Below are positions 1 to 50,565 of a stretch of 50,565 nt of DNA, one piece after another (the first letter of the stretch is position 1; the number at the start of each line of letters is the position of its first letter). The DNA is taken from contig JACUUM010000008.1 in NCBI GenBank assembly GCA_014859305.1, forward strand, positions 1 through 50,565. Reading direction: 5' to 3'. This stretch comes from Coriobacteriia bacterium (GTDB lineage: Bacteria; Actinomycetota; Coriobacteriia; Anaerosomatales; Kmv31). The notes beneath the pieces were generated by a model. The model ran no database searches. It was not told the origin of the DNA and was given only the letters and a program-made list of their open reading frames with translations. Both the position numbers and the translations under genes were made by a program.

Positions 1-55
1 CGCCGGGCGCGGCGGAGCCGATCAGCTCCCGGCGCATCCGCAGGTAGCCGTCCAC
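1..55 (-). CDS. 5' end of an unidentified gene, possibly glnD (partial)
   Basis: A GTG at 53-55 (minus strand) opens a frame of 18 codons that runs off the window edge and begins V-D-G-Y-L-R-M-R-R-E-L. It lies 13 bases after the PII gene stop, with a GAGG about ten bases upstream. The gene next to amt and glnB in actinobacteria is often glnD, the PII-modifying nucleotidyltransferase, so that is the best guess. The visible piece is far too short to show any domain. The identity rests on gene order only. Confidence 0.3.
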   Translation of the reverse strand, partial: MDGYLRMRRELIGSAAPG

Positions 56-68
56 GCCGTCGCGGCCT

Positions 69-449
<381 letters not shown>

Positions 450-1823
450 TCAGCCCTCGGTCTGCACGGCGGCGGAGGCCGCAGAAGCCGGAGAGGCCGC
501 CACGGCCGCCGTGATCGTCCCCGTCCCGAACGTCCCGCTCGGGACGAAGTCGGGGTAAGCGCGGTTACCGTGCTCGCCGATATCGAGGCCCTCGAGTTCC
601 TCCGCCTCGCTCACGCGCAGGCCGACGACCGCCCTTATCGCGAGCCAGGCCACGAGCGAGACGGTGAACACGGCCGCGCCGACCGAGGCGACGCCCGCGA
701 GCTGGGCGAGCAGCAGCGTCGTCCCCCCTCCGAAGAACAGCCCGTCCCCTGTCGTTCCGGGCATGTGGACGTCTTGTGCGAACAGGCCCACCGCGAGCGT
801 GCCGAAGATGCCGCCCAGGCCGTGCACCGCCAGCGCGCCCACCGGGTCGTCGACCCGCAGCTTGTCGAAGGCCAGCACTCCCAGCACGACGATACCGCCG
901 GCGATACCGCCGATCGCCATCGAGCTCCCGACGCTCACGAACGCGGCTCCCGCAGTGATCCCCACGAGACCGGCCAGCGCGCCGTTGATCGTCATGCCGA
1001 TGTCCGGCTTGCCGATGAGCACCCACGCGACGGCCGTCGCCGCGAGCGCGCCCGCCGCGGCCGCCACGTTCGTGGTGACCACGATCCGCGAGATCGCCAT
1101 CGGGTCCGCCGCCATCGTGCTCCCGGGGTTGAATCCGAACCAGCCCAGCCAGAGCACCAACGCGCCCGTCATCGCCGAGGTCATGTTGTGACCCGGGATC
1201 GGATGCACCTTGCCGTCCTTGCCGTACTTGCCCAGACGCGGTCCGAGCACGAGCACGCCGGCGAGGGCGGCCCAGGCGCCGACGGAGTGCACGACCGTCG
1301 ATCCCGCGAAGTCCCAGAAGCCCAGCTCGGCGAGCCAGCCGCCGCCCCAGATCCAGTGACCGACCACCGGATACACGAGCGCCACGAGTACGAAGGAGAA
1401 GACCATGAAGCTGATGTACTTGATCCGCTCCGCCACGGCGCCCGAGACGATGGTGGCCGCGGTCCCCGCGAAGACGAGCTGGAAGAAGAACTTCGCCATG
1501 AGCGGCACGCCCGCCCAGCTGATGGACGAGTAGACGCCGCTGTACGCGTCGCCGACGGCGGGGCTGTTGTCCGCCCCTCCGACGAACCAGAGTCCCTCGA
1601 GGCCCAGGAACGCGTTACCGTCACCGAACATCAGCCCCCAGCCGAGGACCAGGAACGCCAGCGTCGCCACCGCGAACACGATGAAGTTCTTCGAGATGAT
1701 GTTCACCGTGTTCTTGGCCCTGCAGAAGCCCGACTCCACCAGCCCGAACCCGAGGTTCATGAAGAACACGAGCATTCCGGCGACCAGCACCCATAGGGTG
1801 TCCGCCACGACCTGTGCATCCAC
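450..1823 (-). CDS. amt: Ammonium transporter Amt
   Basis: A 457-residue Amt/Mep/Rh channel of the inner membrane that conducts ammonium or ammonia. The sequence is a run of hydrophobic segments. The twin pore histidines are His179 (in VVHSVGAWAAL) and His334 (in AVHGLGGIFGT), and the family stretch GFGLVESGFCRAKN is near residues 25-38. The start is a GTG at 1821-1823 behind a strong AAAGGAGG. It is the first gene of an operon with PII. The C-terminal ~30 residues are rich in Ala and Gly, as often seen. No sigma-54-type element was found upstream, although sigma-54 is encoded elsewhere in this window, so nitrogen control through that factor is not supported here. Confidence 0.96.
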   Translation of the reverse strand: MDAQVVADTLWVLVAGMLVFFMNLGFGLVESGFCRAKNTVNIISKNFIVFAVATLAFLVLGWGLMFGDGNAFLGLEGLWFVGGADNSPAVGDAYSGVYSSISWAGVPLMAKFFFQLVFAGTAATIVSGAVAERIKYISFMVFSFVLVALVYPVVGHWIWGGGWLAELGFWDFAGSTVVHSVGAWAALAGVLVLGPRLGKYGKDGKVHPIPGHNMTSAMTGALVLWLGWFGFNPGSTMAADPMAISRIVVTTNVAAAAGALAATAVAWVLIGKPDIGMTINGALAGLVGITAGAAFVSVGSSMAIGGIAGGIVVLGVLAFDKLRVDDPVGALAVHGLGGIFGTLAVGLFAQDVHMPGTTGDGLFFGGGTTLLLAQLAGVASVGAAVFTVSLVAWLAIRAVVGLRVSEAEELEGLDIGEHGNRAYPDFVPSGTFGTGTITAAVAASPASAASAAVQTEG

Positions 1824-2051
1824 AGGATCCTCCTTTGCCGCTGACGTCGCGTCGGGCGGTGGGAACGGTCACGCGTCCACCGGCCCGCCCGCCTACACGC
1901 CGAGGATGTCCGGCGATTGTTTCCGGGGTGTGGCGATGGAGTGAAAAGGTCTTTGCGGCGCTCGCCGCATGCTCCCCGGCAGCGCCCTTGCTGTGACCTC
2001 CCTGCGCCGACCCGGCGGTCCTCGCGGACAACGGCGAGGCTCTCGTCGTCG

Positions 2052-2057
2052 TATAAT
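2052..2057 (+). promoter_or_regulatory. Likely -10 box of uvrA in the amt/uvrA divergent gap
   Basis: A perfect TATAAT stands 64 bases before the uvrA start. It is notable in DNA this GC-rich. No convincing -35 is seen at 16-18 bases upstream (CGGACA at 2025-2030 is too far). The rest of the gap 1824-2120 between the divergent amt and uvrA genes holds the amt ribosome binding site and no other element I can name. No LexA-type palindrome was recognised. Confidence 0.5.
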
Positions 2058-2120
2058 CAAGGGTCGGCGCCGGACCTCCTCGGCGCGCGTGTGCGCCGCC
2101 TGCGAACCGGAAGGACCTTC

Positions 2121-4985
2121 GTGCCCCTGGACCGTCTGTCAATACGCGGGGCCCGCGAGCACAACCTCAAGGGCTTCGACCTCGACATCCCTCGCGACCG
2201 CCTCGTCGTGATCACCGGGCTGTCGGGCTCGGGCAAGTCGTCGCTTGCGTTCGACACCGTCTACGCCGAGGGTCAGCGGCGCTACGTGGAGTCGCTCTCG
2301 GCGTACGCCCGGCAGTTCCTCGGGCAGATGAGCAAGCCCGACGTGGACCACATCGACGGCCTCTCGCCGGCGGTCTCGATCGACCAGAAGACGACGTCGC
2401 GGAACCCGCGCTCCACGGTGGGCACGGTGACCGAGATCTACGACTACCTGCGCCTGCTGTTCGCGCGCGTGGGCGTCCCCCACTGCCCGATCTGCATGAC
2501 GAGGATCGAGCGGCAGACGCCCGAGCAGATCGTCGACCGCATCTCCGAGCTCCCTGCGGGCACCAGGTTCCAGGTGCTGGCGCCGGTCGTCCGGGGACGC
2601 AAGGGCGAGTTCGGCAAGCTGCTGGACGACCTGCGCCGGGAGGGCTTCACGCGGGTGCGCGTGGACGGCGCCGTGCGCGAGCTCTCCGAGGACGTCAAGC
2701 TCGGCAAGAAGTACCGCCACGACATCGACGTGGTCGTGGACCGGCTCGTGATGAAGGACGGCATACGGACGCGTCTGGCGGACAGCGTGGAGATGGCCCT
2801 GCGGCTCGCCGACGGCAACGTGTGCGTGGCGGTGGTGGACGGCGACGAGGAGACTTACTCGCAGGCGCTCGCCTGCCCCGTGCACGGCGTTTCCATGGAC
2901 GAGCTCGCTCCTCGGGACTTCTCGTTCAACAGCCCGTACGGCGCCTGCCCGGACTGCGCGGGGCTGGGCAGCCGGCTCGAGGTGGACCCCGACCTCGTCG
3001 TGCCGGACCCGACGCTCACGCTGGACGAGGGCGCGATCAAGCCGTTCGCCAGCGGACTGAACTACTACCCGCAGCTGGTCGCCGCCGCCGCTAGGCACCT
3101 CGGCGCCGACGTCGACACGTCCTGGGAGAAGCTCCCTGCCGACGTGCGCCGCGCTCTGCTGCAGGGCCTGGGCGACGAGCGCATCCGCGTCGACTACGTG
3201 ACCCGCGACGGGCGCGAGACGCACTGGTACTCCAAGTACGAGGGCGCGATGAACTCCGTGTTGCGCCGCTTCGGCGAGACCGACTCCGAGGGGGTCAAGG
3301 ACAAGCTCCGGGAGTACATGGCACTCATCCCCTGCCGGACGTGCCACGGAGCGAGGCTCAAGCCCGAGATCCTCGCCGTGACGTTCGGCGGCAAGAACAT
3401 CCACGAGGTCACAGCGATGTCGGCTGCGGCCTCCCTGCATTTCTTCAGCCATGTCGAGCTCACCGAGCGGCAGCATCACATCGCCGACCGCGTCATCAAG
3501 GAGATCGTGGAGAGGTTGCGGTTCCTCGTCGACGTCGGACTGGACTACCTGACCCTGGAGCGCGCGACGGGCACCCTGTCGGGAGGCGAGGCGCAGCGCA
3601 TCCGGCTCGCCACCCAGATAGGCAGCGGGCTGATGGGCGTGCTCTACATCCTCGACGAGCCCTCGATCGGGCTGCACCAGCGCGACAACGCCCGGCTGAT
3701 AGCAACGCTGGAGCGGCTGCGCGACGTGGGCAACACCGTGATCGTGGTCGAGCACGACGAGGAGACGATACGCGCGGCGGACTTCGTGGTGGACATGGGG
3801 CCGGGCGCCGGAGAGCACGGCGGCGGGATCGTGTGCGTGGGACGGCCCGAGGAGGTCCTGGAGTGCGAGGAGTCGCTCACCGGCGCCTACCTGTCCGGGC
3901 GGCGCTCCATCGCCGTGCCCGAGCGGCGGCGGGGGGATGGCGGGCGCGGCGCCGTCCGGCTCCTCGGCGCGGCGGAGCACAACCTGAAGGGGATAGACGT
4001 CGAGTTCCCGCTGGGGAAGCTCACCGTGGTGACGGGCGTCTCGGGGTCGGGGAAGAGCTCGCTCGTGACGGACACTCTCGCCCCGGCACTCTCCAACGTC
4101 GTCTACCGCGGGCGCAAGCGCGCCGGCAAGCACCGGGCGCTGGAGGGCGCGGCCGCCATCGACAAGGTCGTGGACATCGACCAGTCGCCCATCGGGCGCA
4201 CGCCGCGCAGCAACCCGGCCACCTACACCGGCGTGTGGGACGACATCCGGGCGTTGTACGCCTCGACGCCGGAGGCCAAGGCGCGCGGCTACGCGCAGGG
4301 GCGGTTCTCCTTCAACGTCAAGGGCGGGCGTTGCGAGGCGTGCAAGGGTGACGGTCAGATCAAGATCGAGATGCACTTCCTGCCCGACGTGTACGTGCCC
4401 TGCGAGGTCTGCAAGGGCGCGCGGTACAATCGTGAGACGCTGCAGGTGACCTACAAGGGCAAGGACGTGAGCGACATCCTCGACATGACCGTGGAGGAGG
4501 CGCTGCACTTCTTCGAGAACATCCCGCCCGTCGCCCGCAAGCTCCAGACGCTGTTCGACGTCGGTCTGGGCTACATCCGCCTGGGTCAGCCCGCCACGAC
4601 GCTCTCCGGCGGCGAGGCCCAGCGCGTCAAGCTCGCCAGCGAGCTGCAGCGGCGCAGCACCGGCCGCACCTTCTACATCCTCGACGAGCCGACGACCGGG
4701 CTTCACTTCGACGACGTGCGCCAGCTGCTGCTCGTGCTGCAGCGCCTCGTGGAAGGAGGCAACACGGTGCTGGTGATCGAGCACAACCTGGACGTGGTGA
4801 AGTCGGCGGACTGGATCGTGGACCTCGGCCCCGAGGGCGGAGACCGCGGCGGGGAGGTCGTCGTGTCGGGCACGCCGGAGCAGGTGGCCGCGTGCGCGGG
4901 CTCGCACACGGGGCGCTTCCTGCGCCCGGTGCTGGAAGGCCGCGGCGCCACCGTCGCGCCGGAGCTGTCCGCGGGGAGGGCGTAG
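2121..4985 (+). CDS. uvrA: Excinuclease ABC subunit A
   Basis: A 954-residue UvrA, the damage-recognising ATPase of nucleotide excision repair, which loads UvrB at lesions. The first Walker A GLSGSGKS is at residues 33-40. Two ABC signatures ([13 protein letters not shown] and [13 protein letters not shown]) and two DEP Walker B regions follow. CxxC zinc modules are seen in both halves (CPICM, CPDC, CEACKG, CEVCKG). The frame is open further upstream, but homology starts at the GTG at 2121 ([17 protein letters not shown]), which has GGAAGGA just ahead, so I start there. uvrC lies two genes downstream in the same direction. Confidence 0.96.
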
Positions 4986-4988
4986 GCG

Positions 4989-5495
4989 GTGCGCGGCGCT
5001 GCCGGCATCCTTCGCGCCCACCCGCGAGCGCTCGCGGCAGCCGCGGCCGCGGCGGCTGCTGTCGCCGCTCTCGCCGCGCTCGCGGTGGTGTCGCTCTATG
5101 CCCGAGGAGGCGGTCCGCTGCCCGCGCCGCTGCGGTTCCTCTCCCCGGCCGACGCGCCGGCGCATGACTCTCCGTCGGTGACCGCATTGCGCACGCTGCG
5201 GCTCGCGGGGTACGACCACGCGGTCGTCGGAGAGGAGGACGGCACGGTGGTCGTGCGCCTGTCGGTGCCTTCGGTGGCGTCGCCGGCCGACGTGGAGCTC
5301 TCGTGGCAGACGGCCCTGGCGGTCGGGGCAGCCGCCTACCCCGAGGCGGAACGCTGCGCGGCGCAGGTCTTCAGCGGCGGCCAGGCGCTCGTCGAGGTGC
5401 GGGCGGACGGCGGCGAGGTGCGCGAGGCGCCCGACGCGGCGGCGCTGCGTGCACGAGCGGAGATCGCGTACCTGCCCGAGAGCGGGGGCGAGTGA
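4989..5495 (+). CDS. Membrane-anchored protein of unknown function
   Basis: A 168-residue protein starting at a GTG three bases after the uvrA stop. Residues about 12-37 form one very Ala-rich hydrophobic segment, after which a hydrophilic domain begins, so it is probably a signal anchor with the rest outside the cytoplasm. I do not recognise the domain. Its stop overlaps the start of the next gene (TGATG), which implies translational coupling. The next product is also exported, so the two may act together at the cell surface. Its place between uvrA and uvrC may be only positional. A start a few codons downstream is possible. Confidence 0.7.
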   Translation: MRGAAGILRAHPRALAAAAAAAAAVAALAALAVVSLYARGGGPLPAPLRFLSPADAPAHDSPSVTALRTLRLAGYDHAVVGEEDGTVVVRLSVPSVASPADVELSWQTALAVGAAAYPEAERCAAQVFSGGQALVEVRADGGEVREAPDAAALRARAEIAYLPESGGE

Positions 5496-7195
5496 TGGGC
5501 CGCCTCGGCCGCCTGGCGCTGCTGTCCGCGCTGTCCGCGGCGGCGGCGCTGCCCGCGTTCCCGGCGCCGCCGGCGCGTGCCGAGGCACGTGCGCAGGCAT
5601 ACGAGCACCTGTGGCAGGCGGAGACGGCCCTCGGCGGGGAGCGCGGGCGGACGGCCAAGCGCGTCGGACGTTCGACCGTGACGCTCGCCGCCGAGGGTGG
5701 CCGGTTCCGCGGCACGGTCCGCTACGAGGACGTGCTCGGTGCCGAGGACCCGTCGGGGTTCCACTCCCAGTCCGGTTCGATCACGCTCGTGCTCACCGGC
5801 GCGTTCGTGGAGTCCGGGCGCACCGCGGGCGGCACGTTCGAGGGCACGGTGTACGTCAACACGGTGCGGGTGGCGAGCCTGGACGAGGCGGTCGCGGAGG
5901 GGATCGAGGCGCGATCGGACGGCGTTCGGGTCGCCTACGCGGTCTCCGGCCACTGGGGCGCGGCCATAGAGGACGGACGCGCGACCGGCGAGCTGCTCTA
6001 CGAGCAGGCCGAGGTGGTACGTGCGAGCGCACCCGATGCGCCTGCGCACGGTCCCGGGTGGTTCAACCGCTTGGGCCCGGCGCTCGCCGGCGGGTCCTCG
6101 CCTCCGGGCGAGCCGCAGACCTTCACGGCGATACTCGGCGGCGACCCGCCGGCGGCGGATCCTGGACCCGGCGATGCGGGTGCCGGTGGCAACGGCGGCG
6201 CCGGCGGCGCTGCTGCCCCGAGACCGGTCGTGCCGGCCGGACCGGGCAGCCCGGACGGCGGCCCGGGCTTCTGGCGCTACGTCCTGCGCGGTCTGGCCGG
6301 ACGGCCGCGGGGGCGCGGCGTGCCCGCCTCACCGGAGGCGCTGAGGGCGGCGCGCGCGCTGCGCGACGCCCGGCCCTCGGGAGCGGTCCCGCTCCCCCCC
6401 GGCGCGGTCGCGATCGACCTCGACGTGAGCGGCGCCTACCTGGACGCGCTGAACCGCGCTTCCGGGCTGACCGCCGAGGAGGACCTCGCGGGGTTCGAGC
6501 CCATCGGCGAGACGTGGGCTTCCGCACGGCGGGACTCGCCGGGGAGGCCTGCAGCGCCCGCCGAGGCCGATCCGTCCGTCTTCCACGCGGCGCGCCTGCT
6601 CGAGGCGCTCGAGGGCCAGGGGGGCCGGGGCGCCGGCGACCTCGCCGAGAGCGCGAGCGCCATCGCCGAGGGCCGCGCCTTCGGCGCGGTGCCCGAGCTG
6701 CGGGCGTGGACGTTCGCCGCGGAGGCGGTGCGCGGCGTGCCGGGCGCGCGGAGCGTCCTCGCGGCGACCGCCGGCGCGGTGCGGCTCGTACGCCAGGCGC
6801 CGGTGCCGCGGGAGGGGCCGGACGCCGACGCCGTGCTCGCCGCGGCGGACAGCGCGCTCGCTCCGCGCGAGGCCCGGGAGGTCGCGGCGTTCGTGCGGGC
6901 GCCGTCCATGGACGCCTCGGCCTCCGCCGGCGAGGCGCTTCCGGTCGCGGTGCTCGCGCGCGCGCCGGGCGGTGCGCTGTCCTGGGAGAGCGAGGGCGCA
7001 AGGACCAGCGTGAGGCCGGCGCGGTTCCCCGCGTACAGGCGCGCCGACGGCCGCGTCTACTGGCTCGCGGGCGAGGACGGCCCCGCCGCCCTGACCGACG
7101 GCACGCTGCGCGGCTGGGCGTTCACCCTGCCTCGGGCATGGCTGGTGGACCCGGCGCGCGTCGGGCGTATCCTCGCCGAGTTCCCGGCGGGGTAG
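5495..7195 (+). CDS. Secreted protein of unknown function with low-complexity linker
   Basis: A 566-residue product. The N-terminus has a signal-peptide-like stretch (MGRLGRLALLSALSAAAALP, then PARAEA as a possible cleavage site). An N-terminal domain of about 200 residues is rich in beta-type patterns (TVTLAAEGGRFRGTVRYED). A Gly/Ala/Pro linker around residues 215-260 follows, then a helical Ala-rich C-terminal part. No known family was recognised. The start is the ATG overlapping the previous stop. The linker suggests two separately folding extracytoplasmic parts. It ends two bases before uvrC. Codon use is like that of its neighbours, so it does not look recently acquired. Confidence 0.72.
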   Translation: MGRLGRLALLSALSAAAALPAFPAPPARAEARAQAYEHLWQAETALGGERGRTAKRVGRSTVTLAAEGGRFRGTVRYEDVLGAEDPSGFHSQSGSITLVLTGAFVESGRTAGGTFEGTVYVNTVRVASLDEAVAEGIEARSDGVRVAYAVSGHWGAAIEDGRATGELLYEQAEVVRASAPDAPAHGPGWFNRLGPALAGGSSPPGEPQTFTAILGGDPPAADPGPGDAGAGGNGGAGGAAAPRPVVPAGPGSPDGGPGFWRYVLRGLAGRPRGRGVPASPEALRAARALRDARPSGAVPLPPGAVAIDLDVSGAYLDALNRASGLTAEEDLAGFEPIGETWASARRDSPGRPAAPAEADPSVFHAARLLEALEGQGGRGAGDLAESASAIAEGRAFGAVPELRAWTFAAEAVRGVPGARSVLAATAGAVRLVRQAPVPREGPDADAVLAAADSALAPREAREVAAFVRAPSMDASASAGEALPVAVLARAPGGALSWESEGARTSVRPARFPAYRRADGRVYWLAGEDGPAALTDGTLRGWAFTLPRAWLVDPARVGRILAEFPAG

Positions 7196-7197
7196 CC

Positions 7198-9087
7198 GTG
7201 GACGCTCCCACCCTGCGCGAGCAGCTCTCGAGGGTGCCCGACGCCCCCGGCGTGTACCTGTGGAAGGACGCCGGCGGAGAGGTGCTCTACGTCGGCAAGG
7301 CCAAGCAGCTCCGTTCGCGGATGCGCAGCTACCTGGCCGCCCGCCACCCCGACCGCCCGGCCATCGAGCAGATGATGGGGATGGTGACCGGCTTCGACTA
7401 CGTGGTGACGGAGAACGAGGTAGAGAGCCTCATCCTGGAGAGCAACCTCATCAAGCAGTTCGCGCCGCCGTACAACGTCGCCTACCGCGACGACAAGACG
7501 TATCCGTTCATCGCTGTCGGCACCGGTGACCCATACCCGGCGATCAAGTACACCCGCGAGAGGCACCGCCCCGGCACGCGCTACTTCGGCCCCTACACCG
7601 ACGCCCGTGCGGCTCGCGAGACCATCGACGTCGTGCGCCGCATCTACCCGGTGTGCAGCGCCGCGTGCGTCGAGTGGAAGCGGCTGGCCGCGCGAGGCGA
7701 GCCCGCGGGCAAGGCGTGCTTCGACTTCCATGTCGGCAGAGGACCGGGCGCCTGCACGGGGGAGGTCGACCGCGGCGAGTACCGCGCCCAGGTCGACAAG
7801 GTGGTCGCGTTCCTGTCCGGGCGACACGCGGGCGTGGCCGAGGAGCTCGAGCGCGAGATGCTCGACGCGGCGGAGGCGCTGGAATTCGAGCGCGCCGCGC
7901 GCTTCCGCAACTCCCTGGAGGCCGTGAAGAAGGTGCTCGAGCGGCAGAAGGTCGTCTCGGCCCGAAGGCTGGACGCCGACGTCTTCGGCATCTTCCGCGA
8001 GGAGACGATCGCGGGCGTCCACGCCTTCGTGGTGCGCGAGGGCCGTGTGCTCATCGGCAACGAGTTCGTGCTCGACAAGGGGCTCGACATCGGGGAGCCG
8101 GAGCTCGTGGAAGGCTTCCTGCTGCGCTACTACGGGACGACCCCGGAGATCCCCCGCGAGGTGGTCGTGCCCGCGCTGCCCGAGGATCCCGGTGCGATGG
8201 AGGAGTGGCTGTCCGAGCGGCGCGGCACGCGCGTCCGCCTGACGGTCCCGCGCCGCGGCGAGAAGAGGCGCCTGCTGGAGATGGCGGCGACCAACGCCCG
8301 GCACACGCTCGCGCGCTACGTGCACCGGACGCGCTACGACGAGGAGCGCTCGAACGCGGCGCTCCTCCAGCTGGAGAGCGCGCTTGCGCTGCCCGCCCCT
8401 CCCATGCGGATCGAGTGCGTGGACGTCTCGACCCTGCACGGCCGCCAATCGGTGGCCTCGCTCGTGGTGTTCGAGGCCGGCCGCCCGGTGCCCGGCGCGT
8501 ACCGCCGCTTCCGGATCCGCATGCCCTCCGAGGAGGCCGACGACGTGGCGATGATGGGCGAGGCGCTGCGGCGGAGGTTCGCGCGGCACGGCGCGGGAGA
8601 CCGGCGCTTCGCCCGCGGCCTACCCGACCTGCTGATCGTGGACGGCGGCAGGCCGCAGCTCGGCGCCGCTCGCGCGGCTCTCGCCGACGTCGGGGTCGCC
8701 GTCCCCGTCGCCGCGCTGGCCAAGCGCGAGGAGGAGCTGTTCGCGCCCGGGTTCGACGAGCCGGTCGTCCTGCCTCCGGGCTCCGCCTCGCTCTACCTCG
8801 TGAAGCGTATCCGCGACGAGGCGCACCGGTTCGCCGTCGCCTACCACCGGAAGCTCCGCGGCAAGGCGATGACCGCCAGCGCGCTGGACGACGTGCCCGG
8901 CGTCGGGCCGGCGCGGAAGAGGGCGCTGCTGCGGGCGTTCGGCTCCCTGAAGCGCCTGCGCGAGGCCTCCGCCGCCGAGATCGCCCAGCGCGCCCGCGTC
9001 CCGCTGGAGGTCGCCGAGGACGTCCGTCGCGCTATACTCTCCACCAGCGTGGAACGCACCGCCGACGAGCCCGAGGGGAGTCAGTGA
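7198..9087 (+). CDS. uvrC: Excinuclease ABC subunit C
   Basis: A 629-residue UvrC, the nuclease that makes the dual incision in nucleotide excision repair. The N-terminal GIY-YIG domain is seen as GVYLWKDAGGEVLYVGKAK near residues 17-35. A UvrB-interacting UVR segment (EALEFERAARFRNSLEAVKK) lies near residues 223-242. The RNase H-like second nuclease contains ECVDVSTLHG and LLIVDGGRPQLGAA. Tandem HhH motifs at the end include DDVPGVGPARKRALL. The GTG at 7198 gives the expected N-terminus. The unusual point is the separation from uvrA by two exported-protein genes. Confidence 0.95.
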   Translation: MDAPTLREQLSRVPDAPGVYLWKDAGGEVLYVGKAKQLRSRMRSYLAARHPDRPAIEQMMGMVTGFDYVVTENEVESLILESNLIKQFAPPYNVAYRDDKTYPFIAVGTGDPYPAIKYTRERHRPGTRYFGPYTDARAARETIDVVRRIYPVCSAACVEWKRLAARGEPAGKACFDFHVGRGPGACTGEVDRGEYRAQVDKVVAFLSGRHAGVAEELEREMLDAAEALEFERAARFRNSLEAVKKVLERQKVVSARRLDADVFGIFREETIAGVHAFVVREGRVLIGNEFVLDKGLDIGEPELVEGFLLRYYGTTPEIPREVVVPALPEDPGAMEEWLSERRGTRVRLTVPRRGEKRRLLEMAATNARHTLARYVHRTRYDEERSNAALLQLESALALPAPPMRIECVDVSTLHGRQSVASLVVFEAGRPVPGAYRRFRIRMPSEEADDVAMMGEALRRRFARHGAGDRRFARGLPDLLIVDGGRPQLGAARAALADVGVAVPVAALAKREEELFAPGFDEPVVLPPGSASLYLVKRIRDEAHRFAVAYHRKLRGKAMTASALDDVPGVGPARKRALLRAFGSLKRLREASAAEIAQRARVPLEVAEDVRRAILSTSVERTADEPEGSQ

Positions 9088-9088
9088 C

Positions 9089-9457
9089 ATGAGGTTCCTC
9101 GTCCGCTTGCTCGTCTCGGCGCTCGTCATCTTCGGCGTCGCGTACCTCTTCGAGGGCGCGCTGCTCGAGCTCGACCCCGCCGACGCGTTCGGCACCGCGC
9201 TCGTGGCGGCGATCGTGCTCGCGGTCGTCAACGCCACGCTCAAGCCGATCGCGCACCTCGTCTCGCTGCCGGTCACGCTGCTGACGCTGGGCCTGTTCGC
9301 GCTGGTGGTGAACGCGGCGATGCTGTACGTCGTGGCGTGGGCGGTTCCCGGCCTGGACCTCGTCGGCTTCTGGCAGACCGTCCTGGCCGCGCTCCTGATA
9401 TCCATCGCGACGTCGGTGCTCACCAAGCTGCTCGCCTCCGAGGGGGGCCGGCGATGA
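9089..9457 (+). CDS. Phage holin family 4 / YvlD-like membrane protein
   Basis: A 122-residue protein of four hydrophobic segments. It shows the family pattern NATLKPI after the second segment and LPVTLLTLGLFALVVNAAML in the third. YvlD-like proteins sit in the bacterial membrane, and their role is poorly known despite the 'holin' name. The ATG at 9089 is one base after the uvrC stop, and its own stop overlaps the rapZ start (ATGA). A TATACT at 9033-9038 inside the end of uvrC could be the -10 of an internal promoter for this gene and rapZ-yvcK-whiA, but no good -35 is visible. Confidence 0.85.
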   Translation: MRFLVRLLVSALVIFGVAYLFEGALLELDPADAFGTALVAAIVLAVVNATLKPIAHLVSLPVTLLTLGLFALVVNAAMLYVVAWAVPGLDLVGFWQTVLAALLISIATSVLTKLLASEGGRR

Positions 9458-10401
9458 GCCCGGGCCGCCCGGCCGGCCCGCCGCCGGACGGGGGACCGGC
9501 CGGCGTGGAGGAGGCCGTCGCTCGCTCGGGTCCTCAGTTCGTGGTCGTCACCGGGATGTCCGGCGCGGGACGGAGCCAGGCCATCCACACGTTCGAGGAC
9601 TTCGGGTACTTCTGCATCGACAACCTGCCGCCGGCGTTCATCCGTCAGATGGTGGAGCTCACGAGCCTCCCCGGCAGCAAGATCCGCCGCGTCGCCGTGG
9701 CCTGCGACGTGCGCGGCCGCGAGTTCTTCGATCAGCTCTCGGGCGAGCTGCAGGCGCTGGAGGAGGGCGGCGTCGAGTTCCACCTGCTCTACCTCGAAGC
9801 CGACGACGAGACGCTCGTGAGGCGCTTCAAGGAGACGCGCCGCCGCCACCCGCTGGAGGAGGCAGGCTCGATCGTGGACGCCATCGCGGCGGAACGCGAG
9901 GCACTGGCCGAGATCCGGGGCCGTTCCGGGGTGGTCATCGACACGAGCGAGATGCGGCCGTCCGACCTGCGCGAGGCGATCCGCGATGAGTTCTTCTCCG
10001 GCAACCTGCGCGCGACGCTGTCGGTCACCGTCTCGTCCTTCGGCTTCAAGTACGGACTGCCCATCGACGCGGACATCGTGATGGACGTGCGCTTCCTCCC
10101 GAACCCCTACTACGACCCCGATCTCAGACCGCTCACCGGCACCGAGGAGCCGGTACGCGAGTACGTGCTGTCGCGCGGCGAGACCAAGACGTTCCTGGAC
10201 CGCTGGTTCGCGCTGCTGGACGCGCTGATGCCCGGGTACCTGGCGGAGGGCAAGACGCACCTCTCGATCGCCATGGGCTGCACCGGAGGCATGCACCGCA
10301 GTGTCTGCCTCGCCGAGGAGACGGCGTCGCACCTCCGCCGCAAGGGCTTCAGGGTGAGCGTCAGCCATCGCGACATCGGCAAGGACAGGCTGGCGCGATG
10401 A
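9454..10401 (+). CDS. rapZ: RapZ/YvcJ nucleotide-binding protein
   Basis: A 315-residue P-loop protein of the RapZ family. In other bacteria members bind nucleotides and, in enterobacteria, an sRNA. The P-loop reads GMSGAGRSQ, with Arg where the Walker lysine usually is, as in many actinobacterial members. The family blocks FEDFGYFCIDNLPP, VSSFGFKYGLP and the C-terminal IAMGCTGGMHRSV are all present. About 28 extra residues rich in Pro and Gly precede the P-loop domain. The start overlaps the upstream stop as ATGA, and the end overlaps yvcK as ATGA, so rapZ-yvcK-whiA are translationally coupled, the order conserved in Gram-positive bacteria. Confidence 0.95.
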   Translation: MSPGRPAGPPPDGGPAGVEEAVARSGPQFVVVTGMSGAGRSQAIHTFEDFGYFCIDNLPPAFIRQMVELTSLPGSKIRRVAVACDVRGREFFDQLSGELQALEEGGVEFHLLYLEADDETLVRRFKETRRRHPLEEAGSIVDAIAAEREALAEIRGRSGVVIDTSEMRPSDLREAIRDEFFSGNLRATLSVTVSSFGFKYGLPIDADIVMDVRFLPNPYYDPDLRPLTGTEEPVREYVLSRGETKTFLDRWFALLDALMPGYLAEGKTHLSIAMGCTGGMHRSVCLAEETASHLRRKGFRVSVSHRDIGKDRLAR

Positions 10402-11351
10402 CCGGCGGCTCGAGGCGTGCGGTGGCGCTGGGCGGCGGCACGGGGATGCCCGTGGTGCTGTCGTGTCTGGTCGAGCTGGGCTTCCGGACGACCGCCGTCG
10501 TCACGGCCGCCGACGACGGGGGCTCCTCGGGCATGCTCCGGCGCGAGCTGGGCATCCTGCCCCCCGGCGACGCGCGGAACTGCCTGATCGCCCTAGCCGA
10601 GCCCGGAAACGCGCTGGCCGAGGTCTTCCGGTACCGCTTCCCTCGAGGCGAAGGGCTCGCAGGCCATGCGCTCGGCAACCTCATCATCGCCGCGCTGGCC
10701 GACATCGAAGGCGGTTTCGCCGAGGCGCTGGCCGAGGCCGGCGAGCTGCTGCGCGCGCGCGGCCGCGTCCTGCCGTCCACGCTGGACGACGTCGCGCTGC
10801 ATGCCGAGGACCGATCGGGCCGACCCCTGAGCGGACAGGCGAACATCGCGCGGAGCGCCTCGGCGGTCTCGCGCGTGGCGTTGGACCCGCCCTCGCCGCG
10901 GGCGTACGCGCCGGCAGTGGAGGCGATCGAGTCCGCCGACGCGGTGGTGATCGGACCGGGCTCGCTGTTCACCAGCATCATCCCCAACGTGCTCGTCCCC
11001 GGCATCGTGGATGCGTTGAGGCGCACGCGGGCGAAGCGCCTGTACGTGTGCAACGTCGCGAACCAGCGCGGCGAGACGGCCGGCATGGACGCTTACGGGC
11101 ACGTGAAGGCACTGCGCGAACACGGGGTCGACGGCGCGCTGGACGCCGTGCTCGTGAACGACGCCGCGCGTCTCGGCCGGCGCCTCCTGCAAAGCGACAC
11201 GGAGGTCGATGTCGTGGACGCGGGGCGGGACGTCGTCGAGCGGATCCGGCGCGAAGGGGTCGCCGTGACCGTGGCGGACGTCGCGGCCGAGGACGACTGC
11301 CGCCACCACTCCAAGGCGAAGCTGGCGCGCGCACTCGAGGAGGTCCTCTGA
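10398..11351 (+). CDS. yvcK: Gluconeogenesis factor YvcK/CofD-like protein
   Basis: A 317-residue protein of the YvcK family (2-phospho-L-lactate transferase-like fold). Members bind UDP-sugars and are needed for normal cell shape and growth on gluconeogenic carbon sources in Bacillus and mycobacteria. The glycine-rich nucleotide motif GGGTGMPVVL is near residues 13-22, followed by TAADDGGSSGMLR. VIGPGSLFTSIIPNVL and YVCNVANQRGET are further family blocks. The start overlaps the rapZ stop. whiA starts one base after its stop. Confidence 0.94.
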   Translation: MTGGSRRAVALGGGTGMPVVLSCLVELGFRTTAVVTAADDGGSSGMLRRELGILPPGDARNCLIALAEPGNALAEVFRYRFPRGEGLAGHALGNLIIAALADIEGGFAEALAEAGELLRARGRVLPSTLDDVALHAEDRSGRPLSGQANIARSASAVSRVALDPPSPRAYAPAVEAIESADAVVIGPGSLFTSIIPNVLVPGIVDALRRTRAKRLYVCNVANQRGETAGMDAYGHVKALREHGVDGALDAVLVNDAARLGRRLLQSDTEVDVVDAGRDVVERIRREGVAVTVADVAAEDDCRHHSKAKLARALEEVL

Positions 11352-11352
11352 A

Positions 11353-12324
11353 GTGTCGTTCACCGCCGAGGTCAAGGAGGAGCTCTCGCGAGTAGCCCCG
11401 CGGCGCGGCTGTTGTCCGAAGGCGGAGCTCTCCGCGCTGGTGCGGGTGGAAGGCGCCCTGCACATCGCCGGGGAGGGACGGTACCGGCTGGAGATCGCCA
11501 CCGAGACCGCGCCGGTGGCGCGCAAGACGATCAAGCTGCTCCACGAGCTCTACGACCTGAAGACCGAGCTCACCGTTCGCCGCTCGGTGCTGCACAAGGC
11601 GAACAACTACCTCATCACCGTGCCCAGCCAGCCCAGGTTGCGAGCGGCCTTGGCCGACCTGGGCGTACTCGCCGAACGCGGGGGCATCGGGTACGGCGTC
11701 CCCTCCGCGCTCGTCAAGCGCGACTGCTGCGCGATGGCGTTCCTGCGCGGCGCCTTCCTCGGAGGGGGCTTCGTGGCCGACCCGCACGGGGACTTCCACT
11801 TCGAGCTCACGGCCGAGACCGAGCGTCTCGCCGAGGACCTCGCCGGGCTGATGGAGCGGTTCGGCATCGACGCGCGGGTCACGCGGCGGCGCGGGCTGTA
11901 TGCGGTGTACCTGAAGGGAGCGGAGCCCATCGTGACGTTCCTCGCGCTCGCCGGTGCGCATCGCGCGCTGCTGCAGACCGAGGACGTGCGGGTCATCAAG
12001 AGCATGCGCAACGAGGTCAACCGTCTGGTGAACGCCGAGACGGCGAACCTGCAGAAGACGGCGGACGCCGCCCTGGCCCAGGTCTCGGCCATACGCGCCG
12101 TCGCCGAGGAGCGAGGACTGGACGCTCTGCCGCCGGCGCTGCGGGAGCTGGCCCGCCTCAGGCTGGAGCACCCCGACGTCTCCTTGCGCGAGCTCGGGGA
12201 GCTCGCGGACCCGCCGCTGTCGAAATCGGCGGTGTATCATCGGATTCGCCGTCTCGAGGAGATCGCCGGGGAGATAGCGGGCTCGTCGGGGGGCGGGAAG
12301 CGGGGACGCGAGCGCAGAGGATGA
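11353..12324 (+). CDS. whiA: Sporulation/cell-division regulator WhiA
   Basis: A 323-residue WhiA: a LAGLIDADG homing-endonuclease-like N-terminal part fused to a C-terminal helix-turn-helix. In streptomycetes it activates sporulation division genes with WhiB; in Bacillus it affects division and chromosome segregation. Visible blocks are AFLRGAFLGGGFV (residues ~130-142), MRNEVNRLVNAETANLQKT and the C-terminal ELGELADPPLSKSAVYHRIRR helix-turn-helix. The start is the GTG at 11353 directly after yvcK. The following 87-base gap to gap contains two copies of GACGCGCGCCG (12350-12360 and 12371-12381) but no promoter I can support. Confidence 0.95.
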   Translation: MSFTAEVKEELSRVAPRRGCCPKAELSALVRVEGALHIAGEGRYRLEIATETAPVARKTIKLLHELYDLKTELTVRRSVLHKANNYLITVPSQPRLRAALADLGVLAERGGIGYGVPSALVKRDCCAMAFLRGAFLGGGFVADPHGDFHFELTAETERLAEDLAGLMERFGIDARVTRRRGLYAVYLKGAEPIVTFLALAGAHRALLQTEDVRVIKSMRNEVNRLVNAETANLQKTADAALAQVSAIRAVAEERGLDALPPALRELARLRLEHPDVSLRELGELADPPLSKSAVYHRIRRLEEIAGEIAGSSGGGKRGRERRG

Positions 12325-13419
<1,095 letters not shown>

Positions 13420-13515
13420 GGACAGGGCGATCGGCTGCTTCGGGGGCTCCTTCGGTTCGTGGGCTTGGGACGTTCGGGCCGCCCGTACCGTCCGCCGCTT
13501 CCGGAGGGAGGCCCG

Positions 13516-14709
13516 ATGTTCCGCAAGAGGACGATCAGGGACGTGGACGTGCGCGGGAAGCGGGCGCTCGTGCGCGTGGACTTCAACGTGCCGCTGTCGG
13601 AGGGCACGGTCACGGACGACACGCGGGTCCGGGCCGCGCTGCCGACGATCCGCTTCCTCATCGACCACGGCGCGCGGGTCGTTCTGATGAGTCACCTCGG
13701 CCGGCCCAAGGGGGAGCCCGACCCCCGTTACTCGCTGCGCCCGGTCCGCCGGGTGCTGCAGCGCCTGCTCGGGCGCAACGTGGTCTTCATCGACCAGACG
13801 GTGGGCCCGGAGGCCGAGGAGGCGGTCTCCCGCATGGTCGACGGCGAGGTCCTCATGCTGGAGAACGTGCGCTTCAACCCCGGCGAGAAGGCCAACGACC
13901 CCGCCTTCGCCGCGCGCCTCGCCGCGCTCGGAGACCTCTACGCCAACGACGCGTTCGGAGCCGCCCACCGCGCCCATGCCTCCACCGAGGGCGTCGCTCA
14001 TCTGCTGCCGGCCGTGGCGGGCTTCCTGCTCGCCCGGGAGGTCGAGACGCTCACCGACATGCTCTCCGAGCCGCAGCGCCCGTTCACGGCGATCCTCGGG
14101 GGCTCGAAGGTCTCCGACAAGCTCGGCGTCATCGACAAACTGCTCGACAGAGCGGACTCGCTGCTCATCGGCGGCGGCATGTGCTTCACGTTCCTCGTGG
14201 CAAGAGGCATCGGCGTAGGACGCTCCATCGTCGAGGAGGACTGGGTGGAGCGTGCCGGGGAGATGCTCGCGAAGGCCGCCGAGCGGCGCGTGGACGTGAT
14301 GCTGCCGGTGGACTTCGTGGTGGCGACCGAGATGGCCGAGGACGTGTCCACGCAGGTGTGCGGCCGCGAGGAGATCGGCATCGACCAGATGGGGCTCGAC
14401 ATCGGGCCGACGACCGTCGAGCTGTACAAGGGCGCGGTCGCCGACGCGCGGACGATCTTCTGGAACGGGCCGATGGGCGTGTTCGAGATGAAGCCCTTCG
14501 AGGCCGGCACGCGGGAGATCGCCACCGCGGTCGCTCGGAACACCCGGGCCGTGTCGGTGGTGGGGGGAGGCGACAGCGTCGCCGCCCTGCGCAAGTTCGA
14601 CCTCGAGGAGCGCGTCACCTTCGTGTCGACCGGCGGCGGCGCGTCGATGAGACTGCTTGAGGGGGCGCCTCTGCCCGGTGTCGAGGCGCTGTCGGACAAG
14701 GAGGGCTAG
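13516..14709 (+). CDS. pgk: Phosphoglycerate kinase
   Basis: A 397-residue phosphoglycerate kinase that makes ATP from 1,3-bisphosphoglycerate. N-terminal substrate-site blocks RVDFNVPLS and LMSHLGRPKG, the central ENVRFNPGE, ILGGSKVSDK, the nucleotide-site WNGPMGVFE and the terminal VSTGGGASM are all visible. The start is the ATG at 13516 preceded by GGAGGGAGG. The 96-base gap after gap holds no recognisable promoter. The tpiA ATG follows the stop directly. Confidence 0.96.
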   Translation: MFRKRTIRDVDVRGKRALVRVDFNVPLSEGTVTDDTRVRAALPTIRFLIDHGARVVLMSHLGRPKGEPDPRYSLRPVRRVLQRLLGRNVVFIDQTVGPEAEEAVSRMVDGEVLMLENVRFNPGEKANDPAFAARLAALGDLYANDAFGAAHRAHASTEGVAHLLPAVAGFLLAREVETLTDMLSEPQRPFTAILGGSKVSDKLGVIDKLLDRADSLLIGGGMCFTFLVARGIGVGRSIVEEDWVERAGEMLAKAAERRVDVMLPVDFVVATEMAEDVSTQVCGREEIGIDQMGLDIGPTTVELYKGAVADARTIFWNGPMGVFEMKPFEAGTREIATAVARNTRAVSVVGGGDSVAALRKFDLEERVTFVSTGGGASMRLLEGAPLPGVEALSDKEG

Positions 14710-15486
14710 ATGGCGACGAACGGGCGCAAGCCGCTGATCGCGGGCAACTGGAAGATGTACAAGACGGCGGGGGAGGGCGCGATCCTCACACAGGAGCTCG
14801 ACCAGCTCGTGAGCGGCGTCTACAACCGCGTGGAGGTGGCGGTGTGCCCGCCGTTCACCGCGCTGAAGTCGGTCTCGACCGTGATCGAGCTCGACAGGCT
14901 CGAGATGAAGCTGGGGGCCCAGGACGTCTTCTGGGAGACCGAGGGCGCCTTCACGGGCGAGGTCTCGCCCAGGATGCTGGCCGACCTGCGCTGCGACTAC
15001 GCGATCGTCGGACACTCGGAACGGCGCGAGCACTTCGGCGAGACCGACGGGACCGTCAACAAGAAGGCGCGGGCCGTCTTCGCCGCCGGCATGGTGCCGG
15101 TCGTGTGCGTGGGCGAGTCGCTCGCCACGCACGAGGCGGAGGGCACGGAGGAGTTCGTGCGCGGCCAGGTGCGGGCGGGCTTGGAAGGGCTGACGGCCGA
15201 GCAGGCGGCGGCGCTGGTGGTGGCGTACGAGCCGATCTGGGCGATCGGCACGGGCCACACGCCCATCCCCGAGGTCGCCAACGACGTCTCCCGCACCATC
15301 CGGGCCACCGTCGGCGCCATGTACGGTCCTCCGGCCGCTCAGTCCATGCGGGTGCTGTACGGCGGCTCGGTCAAACCGGAGAACGCGGCGATGTTCTTCG
15401 GCGAGCCCGACATCGACGGCGCGCTCGTGGGAGGGGCTTCGCTGGAGGCGCGCACGTTCGCCGAGATCGTCAGAGCGGCGCTGTAG
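14710..15486 (+). CDS. tpiA: Triose-phosphate isomerase
   Basis: A 258-residue TIM-barrel isomerase that interconverts dihydroxyacetone phosphate and glyceraldehyde 3-phosphate. The substrate loop GNWKMYK (residues 12-18), the catalytic histidine in VGHSERR, the catalytic glutamate in AYEPIWAIGTG and the phosphate-binding LYGGSVKPEN are all intact. The ATG directly follows the pgk stop, and GGAGG inside the end of pgk serves as its ribosome site. Confidence 0.97.
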   Translation: MATNGRKPLIAGNWKMYKTAGEGAILTQELDQLVSGVYNRVEVAVCPPFTALKSVSTVIELDRLEMKLGAQDVFWETEGAFTGEVSPRMLADLRCDYAIVGHSERREHFGETDGTVNKKARAVFAAGMVPVVCVGESLATHEAEGTEEFVRGQVRAGLEGLTAEQAAALVVAYEPIWAIGTGHTPIPEVANDVSRTIRATVGAMYGPPAAQSMRVLYGGSVKPENAAMFFGEPDIDGALVGGASLEARTFAEIVRAAL

Positions 15487-15489
15487 GCG

Positions 15490-17049
15490 ATGCGGGGCTG
15501 CAGTCCGGGGCGCGGGGGCGGTCCGCGGTCGCCGCTGCTGCTGGTGGTGATGGACGGCTACGGGTTGGCGCCTCCGAGCGCGGGCAACGCGGTGTCGCTG
15601 GCCCGCACGCCGAACCTGGACGGCCTCTTCGCGCGCTACCCGTGGGCACCGCTGTCGGTGAGCGGGCTGGCCGTCGGCCTGCCCGAGGGGCAGATGGGCA
15701 ACTCCGAGGTCGGGCACCTCAACATCGGCGCGGGGCGCGTCGTCTACCAGGAGCTGACCCGCATCAACGCGGCGATCGAGGATGGCACGCTGGCCGCCAA
15801 CCCCGTGCTCGACGAGGCGATCGATGGCGCCGTGCGCGCTGGCGGGGCTGTGCACTTCATGGGCCTGCTGTCCGATGGGGGCGTGCACAGCCACAACAGC
15901 CACCTGTACGCGCTGGTCGAGGGGGCCCGTGCGCGCGGCGCCGACCGCCTCTACGTGCACGCGTTCCTCGACGGCCGCGACGTGCCGCCCACGAGCGGCG
16001 CGGGCTACGTGCGCGAGCTGGAGGGGTTCCTGCGAGAGCTCGGCGCCGGACGAGTCGCCACCGTGATGGGCCGCTACTACGCGATGGACCGCGACCGGCG
16101 CTGGGACCGGGTCGAACGGGCCTGGCGCGCCATGGTGCTGGGCGAGGGGCTGGAGACCGAGCACGCCGCCGGTGCCGTCGAGCGCAGCTACGCCGAGGGC
16201 ACGACCGACGAGTTCGTCGAGCCCACCGTGGTGCTCGGCGACGAGGGGACGGCGGCGACCGTCTCGGACGGCGACGCGCTCGTGTTCTTCAACTTCCGCC
16301 CGGACAGGGCGCGCGAGATCACGCGAGCCTTCGTGGACCCCGCGTTCGCCGAGTTCGAGCGTCCCGCGTTCCCCCGGGTCCGCTTCGTGTGCCTCACGGA
16401 GTACGACCCGACCATCCCCGCGCCCGTGGCCTTCCCCAAGGAACTGCCGCGATGCGTGCTGGCCGACGTGCTGGCCGAGGCCGGTCTGCGCCAGTTCCAC
16501 ATCGCCGAGACCGAGAAGTACGCGCACGTGACGTTCTTCCTCAACGGCGGCGTGGAGCCCCCCAAGCCCGGCGAGGAGCGGGTGCTCGTCCCGAGCCCGA
16601 AGGTGCCGACCTACGACCTGCAGCCGGAGATGAGCGAGCCCGAGGTCACGCGCCGTCTCGTCGAGGCCATCGGGGCGGGTGCTGCCGACGTCTACATCGT
16701 GAACTACGCCAACTGCGACATGGTCGGGCACACCGGCGTGCTGGAGGCGGCCGTGAAGGCGGTGGAGGCGGTCGACGACGGGGTGGGGCGGATCGTGAAG
16801 GCGATCGGGCGCGCCGGCGGGGAGGCGCTGGTGACGGCCGACCACGGCAACGCCGAGCGGATGCGCGAGCCCGATGGAGGCCCGCTGACCGCTCACACCA
16901 CCGACGAGGTGCCGTTCCTGGTGGTCTCCGACCGCGTGCGGGAGGTGCGGGCGGGGGGGATACCCGCCGACGTGGCCCCCTCCGCACTCGACCTTCTGGA
17001 CATCGAGCCCCCCGAGGAGTGGACGGGGCGCAGCCTGCTGGTATACTGA
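15490..17049 (+). CDS. gpmI: 2,3-bisphosphoglycerate-independent phosphoglycerate mutase
   Basis: A 519-residue metal-dependent mutase of the alkaline phosphatase superfamily that converts 3- to 2-phosphoglycerate. The metal site MDGYGLAPP, the phosphoserine motif GNSEVGHLNIGAGR, FLDGRDVPP, ERYYAMDRD-type residues (MGRYYAMDRDRRWDR) and the late metal ligands NYANCDMVGHTG and TADHGNAE are present. The ATG at 15490 adds about 16 residues before the conserved part. The gene is separated from secG by 38 bases. Confidence 0.96.
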   Translation: MRGCSPGRGGGPRSPLLLVVMDGYGLAPPSAGNAVSLARTPNLDGLFARYPWAPLSVSGLAVGLPEGQMGNSEVGHLNIGAGRVVYQELTRINAAIEDGTLAANPVLDEAIDGAVRAGGAVHFMGLLSDGGVHSHNSHLYALVEGARARGADRLYVHAFLDGRDVPPTSGAGYVRELEGFLRELGAGRVATVMGRYYAMDRDRRWDRVERAWRAMVLGEGLETEHAAGAVERSYAEGTTDEFVEPTVVLGDEGTAATVSDGDALVFFNFRPDRAREITRAFVDPAFAEFERPAFPRVRFVCLTEYDPTIPAPVAFPKELPRCVLADVLAEAGLRQFHIAETEKYAHVTFFLNGGVEPPKPGEERVLVPSPKVPTYDLQPEMSEPEVTRRLVEAIGAGAADVYIVNYANCDMVGHTGVLEAAVKAVEAVDDGVGRIVKAIGRAGGEALVTADHGNAERMREPDGGPLTAHTTDEVPFLVVSDRVREVRAGGIPADVAPSALDLLDIEPPEEWTGRSLLVY

Positions 17050-17087
17050 TACACCGCCCGTACGCGCGGCCGAGGAAGAGGTGGGAC

Positions 17088-17327
17088 GTGAACGCGCTCG
17101 AGTGGCTGCTCGTCATCATCCATACGCTGTCCGCCCTCGGAATGATCGTGTTCGTGCTGCTCCACTCCGGCAAGGGGACCGGTCTGTCCTCGATGTTCGG
17201 AGGCATGATGCCCTCCACCTCGGCCGGCACCGGCATCATCGAACGGAACCTCGACCGCATTACGATCGGAACGGCCTGCGTGTTCGCCGTGACGTCGCTG
17301 TTGCTCATGGTCATCCTCGGCTTGTAG
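17088..17327 (+). CDS. secG: Preprotein translocase subunit SecG
   Basis: A 79-residue SecG, the small subunit of the SecYEG channel. Two hydrophobic segments flank the conserved loop HSGKGTGLSSMFGG. The start is the GTG at 17088 behind GAGGAAGAGG; another GTG at 17081 is in a different frame. The position at the end of the glycolytic group is conserved in many Gram-positive genomes. A hairpin terminator follows. Confidence 0.93.
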   Translation: MNALEWLLVIIHTLSALGMIVFVLLHSGKGTGLSSMFGGMMPSTSAGTGIIERNLDRITIGTACVFAVTSLLLMVILGL

Positions 17328-17349
17328 CCCCCATCGTCCGCTCCTTGTG

Positions 17350-17376
17350 AACGCCCCTCCCCGCGGGGGCGTTCTT
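17350..17376 (+). terminator. Intrinsic terminator after secG
   Basis: An 8-base perfect stem, AACGCCCC (17350-17357) with GGGGCGTT (17366-17373), with an 8-base loop. It is followed by only a weak T-rich stretch (CTTCG). It lies 22 bases past the secG stop and before the ABC transporter genes, so it likely ends the long operon. Confidence 0.7.
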
Positions 17377-17518
17377 CGTGTCGCGCCCCCCGGAGGCGTA
17401 TCCAGCGTCCTTGCGTTTCCATTGCAACAGAGAGAAACTTCCAAGTGGTCGTGTTCCGCCAGCAGGGGCCGTCGCGCGAGCCGAGCCCGCCGCCGGGCGG
17501 AGCGCGGACGCGACCGAA

Positions 17519-17588
17519 GGGGCTCCCTGCGGCTGAACGCTTGCGAACGACGAACGGTCGGATTCGTCGTCATCGAAGGGAGGCCCCT
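17519..17588 (+). promoter_or_regulatory. Possible structured leader of the binding-protein gene
   Basis: GGGGCTCCC at 17519-17527 can pair with GGGAGGCCCC at 17579-17588 (one bulged G), which includes the ribosome binding site of the gene starting at 17589. Between the two arms is a perfect 8-base hairpin, ACGACGAA (17547-17554) with TTCGTCGT (17563-17570). This could hide the ribosome site, but in GC-rich DNA chance pairing is common. The rest of the gap 17378-17518 shows nothing I can name beyond a weak TTGC/GCAA inverted repeat at 17411-17427. Confidence 0.3.
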
Positions 17589-19232
17589 TTGTCAGATCGA
17601 TTCCGTAAGCTCCTGGTCCTGACGCTGGCGCTCGTACTCGGCCTGTCGCTCGTGACGGGTTGCGGCCGCGCTGCGGAGGGCGAGAGGGGCGGCGACGAAC
17701 GGGCTGTCGAGCCCAAGGTCGGCGGGACGCTGGTGATCGGGTACGAGCAGGAGCCCGAGATCCTGAATCCCTTCATCGAGGGCGGGGACATGATGGCCAC
17801 CAAGGACGTCGTCGCCAACGTCCTTTGGGGGCTCGTGCGCGTACGGCCCGACTTCACCTACGAACCGCTCCTCGTCGAGGAGGTCCCGACCCTGGAGAAC
17901 GGCCTCGTCACCGAGGACCCGTTCACGGTGACGTACAAGATCAGGGAGGAGGCCGTCTGGAGCGACGGCACCCCCGTCACCGGCGAGGACGTCGAGTTCA
18001 CGTGGCAGACCACCATGGACGAGAAGAACAAGATCCTGTCGCGCACGGGCTACGAGGACATCGAGAGGATCGACGCCGACGGTAAGACCGCCAAGCTCAC
18101 CTTCAAGAAGCCGTACGCCGCCTACAAGGACCTCTTCGCCGTGTCGCAGACCCTGCTGCCCAAGCATGCCCTCGAGGGCAAGGACTTCAACGAGGTCATC
18201 AACGCCGAGATCCCCGTCGCCAGCGGACCGTTCGTGTTCAAGGAGTGGGCCAAGGGCGACAGCATCACCCTGGAGCGAAACGAGGCCTTCTGGAGCGAGC
18301 ACACGTCATACCTCGATGCCGTGACGTTCAAGTTCATCCCGGACACGAACACCGAGGTCGCGCAGTTCAAGACGGGTGAGGTGGACGCGATCAACCCGGC
18401 GCCGGACGTGAGCCTCATCGAGCAGCTCGAGGCGGTCGAGGGCGCCGATGTGCAGGCGGACCCCGGGACGATCTGGGAGCACCTCGGCTTCAACCTGGAG
18501 AAGGTGTCCGACGCGAGGGTCCGCCAGGCGGTCGCCTACGCCGTGGACCGCGATGCCATCTCGAATCAGGTGATGAAGGGCCAGGTCAGCCCGCTGCAGA
18601 GCATCTTCGTGCCGGAGCAGGCCTCCGTGTACGTATCGGCGTGGGAGAAGTACGCGTTCGACACCACCAAGGCCGAGCAGCTCCTCGGCGAGGCCGGGTA
18701 CGCGAAGGGTGCCGACGGCTACTACGCAAAGGGCGGGAACCGGCTGACGATCGAGATCAAGTCGACCGCCGGCAACGCCGGCCGCGAGAAGGTCCAGCAG
18801 ATCATGCAGTCGCAGCTGAAGGACGTGGGCATCGAGCTGAGGATCGACAACGAGGAGCCCTCCACGTTCTTGGGCAGCACCGTCGTCGACGGCACCTACG
18901 AGCTCGGGCTGTGGGCATGGCTGGCCAGCCCGGACCCCGGCTCGACGTTCCTGTACGCCTCGGATGCGGTCCCTCCGGGCGGCCAGAACTACTACCGCTA
19001 CCGCAACGACCAGGTGACGGAGTGGCTGAAGGCCTCCGACGCCGAGGTCGACGAGGCGGCGCGCGCCGAGTTGCTGAAGAAGGTCCAGACGCAGATAGCC
19101 GAGGACGTGCCGCTGATCCCACTGTACCAGCGCCTCTCCATCGTGGCCGCGCGAGGCGGGATCCACAACGTCGAGAACAACGCGACGCTGGAGGGCGTGT
19201 TCTGGAACCTCGGCGAGTGGTGGAAGGAGTAG
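17589..19232 (+). CDS. Peptide/oligopeptide ABC transporter binding lipoprotein
   Basis: A 547-residue solute-binding protein, family 5 (the DppA/OppA type). It is anchored outside the membrane and delivers ligand to the permeases encoded next. A lipoprotein signal ends in LVTGC (Cys about 25). The mature start shows VGGTLVIGYEQEPEILNP, a family pattern, and later EPYKVL-like blocks such as NEAFWSE and VRQAVAYAVDRDAI. The start is the TTG at 17589 with AAGGGAGG just ahead; upstream open frame lacks homology. The ligand cannot be named: family 5 covers peptides, nickel and some sugars. The gene heads a complete importer operon, and a strong hairpin lies after it. Confidence 0.92.
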   Translation: MSDRFRKLLVLTLALVLGLSLVTGCGRAAEGERGGDERAVEPKVGGTLVIGYEQEPEILNPFIEGGDMMATKDVVANVLWGLVRVRPDFTYEPLLVEEVPTLENGLVTEDPFTVTYKIREEAVWSDGTPVTGEDVEFTWQTTMDEKNKILSRTGYEDIERIDADGKTAKLTFKKPYAAYKDLFAVSQTLLPKHALEGKDFNEVINAEIPVASGPFVFKEWAKGDSITLERNEAFWSEHTSYLDAVTFKFIPDTNTEVAQFKTGEVDAINPAPDVSLIEQLEAVEGADVQADPGTIWEHLGFNLEKVSDARVRQAVAYAVDRDAISNQVMKGQVSPLQSIFVPEQASVYVSAWEKYAFDTTKAEQLLGEAGYAKGADGYYAKGGNRLTIEIKSTAGNAGREKVQQIMQSQLKDVGIELRIDNEEPSTFLGSTVVDGTYELGLWAWLASPDPGSTFLYASDAVPPGGQNYYRYRNDQVTEWLKASDAEVDEAARAELLKKVQTQIAEDVPLIPLYQRLSIVAARGGIHNVENNATLEGVFWNLGEWWKE

Positions 19233-19270
19233 GCTCGGGAGAGGCCTCCGAGCCTGTGTGAAGCTCCGAG

Positions 19271-19304
19271 GGGGGCCGGCTCGCGCGTCCGCGGGCCGGC
19301 CCCC
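19271..19304 (+). terminator. Strong GC hairpin between binding-protein and permease genes
   Basis: A perfect 10-base stem, GGGGGCCGGC (19271-19280) with GCCGGCCCCC (19295-19304), with a 14-base loop. There is no T-run. In importer operons such structures often protect the binding-protein mRNA or attenuate transcription, so that binding protein is made in excess over permeases. This role is inferred. Confidence 0.6.
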
Positions 19305-19331
19305 GTCACGAGGACTGACGGGGAGCCGCCG

Positions 19332-20351
19332 GTGGGACGACTCGCCTCGACAGCGGCGACGCTGAAGGACCTCGCCCCCTTCGTGGCGCGCCGGTTCCTG
19401 TACAGCCTGGGCGTGATAGCGCTCGTCACGGTCATCGTGTTCTCGCTGATGCAGTTCGCGGGAGACCCGCTCGCGCGCCTGCGCAACAACCCCAACGTCT
19501 CTCCGGCCGACATCCAGAGGATCGAGAGGCGGATGGGGCTGGACAAGCCCGCGTACGTGCAGTTCGCCTACTGGGTACGGGACTCGGTCCGGGGAGAGGG
19601 GGAGTGGTCCGAGAGCTTCTCGTACAAGACGCCGGTGCTGCCGATCGTCTGGGACCGCTTCAAGAACACCCTCGTGCTGGTAGGGATCACGGTCCTCGTG
19701 GCGCTCGCGGTGGCCATACCCATCGGCGTCTACTCCGCCATGCGGCAGTACTCGGTCTTCGACTACCTGGCCACGGCATTCTCGTTCTTCGGATTCTCGA
19801 TGCCGGTCTTCTGGTTCGGTCTGATCCTGCAGCTCGTGCTGGGCTTCTACCTGATGGACTGGCTCGGCCTGAAGGAGCCGCTGTTCTACACCGCGAGCAT
19901 GTACTCGCCGGGGATGGAGGGGGACGTCCTGAACCGCCTCCGGCACCTGGTGCTTCCCGTGATGACGCTCTCTCTGACGATGGTCGCGGGCTGGAGCAGG
20001 TACCAGCGCTCCGCCATGCTCGATGTCGTCCGCTCGGACTACCTGCGCACGGCGCGGGCCAAAGGGCTCCCCGAGTGGGCGGTGATCGGCAGGCACGCGC
20101 TGCGGAACGCGCTCATCCCCGTCGTCACGATCGTCGCGATCGACTTCGCGACGCTGCTCGGCGGGGCGATCGTGACCGAGACCATCTTCGCCTGGCCCGG
20201 TATGGGGCGGCTCTTCTACCAGGGACTGCTGAGGCGCGACTACCCGCTGGTGATGGGGACCGTGCTCTTCAGCTCGACCGTCCTCGTCGCGTTCAACCTG
20301 CTCGCGGATATCGTCTATGGCTTCCTGGACCCGAGGATCCGCGATGAGTAG
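19332..20351 (+). CDS. Peptide-type ABC transporter permease (DppB/OppB family)
   Basis: A 339-residue integral membrane subunit. An N-terminal membrane segment (~residues 17-38) is followed by a periplasmic part containing RMGLDKPAYVQFAYW, then a block of about five more segments. The EAA loop that contacts the ATPase is seen as RAKGLPEWAVIGRHALRNAL. Its partner is the next permease, with which it overlaps. The start is a GTG with only a weak GGGGAG upstream, so expression may depend on the upstream message. Confidence 0.93.
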   Translation: MGRLASTAATLKDLAPFVARRFLYSLGVIALVTVIVFSLMQFAGDPLARLRNNPNVSPADIQRIERRMGLDKPAYVQFAYWVRDSVRGEGEWSESFSYKTPVLPIVWDRFKNTLVLVGITVLVALAVAIPIGVYSAMRQYSVFDYLATAFSFFGFSMPVFWFGLILQLVLGFYLMDWLGLKEPLFYTASMYSPGMEGDVLNRLRHLVLPVMTLSLTMVAGWSRYQRSAMLDVVRSDYLRTARAKGLPEWAVIGRHALRNALIPVVTIVAIDFATLLGGAIVTETIFAWPGMGRLFYQGLLRRDYPLVMGTVLFSSTVLVAFNLLADIVYGFLDPRIRDE

Positions 20352-21279
20352 CGCCTTGCCCGAGCCCGGGACCGAGCGTGACCCCGCGCCTGCGCTCCCG
20401 GACGTCTCCGACGAGCCCGTCTACGGCGCGGGTAGGAGCCAGTGGCAGGTGTTCTCGAGCCGGTTCCGCCGTCACAGGCTCGCCGCCGCCGCCGCGGCCG
20501 TCCTCGCGGTGCTCTACGCCGCGGCCGTGCTCGCTCCCCTGATCGTCCCGTACGACCACACCGAGATCAGCTACCTCGGTGCGCAGCCTCCCTCGGCCTC
20601 GCATCCCATGGGGACCGACGAGCTCGGGCGCGACCAGCTCTCGCGGATCGTGATGGGCGGGAGGGTGTCGCTGATGGTCGGGCTGGTCGTGGCGGTAGTC
20701 GCGCTCCTGGCCGGCACCGCCGTGGGTATGATCGCCGGCTACTTCGGCGGCTGGCTCGACAACGTCCTGATGCGGTTCACCGACATGATGCTGTCGCTGC
20801 CGTTGCTGCCCCTGCTCATGGTCGCGGGGGCCGCTTTCGGAGGCACGTTGTGGAACATCGTCCTCATCGTGGGGCTCCTGTCCTGGATGCCGGTGGCCAG
20901 GCTGGTCCGCGGTTCGTTCCTCTCGCTGCGGGAGAAGGAGTTCGTCGAGGCGGCTCGTTCGACCGGTGCCTCGAGCGGGCGCATCATCGTGCGCCACCTG
21001 CTGCCCAACGCCGTGGGCCCGGTCGTCGTGAACACGACCCTGACCGTCGGGACGGCGATCATAGTGGAGTCGGTCCTGAGCTTCCTCGGGTTCGGGATCC
21101 AGCCGCCTACCCCGAGCTGGGGGAACATGCTGACCGAGGCCAAGTCGACCATGGTGCTCTACCCGTGGCTGACGTGGTTCCCCGGGCTCATGATCGTGCT
21201 CACGGTGCTGTGCGTGAACTTCTTCGGCGACGGCCTGCGGGACGCGCTGGACCCCATGCAGCGGGAGGGCGTGTCGTGA
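20344..21279 (+). CDS. Peptide-type ABC transporter permease (DppC/OppC family)
   Basis: A 311-residue second permease. The N-terminal Pro-rich cytoplasmic stretch is followed by the first membrane segment (~residues 45-65). The family block HPMGTDELGRDQLSRI comes next, then five further segments. The EAA loop is ARSTGASSGRIIVRHLLPNA, and the terminal region ends in NFFGDGLRDALDP. The ATG lies inside the end of the previous gene, overlapping by 8 bases. Its stop overlaps the next GTG (GTGA). Confidence 0.94.
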   Translation: MSSALPEPGTERDPAPALPDVSDEPVYGAGRSQWQVFSSRFRRHRLAAAAAAVLAVLYAAAVLAPLIVPYDHTEISYLGAQPPSASHPMGTDELGRDQLSRIVMGGRVSLMVGLVVAVVALLAGTAVGMIAGYFGGWLDNVLMRFTDMMLSLPLLPLLMVAGAAFGGTLWNIVLIVGLLSWMPVARLVRGSFLSLREKEFVEAARSTGASSGRIIVRHLLPNAVGPVVVNTTLTVGTAIIVESVLSFLGFGIQPPTPSWGNMLTEAKSTMVLYPWLTWFPGLMIVLTVLCVNFFGDGLRDALDPMQREGVS

Positions 21280-22334
21280 GCCGCCCGAGGGAGGCGGCGG
21301 CGCCGCTGCTGAGGGTCGAGGACCTCAGGACGTACTTCGACACCGACGAAGGCGTCGTCAAGGCCGTCGACGGCGTGTCCTTCGAGCTCGCGCGCGGACG
21401 TACCCTCGGCGTGGTCGGGGAGTCCGGCTGCGGCAAGACCGTGCTGGCCCTGTCCGTTCTCGGCCTGGTGCAACGCCCGGGGCGCGTCGTTTCCGGCAGC
21501 GCCTGCTACGAGGGCGTGGAGCTCGTGGGGGCGCCCGAGACCGAGCTGCGCGGCGTTCGAGGCGCGGAGATAGCGATGGTGTTCCAAGACCCGCTCACGG
21601 CATTGAACCCGGTGCTCACCGTGGGCCGCCAGGTCGTCGAGGCGATACGCGCGCACGCCGATCCGGGTCGAGAGGAAGCCCGCGCGAGAGCCGTCGAGCT
21701 CCTCAGGCGCGTCGGGATCCCGGGAGCGGAGCGCCGCTTCGACGACTACCCGCACCAGTTCTCGGGAGGCATGCGCCAACGCGCGATGATCGCGATGGCG
21801 CTCGCGTGCGACCCGAGCATCCTGATCGCGGACGAGCCCACGACCGCGCTCGACGTCACGATACAAGCCCAGATCCTCGCCCTCATGGAGGACCTCCGCC
21901 GCGACTCCGGCTCGAGCATCCTGCTCATCACCCACGACTTGCGCGTGGTGGCCGGGATGGCCGACGACGTCATGGTGATGTACGCCGGGCGGCGTGTGGA
22001 GGCCGGACCCGTCGAGGAGGTGTTCTCGGAGCCTCGTCACCCGTACACGATCGGGCTCCTCGGCTCGTTGCCGGCGCTGGACTCCAAGCGCGCCGGCGCC
22101 CTGCCGTCCATCACCGGCACGCCGCCCTCGCTCATCGGCCTGACGGACGGGTGCCGTTTCGCCCCGAGGTGCAGGTTCGGGCGGCGGGTCTGCCGGACGC
22201 GCTACCCTGATCTGCGCGAGGTGACGCCGGGGCATCTCTCGGCGTGCCACTTCGCCCGGGAGGTCTCGCTCGCGTCGGTCGTCGAGGTGGCCGCGGCCGA
22301 GGAGCGGGCTTCCGGCACGGGAGGGACGGGATGA
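21276..22334 (+). CDS. Peptide-type ABC transporter ATPase (DppD/OppD family)
   Basis: A 352-residue ATPase. It has Walker [10 protein letters not shown]-loop [16 protein letters not shown], signature [15 protein letters not shown], Walker [14 protein letters not shown] and H-loop [10 protein letters not shown]. The C-terminal oligopeptide-transporter extension carries the Cys-rich stretch [15 protein letters not shown] and a final Cys, which in relatives can bind an iron-sulfur cluster. The start is the GTG at 21276 that overlaps the preceding stop. It should pair with the ATPase encoded next as a heterodimer. Confidence 0.95.
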
Positions 22335-23341
22335 GCGAGCTGCTGCGCGTCACCGAGGTGCGGAAGCTCTTCCCGGTGCGCGAGCGCGGGTGGTCGCGCC
22401 GCCGTGAGGCGGTGCACGCCGTCGACGGCGTCTCCCTCACCCTGGACGAGGGCGAGACGCTGGGGCTGGTCGGCGAGAGCGGTTGCGGGAAGACGACGCT
22501 GGCGCGGCTGGCGCTGCGCCTCATCGAACCGACGTCGGGGAGGGTCGAGTTCGCCGGGACCGACGTCACGCACGCGCACGGGAACGAGTTGCGGCGGCTG
22601 CGCCGCGACGCGCAGGTCGTCTTCCAGGACCCCTACGCTTCCCTGAACCCGCGGATGACGGTCGGCAGCATCATCCAGGAACCTCTGGTCGTGCATCGCG
22701 TCGGGACGCGGGAGGAGCGCGGGGAGCGGGTGAAGGAGCTGCTCCGCACCGTGGGACTGAACCCCGAGCACGTCGACCGCTACCCCCACGAGTTCTCCGG
22801 CGGGCAGCGTCAGAGGATCGGGATCGCCCGGGCGCTCGCCCTCAGGCCGAGGCTCGTCGTGTGCGACGAGCCGGTGTCCGCGCTGGACGTCTCGATCCAG
22901 GCGCAGATCATCAACCTGCTGACGGGGTTACAGGCCGAACTGGGGCTGGCCTACCTGTTCATCGCGCACGACCTCTCGGTCGTCAGGCACATCTCCGACC
23001 GCGTCGCGGTGATGTACCTCGGCAGGATCGTGGAGACGGGATGCTGCGACACGCTGTACACGAGCCCGCAGCACCCCTACACCCAGGCGCTTCTCTCCGC
23101 GGCGCCTGTCGCCGACCCGCGGCGGGAGCGCGACCGCGACCGCATCATCCTGCAGGGCGACGTGCCGACGCCCGTCGACCCGCCCGGCGGCTGCCGCTTC
23201 CACACGCGCTGCCCCGTCGCACGGCTCCCCGGGTGCGCCGAGGAGGAGCCCCAGCTGCGTGAGGTCGGCCCGGGGCAGCGGACGGCGTGCCATTTCGCCG
23301 AACCGTTCCCCGTACCCGTCGCCGAACGAAGAGCCGGCTAG
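22331..23341 (+). CDS. Peptide-type ABC transporter ATPase (DppF/OppF family)
   Basis: A 336-residue ATPase with Walker [25 protein letters not shown], signature [15 protein letters not shown], Walker [13 protein letters not shown] and IAHDLSVV. The C-terminal part has [15 protein letters not shown] and a last Cys near ACHF, the same extension as in its partner. The ATG overlaps the previous stop (ATGA). It ends the importer operon; no intrinsic terminator was seen in the 56 bases before the tRNA promoter. Confidence 0.95.
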
Positions 23342-23397
23342 GCTAGGGAGCGGGCACTCATCACCGGGACGAGTCCTTCCCGACCCGGTCGCGCGCC

Positions 23398-23427
23398 TTG
23401 GCGCCCTCGGGGGCCTGTTGGTATACT
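23398..23427 (+). promoter_or_regulatory. Promoter of tRNA-Leu
   Basis: TTGGCG at 23398-23403, an 18-base spacer and TATACT at 23422-23427 form a good housekeeping promoter. The tRNA 5' end is 32 bases after the -10 box, leaving a short leader for RNase P to remove. Confidence 0.75.
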
Positions 23428-23458
23428 TCCGTTCGCTGTCTGCGGGGACGGCGGTCAC

Positions 23459-23544
23459 GTCCGAGTGGCGGAATGGCAGACGCGCTAGGTTGAGGGCCTA
23501 GTGAGGGCAACCTCGTGGGGGTTCAACTCCCCCCTCGGACACCA
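23459..23544 (+). tRNA. tRNA-Leu (anticodon GAG)
   Basis: An 86-base class II tRNA. The acceptor arms GTCCGAG (23459-23465) and CTCGGAC (23534-23540) pair fully, and the discriminator A and an encoded CCA follow. The anticodon stem CTAGG/CCTAG (23485-23489, 23497-23501) encloses the loop TTGAGGG, which gives GAG at 23492-23494. A long variable arm (around GTGAGGGCAACCTC) is as expected for leucine. It reads CUC and CUU. No integrase gene or repeated tRNA end is nearby. Confidence 0.96.
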
Positions 23545-23553
23545 GCGACTACG

Positions 23554-23581
23554 AGCGGCTCCTCCGCCCGGGGGAGCCGCT
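23554..23581. terminator. Hairpin between tRNA-Leu and the convergent phosphatase gene
   Basis: A perfect 9-base stem, AGCGGCTCC (23554-23562) with GGAGCCGCT (23573-23581), 10-base loop. It lies 10 bases after the tRNA CCA end and 41 bases past the stop of the gene on the other strand. There is no T-run on either side. It may stop transcription in both directions, or act only as a 3' end structure. Confidence 0.5.
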
Positions 23582-23621
23582 GCGCGTCTCTCCCGGGCGG
23601 CTGCGGACGGATCGCCCGCGT

Positions 23622-26078
23622 CTACCCGGCGCTCAGCCTCTCGGGCAGCTCGGTCGGCTGCTCTGCGACCAGCGAGAGGTTCGCCGCGGTGAGACGGAAC
23701 GCCGCAATCGCCGCGTCGTCGGTCAGCACGCCCCCGGTGAAGGACTCGACCGCCGCTATCGCCCGGGCCACGAGCTCCTCGGCCGGTTCGGTGGCCAGGT
23801 CCGTGAGCAGCCTCAGCAGGCGCTTCTCGCCGAAGAAGCCGCTCTCGCCCCGCGCGTCGAGCATCCCGTCGCTGTAGGCCACGATCATCTCGCCCGGGCC
23901 GAGCCGCACGGAGACCTCCTCGAAGCGGATGCCGGCGAACAGCCCGAGCGGCGGGTTCGCCGGTACCTCGAGGTAGCCGCAATGCTCGGGGCCGCAGAGC
24001 AGGGGCGGGGGGTGGCCGGCCGTGGAGAGCGTGAGCAGGCCCGAGGAGGTGTCGAGCACCCCGCAGAGCGCGGTCACGAACCGGTCCTCCTCCATCTGCC
24101 GCACGAGCACGGCGTTCGCCTCCGCCAGCACACGCGCCGGTTCCGAGTCGCGGTACGCGAACGCTCTGAGCGTCGAGCGCGCGATGGCGGTGACGGTGGC
24201 GGCTGCGAGGCCCTTGCCGGACACGTCGCCGAGCGTGAAGGCGATCCTCGCCGGGCCGAGGACGAAGGCGTCGTAGAAGTCCCCACCGATGCTGCTCGGA
24301 TCCCCCGAGGAGCGGTAGGCGCCGGCGAAGTCCACCCGCGGCAGCCGGTCGGGCATCGCCATCAGCGCGGCCTGCAGGGTCTCGGCGATGGTCCGCTGGG
24401 CGTCGTAGAGGCGGGAGTTCTCGATCGCGAGCGCCAGCGCGGAGGCCAGCGACGTGGCGAAGTCCGACTCGTCGGGCGTGAACCAGTGTGTGTGGCTGTG
24501 GAAGTTGAAGTAGATGGAGCCCACGCAGTCGCCCCGCGAGATCAGAGGTACGACCAGCACGGAGCGGATCTCGTAGCGGCGCATCACCTCGCGATTGACG
24601 CGGTCGTCGTCGTACGCGTTGGATATCGCCACCGGGACTCCCAGTTCGGCGGCGAGCACGGCCTGAGGCAACTCCTCGTCCGGGAAGGGCCTGCCGATGA
24701 TCTCGGCAGGGAACTCATGCGTCACGATGGGGACCCAGCACCCCTCCTCGCGCAGCATGACACTGGCCGTCTCGCAGCCCACGCCGGCGGCGGCGCTCAC
24801 GACGGCGCGGCGCATGATGGTGCGGAAGTCCAGCGTCGAGTTGATGGCGGCGTCGACGCGGTTGAGCGCCTCGGAGAGCTCCTTGGCGCGCCGCAGGCGC
24901 TCCTCGGAGGACCTGCGCTCGCTGATGTCCTCGATGATCGAGACGAAGTACTTGGGTGATCCGTCGGCCTCTCTCAGAAGCGAGCGGCGGAGAGAGACCC
25001 AGGTGTGCTGCCCGTCCTTGCGCACGAGGCGCTTCTCGATGCAGTACTCGCATATCTCGCCGGCGAGCAGACGGGACATCCGCTTCAGGTCCGCGGGCAG
25101 GTCGTCGGGGTGGGTGATCTCCTTGAACGAGCGCCGCAGCAGCTCCTCCGTCGGGTACCCGGCGATCTCCGCGAGGCGCTCGTTCACACGCAGCCAGCGT
25201 CCGTCCAGGTCGAGATGGGCGATGCCCACCGTGGCTTGCTCGAACGTGGTGCGGAACCGCTCCTCGCTCTCGGCAAGAGCGGCCTCGCGCTCGGCCGCCT
25301 CTCTGAACAGGACGCCGAACGGCCGGCGCAGCGCCGACTCCACGATCGCCTTGTAGATGAGGAAGAAGGCCAGCACTTTCAGCAGGTGGCCGACGAAGTT
25401 GAGCGCGCCGAACGGGTCGGTGTAGAGCGTGAACGCCATCTCGGAGGCGATGGTCACGAGTATCGAGCCCAGGAGCAGCCTCAGGACGCCGGCCTCGAAG
25501 CGCTCCCGGTTCCTCCACAACGCGAGGGCCGCCACGCCCAGCATCGACGAGATGAGGTACTCGCTGCCCACCTTGAACGGGGTCAGGCCGGTGACCGGGT
25601 CGAGCGCGACCGGGAAGACGTCCCACCACAGCACCGCGGAGACGCCGAGGACCGTCACGCACGCGGAGAACGCCATCGCGGCGTAGGGCCGCACGCGGCG
25701 CGTGAGGAAGGCCGGCGCGACGAGCATGGCGCCGGCCTGCAGGTAGCGGGCTACGAGCCACAGCTGGGTCGGGACGTCGGTGTGGTCGTGTCCCAGCAGG
25801 TCCCCCATGCCCTTGTACGCCAGCGTGTGGAGCAGGTCCACGCCGCCCACGAAGAGGAACGCGATGCCGAGCACCAGCAGGTACCCGTTGTCGAGCAGCC
25901 GGCGGGTGTTCCAGGTGACGATGAAGATGCCCGCGGCGACCACGACCGCGAAGAGCTCGACGAGCACGTGGAAGAGGGTGTAGCCGTAGAACCGGTGCAC
26001 GAGCAGCAGGCCGACCGGCCCGAGGGCCGCGCCGGCGAGCACGACGTACCGTTCCCAACCCTGCGTACCGCTGCTCAC
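23622..26078 (-). CDS. Membrane sensor phosphatase: MASE3-PAS-GAF-PP2C (SpoIIE type)
   Basis: An 818-residue signalling protein. The N-terminal ~245 residues are a MASE3-like membrane sensor of several helices (HVLVELFAVVVAAGIFIVTW, then FLFVGGVDLLHTLAYKGMG). A PAS domain (~270-390) follows, with the PAC end FVSIIEDISERR. A GAF domain (~415-560) is next. The C-terminal PP2C-type serine phosphatase (~600-810) has SSIGGDFYDAF, TLGDVSGKGLAAA, AGHPPPLL and YSDGMLDARG. Such proteins dephosphorylate STAS-domain antagonists in partner-switching pathways; a STAS protein is encoded at 43823. The signal is unknown. It stands alone on the minus strand, convergent with the tRNA. Confidence 0.9.
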   Translation of the reverse strand: MSSGTQGWERYVVLAGAALGPVGLLLVHRFYGYTLFHVLVELFAVVVAAGIFIVTWNTRRLLDNGYLLVLGIAFLFVGGVDLLHTLAYKGMGDLLGHDHTDVPTQLWLVARYLQAGAMLVAPAFLTRRVRPYAAMAFSACVTVLGVSAVLWWDVFPVALDPVTGLTPFKVGSEYLISSMLGVAALALWRNRERFEAGVLRLLLGSILVTIASEMAFTLYTDPFGALNFVGHLLKVLAFFLIYKAIVESALRRPFGVLFREAAEREAALAESEERFRTTFEQATVGIAHLDLDGRWLRVNERLAEIAGYPTEELLRRSFKEITHPDDLPADLKRMSRLLAGEICEYCIEKRLVRKDGQHTWVSLRRSLLREADGSPKYFVSIIEDISERRSSEERLRRAKELSEALNRVDAAINSTLDFRTIMRRAVVSAAAGVGCETASVMLREEGCWVPIVTHEFPAEIIGRPFPDEELPQAVLAAELGVPVAISNAYDDDRVNREVMRRYEIRSVLVVPLISRGDCVGSIYFNFHSHTHWFTPDESDFATSLASALALAIENSRLYDAQRTIAETLQAALMAMPDRLPRVDFAGAYRSSGDPSSIGGDFYDAFVLGPARIAFTLGDVSGKGLAAATVTAIARSTLRAFAYRDSEPARVLAEANAVLVRQMEEDRFVTALCGVLDTSSGLLTLSTAGHPPPLLCGPEHCGYLEVPANPPLGLFAGIRFEEVSVRLGPGEMIVAYSDGMLDARGESGFFGEKRLLRLLTDLATEPAEELVARAIAAVESFTGGVLTDDAAIAAFRLTAANLSLVAEQPTELPERLSAG

Positions 26079-26169
26079 CGAATCGTACCGCCGGTCCCGC
26101 GCGAGATGATGGGTATGATTCTACCGTCGCCGGACGTTCGAGACGAGTTCCGGCACGAGGGTGAGGCAG

Positions 26170-26802
26170 ATGTTCCGTGACAGGCTCGAGGCGGGGCGCA
26201 GGCTCGCCGAGAAGCTGGCCGGGTATCGCGGCATGCCCGACGCGGTCGTGCTGGGCATACCGAGGGGCGGCGTAGTGCTCGCCGCGGAGGTGGCGGGGGC
26301 GCTCGCGGCGCCGCTCGACGTGCTGGTCGTGCGCAAGGTCGGCCACCCGCTCAACCCCGAGTTCGCCGCGGGAGCCGTCGACCCGGACGGCGGGCTGCTC
26401 GTCAACCCGTTCGCCCGTGTCTCCGAGGAGGAGGTGCGGCGCATAGCCGAGCGGGAGAGAGCGGAGATCGAGCGCCGGCTGGCGGCGTACCGCGCGGGCC
26501 GCCCGCCCCTGGAGCTGCGCGGCAAGACCGCGATCCTGGTGGACGACGGCATCGCGACCGGTCTCACCGCCCTCAAGGCGGCCGGCTACGCGCGCGACCA
26601 GGGGGCCGGGCGCGTCGTGGTCGCCGCGGCCGTCATGTCCCGCGAAGCGCGCGAGGCGCTGGCCGAGGTCGCCGACGAGGTCGTGGCGGTGGACGTCCCC
26701 GAACCCTTCGGCGCCGTCGGCCAGTTCTACCGGGAGTTCCCCCAGGTGTCGGACGCAGAGGTGGTCGACATCCTGGCCGGGACGCCGGCGTCACGCACCT
26801 GA
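26170..26802 (+). CDS. Phosphoribosyltransferase-family protein (COG1926 type)
   Basis: A 210-residue protein with the PRPP-binding loop AILVDDGIATGLT near residues 119-131, and the N-terminal LGIPRGGVVLAAEVA typical of this uncharacterised group. The length of the group is usually 210-230. Its substrate is not known, and some members may only bind a ligand. I prefer the ATG at 26170 (AGGGTGAGG upstream) over a GTG at 26161. An extended-type TATGAT at 26114-26119 in the 91-base divergent gap may be its -10 box. The next gene starts 41 bases later. Confidence 0.85.
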   Translation: MFRDRLEAGRRLAEKLAGYRGMPDAVVLGIPRGGVVLAAEVAGALAAPLDVLVVRKVGHPLNPEFAAGAVDPDGGLLVNPFARVSEEEVRRIAERERAEIERRLAAYRAGRPPLELRGKTAILVDDGIATGLTALKAAGYARDQGAGRVVVAAAVMSREAREALAEVADEVVAVDVPEPFGAVGQFYREFPQVSDAEVVDILAGTPASRT

Positions 26803-26843
26803 GGCTGCGGGCTCTGCGCTATCCTGTCCTGCGGGAGGTGCGC

Positions 26844-27542
26844 ATGCTCGCGTACGCCGAGGTCCCCATAGGCGGCCGTCCGGCCGCGTGCGCCCGTTGC
26901 CGGCCGTGCCCTGAAGAAGCACCCTTCATCCCTGCCGAGGAGGTCGCGTCCGCCATCCGCCGCGACGTGCAGGCCCGCGGGGGCTCCGTCGCCCTCGTAG
27001 GGGGCGACGCCTTCGAACACCCCGCCTGGCGGGACCTCGTGTCGGGCGCCCTCGTTGCGGGAGCGCGAAGGTTGCGGACGGACGCGGGCCCCGCGCTCGC
27101 GGTGTACGCCGAGGAGGCTCTGTGCGTGGGCGTTCGCCACGTCAGGGTGCGCCTGCTTGCGCCGCCGTCCAGGCACGACGAGCTGCTTCGGGCGGCGGGA
27201 GCCGGGGAGGCGACGCTGGCCGGCGTGCGCGCCTTCCTGGACGCGGCGGAGCGTGCGGGCGTATCCGCCGTCGTGACCGCGATCCTGCCGGTCTGCCGCC
27301 ACAATCTGCACGACCTGCCGGCGACGGTCACGGCGCTCGCGGAAACGGGCGCCGCCTCCGCGGAGGCGGTCCTGGATACGGCCTCGGTCCCGCCGGGCCC
27401 CGCCGCGCCCTGGCTGGCCGCCGCCGCGGACAGCGGGACCGTGAACCGCATGTGGCTGCGTCTCGCCGGCGTGACCGAAGGTGCGCTGCCCGGCTACGAG
27501 ATGCACTTCGAGCCGCCGTTCGCGACCGGGGAGCCGGCGTGA
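26844..27542 (+). CDS. Degenerate radical SAM-like protein
   Basis: A 232-residue protein that looks like the first part of a radical SAM barrel. VALVGGDAFEHPAWRDLV (residues ~49-66) matches the 'GGE...P' S-adenosylmethionine motif, with Asp55 for Glu. LVAGARRLRTDAG matches the next strand-helix unit. But the cluster motif is Cys16-x2-Cys19-x2-Cys22 rather than Cx3Cx2C. It may bind an altered cluster or none. I start at the ATG at 26844 (GGGAGG at 26832-26837), not the GTG six bases earlier. Its stop overlaps the B12-type radical SAM gene, so the two are coupled and may act together. Function unknown. Confidence 0.6.
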   Translation: MLAYAEVPIGGRPAACARCRPCPEEAPFIPAEEVASAIRRDVQARGGSVALVGGDAFEHPAWRDLVSGALVAGARRLRTDAGPALAVYAEEALCVGVRHVRVRLLAPPSRHDELLRAAGAGEATLAGVRAFLDAAERAGVSAVVTAILPVCRHNLHDLPATVTALAETGAASAEAVLDTASVPPGPAAPWLAAAADSGTVNRMWLRLAGVTEGALPGYEMHFEPPFATGEPA

Positions 27543-28807
27543 GCGGCGGTCCGCTGAAGGTGGCGCTGGTCGCGCTGAACTCCCCGGGCTACCGCTCGCT
27601 GGCGATGGGCTACCTGCGCGCCTACGCGCAGGCGGACCGTCGGCTCTCGGGCAAGGCCGCGTTCCAGACGGTGGACCTGGACGTCGGCACCGACGCGTGG
27701 TGGGTGGCGTACAGGGTCGCCGGCAGGGCGCCGGACGTGGCGGCCTTCTCGGTCACGTGCTGGAACGCTTCGACCGTCTACGAGGCGTGCCGCCTCATCG
27801 GGTTGGCGCGCCCCGAGACCTCCATCGTGCTCGGAGGCCCGGAGGTCGGCCCGATCGCCGAGGACGTGCTGAGGGCCAACCCTTCCGTGGACGTCGTGGT
27901 GCGCGGCGAGGGTGAGGTCACCTTCGCCGAGCTGCTCGGAGTCATGGCCTCCGGCGGCAAGACCTGGCGGGTCGAGGGCGTCACGACGCGTCGCGAGGGC
28001 TCCGTGGCCTCGGCCGACGACCGTCAACTCGTCCCCGACCTCGACGAGCTGCCCTCCCCGTACCTCGCCGGCCTCATGGAGCCGGTCGAGGGGGCCACGT
28101 ACCTGGAGACCTACCGCGGCTGCCCGCACCGGTGCGGATACTGCTTCGAGGGCAAGGGGTACGGCCGCGTCCGCCACTTCTCCCAGGAGCGCGTGGCCGC
28201 CGAGGTCGAATGGCTGGCGGATCGCGCGGGTCTGCGCCTGTTCTCCTTCATCGACCCCGTCTTCAACCTCACCGAGGACCGCCTGGGCCGGATGGCCGCG
28301 CTGCTCGAGCCTCACGCCTCCAACGGGGTGAGGCTGCACACGGTCGAGGTGGACATCGAGCGTATCGGCCCCGAGGAGGCCCGCATGCTGCGGCGCGCGG
28401 GCGTGCGCTCCGTCGAGACAGGCCCGCAGTCGGTGGGTGCCGAGGCCCTCGGCATCTGCGGGCGGCCCTTCGACCGGGACCGGTTCCGCGCGGGCGTGGC
28501 CGCGTGCAAGGCCGAGGGGATCTCGGTCGAGTGCGACCTCATCCTCGGCCTGCCCGGCGACGGACCGGCCGAGTTCGCGCAGGGCATGCGCTTCGTGACG
28601 GCGCTGGACCCGGGCAGGGTGCAGATGTCCACGCTGCACGTCCTTCCCGGGACACCGCTTTGGGAGCGCGCCTCCGAACTCGGGCTGGTCTTCGATCCGT
28701 CGGCGCCGCACGAGGTCGTCGCCACCCGCGAGGCCTCCTTCGCCGAGCTGCGACGCGCCGAGGTGATGGGCCTGGCGCTGCAGCGCGAGTACGGGGCCGG
28801 GGCGTGA
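27539..28807 (+). CDS. B12-binding-domain radical SAM protein
   Basis: A 422-residue enzyme-like protein. The N-terminal ~150 residues resemble the cobalamin-binding domain (GGPEVGPIAEDVL and VVRGEGEVTFAELL). The radical SAM core begins with the cluster motif CPHRCGYCF (about residues 198-206), preceded by TYLETYRG. The barrel continues with FSFIDPVFNLTEDRL and VECDLILGLPGDG. The usual DxHxxG of the cobalamin domain is not seen, so B12 may bind base-off without a His ligand or not at all. The GTG overlaps the previous stop (GTGA), and the stop overlaps the aminotransferase start. The reaction is unknown. Confidence 0.85.
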   Translation: MSGGPLKVALVALNSPGYRSLAMGYLRAYAQADRRLSGKAAFQTVDLDVGTDAWWVAYRVAGRAPDVAAFSVTCWNASTVYEACRLIGLARPETSIVLGGPEVGPIAEDVLRANPSVDVVVRGEGEVTFAELLGVMASGGKTWRVEGVTTRREGSVASADDRQLVPDLDELPSPYLAGLMEPVEGATYLETYRGCPHRCGYCFEGKGYGRVRHFSQERVAAEVEWLADRAGLRLFSFIDPVFNLTEDRLGRMAALLEPHASNGVRLHTVEVDIERIGPEEARMLRRAGVRSVETGPQSVGAEALGICGRPFDRDRFRAGVAACKAEGISVECDLILGLPGDGPAEFAQGMRFVTALDPGRVQMSTLHVLPGTPLWERASELGLVFDPSAPHEVVATREASFAELRRAEVMGLALQREYGAGA

Positions 28808-29988
28808 GAGCCCGCGGTCACGGCGTCTCCAAGCGCGCCGAGGAGATCCGGCCGTTCGTCGTAATGGACGTGGTCGCGCGCGCAAAGGCGCTGGAGGCGG
28901 CCGGCCGAGACGTCGTCCGCCTCGAGATAGGGGACCCCGACTTCCCCACTCCGTCGGTCATCACCGACGCCGCCGAGGCCGCGATGGAGAGCGGCGACAC
29001 CGGCTACACCCAGTCCGCCGGGCTGCCGGACCTGCGCGACGCGGTAACCGCCCACTTCGACGAGCGGTACGGCGTGAGGGTGGACTGCGAGGACATCGTC
29101 GTCACGCAGGGGACCTCCCCGGCCATGCTGCTGCTCTTCGGCACGCTGCTCGACCCGGGCGACGAGGTGCTCGTGCCCGACCCCGGTTACCCCGCCTACC
29201 CGAACTACGTGCGCTTTCTGGGGGGCGTGCCCGTACCCGTCCCGGTGCGGGCCGAGGAGGGCTTCAGGCTGCTCGCCGAGGACGTGCGCGCCGCGGTCAC
29301 CCCTCGTACGCGCGCCGCGATGCTCAACTCGCCGGGCAACCCGACAGGGGGCGTGCTGCGACCGGCCGACCTCAGCGCCCTGGCCGAGGTGGCCGAGGAC
29401 ACCGGCATGTACCTGGCCAGCGACGAGATCTACCACGGCCTGCAGTTCGAGGGCCGCGAGCACACCGTGCTCGAGTTCACCGATCGCGCGTTCGTGCTGA
29501 ACGGCTTCTCCAAGGCGTACGCGATGACAGGCTGGCGCCTCGGCTACCTGGTCGCGCCGCGGGAGTTCGTGCGGCCGGCCGAGAAGATCCAGCAGAACTT
29601 CTTCCTGTGCGCGAACCACTTCGTGCAGGTGGCCGGGACCGTGGCGCTGACCCGGGCCGGCAGGGAGGTGTCGCGGATGCGAGCGGCCTACGACGAGCGC
29701 CGTCGCTTCCTCGTGCCCGCGTTGCGCGAGATCGGCCTGGGGGTCGCGCGCGAGCCTCTCGGGGCGTTCTACGTGTTCGCCGACGCGCGGGCATGGGACG
29801 GCGATTCGCTGCGTCTGGCGAACCGCCTGCTCGAGGAGGCTGGCGTCGCGGTAGCGCCCGGCATCGACTTCGGTCCGGGGGGCGAGGGGTTCCTGCGCTT
29901 CAGCTACGCCTCGCCGCTGGATCGTCTGCGCGAGGGCGTGCGGCGGCTGCGGCGCTGGTCCGTCGGTCAGGCCGTGGAGGACTGGTGA
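28804..29988 (+). CDS. PLP-dependent class I/II aminotransferase
   Basis: A 394-residue fold-type I aminotransferase. Blocks seen are EIGDPDFPTP near the N-terminus, GYTQSAGLPDLRDAV, NSPGNPTGG, SDEIYHGL and the PLP lysine in NGFSKAYAMTGWRLGY, then the terminal LRFSYA arginine. The substrate cannot be named from sequence (aspartate-, alanine- or diaminopimelate-type enzymes share these). The start GTG overlaps the upstream stop (GTGA). It closes a coupled trio with two radical SAM-like proteins, which may hint at modification of an amino acid or small metabolite. Confidence 0.9.
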   Translation: MRARGHGVSKRAEEIRPFVVMDVVARAKALEAAGRDVVRLEIGDPDFPTPSVITDAAEAAMESGDTGYTQSAGLPDLRDAVTAHFDERYGVRVDCEDIVVTQGTSPAMLLLFGTLLDPGDEVLVPDPGYPAYPNYVRFLGGVPVPVPVRAEEGFRLLAEDVRAAVTPRTRAAMLNSPGNPTGGVLRPADLSALAEVAEDTGMYLASDEIYHGLQFEGREHTVLEFTDRAFVLNGFSKAYAMTGWRLGYLVAPREFVRPAEKIQQNFFLCANHFVQVAGTVALTRAGREVSRMRAAYDERRRFLVPALREIGLGVAREPLGAFYVFADARAWDGDSLRLANRLLEEAGVAVAPGIDFGPGGEGFLRFSYASPLDRLREGVRRLRRWSVGQAVEDW

Positions 29989-30063
29989 AAGCGACCGACA
30001 GGGCGGCGGGCGGCGGAGGTCCGAGCGGCCGTGGCGCCGGCATCCGTCGTCGGCGCCGCCATG

Positions 30064-30227
30064 TTGGGGCCGGGGGCGGTTGGGGTATCCTTGACAGGTC
30101 CTGCGCCGCCCGGGGTGCGGGTACCGGCGGCACGACCGTTCGTCACGAGGCGGTGCAGCGGCACCGCCGGGGTACCGAGAATCATGGGTACGGGACTTGC
30201 TCGTCGGCCGAAGGTCCTACCGACGAG
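30064..30227 (+). promoter_or_regulatory. Possible promoter and structured leader of the PHP gene
   Basis: The gap 29989-30245 has no gene. A possible promoter is TTGGGG (30064-30069), 16 bases, TATCCT (30086-30091); a perfect TTGACA at 30091-30096 has no good -10. Downstream come stems: GGTACC (30120-30125) with GGTACC (30171-30176), GGCGGTGC (30149-30156) with GCACCGCC (30161-30168), and CTCGTCGG (30200-30207) with CCGACGAG (30220-30227). The RNA leader would be about 150 bases. I cannot match it to a known riboswitch class. Confidence 0.35.
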
Positions 30228-30245
30228 GGGCGCGAAGGGTAACGA

Positions 30246-30959
30246 GTGACCGAGACCTACAGCAAGGCCGACCTGCACATCCACAGCAACCACAGCGACG
30301 GCCTCGCGAGGATACCCGAGATCATGGACTACGTGCAGGAGAGGACGGACCTGCGCGTCATCGCGATCACGGACCACAACACGGTCGAGGGTGCGCTGTT
30401 CGCGAAGTCACTCGAGGAGATGTACGACTTCGAGGTCGTCGTCGGGGAGGAGATAAGCTCGCGCTCCGGCCACATCCTCGGGCTGTACCTGAGTGACATG
30501 GTGCCTCCGGGTCTGTCCGCGGTCGAGACGATCTCGCGGATCAACGAGCAGGACGGAGTGGCGATAATCCCTCACCCCTTCGCCAACCGCGCGTTCGGCC
30601 CCTTCGGCCTCAAGGCGCTCGGCGACTCGATCTACGACGTCGCCTTCCACGGGCTCGAGCTCTTCAACTCGTCGCCGTACCTCGTCTACGCGAACCGTCT
30701 CGCCGCCAAGGCGTTCGCCGGCGGGCAGGGGATAGCGGCCACCGGCGGCTCCGACGCGCACGTGCTCAAGGGGATCGGCACCGGCTACACGCTCTTCCGC
30801 GGCACTACCGCCGAGGACCTGCGCCGCGGCATCGATGACCTCGACACCCGCGCGAAGGCGGGCAAGGGCCAGCTGTCGCTCGCGCTGCGCTACGCGTTCC
30901 GCTACCCGCAGATCCGCAGGATGCAGTCGTGGAACTGGGAGCGCTGCAAGGCGCGCTGA
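30246..30959 (+). CDS. PHP-domain metal-dependent phosphoesterase-like protein
   Basis: A 237-residue PHP domain. The first metal motif DLHIHSNHSDG is at residues 9-19. AITDHNTVEGA gives the next His, VVVGEEISSRSGHILGLYL the Glu and His, PHPF and the late GGSDAHVLKGIG the final Asp and His. Stand-alone PHP proteins are phosphoesterases acting on nucleotides or sugar phosphates; the substrate here is unknown. The GTG at 30246 has AAGGG at 30235-30239. The downstream neighbour is convergent. Confidence 0.88.
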   Translation: MTETYSKADLHIHSNHSDGLARIPEIMDYVQERTDLRVIAITDHNTVEGALFAKSLEEMYDFEVVVGEEISSRSGHILGLYLSDMVPPGLSAVETISRINEQDGVAIIPHPFANRAFGPFGLKALGDSIYDVAFHGLELFNSSPYLVYANRLAAKAFAGGQGIAATGGSDAHVLKGIGTGYTLFRGTTAEDLRRGIDDLDTRAKAGKGQLSLALRYAFRYPQIRRMQSWNWERCKAR

Positions 30960-31005
30960 GCGCCCCGCCGCGGTCCGCCCCGCCGCAAGCGCCAAGCCCT
31001 CGGCG

Positions 31006-32226
31006 TCATTCCGAGCGCCCGGAAGCGGCCTCGCGCATGCGCGATACCAGCTCCTCGGCCACGGCGGGGTCGTTCCCCCACGGAGGCAGGAGCTGCACCG
31101 CCGCCTCGGTCCTGGCGAGCTCGGCCCCGCGAGCCAGGTCGAGCATGGTGACGAGCGTCTCGGTGGGGAACCCCGCCGGCACGACAGCGACCCGCTCGCA
31201 GCCCAGCGCCGCGAGGTGACGTACCGTCTCGGTGACGTCCGGAGTCCTCCAGTCCGCCCACGCGGTCCGGATCCGCTCCCCTGGCACGCCGCCCTCCGCG
31301 ATGAGGGTGCGGACTCGCCCCGCGAACGCCGCCTCCTGCCGGTCGAACTCCTCGTGCGCGCCCTCCCACGCGGGGGGCTGCGCCTCCATGACCAGCGTGA
31401 CGCCGGCCTCCGGGCTCCCGTCGGCGAACGACGAGGCTCGGCCGGCGACCAGCCCGGCGAGCCGCTCCGAGGACCACATCGGCTGGGTGTAGAGGATCTC
31501 CAGACCGGCCTCGCCGGGCTTCAGCGCGTCGAGCGCCATCTTGGCGCGCTCCTCGGGATGGCCCTCCGCCACGGCGAGAGTGGCGACCACGATGCGGGAG
31601 CACCCGGCCTGCGCGGCCGCATGGACGGCCTCCGCCAGCGACCCCGGCGGCTCGCACCACGCCACGCGCACCTCCGGCACGCCCAGGGCGCGGGCCGAGC
31701 GCTGGGCGAGGCCGAGGACCGTCTGGCGCGCCGGGCTGCGCCCCTGGGCGAGGCGGTAGCGAGCCTTCTGGGCGGCGAAGAGGAACGGCAGGAGTGCGAC
31801 GGGGACGAACATCGAGCCGGACCCCGAGACCTCGGCGACGGTGGCCGCCGCCCAGCGCGGGTGGTACCGTTCGGGCTCGGCGCGCGACAGCAGCACGTAG
31901 GCCGGTGAACGCGCGGGATCGCCCTCCACACGCGGCAGTGGAGCGGGCGGGGCCGAGCGGGCGAGCAGGGGGAGCATCGAGGCGGCGAGCAGGTAGCCCC
32001 CGAGGAAGGCGGCGAGTCCGAGCGCGCCGGAGAGGACCGCCGCGCCGACCGAGCCGTGGCGGGCGGACAGCAGGACGAGACCCCAGCCCGACATCGCGAC
32101 CATCCCGGCGGCGCCTGCGAAGGCCGGTGGCTCGTACCGGGGAGGCGCTATCAGCAGCGCCACGAGGGCCGCGCCGGCGCCCACGGCGCCGAGCAGCAGC
32201 GCGAGCCACGCCCACGAAAGCGCCAC
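31006..32226 (-). CDS. Membrane-anchored ferrochelatase-like protein without the usual catalytic residues
   Basis: A 406-residue protein. Residues 1-90 hold about three membrane segments. The rest follows the ferrochelatase (HemH) layout: AYVLLSRAEPE, then KARYRLAQGRSPARQTVLGLAQR, then VRVAWCEPPGSLAEAV, AGCSRIVVATL, and near the end TAWADWRTPDVTETVRHLAAL and CERVAVVPAGFPTETLV. Where ferrochelatases have the catalytic His (AHS/G-x-P), this has EAQPP (Gln283), and the Glu of the 'FxxDHxET' element also seems replaced (near Val358). It may bind a tetrapyrrole or metal without insertion activity. The GTG at 32226 has GAGGAGGGG upstream. It diverges from the fmdB-DUF302 pair. Confidence 0.65.
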   Translation of the reverse strand: MALSWAWLALLLGAVGAGAALVALLIAPPRYEPPAFAGAAGMVAMSGWGLVLLSARHGSVGAAVLSGALGLAAFLGGYLLAASMLPLLARSAPPAPLPRVEGDPARSPAYVLLSRAEPERYHPRWAAATVAEVSGSGSMFVPVALLPFLFAAQKARYRLAQGRSPARQTVLGLAQRSARALGVPEVRVAWCEPPGSLAEAVHAAAQAGCSRIVVATLAVAEGHPEERAKMALDALKPGEAGLEILYTQPMWSSERLAGLVAGRASSFADGSPEAGVTLVMEAQPPAWEGAHEEFDRQEAAFAGRVRTLIAEGGVPGERIRTAWADWRTPDVTETVRHLAALGCERVAVVPAGFPTETLVTMLDLARGAELARTEAAVQLLPPWGNDPAVAEELVSRMREAASGRSE

Positions 32227-32331
32227 GTCCCCTCCTCGCCCCTGCCGGACTCGCGTTCCCGGGTCGAAGGCTGCACGTACCCCTTACCGCCGCTGATAGG
32301 ATACTCTACGGGATGGCGGGACCGTGCGGCG

Positions 32332-32361
32332 TTGACGGCCCAATACCCCGGGGGGTATGAT
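32332..32361 (+). promoter_or_regulatory. Promoter with CsoR-family operator ahead of the FmdB-DUF302 pair
   Basis: TTGACG (32332-32337), an 18-base spacer and TATGAT (32356-32361) form a good promoter. The palindrome ATACCCCGGGGGGTAT at 32343-32358 fills the spacer and enters the -10 box, the site expected for a repressor. The sequence is the G-tract type operator known for CsoR/CstR proteins, and a CsoR-family gene is about 1 kb downstream. The gap 32227-32331 holds nothing else I can name. Confidence 0.75.
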
Positions 32362-32396
32362 GACGGCGTCCGAGCCCGACCGATGGAGGGAAGGCA

Positions 32397-32594
32397 TTGC
32401 CGACGTACGAGCTGAAGTGTGACCGGTGCGGGGAGCGTCACGAACGGTTCGTTCCGCGCTTGCTGCAGGAAGACGACAAGGTATGTCCCGCGTGCGGTTC
32501 CACGGATGTCCGCACCGGGGTGGGCGGCGGCTACATCAGCGCCCTGAAGAGCGGGTCGGGATCCGGCTGTGCGCCTGGAGGAGGCTTCACTTGA
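32397..32594 (+). CDS. FmdB-family zinc ribbon protein
   Basis: A 65-residue small protein of the FmdB regulatory-protein type. It has two CxxC pairs, Cys8-Cys11 and Cys30-Cys33, in the expected frame MPTYELKCDRCGERHERF and VCPACGS. A Gly/Ser-rich tail follows. The start is a TTG with GGAGGGAAGG at 32385-32394. The molecular role of this family is unknown. The upstream palindrome places it under the CsoR-family repressor, and its stop overlaps the DUF302 start (TTGA). Confidence 0.85.
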   Translation: MPTYELKCDRCGERHERFVPRLLQEDDKVCPACGSTDVRTGVGGGYISALKSGSGSGCAPGGGFT

Positions 32595-33016
32595 AGGTGA
32601 CCGACGTCCGGTCGGGCGATGGAGGGTTCCCGGAGGACTACACGTACGAGCGGCGCAGCGGCGCCGGGTTCGACGAGACCCTCGGGTCGATCACGCACGC
32701 CATCGAGTCGCGGGACCTGGTCGTGCGCAGGACCTACGACATCCAGTCGGCGCTGGAGGCGAAGGGCTTCCCCATCCAGCCGCTGACGATCCTCGAGGTG
32801 GGGCGTGCGCACGATTCCTCCTCGACGGAGCTTGCGGGGCTGCTCACGCCGTTGCGTTTCAACGTCTACCAGAGGGGCGACCACGTCTTCGTGTCGGCCC
32901 TGCGGCCGTCGTTCGTGACGCGTCTCGTGTCCGATGACGCCGTCGTGCGCCTCGCGGCGTGCCTCGAGCGCGACGTGCTCGCGGTCGTGGACGCGGCGGC
33001 CGGGGACGGGACCTGA
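32591..33016 (+). CDS. DUF302-family protein
   Basis: A 141-residue protein whose centre fits DUF302: SGAGFDETLGSITHAIESRD, then YDIQSALEAKGFPIQPLTILEVG and LLTPLRFNVYQRGDHVFVSAL. The family binds an unknown ligand and is sometimes encoded near sulfur-metabolism genes (from memory). The start is the TTG at 32591, overlapping the previous stop, with GGAGGAGG at 32577-32584; a GTG at 32597 is the alternative. It is the second gene of the operator-controlled pair. No signal peptide is seen, so it is likely cytoplasmic. The final stop is 27 bases from the convergent repressor gene. Confidence 0.8.
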   Translation: MKVTDVRSGDGGFPEDYTYERRSGAGFDETLGSITHAIESRDLVVRRTYDIQSALEAKGFPIQPLTILEVGRAHDSSSTELAGLLTPLRFNVYQRGDHVFVSALRPSFVTRLVSDDAVVRLAACLERDVLAVVDAAAGDGT

Positions 33017-33043
33017 GGGAGGCTCGGCCGGCCGGCAGCCATC

Positions 33044-33358
33044 CTACTTCACGCAGGACGAGTACTTCAGGAACACGCCGATCGCTTCGTCGATGAGGTC
33101 GTCCCGGGCCGTGACATCCTCCGAGATGAGGCACTTCTTCATGGAGTAGCCGATGATGTGCATCCCGACCTGGTTGAGGGCTGCCTTCGCGGCCATGATC
33201 TGAGTCAGGACGGCCTCGCACTCCTTACCCGACTCGACCATGGACTGCAGGCCGCGCATCTGGCCCTCCAGGCGCTTCAGCCGGTTGACGATGCGCTTGC
33301 GCTCGGCCTCCGAGACCTCGAGCATCTCGGCCGTGGCGACCGTGTCGTCATGGGACAT
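33044..33358 (-). CDS. CsoR-family repressor with a CstR-like cysteine pair
   Basis: A 104-residue all-helical DUF156 repressor. RIVNRLKRLEGQMRGL (residues 22-37) is the DNA-contact helix signature. Copper-sensing CsoR uses Cys-x24-His-x3-Cys. Here Cys47 and Cys76 are present, spaced as the outer pair, but the middle position is Ser72, as in CstR of Staphylococcus, which has Asn there and senses persulfides through the two Cys. Asn- or Ser-for-His argues against copper(I). Another His (67) and Cys (102) are off-site. The ATG has AAGGAG upstream. Its promoter contains the matching operator, so it should repress itself. Confidence 0.9.
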   Translation of the reverse strand: MSHDDTVATAEMLEVSEAERKRIVNRLKRLEGQMRGLQSMVESGKECEAVLTQIMAAKAALNQVGMHIIGYSMKKCLISEDVTARDDLIDEAIGVFLKYSSCVK

Positions 33359-33403
33359 GAGGCACTCCTTGCGGAAGGTACGGTACTATCTACTCGCGCG
33401 GCT

Positions 33404-33432
33404 ATTATACCCCCTAGGGGTATTCCAGGCAA
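33404..33432 (-). promoter_or_regulatory. Autoregulated promoter and operator of the CsoR-family gene
   Basis: Read on the minus strand, TTGCCT (33432-33427), a 17-base spacer and a perfect TATAAT (33409-33404) make a near-ideal promoter. The palindrome ATACCCCCTAGGGGTAT at 33407-33423 fills the spacer. On the plus strand, TATTAT at 33403-33408 could be a -10 box for the divergent CDF gene, but no -35 is obvious. One operator could thus control both directions. Confidence 0.8.
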
Positions 33433-33466
33433 TGCCGGGGGGCCGGCAACGCGCACGAGGAGGGCC

Positions 33467-34459
33467 ATGGGCTACACGAAGCCCAGCGAGATGCGCTTCG
33501 GCGGGCGACGCGTCCGGACGGTCAGGCGGGTGCTGCTGGCGATCCTGGGACTCAACGCGTCCGTCGCCGCCGCGAAGATCGCCTACGGACTGCTGTCGGG
33601 CTCGATCGCCATGCGAGCCGACGGCTTCCACTCGCTCTTCGACGGCTTGTCGAACGTGATCGGGCTGGTGGGCATCGGCCTGGCGTCCCGTCCGGCGGAC
33701 CGGACGCACCCGTACGGCCACGGCAAGTTCGAGACCTACGCCTCGGCGGCCATCGGCGCCATGCTGATGCTGGCCGCGTACAACGTCGGTTCGGAAGCCC
33801 TGGGCCGGCTGCTGGACGGCCCGGACGGCGCGCCGCGCGTGGACGCCGGCTCCTTCGCCGTCATGCTCGGGACCCTGGCGGTCAACATAGGCGTCACGCT
33901 GTACGAGCGGGGCATCGGACGCCGCATCGGCAGCCAGATCCTCGTCGCGGACGCGAGCCACACCGGCAGCGACGTGCTGGTGAGCCTGGGCGTCATCGCG
34001 GGCCTCGTCGCCGTCCGGCTTGGCTTCCCGGCGGCCGACCCGATCATCGCGCTGCTGGTGGCCGTCGCGATCGTGCTCACCGCGGTCCGCGTGCTCGGCG
34101 AGGCCGGTCTGACGCTCTCGGACAGGGCGAGGATCGATCCGCAGCTGCTGTGCTCCGTCGTCCTCCGGATCCCGGGCGTGCTCGGCTGCCACTCCATCCG
34201 GACCCGGGGCTCGGAGTCCGAGGTGTACGCCGACCTACACATCCAAGTGGAACCCTCCGTGACCGTCGAGCAGGGGCACCTCGTGGCCGAGGAGGTCGAG
34301 CGCGGGGTAACGGAGGCCTTCCCCGAGGTCGTGGACGCGATCGTGCACCTCGAGCCTCTCGACGCCTACCAGGTCTCCAAGACCGAGTCCGAGGCCGAGC
34401 AGGGCCTTGCCCCCGCCCCCGCGGCCGGCCCCGCGGACCGGCCCGAGCGGCGCCGCTGA
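33467..34459 (+). CDS. Cation diffusion facilitator (CDF) family transporter
   Basis: A 330-residue CDF exporter: six hydrophobic segments, then a cytoplasmic domain (from ~residue 210) with the ferredoxin-like fold. The transport-site motifs are HSLFD in segment 2 (ADGFHSLFDGLSN) and HTGSD in segment 5 (ADASHTGSDVLVS), the His-Asp/His-Asp type linked to zinc. HPYGHGKFE is the family loop after segment 2. The start is the ATG at 33467 with GAGGAGGG; open frame upstream lacks homology. It is divergent from the CsoR-family gene and shares the operator region. Zn, Fe or Mn export are all possible. Confidence 0.92.
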   Translation: MGYTKPSEMRFGGRRVRTVRRVLLAILGLNASVAAAKIAYGLLSGSIAMRADGFHSLFDGLSNVIGLVGIGLASRPADRTHPYGHGKFETYASAAIGAMLMLAAYNVGSEALGRLLDGPDGAPRVDAGSFAVMLGTLAVNIGVTLYERGIGRRIGSQILVADASHTGSDVLVSLGVIAGLVAVRLGFPAADPIIALLVAVAIVLTAVRVLGEAGLTLSDRARIDPQLLCSVVLRIPGVLGCHSIRTRGSESEVYADLHIQVEPSVTVEQGHLVAEEVERGVTEAFPEVVDAIVHLEPLDAYQVSKTESEAEQGLAPAPAAGPADRPERRR

Positions 34460-34503
34460 AGGACGGGCCGCTAGAGGCGGGCCGCCGAACGGTCAGGGAC
34501 GCC

Positions 34504-34535
34504 CCGGCCGGCCGGCCCGGCCGGCGCCGGGCGCC
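34504..34535. repeat. GC-only palindrome cluster after the CDF gene
   Basis: CCGGCCGG units at 34504-34515 and 34517-34524 and GGCGCC units at 34523-34528 and 34530-34535 can form stable stems. The cluster lies 45 bases past the CDF stop. There is no T-run. It may act as a transcription stop or mRNA end before the sigma-54 promoter, or be plain sequence bias. Confidence 0.4.
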
Positions 34536-34593
34536 GGACCTCGGCCGCTGCGCGTCGGGGTAGCGCGGACTCCCGCGTGGGTATCCCAGGTTG

Positions 34594-34614
34594 GGGACGG
34601 TGCCCACCCGTCCC
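34594..34614. promoter_or_regulatory. Inverted repeat upstream of the rpoN promoter (candidate activator site)
   Basis: GGGACGG (34594-34600), 7 bases, CCGTCCC (34608-34614). It lies 24-44 bases before the -24/-12 element. NtrC-type activators bind dyads upstream of sigma-54 promoters, usually further away, so this is only a candidate. Confidence 0.3.
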
Positions 34615-34637
34615 TCGCGCTGTGGGGATATACTGAG

Positions 34638-34653
34638 TGGTACGCGGTTTGCT
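34638..34653 (+). promoter_or_regulatory. Sigma-54 (-24/-12) promoter of the rpoN operon
   Basis: TGGTACGCGGTTTGCT fits the consensus TGGCACG-N4-TTGCW at all fixed positions but one, with GG and GC 12 bases apart. The start of transcription would be near 34664, about 40 bases before the rpoN ATG. A TATACT at 34629-34634 may be the -10 of an overlapping housekeeping promoter giving basal expression; no clear -35 accompanies it. Confidence 0.75.
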
Positions 34654-34702
34654 AACGCTCGCGCCCCTTGAAGCGGCGACGGGACGGGCCGGGGAGCCCA
34701 CG

Positions 34703-36097
34703 ATGGAGATCACGCAACGGCCGGAGCTCAAACAGAAGGTCACCCTCTCGCCCCAGGTCTACCAGGGCCTGAGCATCCTCGCGATGCCCATCGCCGACCT
34801 CCAGGCGCTCGTCGAGATGGAGATGCTGGAGAACCCGGTGCTCGAGGTGGAGGAGTTCGAGACCGATCCGGCGGAAGCCGAGGAGGATCGGCTGGACACG
34901 GGCGAGGACGAGCGCGCGTGGGACGAGTGGCTGGACATGTACGAGGACCTCGAGGCCTCGGAGCCGGTCTCGCCTCGGGACCCGAACGCCGAGGCCGTCA
35001 ACACCGAGGAGTTCGTCTCCGGCGTCCAGAGCTTCGACGACTACCTCCTCGACCAGATCGGCATGCTCTCCCTGAAGCCGGGCGTCGAGGCCGCGGCGCG
35101 CGCCGTCGTCGGCAGCCTGGACCCGGACGGTTTCTTCGCGGGAGACCTCGCCGAGGTGACGCGTATCGCCGCGGTCACGCCCGAGGAGGCCGAGGAGGGA
35201 CTGCGTGTCGTGCAGCAGCTCGACCCCCCGGGTGTGGGCGCGAGGGACCTCGCCGAGGCGCTGAAGATCCAGATGGTCTACCTCGGGCTCGAGGAGCCCG
35301 TGCTCGAACGCATCGTCGAGGAGCACCTCGACGACATCGCCGCGAACAGGTTCCGGAAGGTCTCTCGAGCGCTTCGCACCGACGAGCGCGAGGTGCGGCG
35401 ATTGGTGGATCTGCTGCGCGACCTCAACCCGCGGCCGGCGGGAGCGTTCTCGCCCGGCCCCTCGCCCGGCTACATAGTCCCCGACGTCACCCTCCGCCGC
35501 ATCGGCGACGAATGGCTGATCATCCCGAACAACGAATCCGTCCCCACGCTCCGTGTCAGCCCCCGCTACCGCTCGATGTTGCGCTCGGGATCGAAGGCCG
35601 ACGATGAGACGCGCCGCTACCTGAAGGACAAGATCCGGTCCGCCGAGAGCTTCATCCGCAACGTCGACCGGCGCAAGGACACCGTGAGCCGCATCGCGCA
35701 GATCATCCTCGAGGTGCAGCGCGACTTCTTCGAGGACGGCCAGGGACCGCTGCGGCCGCTGCGCCTGGAGGACGTGGCCGTGGAGATCGGGGTGCACCTC
35801 TCCACGGTGAGCCGCGGGGTGACCGGCAAATACATGGCGACGCCGTACGGGCTGTTCGAACTGAAGCACTTCTTCTCGGGAGGGTACCGGACCTCCACGG
35901 GGCTGGACGTCGCGTCCACGTCGGTGAAGAACCATATCCGAGAGCTGGTGCGAGAGGAGGACCCGGACAAGCCGCTGTCGGACCAGAAGCTCGCCGAGGT
36001 CCTCTCGAGCGAGGGTATCTCAGTGGCCAGGCGTACGGTCGCCAAGTACCGCGAGGAACTGGGGATCGAGCCGTCCTGGGCACGGAGGCGTAGATGA
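34703..36097 (+). CDS. rpoN: RNA polymerase sigma-54 factor
   Basis: A 464-residue RpoN. The Gln/Leu-rich activator-interacting region I is at residues 1-50 (QKVTLSPQVYQGLSILAMPI). An acidic linker (residues ~52-110), the core-binding region, and the helix-turn-helix with VHLSTVSRGVTGKYM come next. The C-terminal RpoN box ARRTVAKYRE at residues 442-451 recognises the -24 element. I start at the ATG at 34703 with GGGGAG ahead; earlier starts lack homology. It overlaps the kinase gene as ATGA. Its promoter looks sigma-54 dependent, so it may regulate itself. Sigma-54 is absent from most well-studied actinobacteria. Confidence 0.96.
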   Translation: MEITQRPELKQKVTLSPQVYQGLSILAMPIADLQALVEMEMLENPVLEVEEFETDPAEAEEDRLDTGEDERAWDEWLDMYEDLEASEPVSPRDPNAEAVNTEEFVSGVQSFDDYLLDQIGMLSLKPGVEAAARAVVGSLDPDGFFAGDLAEVTRIAAVTPEEAEEGLRVVQQLDPPGVGARDLAEALKIQMVYLGLEEPVLERIVEEHLDDIAANRFRKVSRALRTDEREVRRLVDLLRDLNPRPAGAFSPGPSPGYIVPDVTLRRIGDEWLIIPNNESVPTLRVSPRYRSMLRSGSKADDETRRYLKDKIRSAESFIRNVDRRKDTVSRIAQIILEVQRDFFEDGQGPLRPLRLEDVAVEIGVHLSTVSRGVTGKYMATPYGLFELKHFFSGGYRTSTGLDVASTSVKNHIRELVREEDPDKPLSDQKLAEVLSSEGISVARRTVAKYREELGIEPSWARRRR

Positions 36098-37609
36098 TCC
36101 CGATGGCGGAGAGCGTCCGCGAGACGGAGGAGAGGCGGCAGGCGGCACGGGACGTGTCGATCGTGGCGGCGATGCTGTCGGCGGTCGTGCTGCTGCACCT
36201 GTTCACCAGCACCGCGCCCGAGCACCTCATCTACCACACGCTCTACCGGCGGCTCGCCTACCTCCCCGTCTTGTTCGCCGCCTTCCGGTTCGGTCTGCGG
36301 GGCGGCACTCTGACGGCGCTGGCCGCGGCCATCCCGTTCGCCATCCACGCGCAGATGAGCCTGGGCGGACTGCTCGGCGGCGGCGGCGACAACCTGCTCG
36401 AGATCGTCATGTACGTGGTGATAGGCGCCCTGTTCGGAAGTCTTCGCGACATCGAGGAGCGCAAGACGATGGGGCTGCGGGAGGTCGGTCGCCAGCTCGA
36501 GGACGCGTATCGGAAGCTGGAGGAGCGCGCCATCCAGCTGATCAACATCCAAGACTACACCCAGTCGATACTCCGCTCCATCACCTCGGGCGTGATCACC
36601 ATCGGACCCGACGGCTCGGTGGCGACCGTCAACCCCGCCGCCGAGCGCATCCTGGGGATGTCCGAGTTCGAGGTCGTGCCCAAGGCCATCCGCGCCCTGT
36701 TCAGCGACGACGCCGGGCTGGGCAACGACGTGATGAAGGTGCTCGAGGGCAGACTGCCCAAGGCGGTGCGCGAGGTGACGCTCGTGACCAGGGGCGGCAA
36801 GACGATACACGCGCAGGTCTCCGCGTCGCGCATGCGCGCCGTGGGCGGCAGGATCCTCGGGGCCGTCGTCACCATCGAGGACATCTCGGAGGTCAAGGCG
36901 CTGACCGAGCAGCTCATCCGCGCCGACCGGCTCGCCGCGCTGGGCGAGCTCACCGCCGGCGTCGCACACGAGGTGCGCAACCCTCTGGGCATCATCCGGG
37001 CCTCGGTGCAGCTCGTCGAGGAGGCCCAGTGCGACCCGGCGCGGCTCCGGGAGGCCACCGGCGTGGTCAAGCAGGAGATCGACCGCCTCGACAAGGTGAT
37101 CAAGGCGCTGCTGGACTTCGGCCGCCCTTCGCCGCCGACGCTGGTACGAACGGACGTCGAGGACGTGCTGCGGGACGTCGTGCTGTTCACCCGGCGTTTC
37201 GCCGGGAGGCGCAAGGTGCGGATCCGAGAGTCCTTCCCGGGCGACCTGCCGCCGGTCCTCGGCGACCCCGACCAGCTCAAGCAGGTCTTCTTGAACCTGG
37301 TGACGAACGCGGTACAGGTGATGGGCGAGGAGGGGGGCACCGTGGAGGTGCGCACCGGGACCGAGAACGGCTTCGTCGTCGCCGAGGTGAGGGACGACGG
37401 GCCCGGGATGGCGCCCGAGGAGCTCGGCAAGATCTTCGACCCCTTCTACTCGAAGCGTCCCGGCGGCACGGGGTTGGGGCTCACGATCGTGCACAGGATC
37501 GTCGATGAGCACGACGGGCACATAGAGGTTCGGAGCACCGAGGGGCGAGGCACCGTGTTCATGGTGTCGTTGCCGGCGCAGTCGGGAGCTGGTGGGATGA
37601 GGGAGGAGC

Positions 37610-37635
<26 letters not shown>
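36094..37635 (+). CDS. PAS-domain sensor histidine kinase (NtrB-like)
   Basis: A 513-residue kinase. Three to four membrane segments lie in residues 22-115. A coiled-coil (~125-155), a PAS domain (~155-268, ITSGVITIGPDGSVATVNPA) and the dimerisation/phosphoacceptor helix with His292 in GVAHEVRNPLG follow. The ATPase domain shows NLVTNAVQVM, DDGPGMAPEEL and GGTGLGLTIVHRI. It should phosphorylate the activator encoded next. The start overlaps rpoN (ATGA, GGAGG 5 bases before). The gene end overlaps the activator start by 26 bases. The sensed signal is unknown; the short loops between membrane segments suggest an intramembrane cue. Confidence 0.93.
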
Positions 37636-38962
<1,327 letters not shown>

Positions 38963-39025
38963 GAGCGTTCTGCGCGACGGCGGGCAGAGGAGCCGCCGGG
39001 ACCGGCGCGGGCGACTGGAGGTCTT

Positions 39026-39041
39026 TGGCATACGCCTTGCA
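39026..39041 (+). promoter_or_regulatory. Sigma-54 (-24/-12) promoter after the activator gene
   Basis: TGGCATACGCCTTGCA matches TGGCA and TTGCA of the consensus exactly, with GG and GC 12 bases apart. Transcription would begin near 39053, 25 bases before the zinc-ribbon membrane protein gene. A CGGCGG/CCGCCG inverted repeat at 38978-38998 lies between the activator stop and this promoter, and may be a hairpin or an activator site. Confidence 0.78.
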
Positions 39042-39077
39042 CTTCCGGGAAAGCGTCGGTCCAAGTGTGGAGAAGTC

Positions 39078-39431
39078 GTGAGCAAAGCCCCCCTGAGCAG
39101 GCTGATCTTGATCGTCGGAGGGATTCTCGCCGTGCTGGCGGCCACCGCGGCCCTCCTCCTTCGGGTCGACTGGAGCGCCGGCTTCGCCGGTTGCACGTGG
39201 ACAGCCGCTTTCGGTTGGACCGTTCCACTGATCGCCGGTCTCGTGATCGCGGCGGTCGCATGGCTGCTGCTCAGGACGAGACCTGCTCGCTCCGACGAGG
39301 GGATCGGGTTCGTCGCGTACGAGTGCCCTGCGTGCGGCGAGAGGGTGATCAAGGGCTGGCGCCTGTGCCCGTACTGCGGGAACATGCTGGGGACGCTCCC
39401 CGAGCCGTTCCGACCCGAGGACGCGGCCTGA
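39078..39431 (+). CDS. Two-segment membrane protein with C-terminal zinc ribbon
   Basis: A 117-residue protein of no family I recognise. Residues ~8-28 and ~47-66 are hydrophobic segments with a short outside loop containing Cys39. A cytoplasmic tail carries a zinc ribbon, Cys83-x2-Cys86 and Cys97-x2-Cys100 (CPACGERV, LCPYCGN). The GTG at 39078 is 25 bases from the predicted sigma-54 start site, so this is the first gene of the sigma-54 target operon. The HMA gene follows after 79 bases. A role in sensing or moving a metal or thiol at the membrane is a guess. Confidence 0.75.
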   Translation: MSKAPLSRLILIVGGILAVLAATAALLLRVDWSAGFAGCTWTAAFGWTVPLIAGLVIAAVAWLLLRTRPARSDEGIGFVAYECPACGERVIKGWRLCPYCGNMLGTLPEPFRPEDAA

Positions 39432-39510
39432 GGCGGTGCGATCCGAGGCGCGCGGGGTCGTGCTCGCGGGGTACAAGCCCGTATCGGGCCATCGCAGGGA
39501 GGAGAGCGAC

Positions 39511-39723
39511 GTGGCCGAGGTCGACATCCGCACCACCGGTATGCACTGCCACTCGTGCATCATGCTCATACAGATGAACGTGGGAGACCTCGAAGGGGTC
39601 GAGAAGGTCGAGGCGGACCTGGCCTCCGGCGTCACTCACGTCCTGTACGACCCCGACAGGGTGACGGTCGAGCAGATCGTCAAGGAGATCGAGTCGACCG
39701 GGTACGGGGCGCAGCCGCTCTAA
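39511..39723 (+). CDS. HMA-domain (copper chaperone-like) protein
   Basis: A 70-residue heavy-metal-associated domain. The metal loop reads GMHCHSC (Cys13, Cys16), a histidine-rich variant of GMTCxxC. The later STGYGAQPL end is typical. Such proteins carry Cu(I), or other soft metals, to P-type ATPases; no such ATPase is in the window. I start at the GTG at 39511 with GGGAGG at 39498-39503; upstream in-frame starts would add a non-conserved tail. It is probably co-transcribed with the zinc-ribbon protein from the sigma-54 promoter. Confidence 0.85.
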   Translation: MAEVDIRTTGMHCHSCIMLIQMNVGDLEGVEKVEADLASGVTHVLYDPDRVTVEQIVKEIESTGYGAQPL

Positions 39724-39733
39724 GGAGCGCGGG

Positions 39734-39761
39734 TTGCGTCAGGATACCCCCCGGGTATGGT
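39734..39761 (+). promoter_or_regulatory. Promoter with CsoR-family operator ahead of ccdA
   Basis: TTGCGT (39734-39739), a 16-base spacer and TATGGT (39756-39761) make a plausible promoter. ATACCCCCCGGGTAT at 39744-39758 occupies the spacer and part of the -10 box, as at the other two sites. The half-sites ATACCC and GGGTAT are intact, but the centre is a base or two shorter than at the other two sites. Confidence 0.65.
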
Positions 39762-39795
39762 GGGCCGGTCCTGACCACGATCCGCGGAGGTTCGC

Positions 39796-40524
39796 ATGGG
39801 TGCCGGGGTGGGTCTCGCTGCCGCGTTCGCCGCGGGCATCGTGTCGTTCCTGTCACCGTGCGTGCTCCCCCTCGTCCCGGGCTACCTGTCGGTCGTCACC
39901 GGCGTGAGCCTGTCTGAGTTGAAGAGCGGCCAGCGCCGAACCTGGAGCGTGCTCGCGCCCAGCTTGCTGTTCGTGTCCGGTTTCGCCGTCGTCTTCATCG
40001 CCCTGGGGGCCTCCGCCTCGGTCCTGGGCGCCTTCCTGGCTCCTTACCGCGAGGGACTGACGCGATCGGCGGGCGTTCTCGTGTTCGCGATGGGCTTCCT
40101 CATGCTCGGGGTGGTGAAGATCCCTCGGCTGTACGGAGAGGCCCGGTTCGACATGGCGCGCGCGCGCACGTTCGGCCGCGGCGCGTCGCTGTTGATGGGG
40201 ATGGCCTTCGGCTTCGGCTGGACGCCGTGCGTCGGTCCGATCCTCGCCTCGATCCTCACGCTCGCCGGCTCCTCGGCCGACGTCGGACGGGGAGCGGCAT
40301 TGCTCGCGGCGTACTCTTCGGGTCTCGGCTTGCCCTTCATCGGCGTCGCCCTGCTGTTCGGCAGGGTGGAGCCGGTCCTGCGGTGGCTGTCGGCACACGC
40401 GTCGACGGTCAACCGGGTCGCCGGCACCCTTCTGATGGTGGTCGGCGTCCTGATCTTCACGGACACGTTCCGGCTGCTCTCCGCGTGGCTCCTGCGAGCG
40501 GCCCCCTTCCTCGCCATGGGATGA
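39796..40524 (+). CDS. ccdA: CcdA-type thiol-disulfide electron carrier
   Basis: A 242-residue membrane protein of the CcdA/DsbD-beta family, which passes electrons from cytoplasmic thioredoxin to thiols outside. Six hydrophobic segments are seen. The two redox cysteines are in FLSPCVLPLVPGY (segment 1, Cys22) and FGWTPCVGPIL (segment 4). The ATG has GGAGG about 7 bases upstream. No thioredoxin-like partner is adjacent. The operator-bearing promoter just upstream ties it to the CsoR-family repressor, and readthrough from the sigma-54 operon could add a second control. Confidence 0.92.
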   Translation: MGAGVGLAAAFAAGIVSFLSPCVLPLVPGYLSVVTGVSLSELKSGQRRTWSVLAPSLLFVSGFAVVFIALGASASVLGAFLAPYREGLTRSAGVLVFAMGFLMLGVVKIPRLYGEARFDMARARTFGRGASLLMGMAFGFGWTPCVGPILASILTLAGSSADVGRGAALLAAYSSGLGLPFIGVALLFGRVEPVLRWLSAHASTVNRVAGTLLMVVGVLIFTDTFRLLSAWLLRAAPFLAMG

Positions 40525-40545
40525 CCGTCCGACGGGATCCACGCT

Positions 40546-40573
40546 TTGCCCGCGGCACGCCTCGCCGTACCAT
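40546..40573 (+). promoter_or_regulatory. Weak promoter candidate of the sensor phosphatase
   Basis: TTGCCC (40546-40551), 16 bases, TACCAT (40568-40573), 29 bases before the TTG start. The match to consensus is only moderate. Confidence 0.3.
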
Positions 40574-40602
40574 TGGGGTGATCGCGGGGGGAGGTGGACG
40601 CA

Positions 40603-43600
40603 TTGCGTGCCTGGGCGAGGCGGGACCAGAGTCTGGCGAGGGACATGTTCCTCGCGACGATCGCGCTCGTGACCGTTGCCGTGGTGCTGCTCGCCGCAAC
40701 CTCGGTCACGGGCGTGTACCGCACGGTCAGGGGACTCGAGCAGAAGCAGCTGGCCGCCGAAGGCGACGCTCTGCTGACAGCCGTGCGCTCCCGGTTCCGC
40801 GCGGCGGCGGACATGCTCGAGGGCATCGTGAGCGGGACCGAGTCCGTCACCGACGGGTTGAGCTCCCGCCAGTGGCTGGCCGCGTTCGAGCACTTCGACC
40901 GGCTCCTGCTGGTAGAGGGTTCGGGCAAGGTGGTCTCCGCCTACCCGCGCTCCGCGGCCGACGACGGCATACCCCGAGAGGTGCGCGAACGGGCGTCGCC
41001 GATGGTGGCGTTCGTGCACCTCGGCGAGGACCCGGACACCGGCGAGCCGGTCGTGTGGGCGGTGCGCACCGTCGGCGAGCGCAGCCGCGACCTCGTGGCC
41101 GGGCGTGTCCGGACGGGGTTCATCGCCGACGAGGTCGCCGCGAGCGTGGGGTCCGACGGCGACCGGCTCGCGTGCGTCGCCTCCGCACTGGGCCCGGTCG
41201 CCGTCGCGGGAAGCCGTGCCTCGGAGGCGGGCCGCATCGTGTACGCCGACGCCTACGAGGGCGGAGCGGGTGAGGCGAGACTCGTCGGCCTTGACCTGAG
41301 CGGCGACTACCGCGACGTGACCGGCCTCCCGGGTCTCTCATGGCGGATCGCGATACTCGAGCCGCGGTCGAGCACGGTGAGCTTCGCGCGCGTCGCGCTC
41401 ACGCCCGCCGCCGTCGCCGGGCTCGTCGTCTCGATCCTGGCGGTCATCGGCGCGGCGATCTCCGGGCGCCTGCTCGTGTCGCCTCTGAAGGATCTGGAGC
41501 GGCGGGCACAGCGCGCGGCGTCGGGGGCGTACGTGCGCACGATGGAAGTGGGCCGGCGCGACGAGGTCGGGCGGCTCTCGGAGGCCATCAACGACCTGAC
41601 GACGCGATTGAACGCGTTGCACGACATCTCGCGCCTGCTTCGCAGCGCCGCCCGAACGGAGCAGGTCCTCGACAGCATCCTGTCGGCCGTCGCTCACATC
41701 GCGCCCTCAGCCAGCGCGGCTGTCTTCCTGACGGACATGGTCAGTGGAGACCTGGTGGCCGAACGGCTGCCCGAGCCCTCGGCGGTGCGCCCCGGCGACA
41801 GGCTGAGGATCGAGTCGGAGCTCGCCCTGGGTCAGGTGCTGCTGGCCGAAGGACCGGTGTCGCTGCCGCCCGGCCGGTACGGCGGCGTCTTCGAGTCCCG
41901 CGGCGAGCTCCTCGGCATACCGCTGAGCGTGAGCGGAGAGGCGTTCGGGCTGCTGCTGCTGTACGACGGGCATCGGCCGTTCTCCGACGCCGCGATCGAG
42001 ACGCTGGGGACGTTCGCCGCCCAGGCGGCGGTGGCTCTGCGCAACTCCCGCCTGTTCGAGGCCGAGTACGCGTCCCGCGTGGAGGCCGAGGCGCTCAGGG
42101 AGGTCGCCGAGCACCTCGCCAACCCCACCGACCTCGCGAGCGCGCTGGCTTCCGTGCGCGACGTGGCCGGGCGCCTGCTCGGGGCCGATTCCGCGGTGCT
42201 GGCGGTGCGCGACCGCGAGGCGTACGGGTTGCCGCCGGCCGAGGACGCGGAGCGGGAGGCACTCGTGCTCGAGGTGCTCGGGCGGGCCGGAGCCGGCGCA
42301 TCGGGTGGGGCGGTCGTCGTAGAGGACGTCGAGCAGCGAGACTTCGCGGAGGCGTACCGCGGGGTCGGCGTGCGCTCGCTCATACTCGTGCCGCTGGCGA
42401 CACGCGAGGAGGCGGCGGGAGGCATCGGCTTCGAGTACCGCGGAGGCTCCGTGTGGTTCGGCGAAGCGCGGCTCGGGCTGGCCAACACGATCGCCAAGCA
42501 GGTCTCGCTCGCGTTGGCGAACGCCTACCTGTTCGCTCAGGCGCAGCGCCGCGCGATCAACCTCGACACGATCTTCAGGATCTCGCAGGCGGTCGGTTTG
42601 TCCCTGGAGACGAAGGTGGTGCTCGACCGCGTCCTGGACGTGGTGCAGAAGATCTTCTCGGGAGACGCGGTCTCGCTCATGCGCTACGACAGGCAGAAGC
42701 GGACGTTGAGCACGGAGATGGCGCGGGGCATGGTCAGCGCCGAGATCCTCGAGATGGAGTGCTCCCCCTCCGAGGACGTGCCCGGGGAGGTGTTCGAGAC
42801 GCGGCGGCCGAAGGTCCTGGGCATGCTGGACCCGACGAACGGCGGGCTGGAGGCGGCCGCCGCGGCGCGCGGTCTGAGGGCGCTGCTGGCGGTGCCGCTC
42901 CTGGCGCGCGGGAGGAGCATCGGCGTGCTGTGCGTCTTCTCCCGCGAGCCGCACTCGTACCGCGAGGAGGACATCGAGCTGCTCTCGACCTTCGCGTCGC
43001 AGGCGGCGCTCGCGATCGACACCGCGGCGCTGTACGGGCGCGAGCACGCCGTCGCCACGGTGCTGCAGTCGAGCATCCTCCCCGGGAGGCTGCCCTACGT
43101 CCGCGGGATCGATGCCGACAGCGTCTACCGGCCGGCGGGGCGGGACGCGGAGATCGGCGGTGACTACTACGACCTGTTCCAGACCGTCGACGGCAAGGTC
43201 GTCGTCGCGATGTGCGACGTCTGCGGCAAGGGCGTCGGCGCGGCCACGAAGACCTCCATGGTGAAGTACTCCGTGCGCGCGCTCGCGGCCGCGGGCCTCG
43301 GTCCGGCCCGCATCCTGACCGAGGTCAACAGGATCGTCACCGACGCGGGCGACAGCGCGGATATCGTCACGCTCGTCGTAGGAGAGATCGACCCCGAGAC
43401 GGACACGCTCACATACGCGAACGGAGGCCACCCGCCGGGGCTGCTGACCTGCGGGGTCGGCACCGAGGTCGTCTATCTCGCCGCCACGGGCCCACTGCTC
43501 GGGGCGGTCGGCACTGCGAGCTTCGCCGAAGCGAGGGTGCCCGCTCCCGAGGGGTCCACTATGGTGATCTACACGGACGGGGTGACAGAGGCCCGAAGAG

Positions 43601-43833
43601 GGAATAGATTCTTCGGAGAGAAACGGGTCCGGCGGGCTCTCGTGGGCGGCGGGAGCGCCGCGGACGTCACTCGGCGGATCACAGCCTCGCTGCGGAGATT
43701 CACCCCCGGAGAACTCCGCGACGACGTGGCTATCCTGACGGTTCGCCGGACATCCGGGGGCGAGCGACCTGGGGCAGGTTTTCATCGGTGTAGGGATGGG
43801 CCCAGGAAAGGACGTGCCCTCGATGTCGATTGA
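40603..43833 (+). CDS. Membrane sensor phosphatase: HAMP, three GAF domains and PP2C (SpoIIE type)
   Basis: A ~1,076-residue protein. One membrane segment (~residues 14-36), an outside sensor region (~37-265), a second segment, a HAMP domain (LLVSPLKDLERRAQRAASG...) and three GAF domains (about 345-490, 500-640, 655-800) precede the PP2C phosphatase (~825-1045) with DAEIGGDYYDLF, DVCGKGVGAATK, NGGHPPGLL and IYTDGVTEARRG. It likely dephosphorylates the STAS domain of the overlapping next gene. I prefer the TTG at 40603, 8 bases after GGGGGAGG; a GTG at 40594 would overlap that site. The fold of the outside region was not identified. Confidence 0.9.
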   Translation: MRAWARRDQSLARDMFLATIALVTVAVVLLAATSVTGVYRTVRGLEQKQLAAEGDALLTAVRSRFRAAADMLEGIVSGTESVTDGLSSRQWLAAFEHFDRLLLVEGSGKVVSAYPRSAADDGIPREVRERASPMVAFVHLGEDPDTGEPVVWAVRTVGERSRDLVAGRVRTGFIADEVAASVGSDGDRLACVASALGPVAVAGSRASEAGRIVYADAYEGGAGEARLVGLDLSGDYRDVTGLPGLSWRIAILEPRSSTVSFARVALTPAAVAGLVVSILAVIGAAISGRLLVSPLKDLERRAQRAASGAYVRTMEVGRRDEVGRLSEAINDLTTRLNALHDISRLLRSAARTEQVLDSILSAVAHIAPSASAAVFLTDMVSGDLVAERLPEPSAVRPGDRLRIESELALGQVLLAEGPVSLPPGRYGGVFESRGELLGIPLSVSGEAFGLLLLYDGHRPFSDAAIETLGTFAAQAAVALRNSRLFEAEYASRVEAEALREVAEHLANPTDLASALASVRDVAGRLLGADSAVLAVRDREAYGLPPAEDAEREALVLEVLGRAGAGASGGAVVVEDVEQRDFAEAYRGVGVRSLILVPLATREEAAGGIGFEYRGGSVWFGEARLGLANTIAKQVSLALANAYLFAQAQRRAINLDTIFRISQAVGLSLETKVVLDRVLDVVQKIFSGDAVSLMRYDRQKRTLSTEMARGMVSAEILEMECSPSEDVPGEVFETRRPKVLGMLDPTNGGLEAAAAARGLRALLAVPLLARGRSIGVLCVFSREPHSYREEDIELLSTFASQAALAIDTAALYGREHAVATVLQSSILPGRLPYVRGIDADSVYRPAGRDAEIGGDYYDLFQTVDGKVVVAMCDVCGKGVGAATKTSMVKYSVRALAAAGLGPARILTEVNRIVTDAGDSADIVTLVVGEIDPETDTLTYANGGHPPGLLTCGVGTEVVYLAATGPLLGAVGTASFAEARVPAPEGSTMVIYTDGVTEARRGNRFFGEKRVRRALVGGGSAADVTRRITASLRRFTPGELRDDVAILTVRRTSGGERPGAGFHRCRDGPRKGRALDVD

Positions 43834-44611
43834 CATCGAACGCCAGGTGGACTCGCGCGCCTGTGTCGTGCGGGTCGAGGGCGAGATCGACATCTCCGTC
43901 GTCCCCGAGATGCGTGAGGCGCTGGACGCGGCGCTCCAGGGCGGCTACGTGAACGTCGTCATCGACCTCTCGGGCGTGACGTACGCGGACAGCTCCGCGC
44001 TCGGGCTGCTCGTCTGGCTGGATCATCGGCTCTCGCCGCGCGGCGGCAAGCTCGTGCTGGCAGGCGCCAACTCCGACGTGACGCGCATCCTCGAGCTCTC
44101 GGGCCTCATATCGGTGGCGCCGAGCGTGAGCGCCTCTCCCAACCTCGGGTCCGCGCTGGAGGGGCTGGAGCTCAGGGAGGTGCCGCCGGAGCCCCTGTGG
44201 ACGCAGACGCTGGACATCCCGGCGACGACGGACAACCTGGCCGAGACGAGGAACCGGGTCGTCGCGCTGCTGTCCCCGCTGGACGTCGCGGAGGCGTCGC
44301 TGTTCGACATCAAGGTGGCGGTGGGGGAGGCGCTCGCGAACGCGGTGCGCCATGGATCACCCCGGGGGCAGGAGGACATGATCAGCATCGAGGTGAGCGC
44401 CGCCGAGGATCGGATCACGATCCGGGTCACCGACGCCGGCGAGGGGTTCAACGGCATCGCCCAGTGCAACCGCGACGTCTACGCCTCGTCGGGTCGAGGG
44501 ATCATGTTCATGCGGGCTCTGATGGACAGGGTCGAGTTCGCGTCTTGCGATGACGGCGGGACCATGGTCACACTGGTGAAGCACCTGCCGCCGCAGGGCG
44601 TCGATCGCTGA
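43823..44611 (+). CDS. STAS-HATPase fusion: anti-sigma antagonist joined to anti-sigma kinase
   Basis: A 262-residue fusion. Residues ~1-110 are a STAS domain with the phosphoacceptor stretch YADSSALGLLVW. Residues ~125-262 are an RsbW-like HATPase with the N-box VAVGEALANAVRHG and DAGEGF and SSGRGIMFMRAL. In classic systems these are two proteins: the kinase phosphorylates the antagonist's serine and releases or binds a sigma factor. Having both in one chain is less usual. I start at the ATG at 43823 with GGAAAGGA ahead; it overlaps the phosphatase gene by 11 bases, so all three partner-switch activities are encoded together. No sigma factor target is encoded nearby. Confidence 0.88.
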   Translation: MSIDIERQVDSRACVVRVEGEIDISVVPEMREALDAALQGGYVNVVIDLSGVTYADSSALGLLVWLDHRLSPRGGKLVLAGANSDVTRILELSGLISVAPSVSASPNLGSALEGLELREVPPEPLWTQTLDIPATTDNLAETRNRVVALLSPLDVAEASLFDIKVAVGEALANAVRHGSPRGQEDMISIEVSAAEDRITIRVTDAGEGFNGIAQCNRDVYASSGRGIMFMRALMDRVEFASCDDGGTMVTLVKHLPPQGVDR

Positions 44612-44646
44612 TTCCCGTAGGGCGGCCGCACCCCGGGGGGTCGATT

Positions 44647-45753
44647 GTGCCGTCCAAGCGTCGCATCGTGATCTTCAGCGCATCGTTCGGAGGAGGCCAC
44701 CGGTCCGCCTCCGAAGCGCTGGCCAACTACCTCGCGGCCCACCACTCGGGCACGGTCCGTTTCGAGGTGGTGGACTTCTTCGAGGACTTCGCGCCGGGCT
44801 TGAACGTTCTCGCGAAGTTCGCCTACCAGCAGTCGGTGCAGTTCTTCCCTGAACTGTACGGCACGTTCTTCGACCTGACGAACAAGCTCCCCAACAACCC
44901 CGTCGTACACGAGATGGCGCAGATGGGGTACGCGCGCGCCGTGGCCTTCATCGACTCCTACGGTCCCGATGCGGTCATCTCGACGTTCCCGATAGCCGGG
45001 GGCGTGGCGGCGGAGATCAAGGCCTCCCGTCCCCTCGTGTCGGCGACCGTCATCACCGACTTCGGGGCCCACCGCCAGTGGCTGCACCCGGCCACGGACC
45101 TCTACTTCGTCGCGACGAAGGAGGTGCGCGAGGACCTCGTCGTGAGGGGCATCCCGTGGGAGCGGGTGGTGGTCTCCGGCATCCCGATCCACGAACGGTT
45201 CAGCGAGGCGGTCCAGCGCGGGGAGAGCCGCAAGCAGCTCGGCCTCGCGGACCGCTTCACGGTTCTGATGACGGCTGCGGCGGGAACGCCGGGGGATGTC
45301 CGATCGATAGCCAAGGAACTGACGTCCCTAGGCATACAGGTGGCGGCGGTGGCCGGCCGTCACGAGAGGCTGCGCCGGCGGCTCCTCTCTCTCGAGAAGA
45401 AGACCGATCTGCTGAAGGTCTTCGGTTTCGTGAAGGATATGCATAGAATGATGGCGTCGGCCGACGTGCTCGTCGGGAAGGCGGGGGGCCTCACCGTCTC
45501 CGAGGCGCTGGCGATGGGTTTGCCGCTCATCATCTACAACCCGGTCCCCGGACAGGAGATCTACAACGTGGACTTCCTCGTCAACTACGGAGCCGGCCTG
45601 CTCTCGCGAGACGAGGAGGATGTGGTGGAGAAGGTGCGCTTCCTCTCCGCGCATCCCGAGCGGCTGCGGCAGATGGCCGAGAACGCCGGCAAGCTGGGCA
45701 AGCCGGGGGCGGCCCAGTCCGTGTGCGAACGCGTGCTCGTGGCGGTGCGCTGA
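44647..45753 (+). CDS. MGDG synthase-like glycosyltransferase
   Basis: A 368-residue GT-B glycosyltransferase with the N-terminal MGDG-synthase domain (FSASFGGGHRSASEALANYL, residues ~10-29; VVDFFEDFAPGLNVLAKFAY) and a C-terminal family 28 part (VGKAGGLTVSEALAMGLPLI, PVPGQEIYNVDFL). Relatives add galactose or glucose to diacylglycerol, or act like MurG. The acceptor here is probably a membrane lipid, but the sugar is unknown. The GTG at 44647 has a weak GGGGGG upstream. It follows the partner-switch genes by 35 bases and could be in the same transcript. Confidence 0.85.
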   Translation: MPSKRRIVIFSASFGGGHRSASEALANYLAAHHSGTVRFEVVDFFEDFAPGLNVLAKFAYQQSVQFFPELYGTFFDLTNKLPNNPVVHEMAQMGYARAVAFIDSYGPDAVISTFPIAGGVAAEIKASRPLVSATVITDFGAHRQWLHPATDLYFVATKEVREDLVVRGIPWERVVVSGIPIHERFSEAVQRGESRKQLGLADRFTVLMTAAAGTPGDVRSIAKELTSLGIQVAAVAGRHERLRRRLLSLEKKTDLLKVFGFVKDMHRMMASADVLVGKAGGLTVSEALAMGLPLIIYNPVPGQEIYNVDFLVNYGAGLLSRDEEDVVEKVRFLSAHPERLRQMAENAGKLGKPGAAQSVCERVLVAVR

Positions 45754-45768
45754 GACGAGGGGGGCGCG

Positions 45769-46335
45769 ATGGACGTCATGGAAGCGATCCGGGGCAGGCA
45801 CTCTTACCGGTCGTTCCGGGAGACGGAGGTTCCCCGGGAGGTGCTCGACCTGCTGGTCGAGGCTGCCGCGCTCGCGCCCTCCTCGTTGAACATCCAGCCT
45901 GTCCGGCTCATCGTGGCGACGGGCGAGACGCGAAGGGCCCTCGGCAGGGTCATCTCGCTGACGACCGTGCACCTGGCCGAGTACGTCGAGGTGCTGGGTC
46001 CGGAACTGTACGAGAAGGCGGTCGAGTTCTACGGCGACCTCGGCGCGTCGCCGGTCGCCGTCGCGGTCACGCTGCCCAAGGCGTCGGGCGAGCTCCAGCG
46101 CATCAACGAGTTGCTCGCGGCCGGGACCGCGGTCGAGAACATGCTCCTCGTGGCGACCAGAGAGGGTCTGGGGGCGTGCAACCTGACCGTCTCGTTCTGG
46201 GTGCGCGACGAGCTCGCCGAGTTGCTGCGTCTGCCCGAGGACCGGGAGGTCGTCTCGGTCATCGTGCTGGGGTATCCTGACGAGGTGCCGCATGCGCCCG
46301 AGCACCGGCTCGACATCGCGACCTTCCTCGAGTGA
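45769..46335 (+). CDS. Nitroreductase-family FMN oxidoreductase
   Basis: A 188-residue nitroreductase. The FMN phosphate site is IRGRHSYRSF at residues 7-16; LAPSSLNIQP (35-45) is the next family block, and LLAAGTAVENMLLVATREGLGACN the central helix. The length is typical. Substrates of this family vary widely (nitro compounds, quinones, flavin itself). It starts 15 bases after the glycosyltransferase and ends 3 bases before the HAD gene, so they share a transcript. Confidence 0.9.
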   Translation: MDVMEAIRGRHSYRSFRETEVPREVLDLLVEAAALAPSSLNIQPVRLIVATGETRRALGRVISLTTVHLAEYVEVLGPELYEKAVEFYGDLGASPVAVAVTLPKASGELQRINELLAAGTAVENMLLVATREGLGACNLTVSFWVRDELAELLRLPEDREVVSVIVLGYPDEVPHAPEHRLDIATFLE

Positions 46336-46338
46336 GGC

Positions 46339-47040
46339 ATGTACGACGCAGTCTTCTTCGACGTAGGCAACACGCTCATCTACCCCCATCCGAGCGTCTC
46401 CGAGGTATGCCGCCAAGTGCTCGCGGAGGCAGGCCACTTCCACGACCTGCACCGCATCGACGAGGTCATGCCCATGGTCGACGCGTACTACGAGGACCGG
46501 TACCGGGACGACGACACCTTCTGGACCAGCGAGGACGAGACCAGCCAGGTCTGGGTCGGCATGTACTCCCTGCTCTGCAGGAAGCTCGACATCCACGAGG
46601 ACGCCGAGGTCCTCGCGCGGCGGGTGTACGACACGTTCGGCGATCCGGCGCGGTGGCGGCCCTACGCGGACGTGCTGCCGGCGTTCGAGCGCCTGGGCGG
46701 GCGGGGGGTGCGGCTGGGCGTGATCTCGAACTGGGACCGCCGGCTCGGCACGCTGCTTGACGGCCTCGGGTTCGGCGCCCACGTCGAGGCTGTGGTGAGC
46801 TCGGCCGAGGTCGGCCTGCACAAGCCCGACCCGCGCATCTTCGAGCTCGCGTGCATGCGTCTCGGGGTCGAACCCCGGCGTGCCGCCCACGTGGGCGACC
46901 ATCACTACGCCGACGTCCTGGGGGCGACGGCCGCGGGGATGCGGCCCGTGCTCATCGACCGCCATGGGACCGGGTGCGCCGACCATGAGCCGGACCTCGC
47001 CGACCTCGACGCGCTCGAGGCGGTCCTCGGGATGGGGTGA
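46339..47040 (+). CDS. HAD-superfamily hydrolase
   Basis: A 233-residue HAD phosphatase-like enzyme. Motif I is FFDVGNTL (Asp8 nucleophile; the usual second Asp is Gly, as in many REG-2-type members), motif II VISNWD, motif III lysine in HKPDPRIF and motif IV HVGDHHYADV. A cap domain lies between motifs I and II (~residues 18-90). The substrate is unknown. The stop overlaps the next GTG (GTGA). Confidence 0.9.
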   Translation: MYDAVFFDVGNTLIYPHPSVSEVCRQVLAEAGHFHDLHRIDEVMPMVDAYYEDRYRDDDTFWTSEDETSQVWVGMYSLLCRKLDIHEDAEVLARRVYDTFGDPARWRPYADVLPAFERLGGRGVRLGVISNWDRRLGTLLDGLGFGAHVEAVVSSAEVGLHKPDPRIFELACMRLGVEPRRAAHVGDHHYADVLGATAAGMRPVLIDRHGTGCADHEPDLADLDALEAVLGMG

Positions 47041-48824
47041 GCATGGCCTCCCGCCGCTCGGTCCGGCGGTGGCTCCTGCCGCCGGTCGCGGTTCTGATCG
47101 GTCTCGCCGCGGCCTTCGCCGCGCACCGGCTGGCCGGCTCGTCATGGGAGCAGGTCGTCTCCTACCGCTCACCCTTCACGGCGACGGACCTCCCCGCCGC
47201 CGGCTCGGGGCCGCCGGTCGCCGGACGGCTCGTGCTGGTCATCGTGGACGGCCTCGGAGAGGAGGCCTCGCGGGAGATGAACTCGCTCGAGCGGCTGCGC
47301 GACATCGGCGCGGACCTGACCTTGGTCGCCGGGCAACCGTCGTTGTCGTACCCGACGTGGACGACCCTCCTGTCCGGAGCGCCGCCCAACGTGAGCGGCG
47401 TGACGACCGACCGGTTCGAGGAGCGCGTGCCGGTGGAGACCCTGCTCGACACCGCGCTGCGGTCGGGCCGGACGGTAGGCGTGGTCGGCCCCACCTCGTT
47501 CGAGACGCTGTACGGGGCGGGGCGCGCCCAAGCCGCCTTCCTGATGGACCGGGAGGGCGACTACCTGTCGGCGCGCTTGGTCGACGAGGCGCTGCGGATC
47601 GACGGCGGTCTCCGCCCCGATCTGCTCGTCGTCCACCTGCCCGACGTCGACGAGGCGGGGCGGGCCTCGGGCACGGGGTCGTCAGAGTACGCCGAGGTGG
47701 TCCGCCGCGTCGACGGCGACCTGGCGCGCCTCGTGGAGGGCACCCAGGACGCCCGCACCGCCTATGCCGTGGTTTCCGCACACGGTCACGTCGCCGGGGG
47801 CGGCTATGGCGGCTGGGAGCCCGAGGTGTTACGGGCGCCCGCGGTCCTTTCCGGCGACGGCTTCCGCTACGCACGCATGACGGCGCGGCAGAGCGACCTG
47901 GCCCCCACGCTCGCCGCGCTGACCGGCATCCCGTCGCCTCGTCAAGCCGCCGGCGAGGCGCTCGCCGAAGTGCTCGCCACGACCTCGGGCGACCCGGTGC
48001 GGCCCACCTGGGCGCAGCGGCGGGCCTTCGCGGCGGCCTACGCCGACGTCGTGCTCGAGCCGACCGGCGTGACCAGGCATGCGGACTGGGGCGAGGATTC
48101 GCACGGAGAGGCGCTGGACTCCTGGATCCGCTCTGCGGAGAGGGTGCGAGAGGCCCACGACAGGTGGGAGCGCGTGCCGGCGGGGATCGCGGTCGCCGCC
48201 GGAGCGGTGCTCGCGCTGGCGGCCGTCGGCCTCGCGTCGTGGCGCGCCCTTCTCGCCGCGCTCGCGGGCACCGCGGTCTACCACGCGCTCTACAACGCGG
48301 CGTATTTCCTGGTCCACGGCCACTGGTGGTCGCTCTCGGCGTTCAACTCGCGATCCGACGTCCGGTCGTTCTTCAGCCTGCGCATGGCCGAGGCGGCCGC
48401 GGCCGGGCTGGCCGCAGCGTTCGTCGCCGGGCTGGTCTACGCCGCGCTGCGCCGTGCGCCCCGCGGCTCGCGGGGCCGCTTCCTGCCCGGTTGGCTGGCC
48501 CTGGGTCCGGTGACGGCACTGACCGCCCAAGCCACGCTCGCGCTCCAGGTCGCGTGGTTCCTGTGGTGGTACGGCGCGTCGGTCACGTGGCGCATGCCGG
48601 ACTTGCGCTGGGCCCTCAAGTACGAGCTCGACCTCGTCCAGGCCACCGCCCTGGGTGCCGCGGCGGTGCTCTCGCCGCTGGTTACCTGGCTCGCCGGACG
48701 GTATCATCCGAGGGTGCGCCGAGCCGAGGAGACCAGGCGCGCGGCCGAGGACGCGGAGCGGGGGCGCTCGGTCCTCGGCGAGGAGCAGGAGCCCGTGGTG
48801 CGCCGCAAGTCGCACCCGGCGTGA
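47037..48824 (+). CDS. Membrane protein with alkaline-phosphatase-superfamily domain, altered metal site
   Basis: A 595-residue protein. One N-terminal segment (~12-30), an outside catalytic-type domain (~65-330) and about four C-terminal segments from ~388. It has the metal Asp71 in VIVDGLG and the nucleophile region SYPTWTTLLSG (Thr109). Later ligands differ from the phosphodiesterase pattern: DEAGR (Arg209) for D-x-x-GH, SAHGH (Ala248) for SDHG and GGYGG (Tyr257) for GGHGG. It may bind one metal or none. The GTG overlaps the HAD stop; an ATG 6 bases on is an alternative. Confidence 0.75.
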   Translation: MSMASRRSVRRWLLPPVAVLIGLAAAFAAHRLAGSSWEQVVSYRSPFTATDLPAAGSGPPVAGRLVLVIVDGLGEEASREMNSLERLRDIGADLTLVAGQPSLSYPTWTTLLSGAPPNVSGVTTDRFEERVPVETLLDTALRSGRTVGVVGPTSFETLYGAGRAQAAFLMDREGDYLSARLVDEALRIDGGLRPDLLVVHLPDVDEAGRASGTGSSEYAEVVRRVDGDLARLVEGTQDARTAYAVVSAHGHVAGGGYGGWEPEVLRAPAVLSGDGFRYARMTARQSDLAPTLAALTGIPSPRQAAGEALAEVLATTSGDPVRPTWAQRRAFAAAYADVVLEPTGVTRHADWGEDSHGEALDSWIRSAERVREAHDRWERVPAGIAVAAGAVLALAAVGLASWRALLAALAGTAVYHALYNAAYFLVHGHWWSLSAFNSRSDVRSFFSLRMAEAAAAGLAAAFVAGLVYAALRRAPRGSRGRFLPGWLALGPVTALTAQATLALQVAWFLWWYGASVTWRMPDLRWALKYELDLVQATALGAAAVLSPLVTWLAGRYHPRVRRAEETRRAAEDAERGRSVLGEEQEPVVRRKSHPA

Positions 48825-48847
48825 CGTTCCGAGCTTCGGGAGAGATG

Positions 48848-50347
48848 ATGACCATCGGGGACCTGCGCGAGTTCGTCGCGCTGCTCGAGAGCAAGGGTCA
48901 GCTGAAGCGCATCCGTGCTCGACTGGACCCGTACCTGGAGATCGGTGAGGTCACCGACCGGGTCAACAAGGCGTTCGGCCCGGCCCTGCTGATCGAGGAT
49001 CCGGTGGATCGCCGGACCGGGCGCCGCTACGAGCGACCGGTGCTGATCAACACGTTCGGCAACTACGACCGCATGGCGTGGGCGCTCGGCGTCGACGCCG
49101 AGACCGGTACGTGGCGCGACCTGGACGCGGTGGGCCGGAAGCTGATGGAGCTGTTGCCGCTGGACGCCCCCGCGAGCGTGTGGGACAAGCTCGGCGTCGC
49201 GCGCAACCTGGCAGGGCTGGCAGGCGTCGGCAGGAAGGAGGTCAAAGCGGGCAAGGCCCCGGTGCAGGAGGTCGTGCTGCGCGAGGACGAGGTCGACTTG
49301 ACGGAGCTCCCGGTGCTCACGACCTGGCCGGGGGATGGCGGCCCCTTCGTCACGCTGCCGCTCGTGGTCACGAGCGACCCGGTCAAAGGCAGGCTCAACC
49401 TCGGCATGTACCGGCTGCAGGTCTTCGGCCCCCGGGAGACCGGGATGCACTGGCACGTGCACCACGACGGGGCCAAGAACTTCCGCGCCTGGCGCGAGCT
49501 CGGGCACGAGCGTATGCCGGTGGCCGTGGCGCTCGGGGGGGACCCGGTCACGATCTTCTCGGCCACCGCGCCCGTCCCTCCGATCATCGACGAGTACCTG
49601 TTCAGCGGCATCATCCGAGGAGAGAGCGTCGAGGTCGTCAAATGCATGACGAACGACCTGCTCGTGCCCGCGCACGCCGAGATCGTACTTGAGGGCTGGG
49701 TGTCGACGGACCCGGCCGACGTGCGCTGGGAAGGGCCATTCGGCGACCACACCGGCTACTACTCGCTGGCCGACTACCACCCGGTCTTCCGCGTCGAGGC
49801 GCTCACGATGCGCAGCGACGCCTGGTACCCCGCCACCATCGTCGGCCGGCCGCCGATGGAGGACTGCTTCCTCGGCAAGGCCACCGAGAGGCTGTTCCTG
49901 CCGGTGATCCGCGCGCTCATGCCCGAGGTGATCGACTACGACCTGCCGCTGGAGGGCGTCTTCCACAACTGCGCGATCTTCCGGATCCGCAAGGAGTTCC
50001 CCGGGCAGGCGTTCCGCGTGATGAACTTCGCGTGGTCGATGGGGCAGATGATGTTCACGAAGTTCGTGATCGTGGTGGACGAGGACGTCGACTGCCACGA
50101 CTACTCGCAGGTCGCCTGGCGCTGCTTCAACAACGTCGACCCCGACCGCTCGATCCTGGTCAGCAAGGGGCCGCTGGACCAGCTCGACCACTCCTCGGCG
50201 CACGAGAGGTACGGCTTCAAGATGGGCATCGACGCGACGAAGCCGTTCCCCGAGGAGGGACACGGCCGCGAGTGGCCCGAGGCGATGCGGATGACGCCCG
50301 AGGTCAAGGTACGCGTCGACGAGATGTGGGGCGAGCTCGGCCTGTGA
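48848..50347 (+). CDS. UbiD-family decarboxylase
   Basis: A 499-residue prenylated-FMN-dependent decarboxylase. The family blocks are LNLGMYRLQVFG, MHWHVHHDGAKNF, ATAPVPPIIDEYLFSG, PAHAEIVLEGWV and GPFGDHTGYYS. Relatives decarboxylate 4-hydroxybenzoate-type rings in ubiquinone or menaquinone synthesis; the UbiA-type gene overlapping its end fits a role in quinone synthesis, possibly the futalosine route (MqnL/MqnP). I choose the second of two adjacent ATGs because GGAG is 5 bases before it. A prenyltransferase making the cofactor (UbiX) is not in the window. Confidence 0.93.
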   Translation: MTIGDLREFVALLESKGQLKRIRARLDPYLEIGEVTDRVNKAFGPALLIEDPVDRRTGRRYERPVLINTFGNYDRMAWALGVDAETGTWRDLDAVGRKLMELLPLDAPASVWDKLGVARNLAGLAGVGRKEVKAGKAPVQEVVLREDEVDLTELPVLTTWPGDGGPFVTLPLVVTSDPVKGRLNLGMYRLQVFGPRETGMHWHVHHDGAKNFRAWRELGHERMPVAVALGGDPVTIFSATAPVPPIIDEYLFSGIIRGESVEVVKCMTNDLLVPAHAEIVLEGWVSTDPADVRWEGPFGDHTGYYSLADYHPVFRVEALTMRSDAWYPATIVGRPPMEDCFLGKATERLFLPVIRALMPEVIDYDLPLEGVFHNCAIFRIRKEFPGQAFRVMNFAWSMGQMMFTKFVIVVDEDVDCHDYSQVAWRCFNNVDPDRSILVSKGPLDQLDHSSAHERYGFKMGIDATKPFPEEGHGREWPEAMRMTPEVKVRVDEMWGELGL

Positions 50348-50565
50348 GCGAGCGCGAGCGGCAGGCGCGCGGCGACGGCGTGCGCCGCGAACCGCTGCCG
50401 CTGCGCGCGGAGGTCGACGAGTCGGCCGCGAGGCGAATGCCGCCCGGCGCGCAGACCCCGAAGGGCCTCTGGGGCAAGGCCCGCATCTTCCTCGAGCTCG
50501 TGAAGTTCGAGCACTCGGTCTTCGCGCTGCCCTACGCCTACATCGGCGCGCTCTATGGGGCCGCG
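50344..50565 (+). CDS. UbiA-family prenyltransferase (partial, cut by window end)
   Basis: A GTG overlapping the UbiD stop (GTGA) opens a frame of 74 codons to the window end. After a charged stretch of about 45 residues comes IFLELVKFEHSVFALPYAY, the characteristic start of UbiA-like aromatic prenyltransferases, leading into the first membrane segment. The enzyme would attach the isoprenoid tail to the quinone ring. The catalytic NDxxDxxxD motifs lie beyond the window. A downstream ATG at 50437 could be the real start. Confidence 0.85.
   Translation, partial: MSERERQARGDGVRREPLPLRAEVDESAARRMPPGAQTPKGLWGKARIFLELVKFEHSVFALPYAYIGALYGAA

Follow-up and report, generated by a model that had tools for sequence, protein, structure and literature searches.

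The csoR gene lies within a window of 50,565 nucleotides, the whole stretch of DNA that we analysed, and most probably encodes a CstR-like reactive-sulfur repressor; it would control a dispersed reductive persulfide and thiol regulon that is partly selenoprotein-based, a reading to which we assign a probability of about 0.77. Comparison of sequences across the order supports the cysteine pattern of the repressor, its operators and their placement in promoters, the composition of the regulon and the recoding of UGA in two of its genes. A gene that posed the question of copper or sulfur is thereby given a concrete predicted regulon, conserved in an order of Actinomycetota whose members are mostly uncultured, and two selenoprotein families gain a predicted context, sulfane-sulfur or thiol stress, of a kind that most prokaryotic selenoproteins lack.

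A CsoR-family repressor with a third cysteine

The gene recognized in the initial annotation as encoding a CsoR-family repressor is a real open reading frame, and its product scored 81.2 bits against PF02583 in a Pfam search (cut-off 22.8); no other protein of the 2.13-Mb, 98%-complete source genome belongs to this family.

33044..33358, minus strand: csoR, predicted CstR-like CsoR/DUF156 repressor, 104 aa, ATG start, with Cys47, Ser72, Cys76 and Cys102

An AlphaFold model of the monomer (low confidence, pLDDT 65) contains three helices spanning residues 17-42, 47-78 and 82-101, and as a monomer says nothing about the intersubunit site. Cys47 and Cys76 are 29 residues apart (76-47), as are C31 and C60 of Staphylococcus aureus CstR, which form a crosslink (PMC5480029), and Ser72 aligns with the position of the copper-ligand His. 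Both points had been made in the initial annotation and hold throughout the order: in the alignment of 39 distinct orthologs gathered from 64 of 69 genomes, Cys47 and Cys76 are each invariant (39/39), and position 72 is Ser in 37 and Ala in 2 sequences, never His. What had been missed is a third cysteine, Cys102, which lies in a C-terminal KYSSC motif and is present in 35/39 distinct orthologs, those lacking it including the first domains of fused proteins. An equivalent of Cys102 is lacking in every family member used for comparison, 11 of sulfur context and 5 of copper context. Because the best relatives in the class outside the order are about 38% identical or less, the three-cysteine form appears, as far as sampled, to be specific to the order. 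In three genomes (L125, L126 and L127; also L013) csoR has been duplicated and the copies joined, giving a protein of two domains, the second of which retains the Cys102 equivalent in L125 and L126.

Putative operators lie within predicted promoter spacers

Genomes were searched for ATACCC-N0-8-GGGTAT with the reversed pattern as a control; whole genomes and reversed controls were used because the relaxed operator count in the 50-kb window alone is not significant. The source genome (2.13 Mb) contains seven sites of a putative operator, ATACCC-N3-5-GGGTAT, and none of the reversed control. Three of the seven fall in the window, each within a predicted sigma70-type promoter.

33407..33423: operator O1, ATACCCCCTAGGGGTAT, a perfect palindrome in the intergenic region that csoR shares with the divergent CDF gene
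33404..33432, minus strand: predicted csoR promoter of the sigma70 type, TTGCCT-N17-TATAAT, whose spacer is occupied by O1
32343..32358: operator O2, ATACCCCGGGGGGTAT, upstream of fmdB-DUF302
32332..32361, plus strand: predicted promoter of fmdB, TTGACG-N18-TATGAT, containing O2
39744..39758: operator O3, ATACCCCCCGGGTAT, between the HMA gene and the CcdA gene
39734..39761, plus strand: weak predicted promoter into CcdA, TTGCGT-N16-TATGGT, containing O3

Of the two strong operators outside the window, one stands before a rhodanese-thioredoxin gene (C7:42419) and the other before a ferredoxin operon (C33:27496). Two further candidates, C1:25699 at an FAD/Fe-S dehydrogenase gene and C20:14480 in the zwf region, have imperfect operators and no good promoter, and were rejected as regulon sites. 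In four predicted promoters of the source genome, those of csoR, fmdB, rhodanese-thioredoxin and ferredoxin, the spacer separating a -35-like box from a -10 box that begins with TAT is taken up by the operator; the CcdA promoters of relatives are stronger than that in the window, for example TGGACA-N18-TATAAT in L100. A promoter score of at least 9/12 was obtained for 30% of 340 oriented operator sites, compared with 1.9% of flank shuffles. This occupation of the promoter spacer suggests repression by blocking RNA polymerase, and csoR is predicted to be autoregulated through O1 in its own promoter.

Across the order, perfect sites (a stricter pattern) were found in 62/69 genomes and control matches in none of the 69; the stricter pattern occurs in 18/91 other genomes of the class, mostly once. 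When the order genomes are limited to those with a completeness of 90% or more, 47/48 with csoR and 0/3 without it have perfect sites (hypergeometric 1.9e-4, calculated by hand and uncorrected for kinship).

A predicted dispersed regulon, conserved across the order

The csoR operator is present in all 30 order csoR loci checked and a second, O2-type operator in 29, the missing one being cut off by a contig end. In the order, the O2-type operator usually precedes a thioredoxin-FmdB-DUF302 operon (trx-fmdB-DUF302); the source genome lacks the thioredoxin gene at this operon. The genes adjoining the three operators in the window are as follows.

32397..32594, plus strand: FmdB-family zinc-ribbon protein, 65 aa, TIGR02605 at 40.5 bits (cut-off 31.3), first gene behind O2
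32591..33016, plus strand: DUF302-like protein, 141 aa, PF03625 at 18.5 bits (cut-off 23, not reached), second gene behind O2
33467..34459, plus strand: CDF cation efflux transporter, PF01545 at 138 bits, divergent from csoR and sharing O1
39436..39723, plus strand: small HMA-domain protein, PF00403 at 51 bits, just upstream of O3
39796..40524, plus strand: CcdA/DsbD-TM-type transmembrane electron carrier, PF02683 at 57 bits, behind O3

The initial annotation had left the inducer open on account of metal-type neighbours. The CDF gene is indeed the divergent neighbour of csoR, and its position beside O1 makes control by the repressor likely, with no matching promoter toward CDF found at O1 in the promoter search. 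The HMA gene, however, lies at a distance of 6 kb and upstream of the third operator, which sits in a promoter toward CcdA. The HMA gene was rejected as a regulated metal gene, since O3 sits 3′ of it here and in relatives, and it is probably not the gene that O3 controls: a counterpart of O3 was found in 9/9 fetched relatives and in L106, placing an operator at ccdA in 10/10, and the order HMA-operator-CcdA recurs in the fetched relatives, with L105 lacking a called HMA gene there.

The targets outside the window are likewise conserved. An operator lies at most 300 bp upstream of the rhodanese-thioredoxin gene in 27/30 cases and at most 700 bp upstream of the ferredoxin-partner (DUF1462-like) gene in 30/30, and the reversed control, allowed one mismatch, did not occur upstream of any of these 60 target genes (30 of each kind). 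One or a few genomes have additional operators, placed before sufC-sufB, before a gene for an ACR3/BASS-like transporter and, in one genome, before a gene for a CoA-disulfide reductase that carries two rhodanese domains. Genes for persulfide dioxygenase, SQR and TauE were not seen adjoining any operator site examined. The CstR-like role is thus supported by the predicted content of the regulon (rhodanese-thioredoxin, thioredoxin, DUF302, CcdA and, in a single genome, CoADR-rhodanese, without copA), beyond the fingerprint alone on which it had originally been proposed.

Two side observations concern these loci. In four order genomes (L107, L108, L110 and L124) the same operator precedes sufC-sufB, the Fe-S cluster assembly genes. 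A CbiX/ferrochelatase-like protein is encoded at 31006-32226 of the window (minus strand), divergent from the fmdB operon, and its position across the trx-fmdB-DUF302 operator is kept in relatives.

Two regulon members are predicted selenoproteins

Both conserved targets outside the window are interrupted by an in-frame TGA.

C7:41676-42380 (= L022:6674-7381), minus strand: rhodanese-thioredoxin fusion with in-frame TGA
C33:26891-27232 (= L024:6889-7233), minus strand: DUF1462-like ferredoxin partner with in-frame TGA

The rhodanese-thioredoxin gene has a single TGA, which coincides exactly with the active site of the thioredoxin part, TSDG(U)PTC. More than 50 genomes share this single TGA, flanked by homologous sequence to either side, and every full-length match to the fusion has one; some order genomes have further thioredoxin-only copies with TGA. 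The small DUF1462-like protein matches DUF1462 weakly (23.8 bits; cut-off 25) and is matched by none of the NCBIfam models; its TGA context is ACFSGG(U)GPSW, and one TGA stands in the aligned stretch in 61/61 genomes with a match, one of which also has a TAG. SelB and tRNA-Sec were found in the source genome. The TGA of the rhodanese-thioredoxin gene is followed by a 7-bp hairpin, in which 96% of cells are paired and 11 are double-change cells, with a covariation score of 0.321 compared with 0.110 in shuffles; its loop, usually GGTCG, resembles those of known SECIS elements, and such covariation is what a bacterial SECIS would be expected to show. Together, sequence conservation and gene content support the prediction that both proteins are selenoproteins in which UGA is read as selenocysteine. 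A hydrophobic N-terminal stretch suggests that the rhodanese-selenothioredoxin is membrane-anchored. CsoR-family sulfur sensors are already known; in the open-access literature searched we found no paper linking a CsoR-family regulator with selenoproteins.

Proposed mechanism

By analogy with S. aureus CstR and with the Streptomyces coelicolor sensor ScCsoR, we propose CstR-like chemistry at Cys47/Cys76′. The reduced repressor would bind ATACCC-N3-5-GGGTAT in the promoter spacer and block RNA polymerase; persulfides or polysulfides would react with Cys47 and with Cys76′ of the adjacent subunit, linking or modifying them and releasing the repressor. Release would induce csoR itself and a dispersed regulon for sulfane-sulfur reduction and thiol repair, comprising thioredoxin, the membrane-anchored rhodanese-selenothioredoxin, CcdA, ferredoxin with the DUF1462-like selenoprotein, and FmdB/DUF302, to which some species would add CoADR-rhodanese and SufCB. 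A plausible reductive chain would run from cytosolic thioredoxin via CcdA across the membrane to the exported rhodanese-selenothioredoxin; in Escherichia coli, thioredoxin and glutaredoxin reduce sulfane sulfur to H2S (PMC6831875). The CDF pump may export zinc freed from oxidized zinc-thiolates. The metal-type neighbours then pose no contradiction, because S. aureus answers sulfide with a zinc-limitation response (PMC5480029) and zinc leaving cysteine sites would be handled by such a pump. In this scheme we infer the inducer, the cysteine chemistry, the direction of sulfur flow and the roles of CDF and Cys102.

Known systems show the same elements in other combinations. S. aureus CstR, the persulfide sensor of the cst operon, shares the DUF156 fold, two cysteines 29 apart, the lack of a His at the copper position and sulfur-related targets; it differs in having Asn rather than Ser at position 72, and only the repressor described here has a third conserved cysteine. 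Direct control by CstR is believed to be limited to one operon (PMC5480029), with CstA/CstB/SQR as targets, whereas the regulon here would be dispersed over several operons with thioredoxin, CcdA and selenoproteins. ScCsoR (SCO0620), a CsoR-like sulfane-sulfur sensor of an actinomycete that also has a rhodanese target, binds ATACC-N6-GGTAT, the same 16-bp layout as the operator of the order, and dissociates when sulfane sulfur acts on Cys37 (PMC7533328); unlike the present regulon, its targets (persulfide dioxygenase, rhodanese and a sulfite transporter) lie in one cluster (PMC7533328). The operator motif does not by itself name the inducer, because copper CsoR and RicR bind similar G-tract operators (PMC7533328). 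TTHA1953 of Thermus thermophilus is likewise CsoR-like with a dispersed sulfur-gene regulon, but has its own operator, TACNNTACNNNNGTANNGTA, and Sox targets (PMC10318464).

A bolder extension of the CstR-like reading, which we put forward only tentatively, is that these repressors form a new three-cysteine class of the CsoR family tying reactive sulfur or selenium to dedicated selenoproteins. Reductive, selenium-based persulfide clearance would then replace the oxygen-dependent dioxygenase route, and Cys102 might belong to the sensing site, where it could resolve a polysulfide bridge, for instance, or bind a metal or a selenium adduct.

Thiol stress or metal as a less likely inducer

We consider it unlikely, though worth serious thought, that the repressor is a general thiol-redox sensor of disulfide or electrophile stress or of nitroxyl, with no preference for persulfides or polysulfides. 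The targets are generic thiol reductants, HNO also oxidizes S. aureus CstR (PMC5480029), and TTHA1953, whose DNA binding is weakened by disulfide formation, does not respond to NaHS (PMC10318464). However, rhodanese, DUF302 and CoADR-rhodanese are sulfur-related, and sulfur-context relatives with the same fingerprint adjoin persulfide genes: DUF302, rhodanese, thioredoxin and TauE genes stand next to sulfur-context CsoR-family genes on plasmids, annotated cstR included, and DUF302 is annotated beside four such genes.

A copper sensor is improbable. The repressor lacks the Cys-His-Cys ligand set of copper CsoR, with Ser72 in place of His, but the original argument that a protein without this His is not a copper sensor proves weaker than stated, because Cys102 makes a three-thiolate metal site conceivable: in 35/39 orthologs Cys102 could replace the missing His in a possible Cys3 Cu(I) site governing metal efflux, with the CDF gene sharing O1 and the HMA gene beside O3. 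Against this, O3 lies downstream of HMA, CDF proteins are not known to be Cu(I) pumps, and the targets are rhodanese and thioredoxin genes. All 69 order genomes encode heavy-metal ATPases, and many of these enzymes are of the CopA type, bearing CPC and GMTCxSC motifs, yet none of 30 fetched loci has an operator, which leaves copA outside the regulon. A Tyr before the first Cys and a His at position 72 are found in 5/5 copper-context family members and are both lacking in 11/11 sulfur-context members, where position 72 is N, G or A, and in this repressor. Copper CsoR repressors, alike in fold and in their G-tract type of operator, have Tyr-Cys...His...Cys and stand beside copA, compared with Glu-Cys...Ser...Cys and a regulon without copA here.

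In the tree, the order repressors group with sulfur-context sensors, with the copper-context members on one side of the branch (support 89/74, about 100 columns), and this grouping persists when the sensing columns are masked. Placement inside the copper clade, the outcome that the initial annotation had set against its reading, did not occur, but forcing an order-plus-copper clade costs 1.07 log units (p-AU 0.30) and such a clade is not rejected. At about 100 columns the tree is too weak to serve as the deciding test between copper and sulfur, and it weakly favours kinship with sulfur sensors.

Even less probable is a sensor of zinc or another divalent metal serving the CDF pump, for which the divergent CDF gene and the zinc-ribbon protein encoded in the next operon would speak. 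No promoter match toward CDF exists at O1, the majority of targets concern thiol and sulfur redox, and positions 15, 72 and 76, all of them His in E. coli RcnR, are V15, S72 and C76 in this repressor; FrmR has H and T in place of S72 and C76.

The idea that GC-rich composition, and not a regulon, gave rise to the operators could draw on the G-tract palindromes that can arise in such genomes and on the relaxed count in the 50-kb window alone, which is not significant; it is hardly credible and is refuted at the sequence level by the empty reversed controls, the conserved orthologous positions of the operators and their promoter-like context.

Minor observations

The csoR-copA cluster of L017 (Cuspidothrix issatschenkoi CHARLIE-1, NZ_PGEM01000217.1) lies on a contig of 30% GC and is practically identical to the Staphylococcus loci L015 and L016; the contig is probably a contamination of the cyanobacterial assembly. 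Reading of the sequence at 34637-36097 and 36094-38962 of the window indicated a putative gene for sigma-54 (RpoN) and, after it, putative genes for a PAS histidine kinase and for an activator of the NtrC type. Sigma-54 is unusual for Actinomycetota, and an RpoN-like gene also adjoins the csoR cluster in relatives L008-L012.
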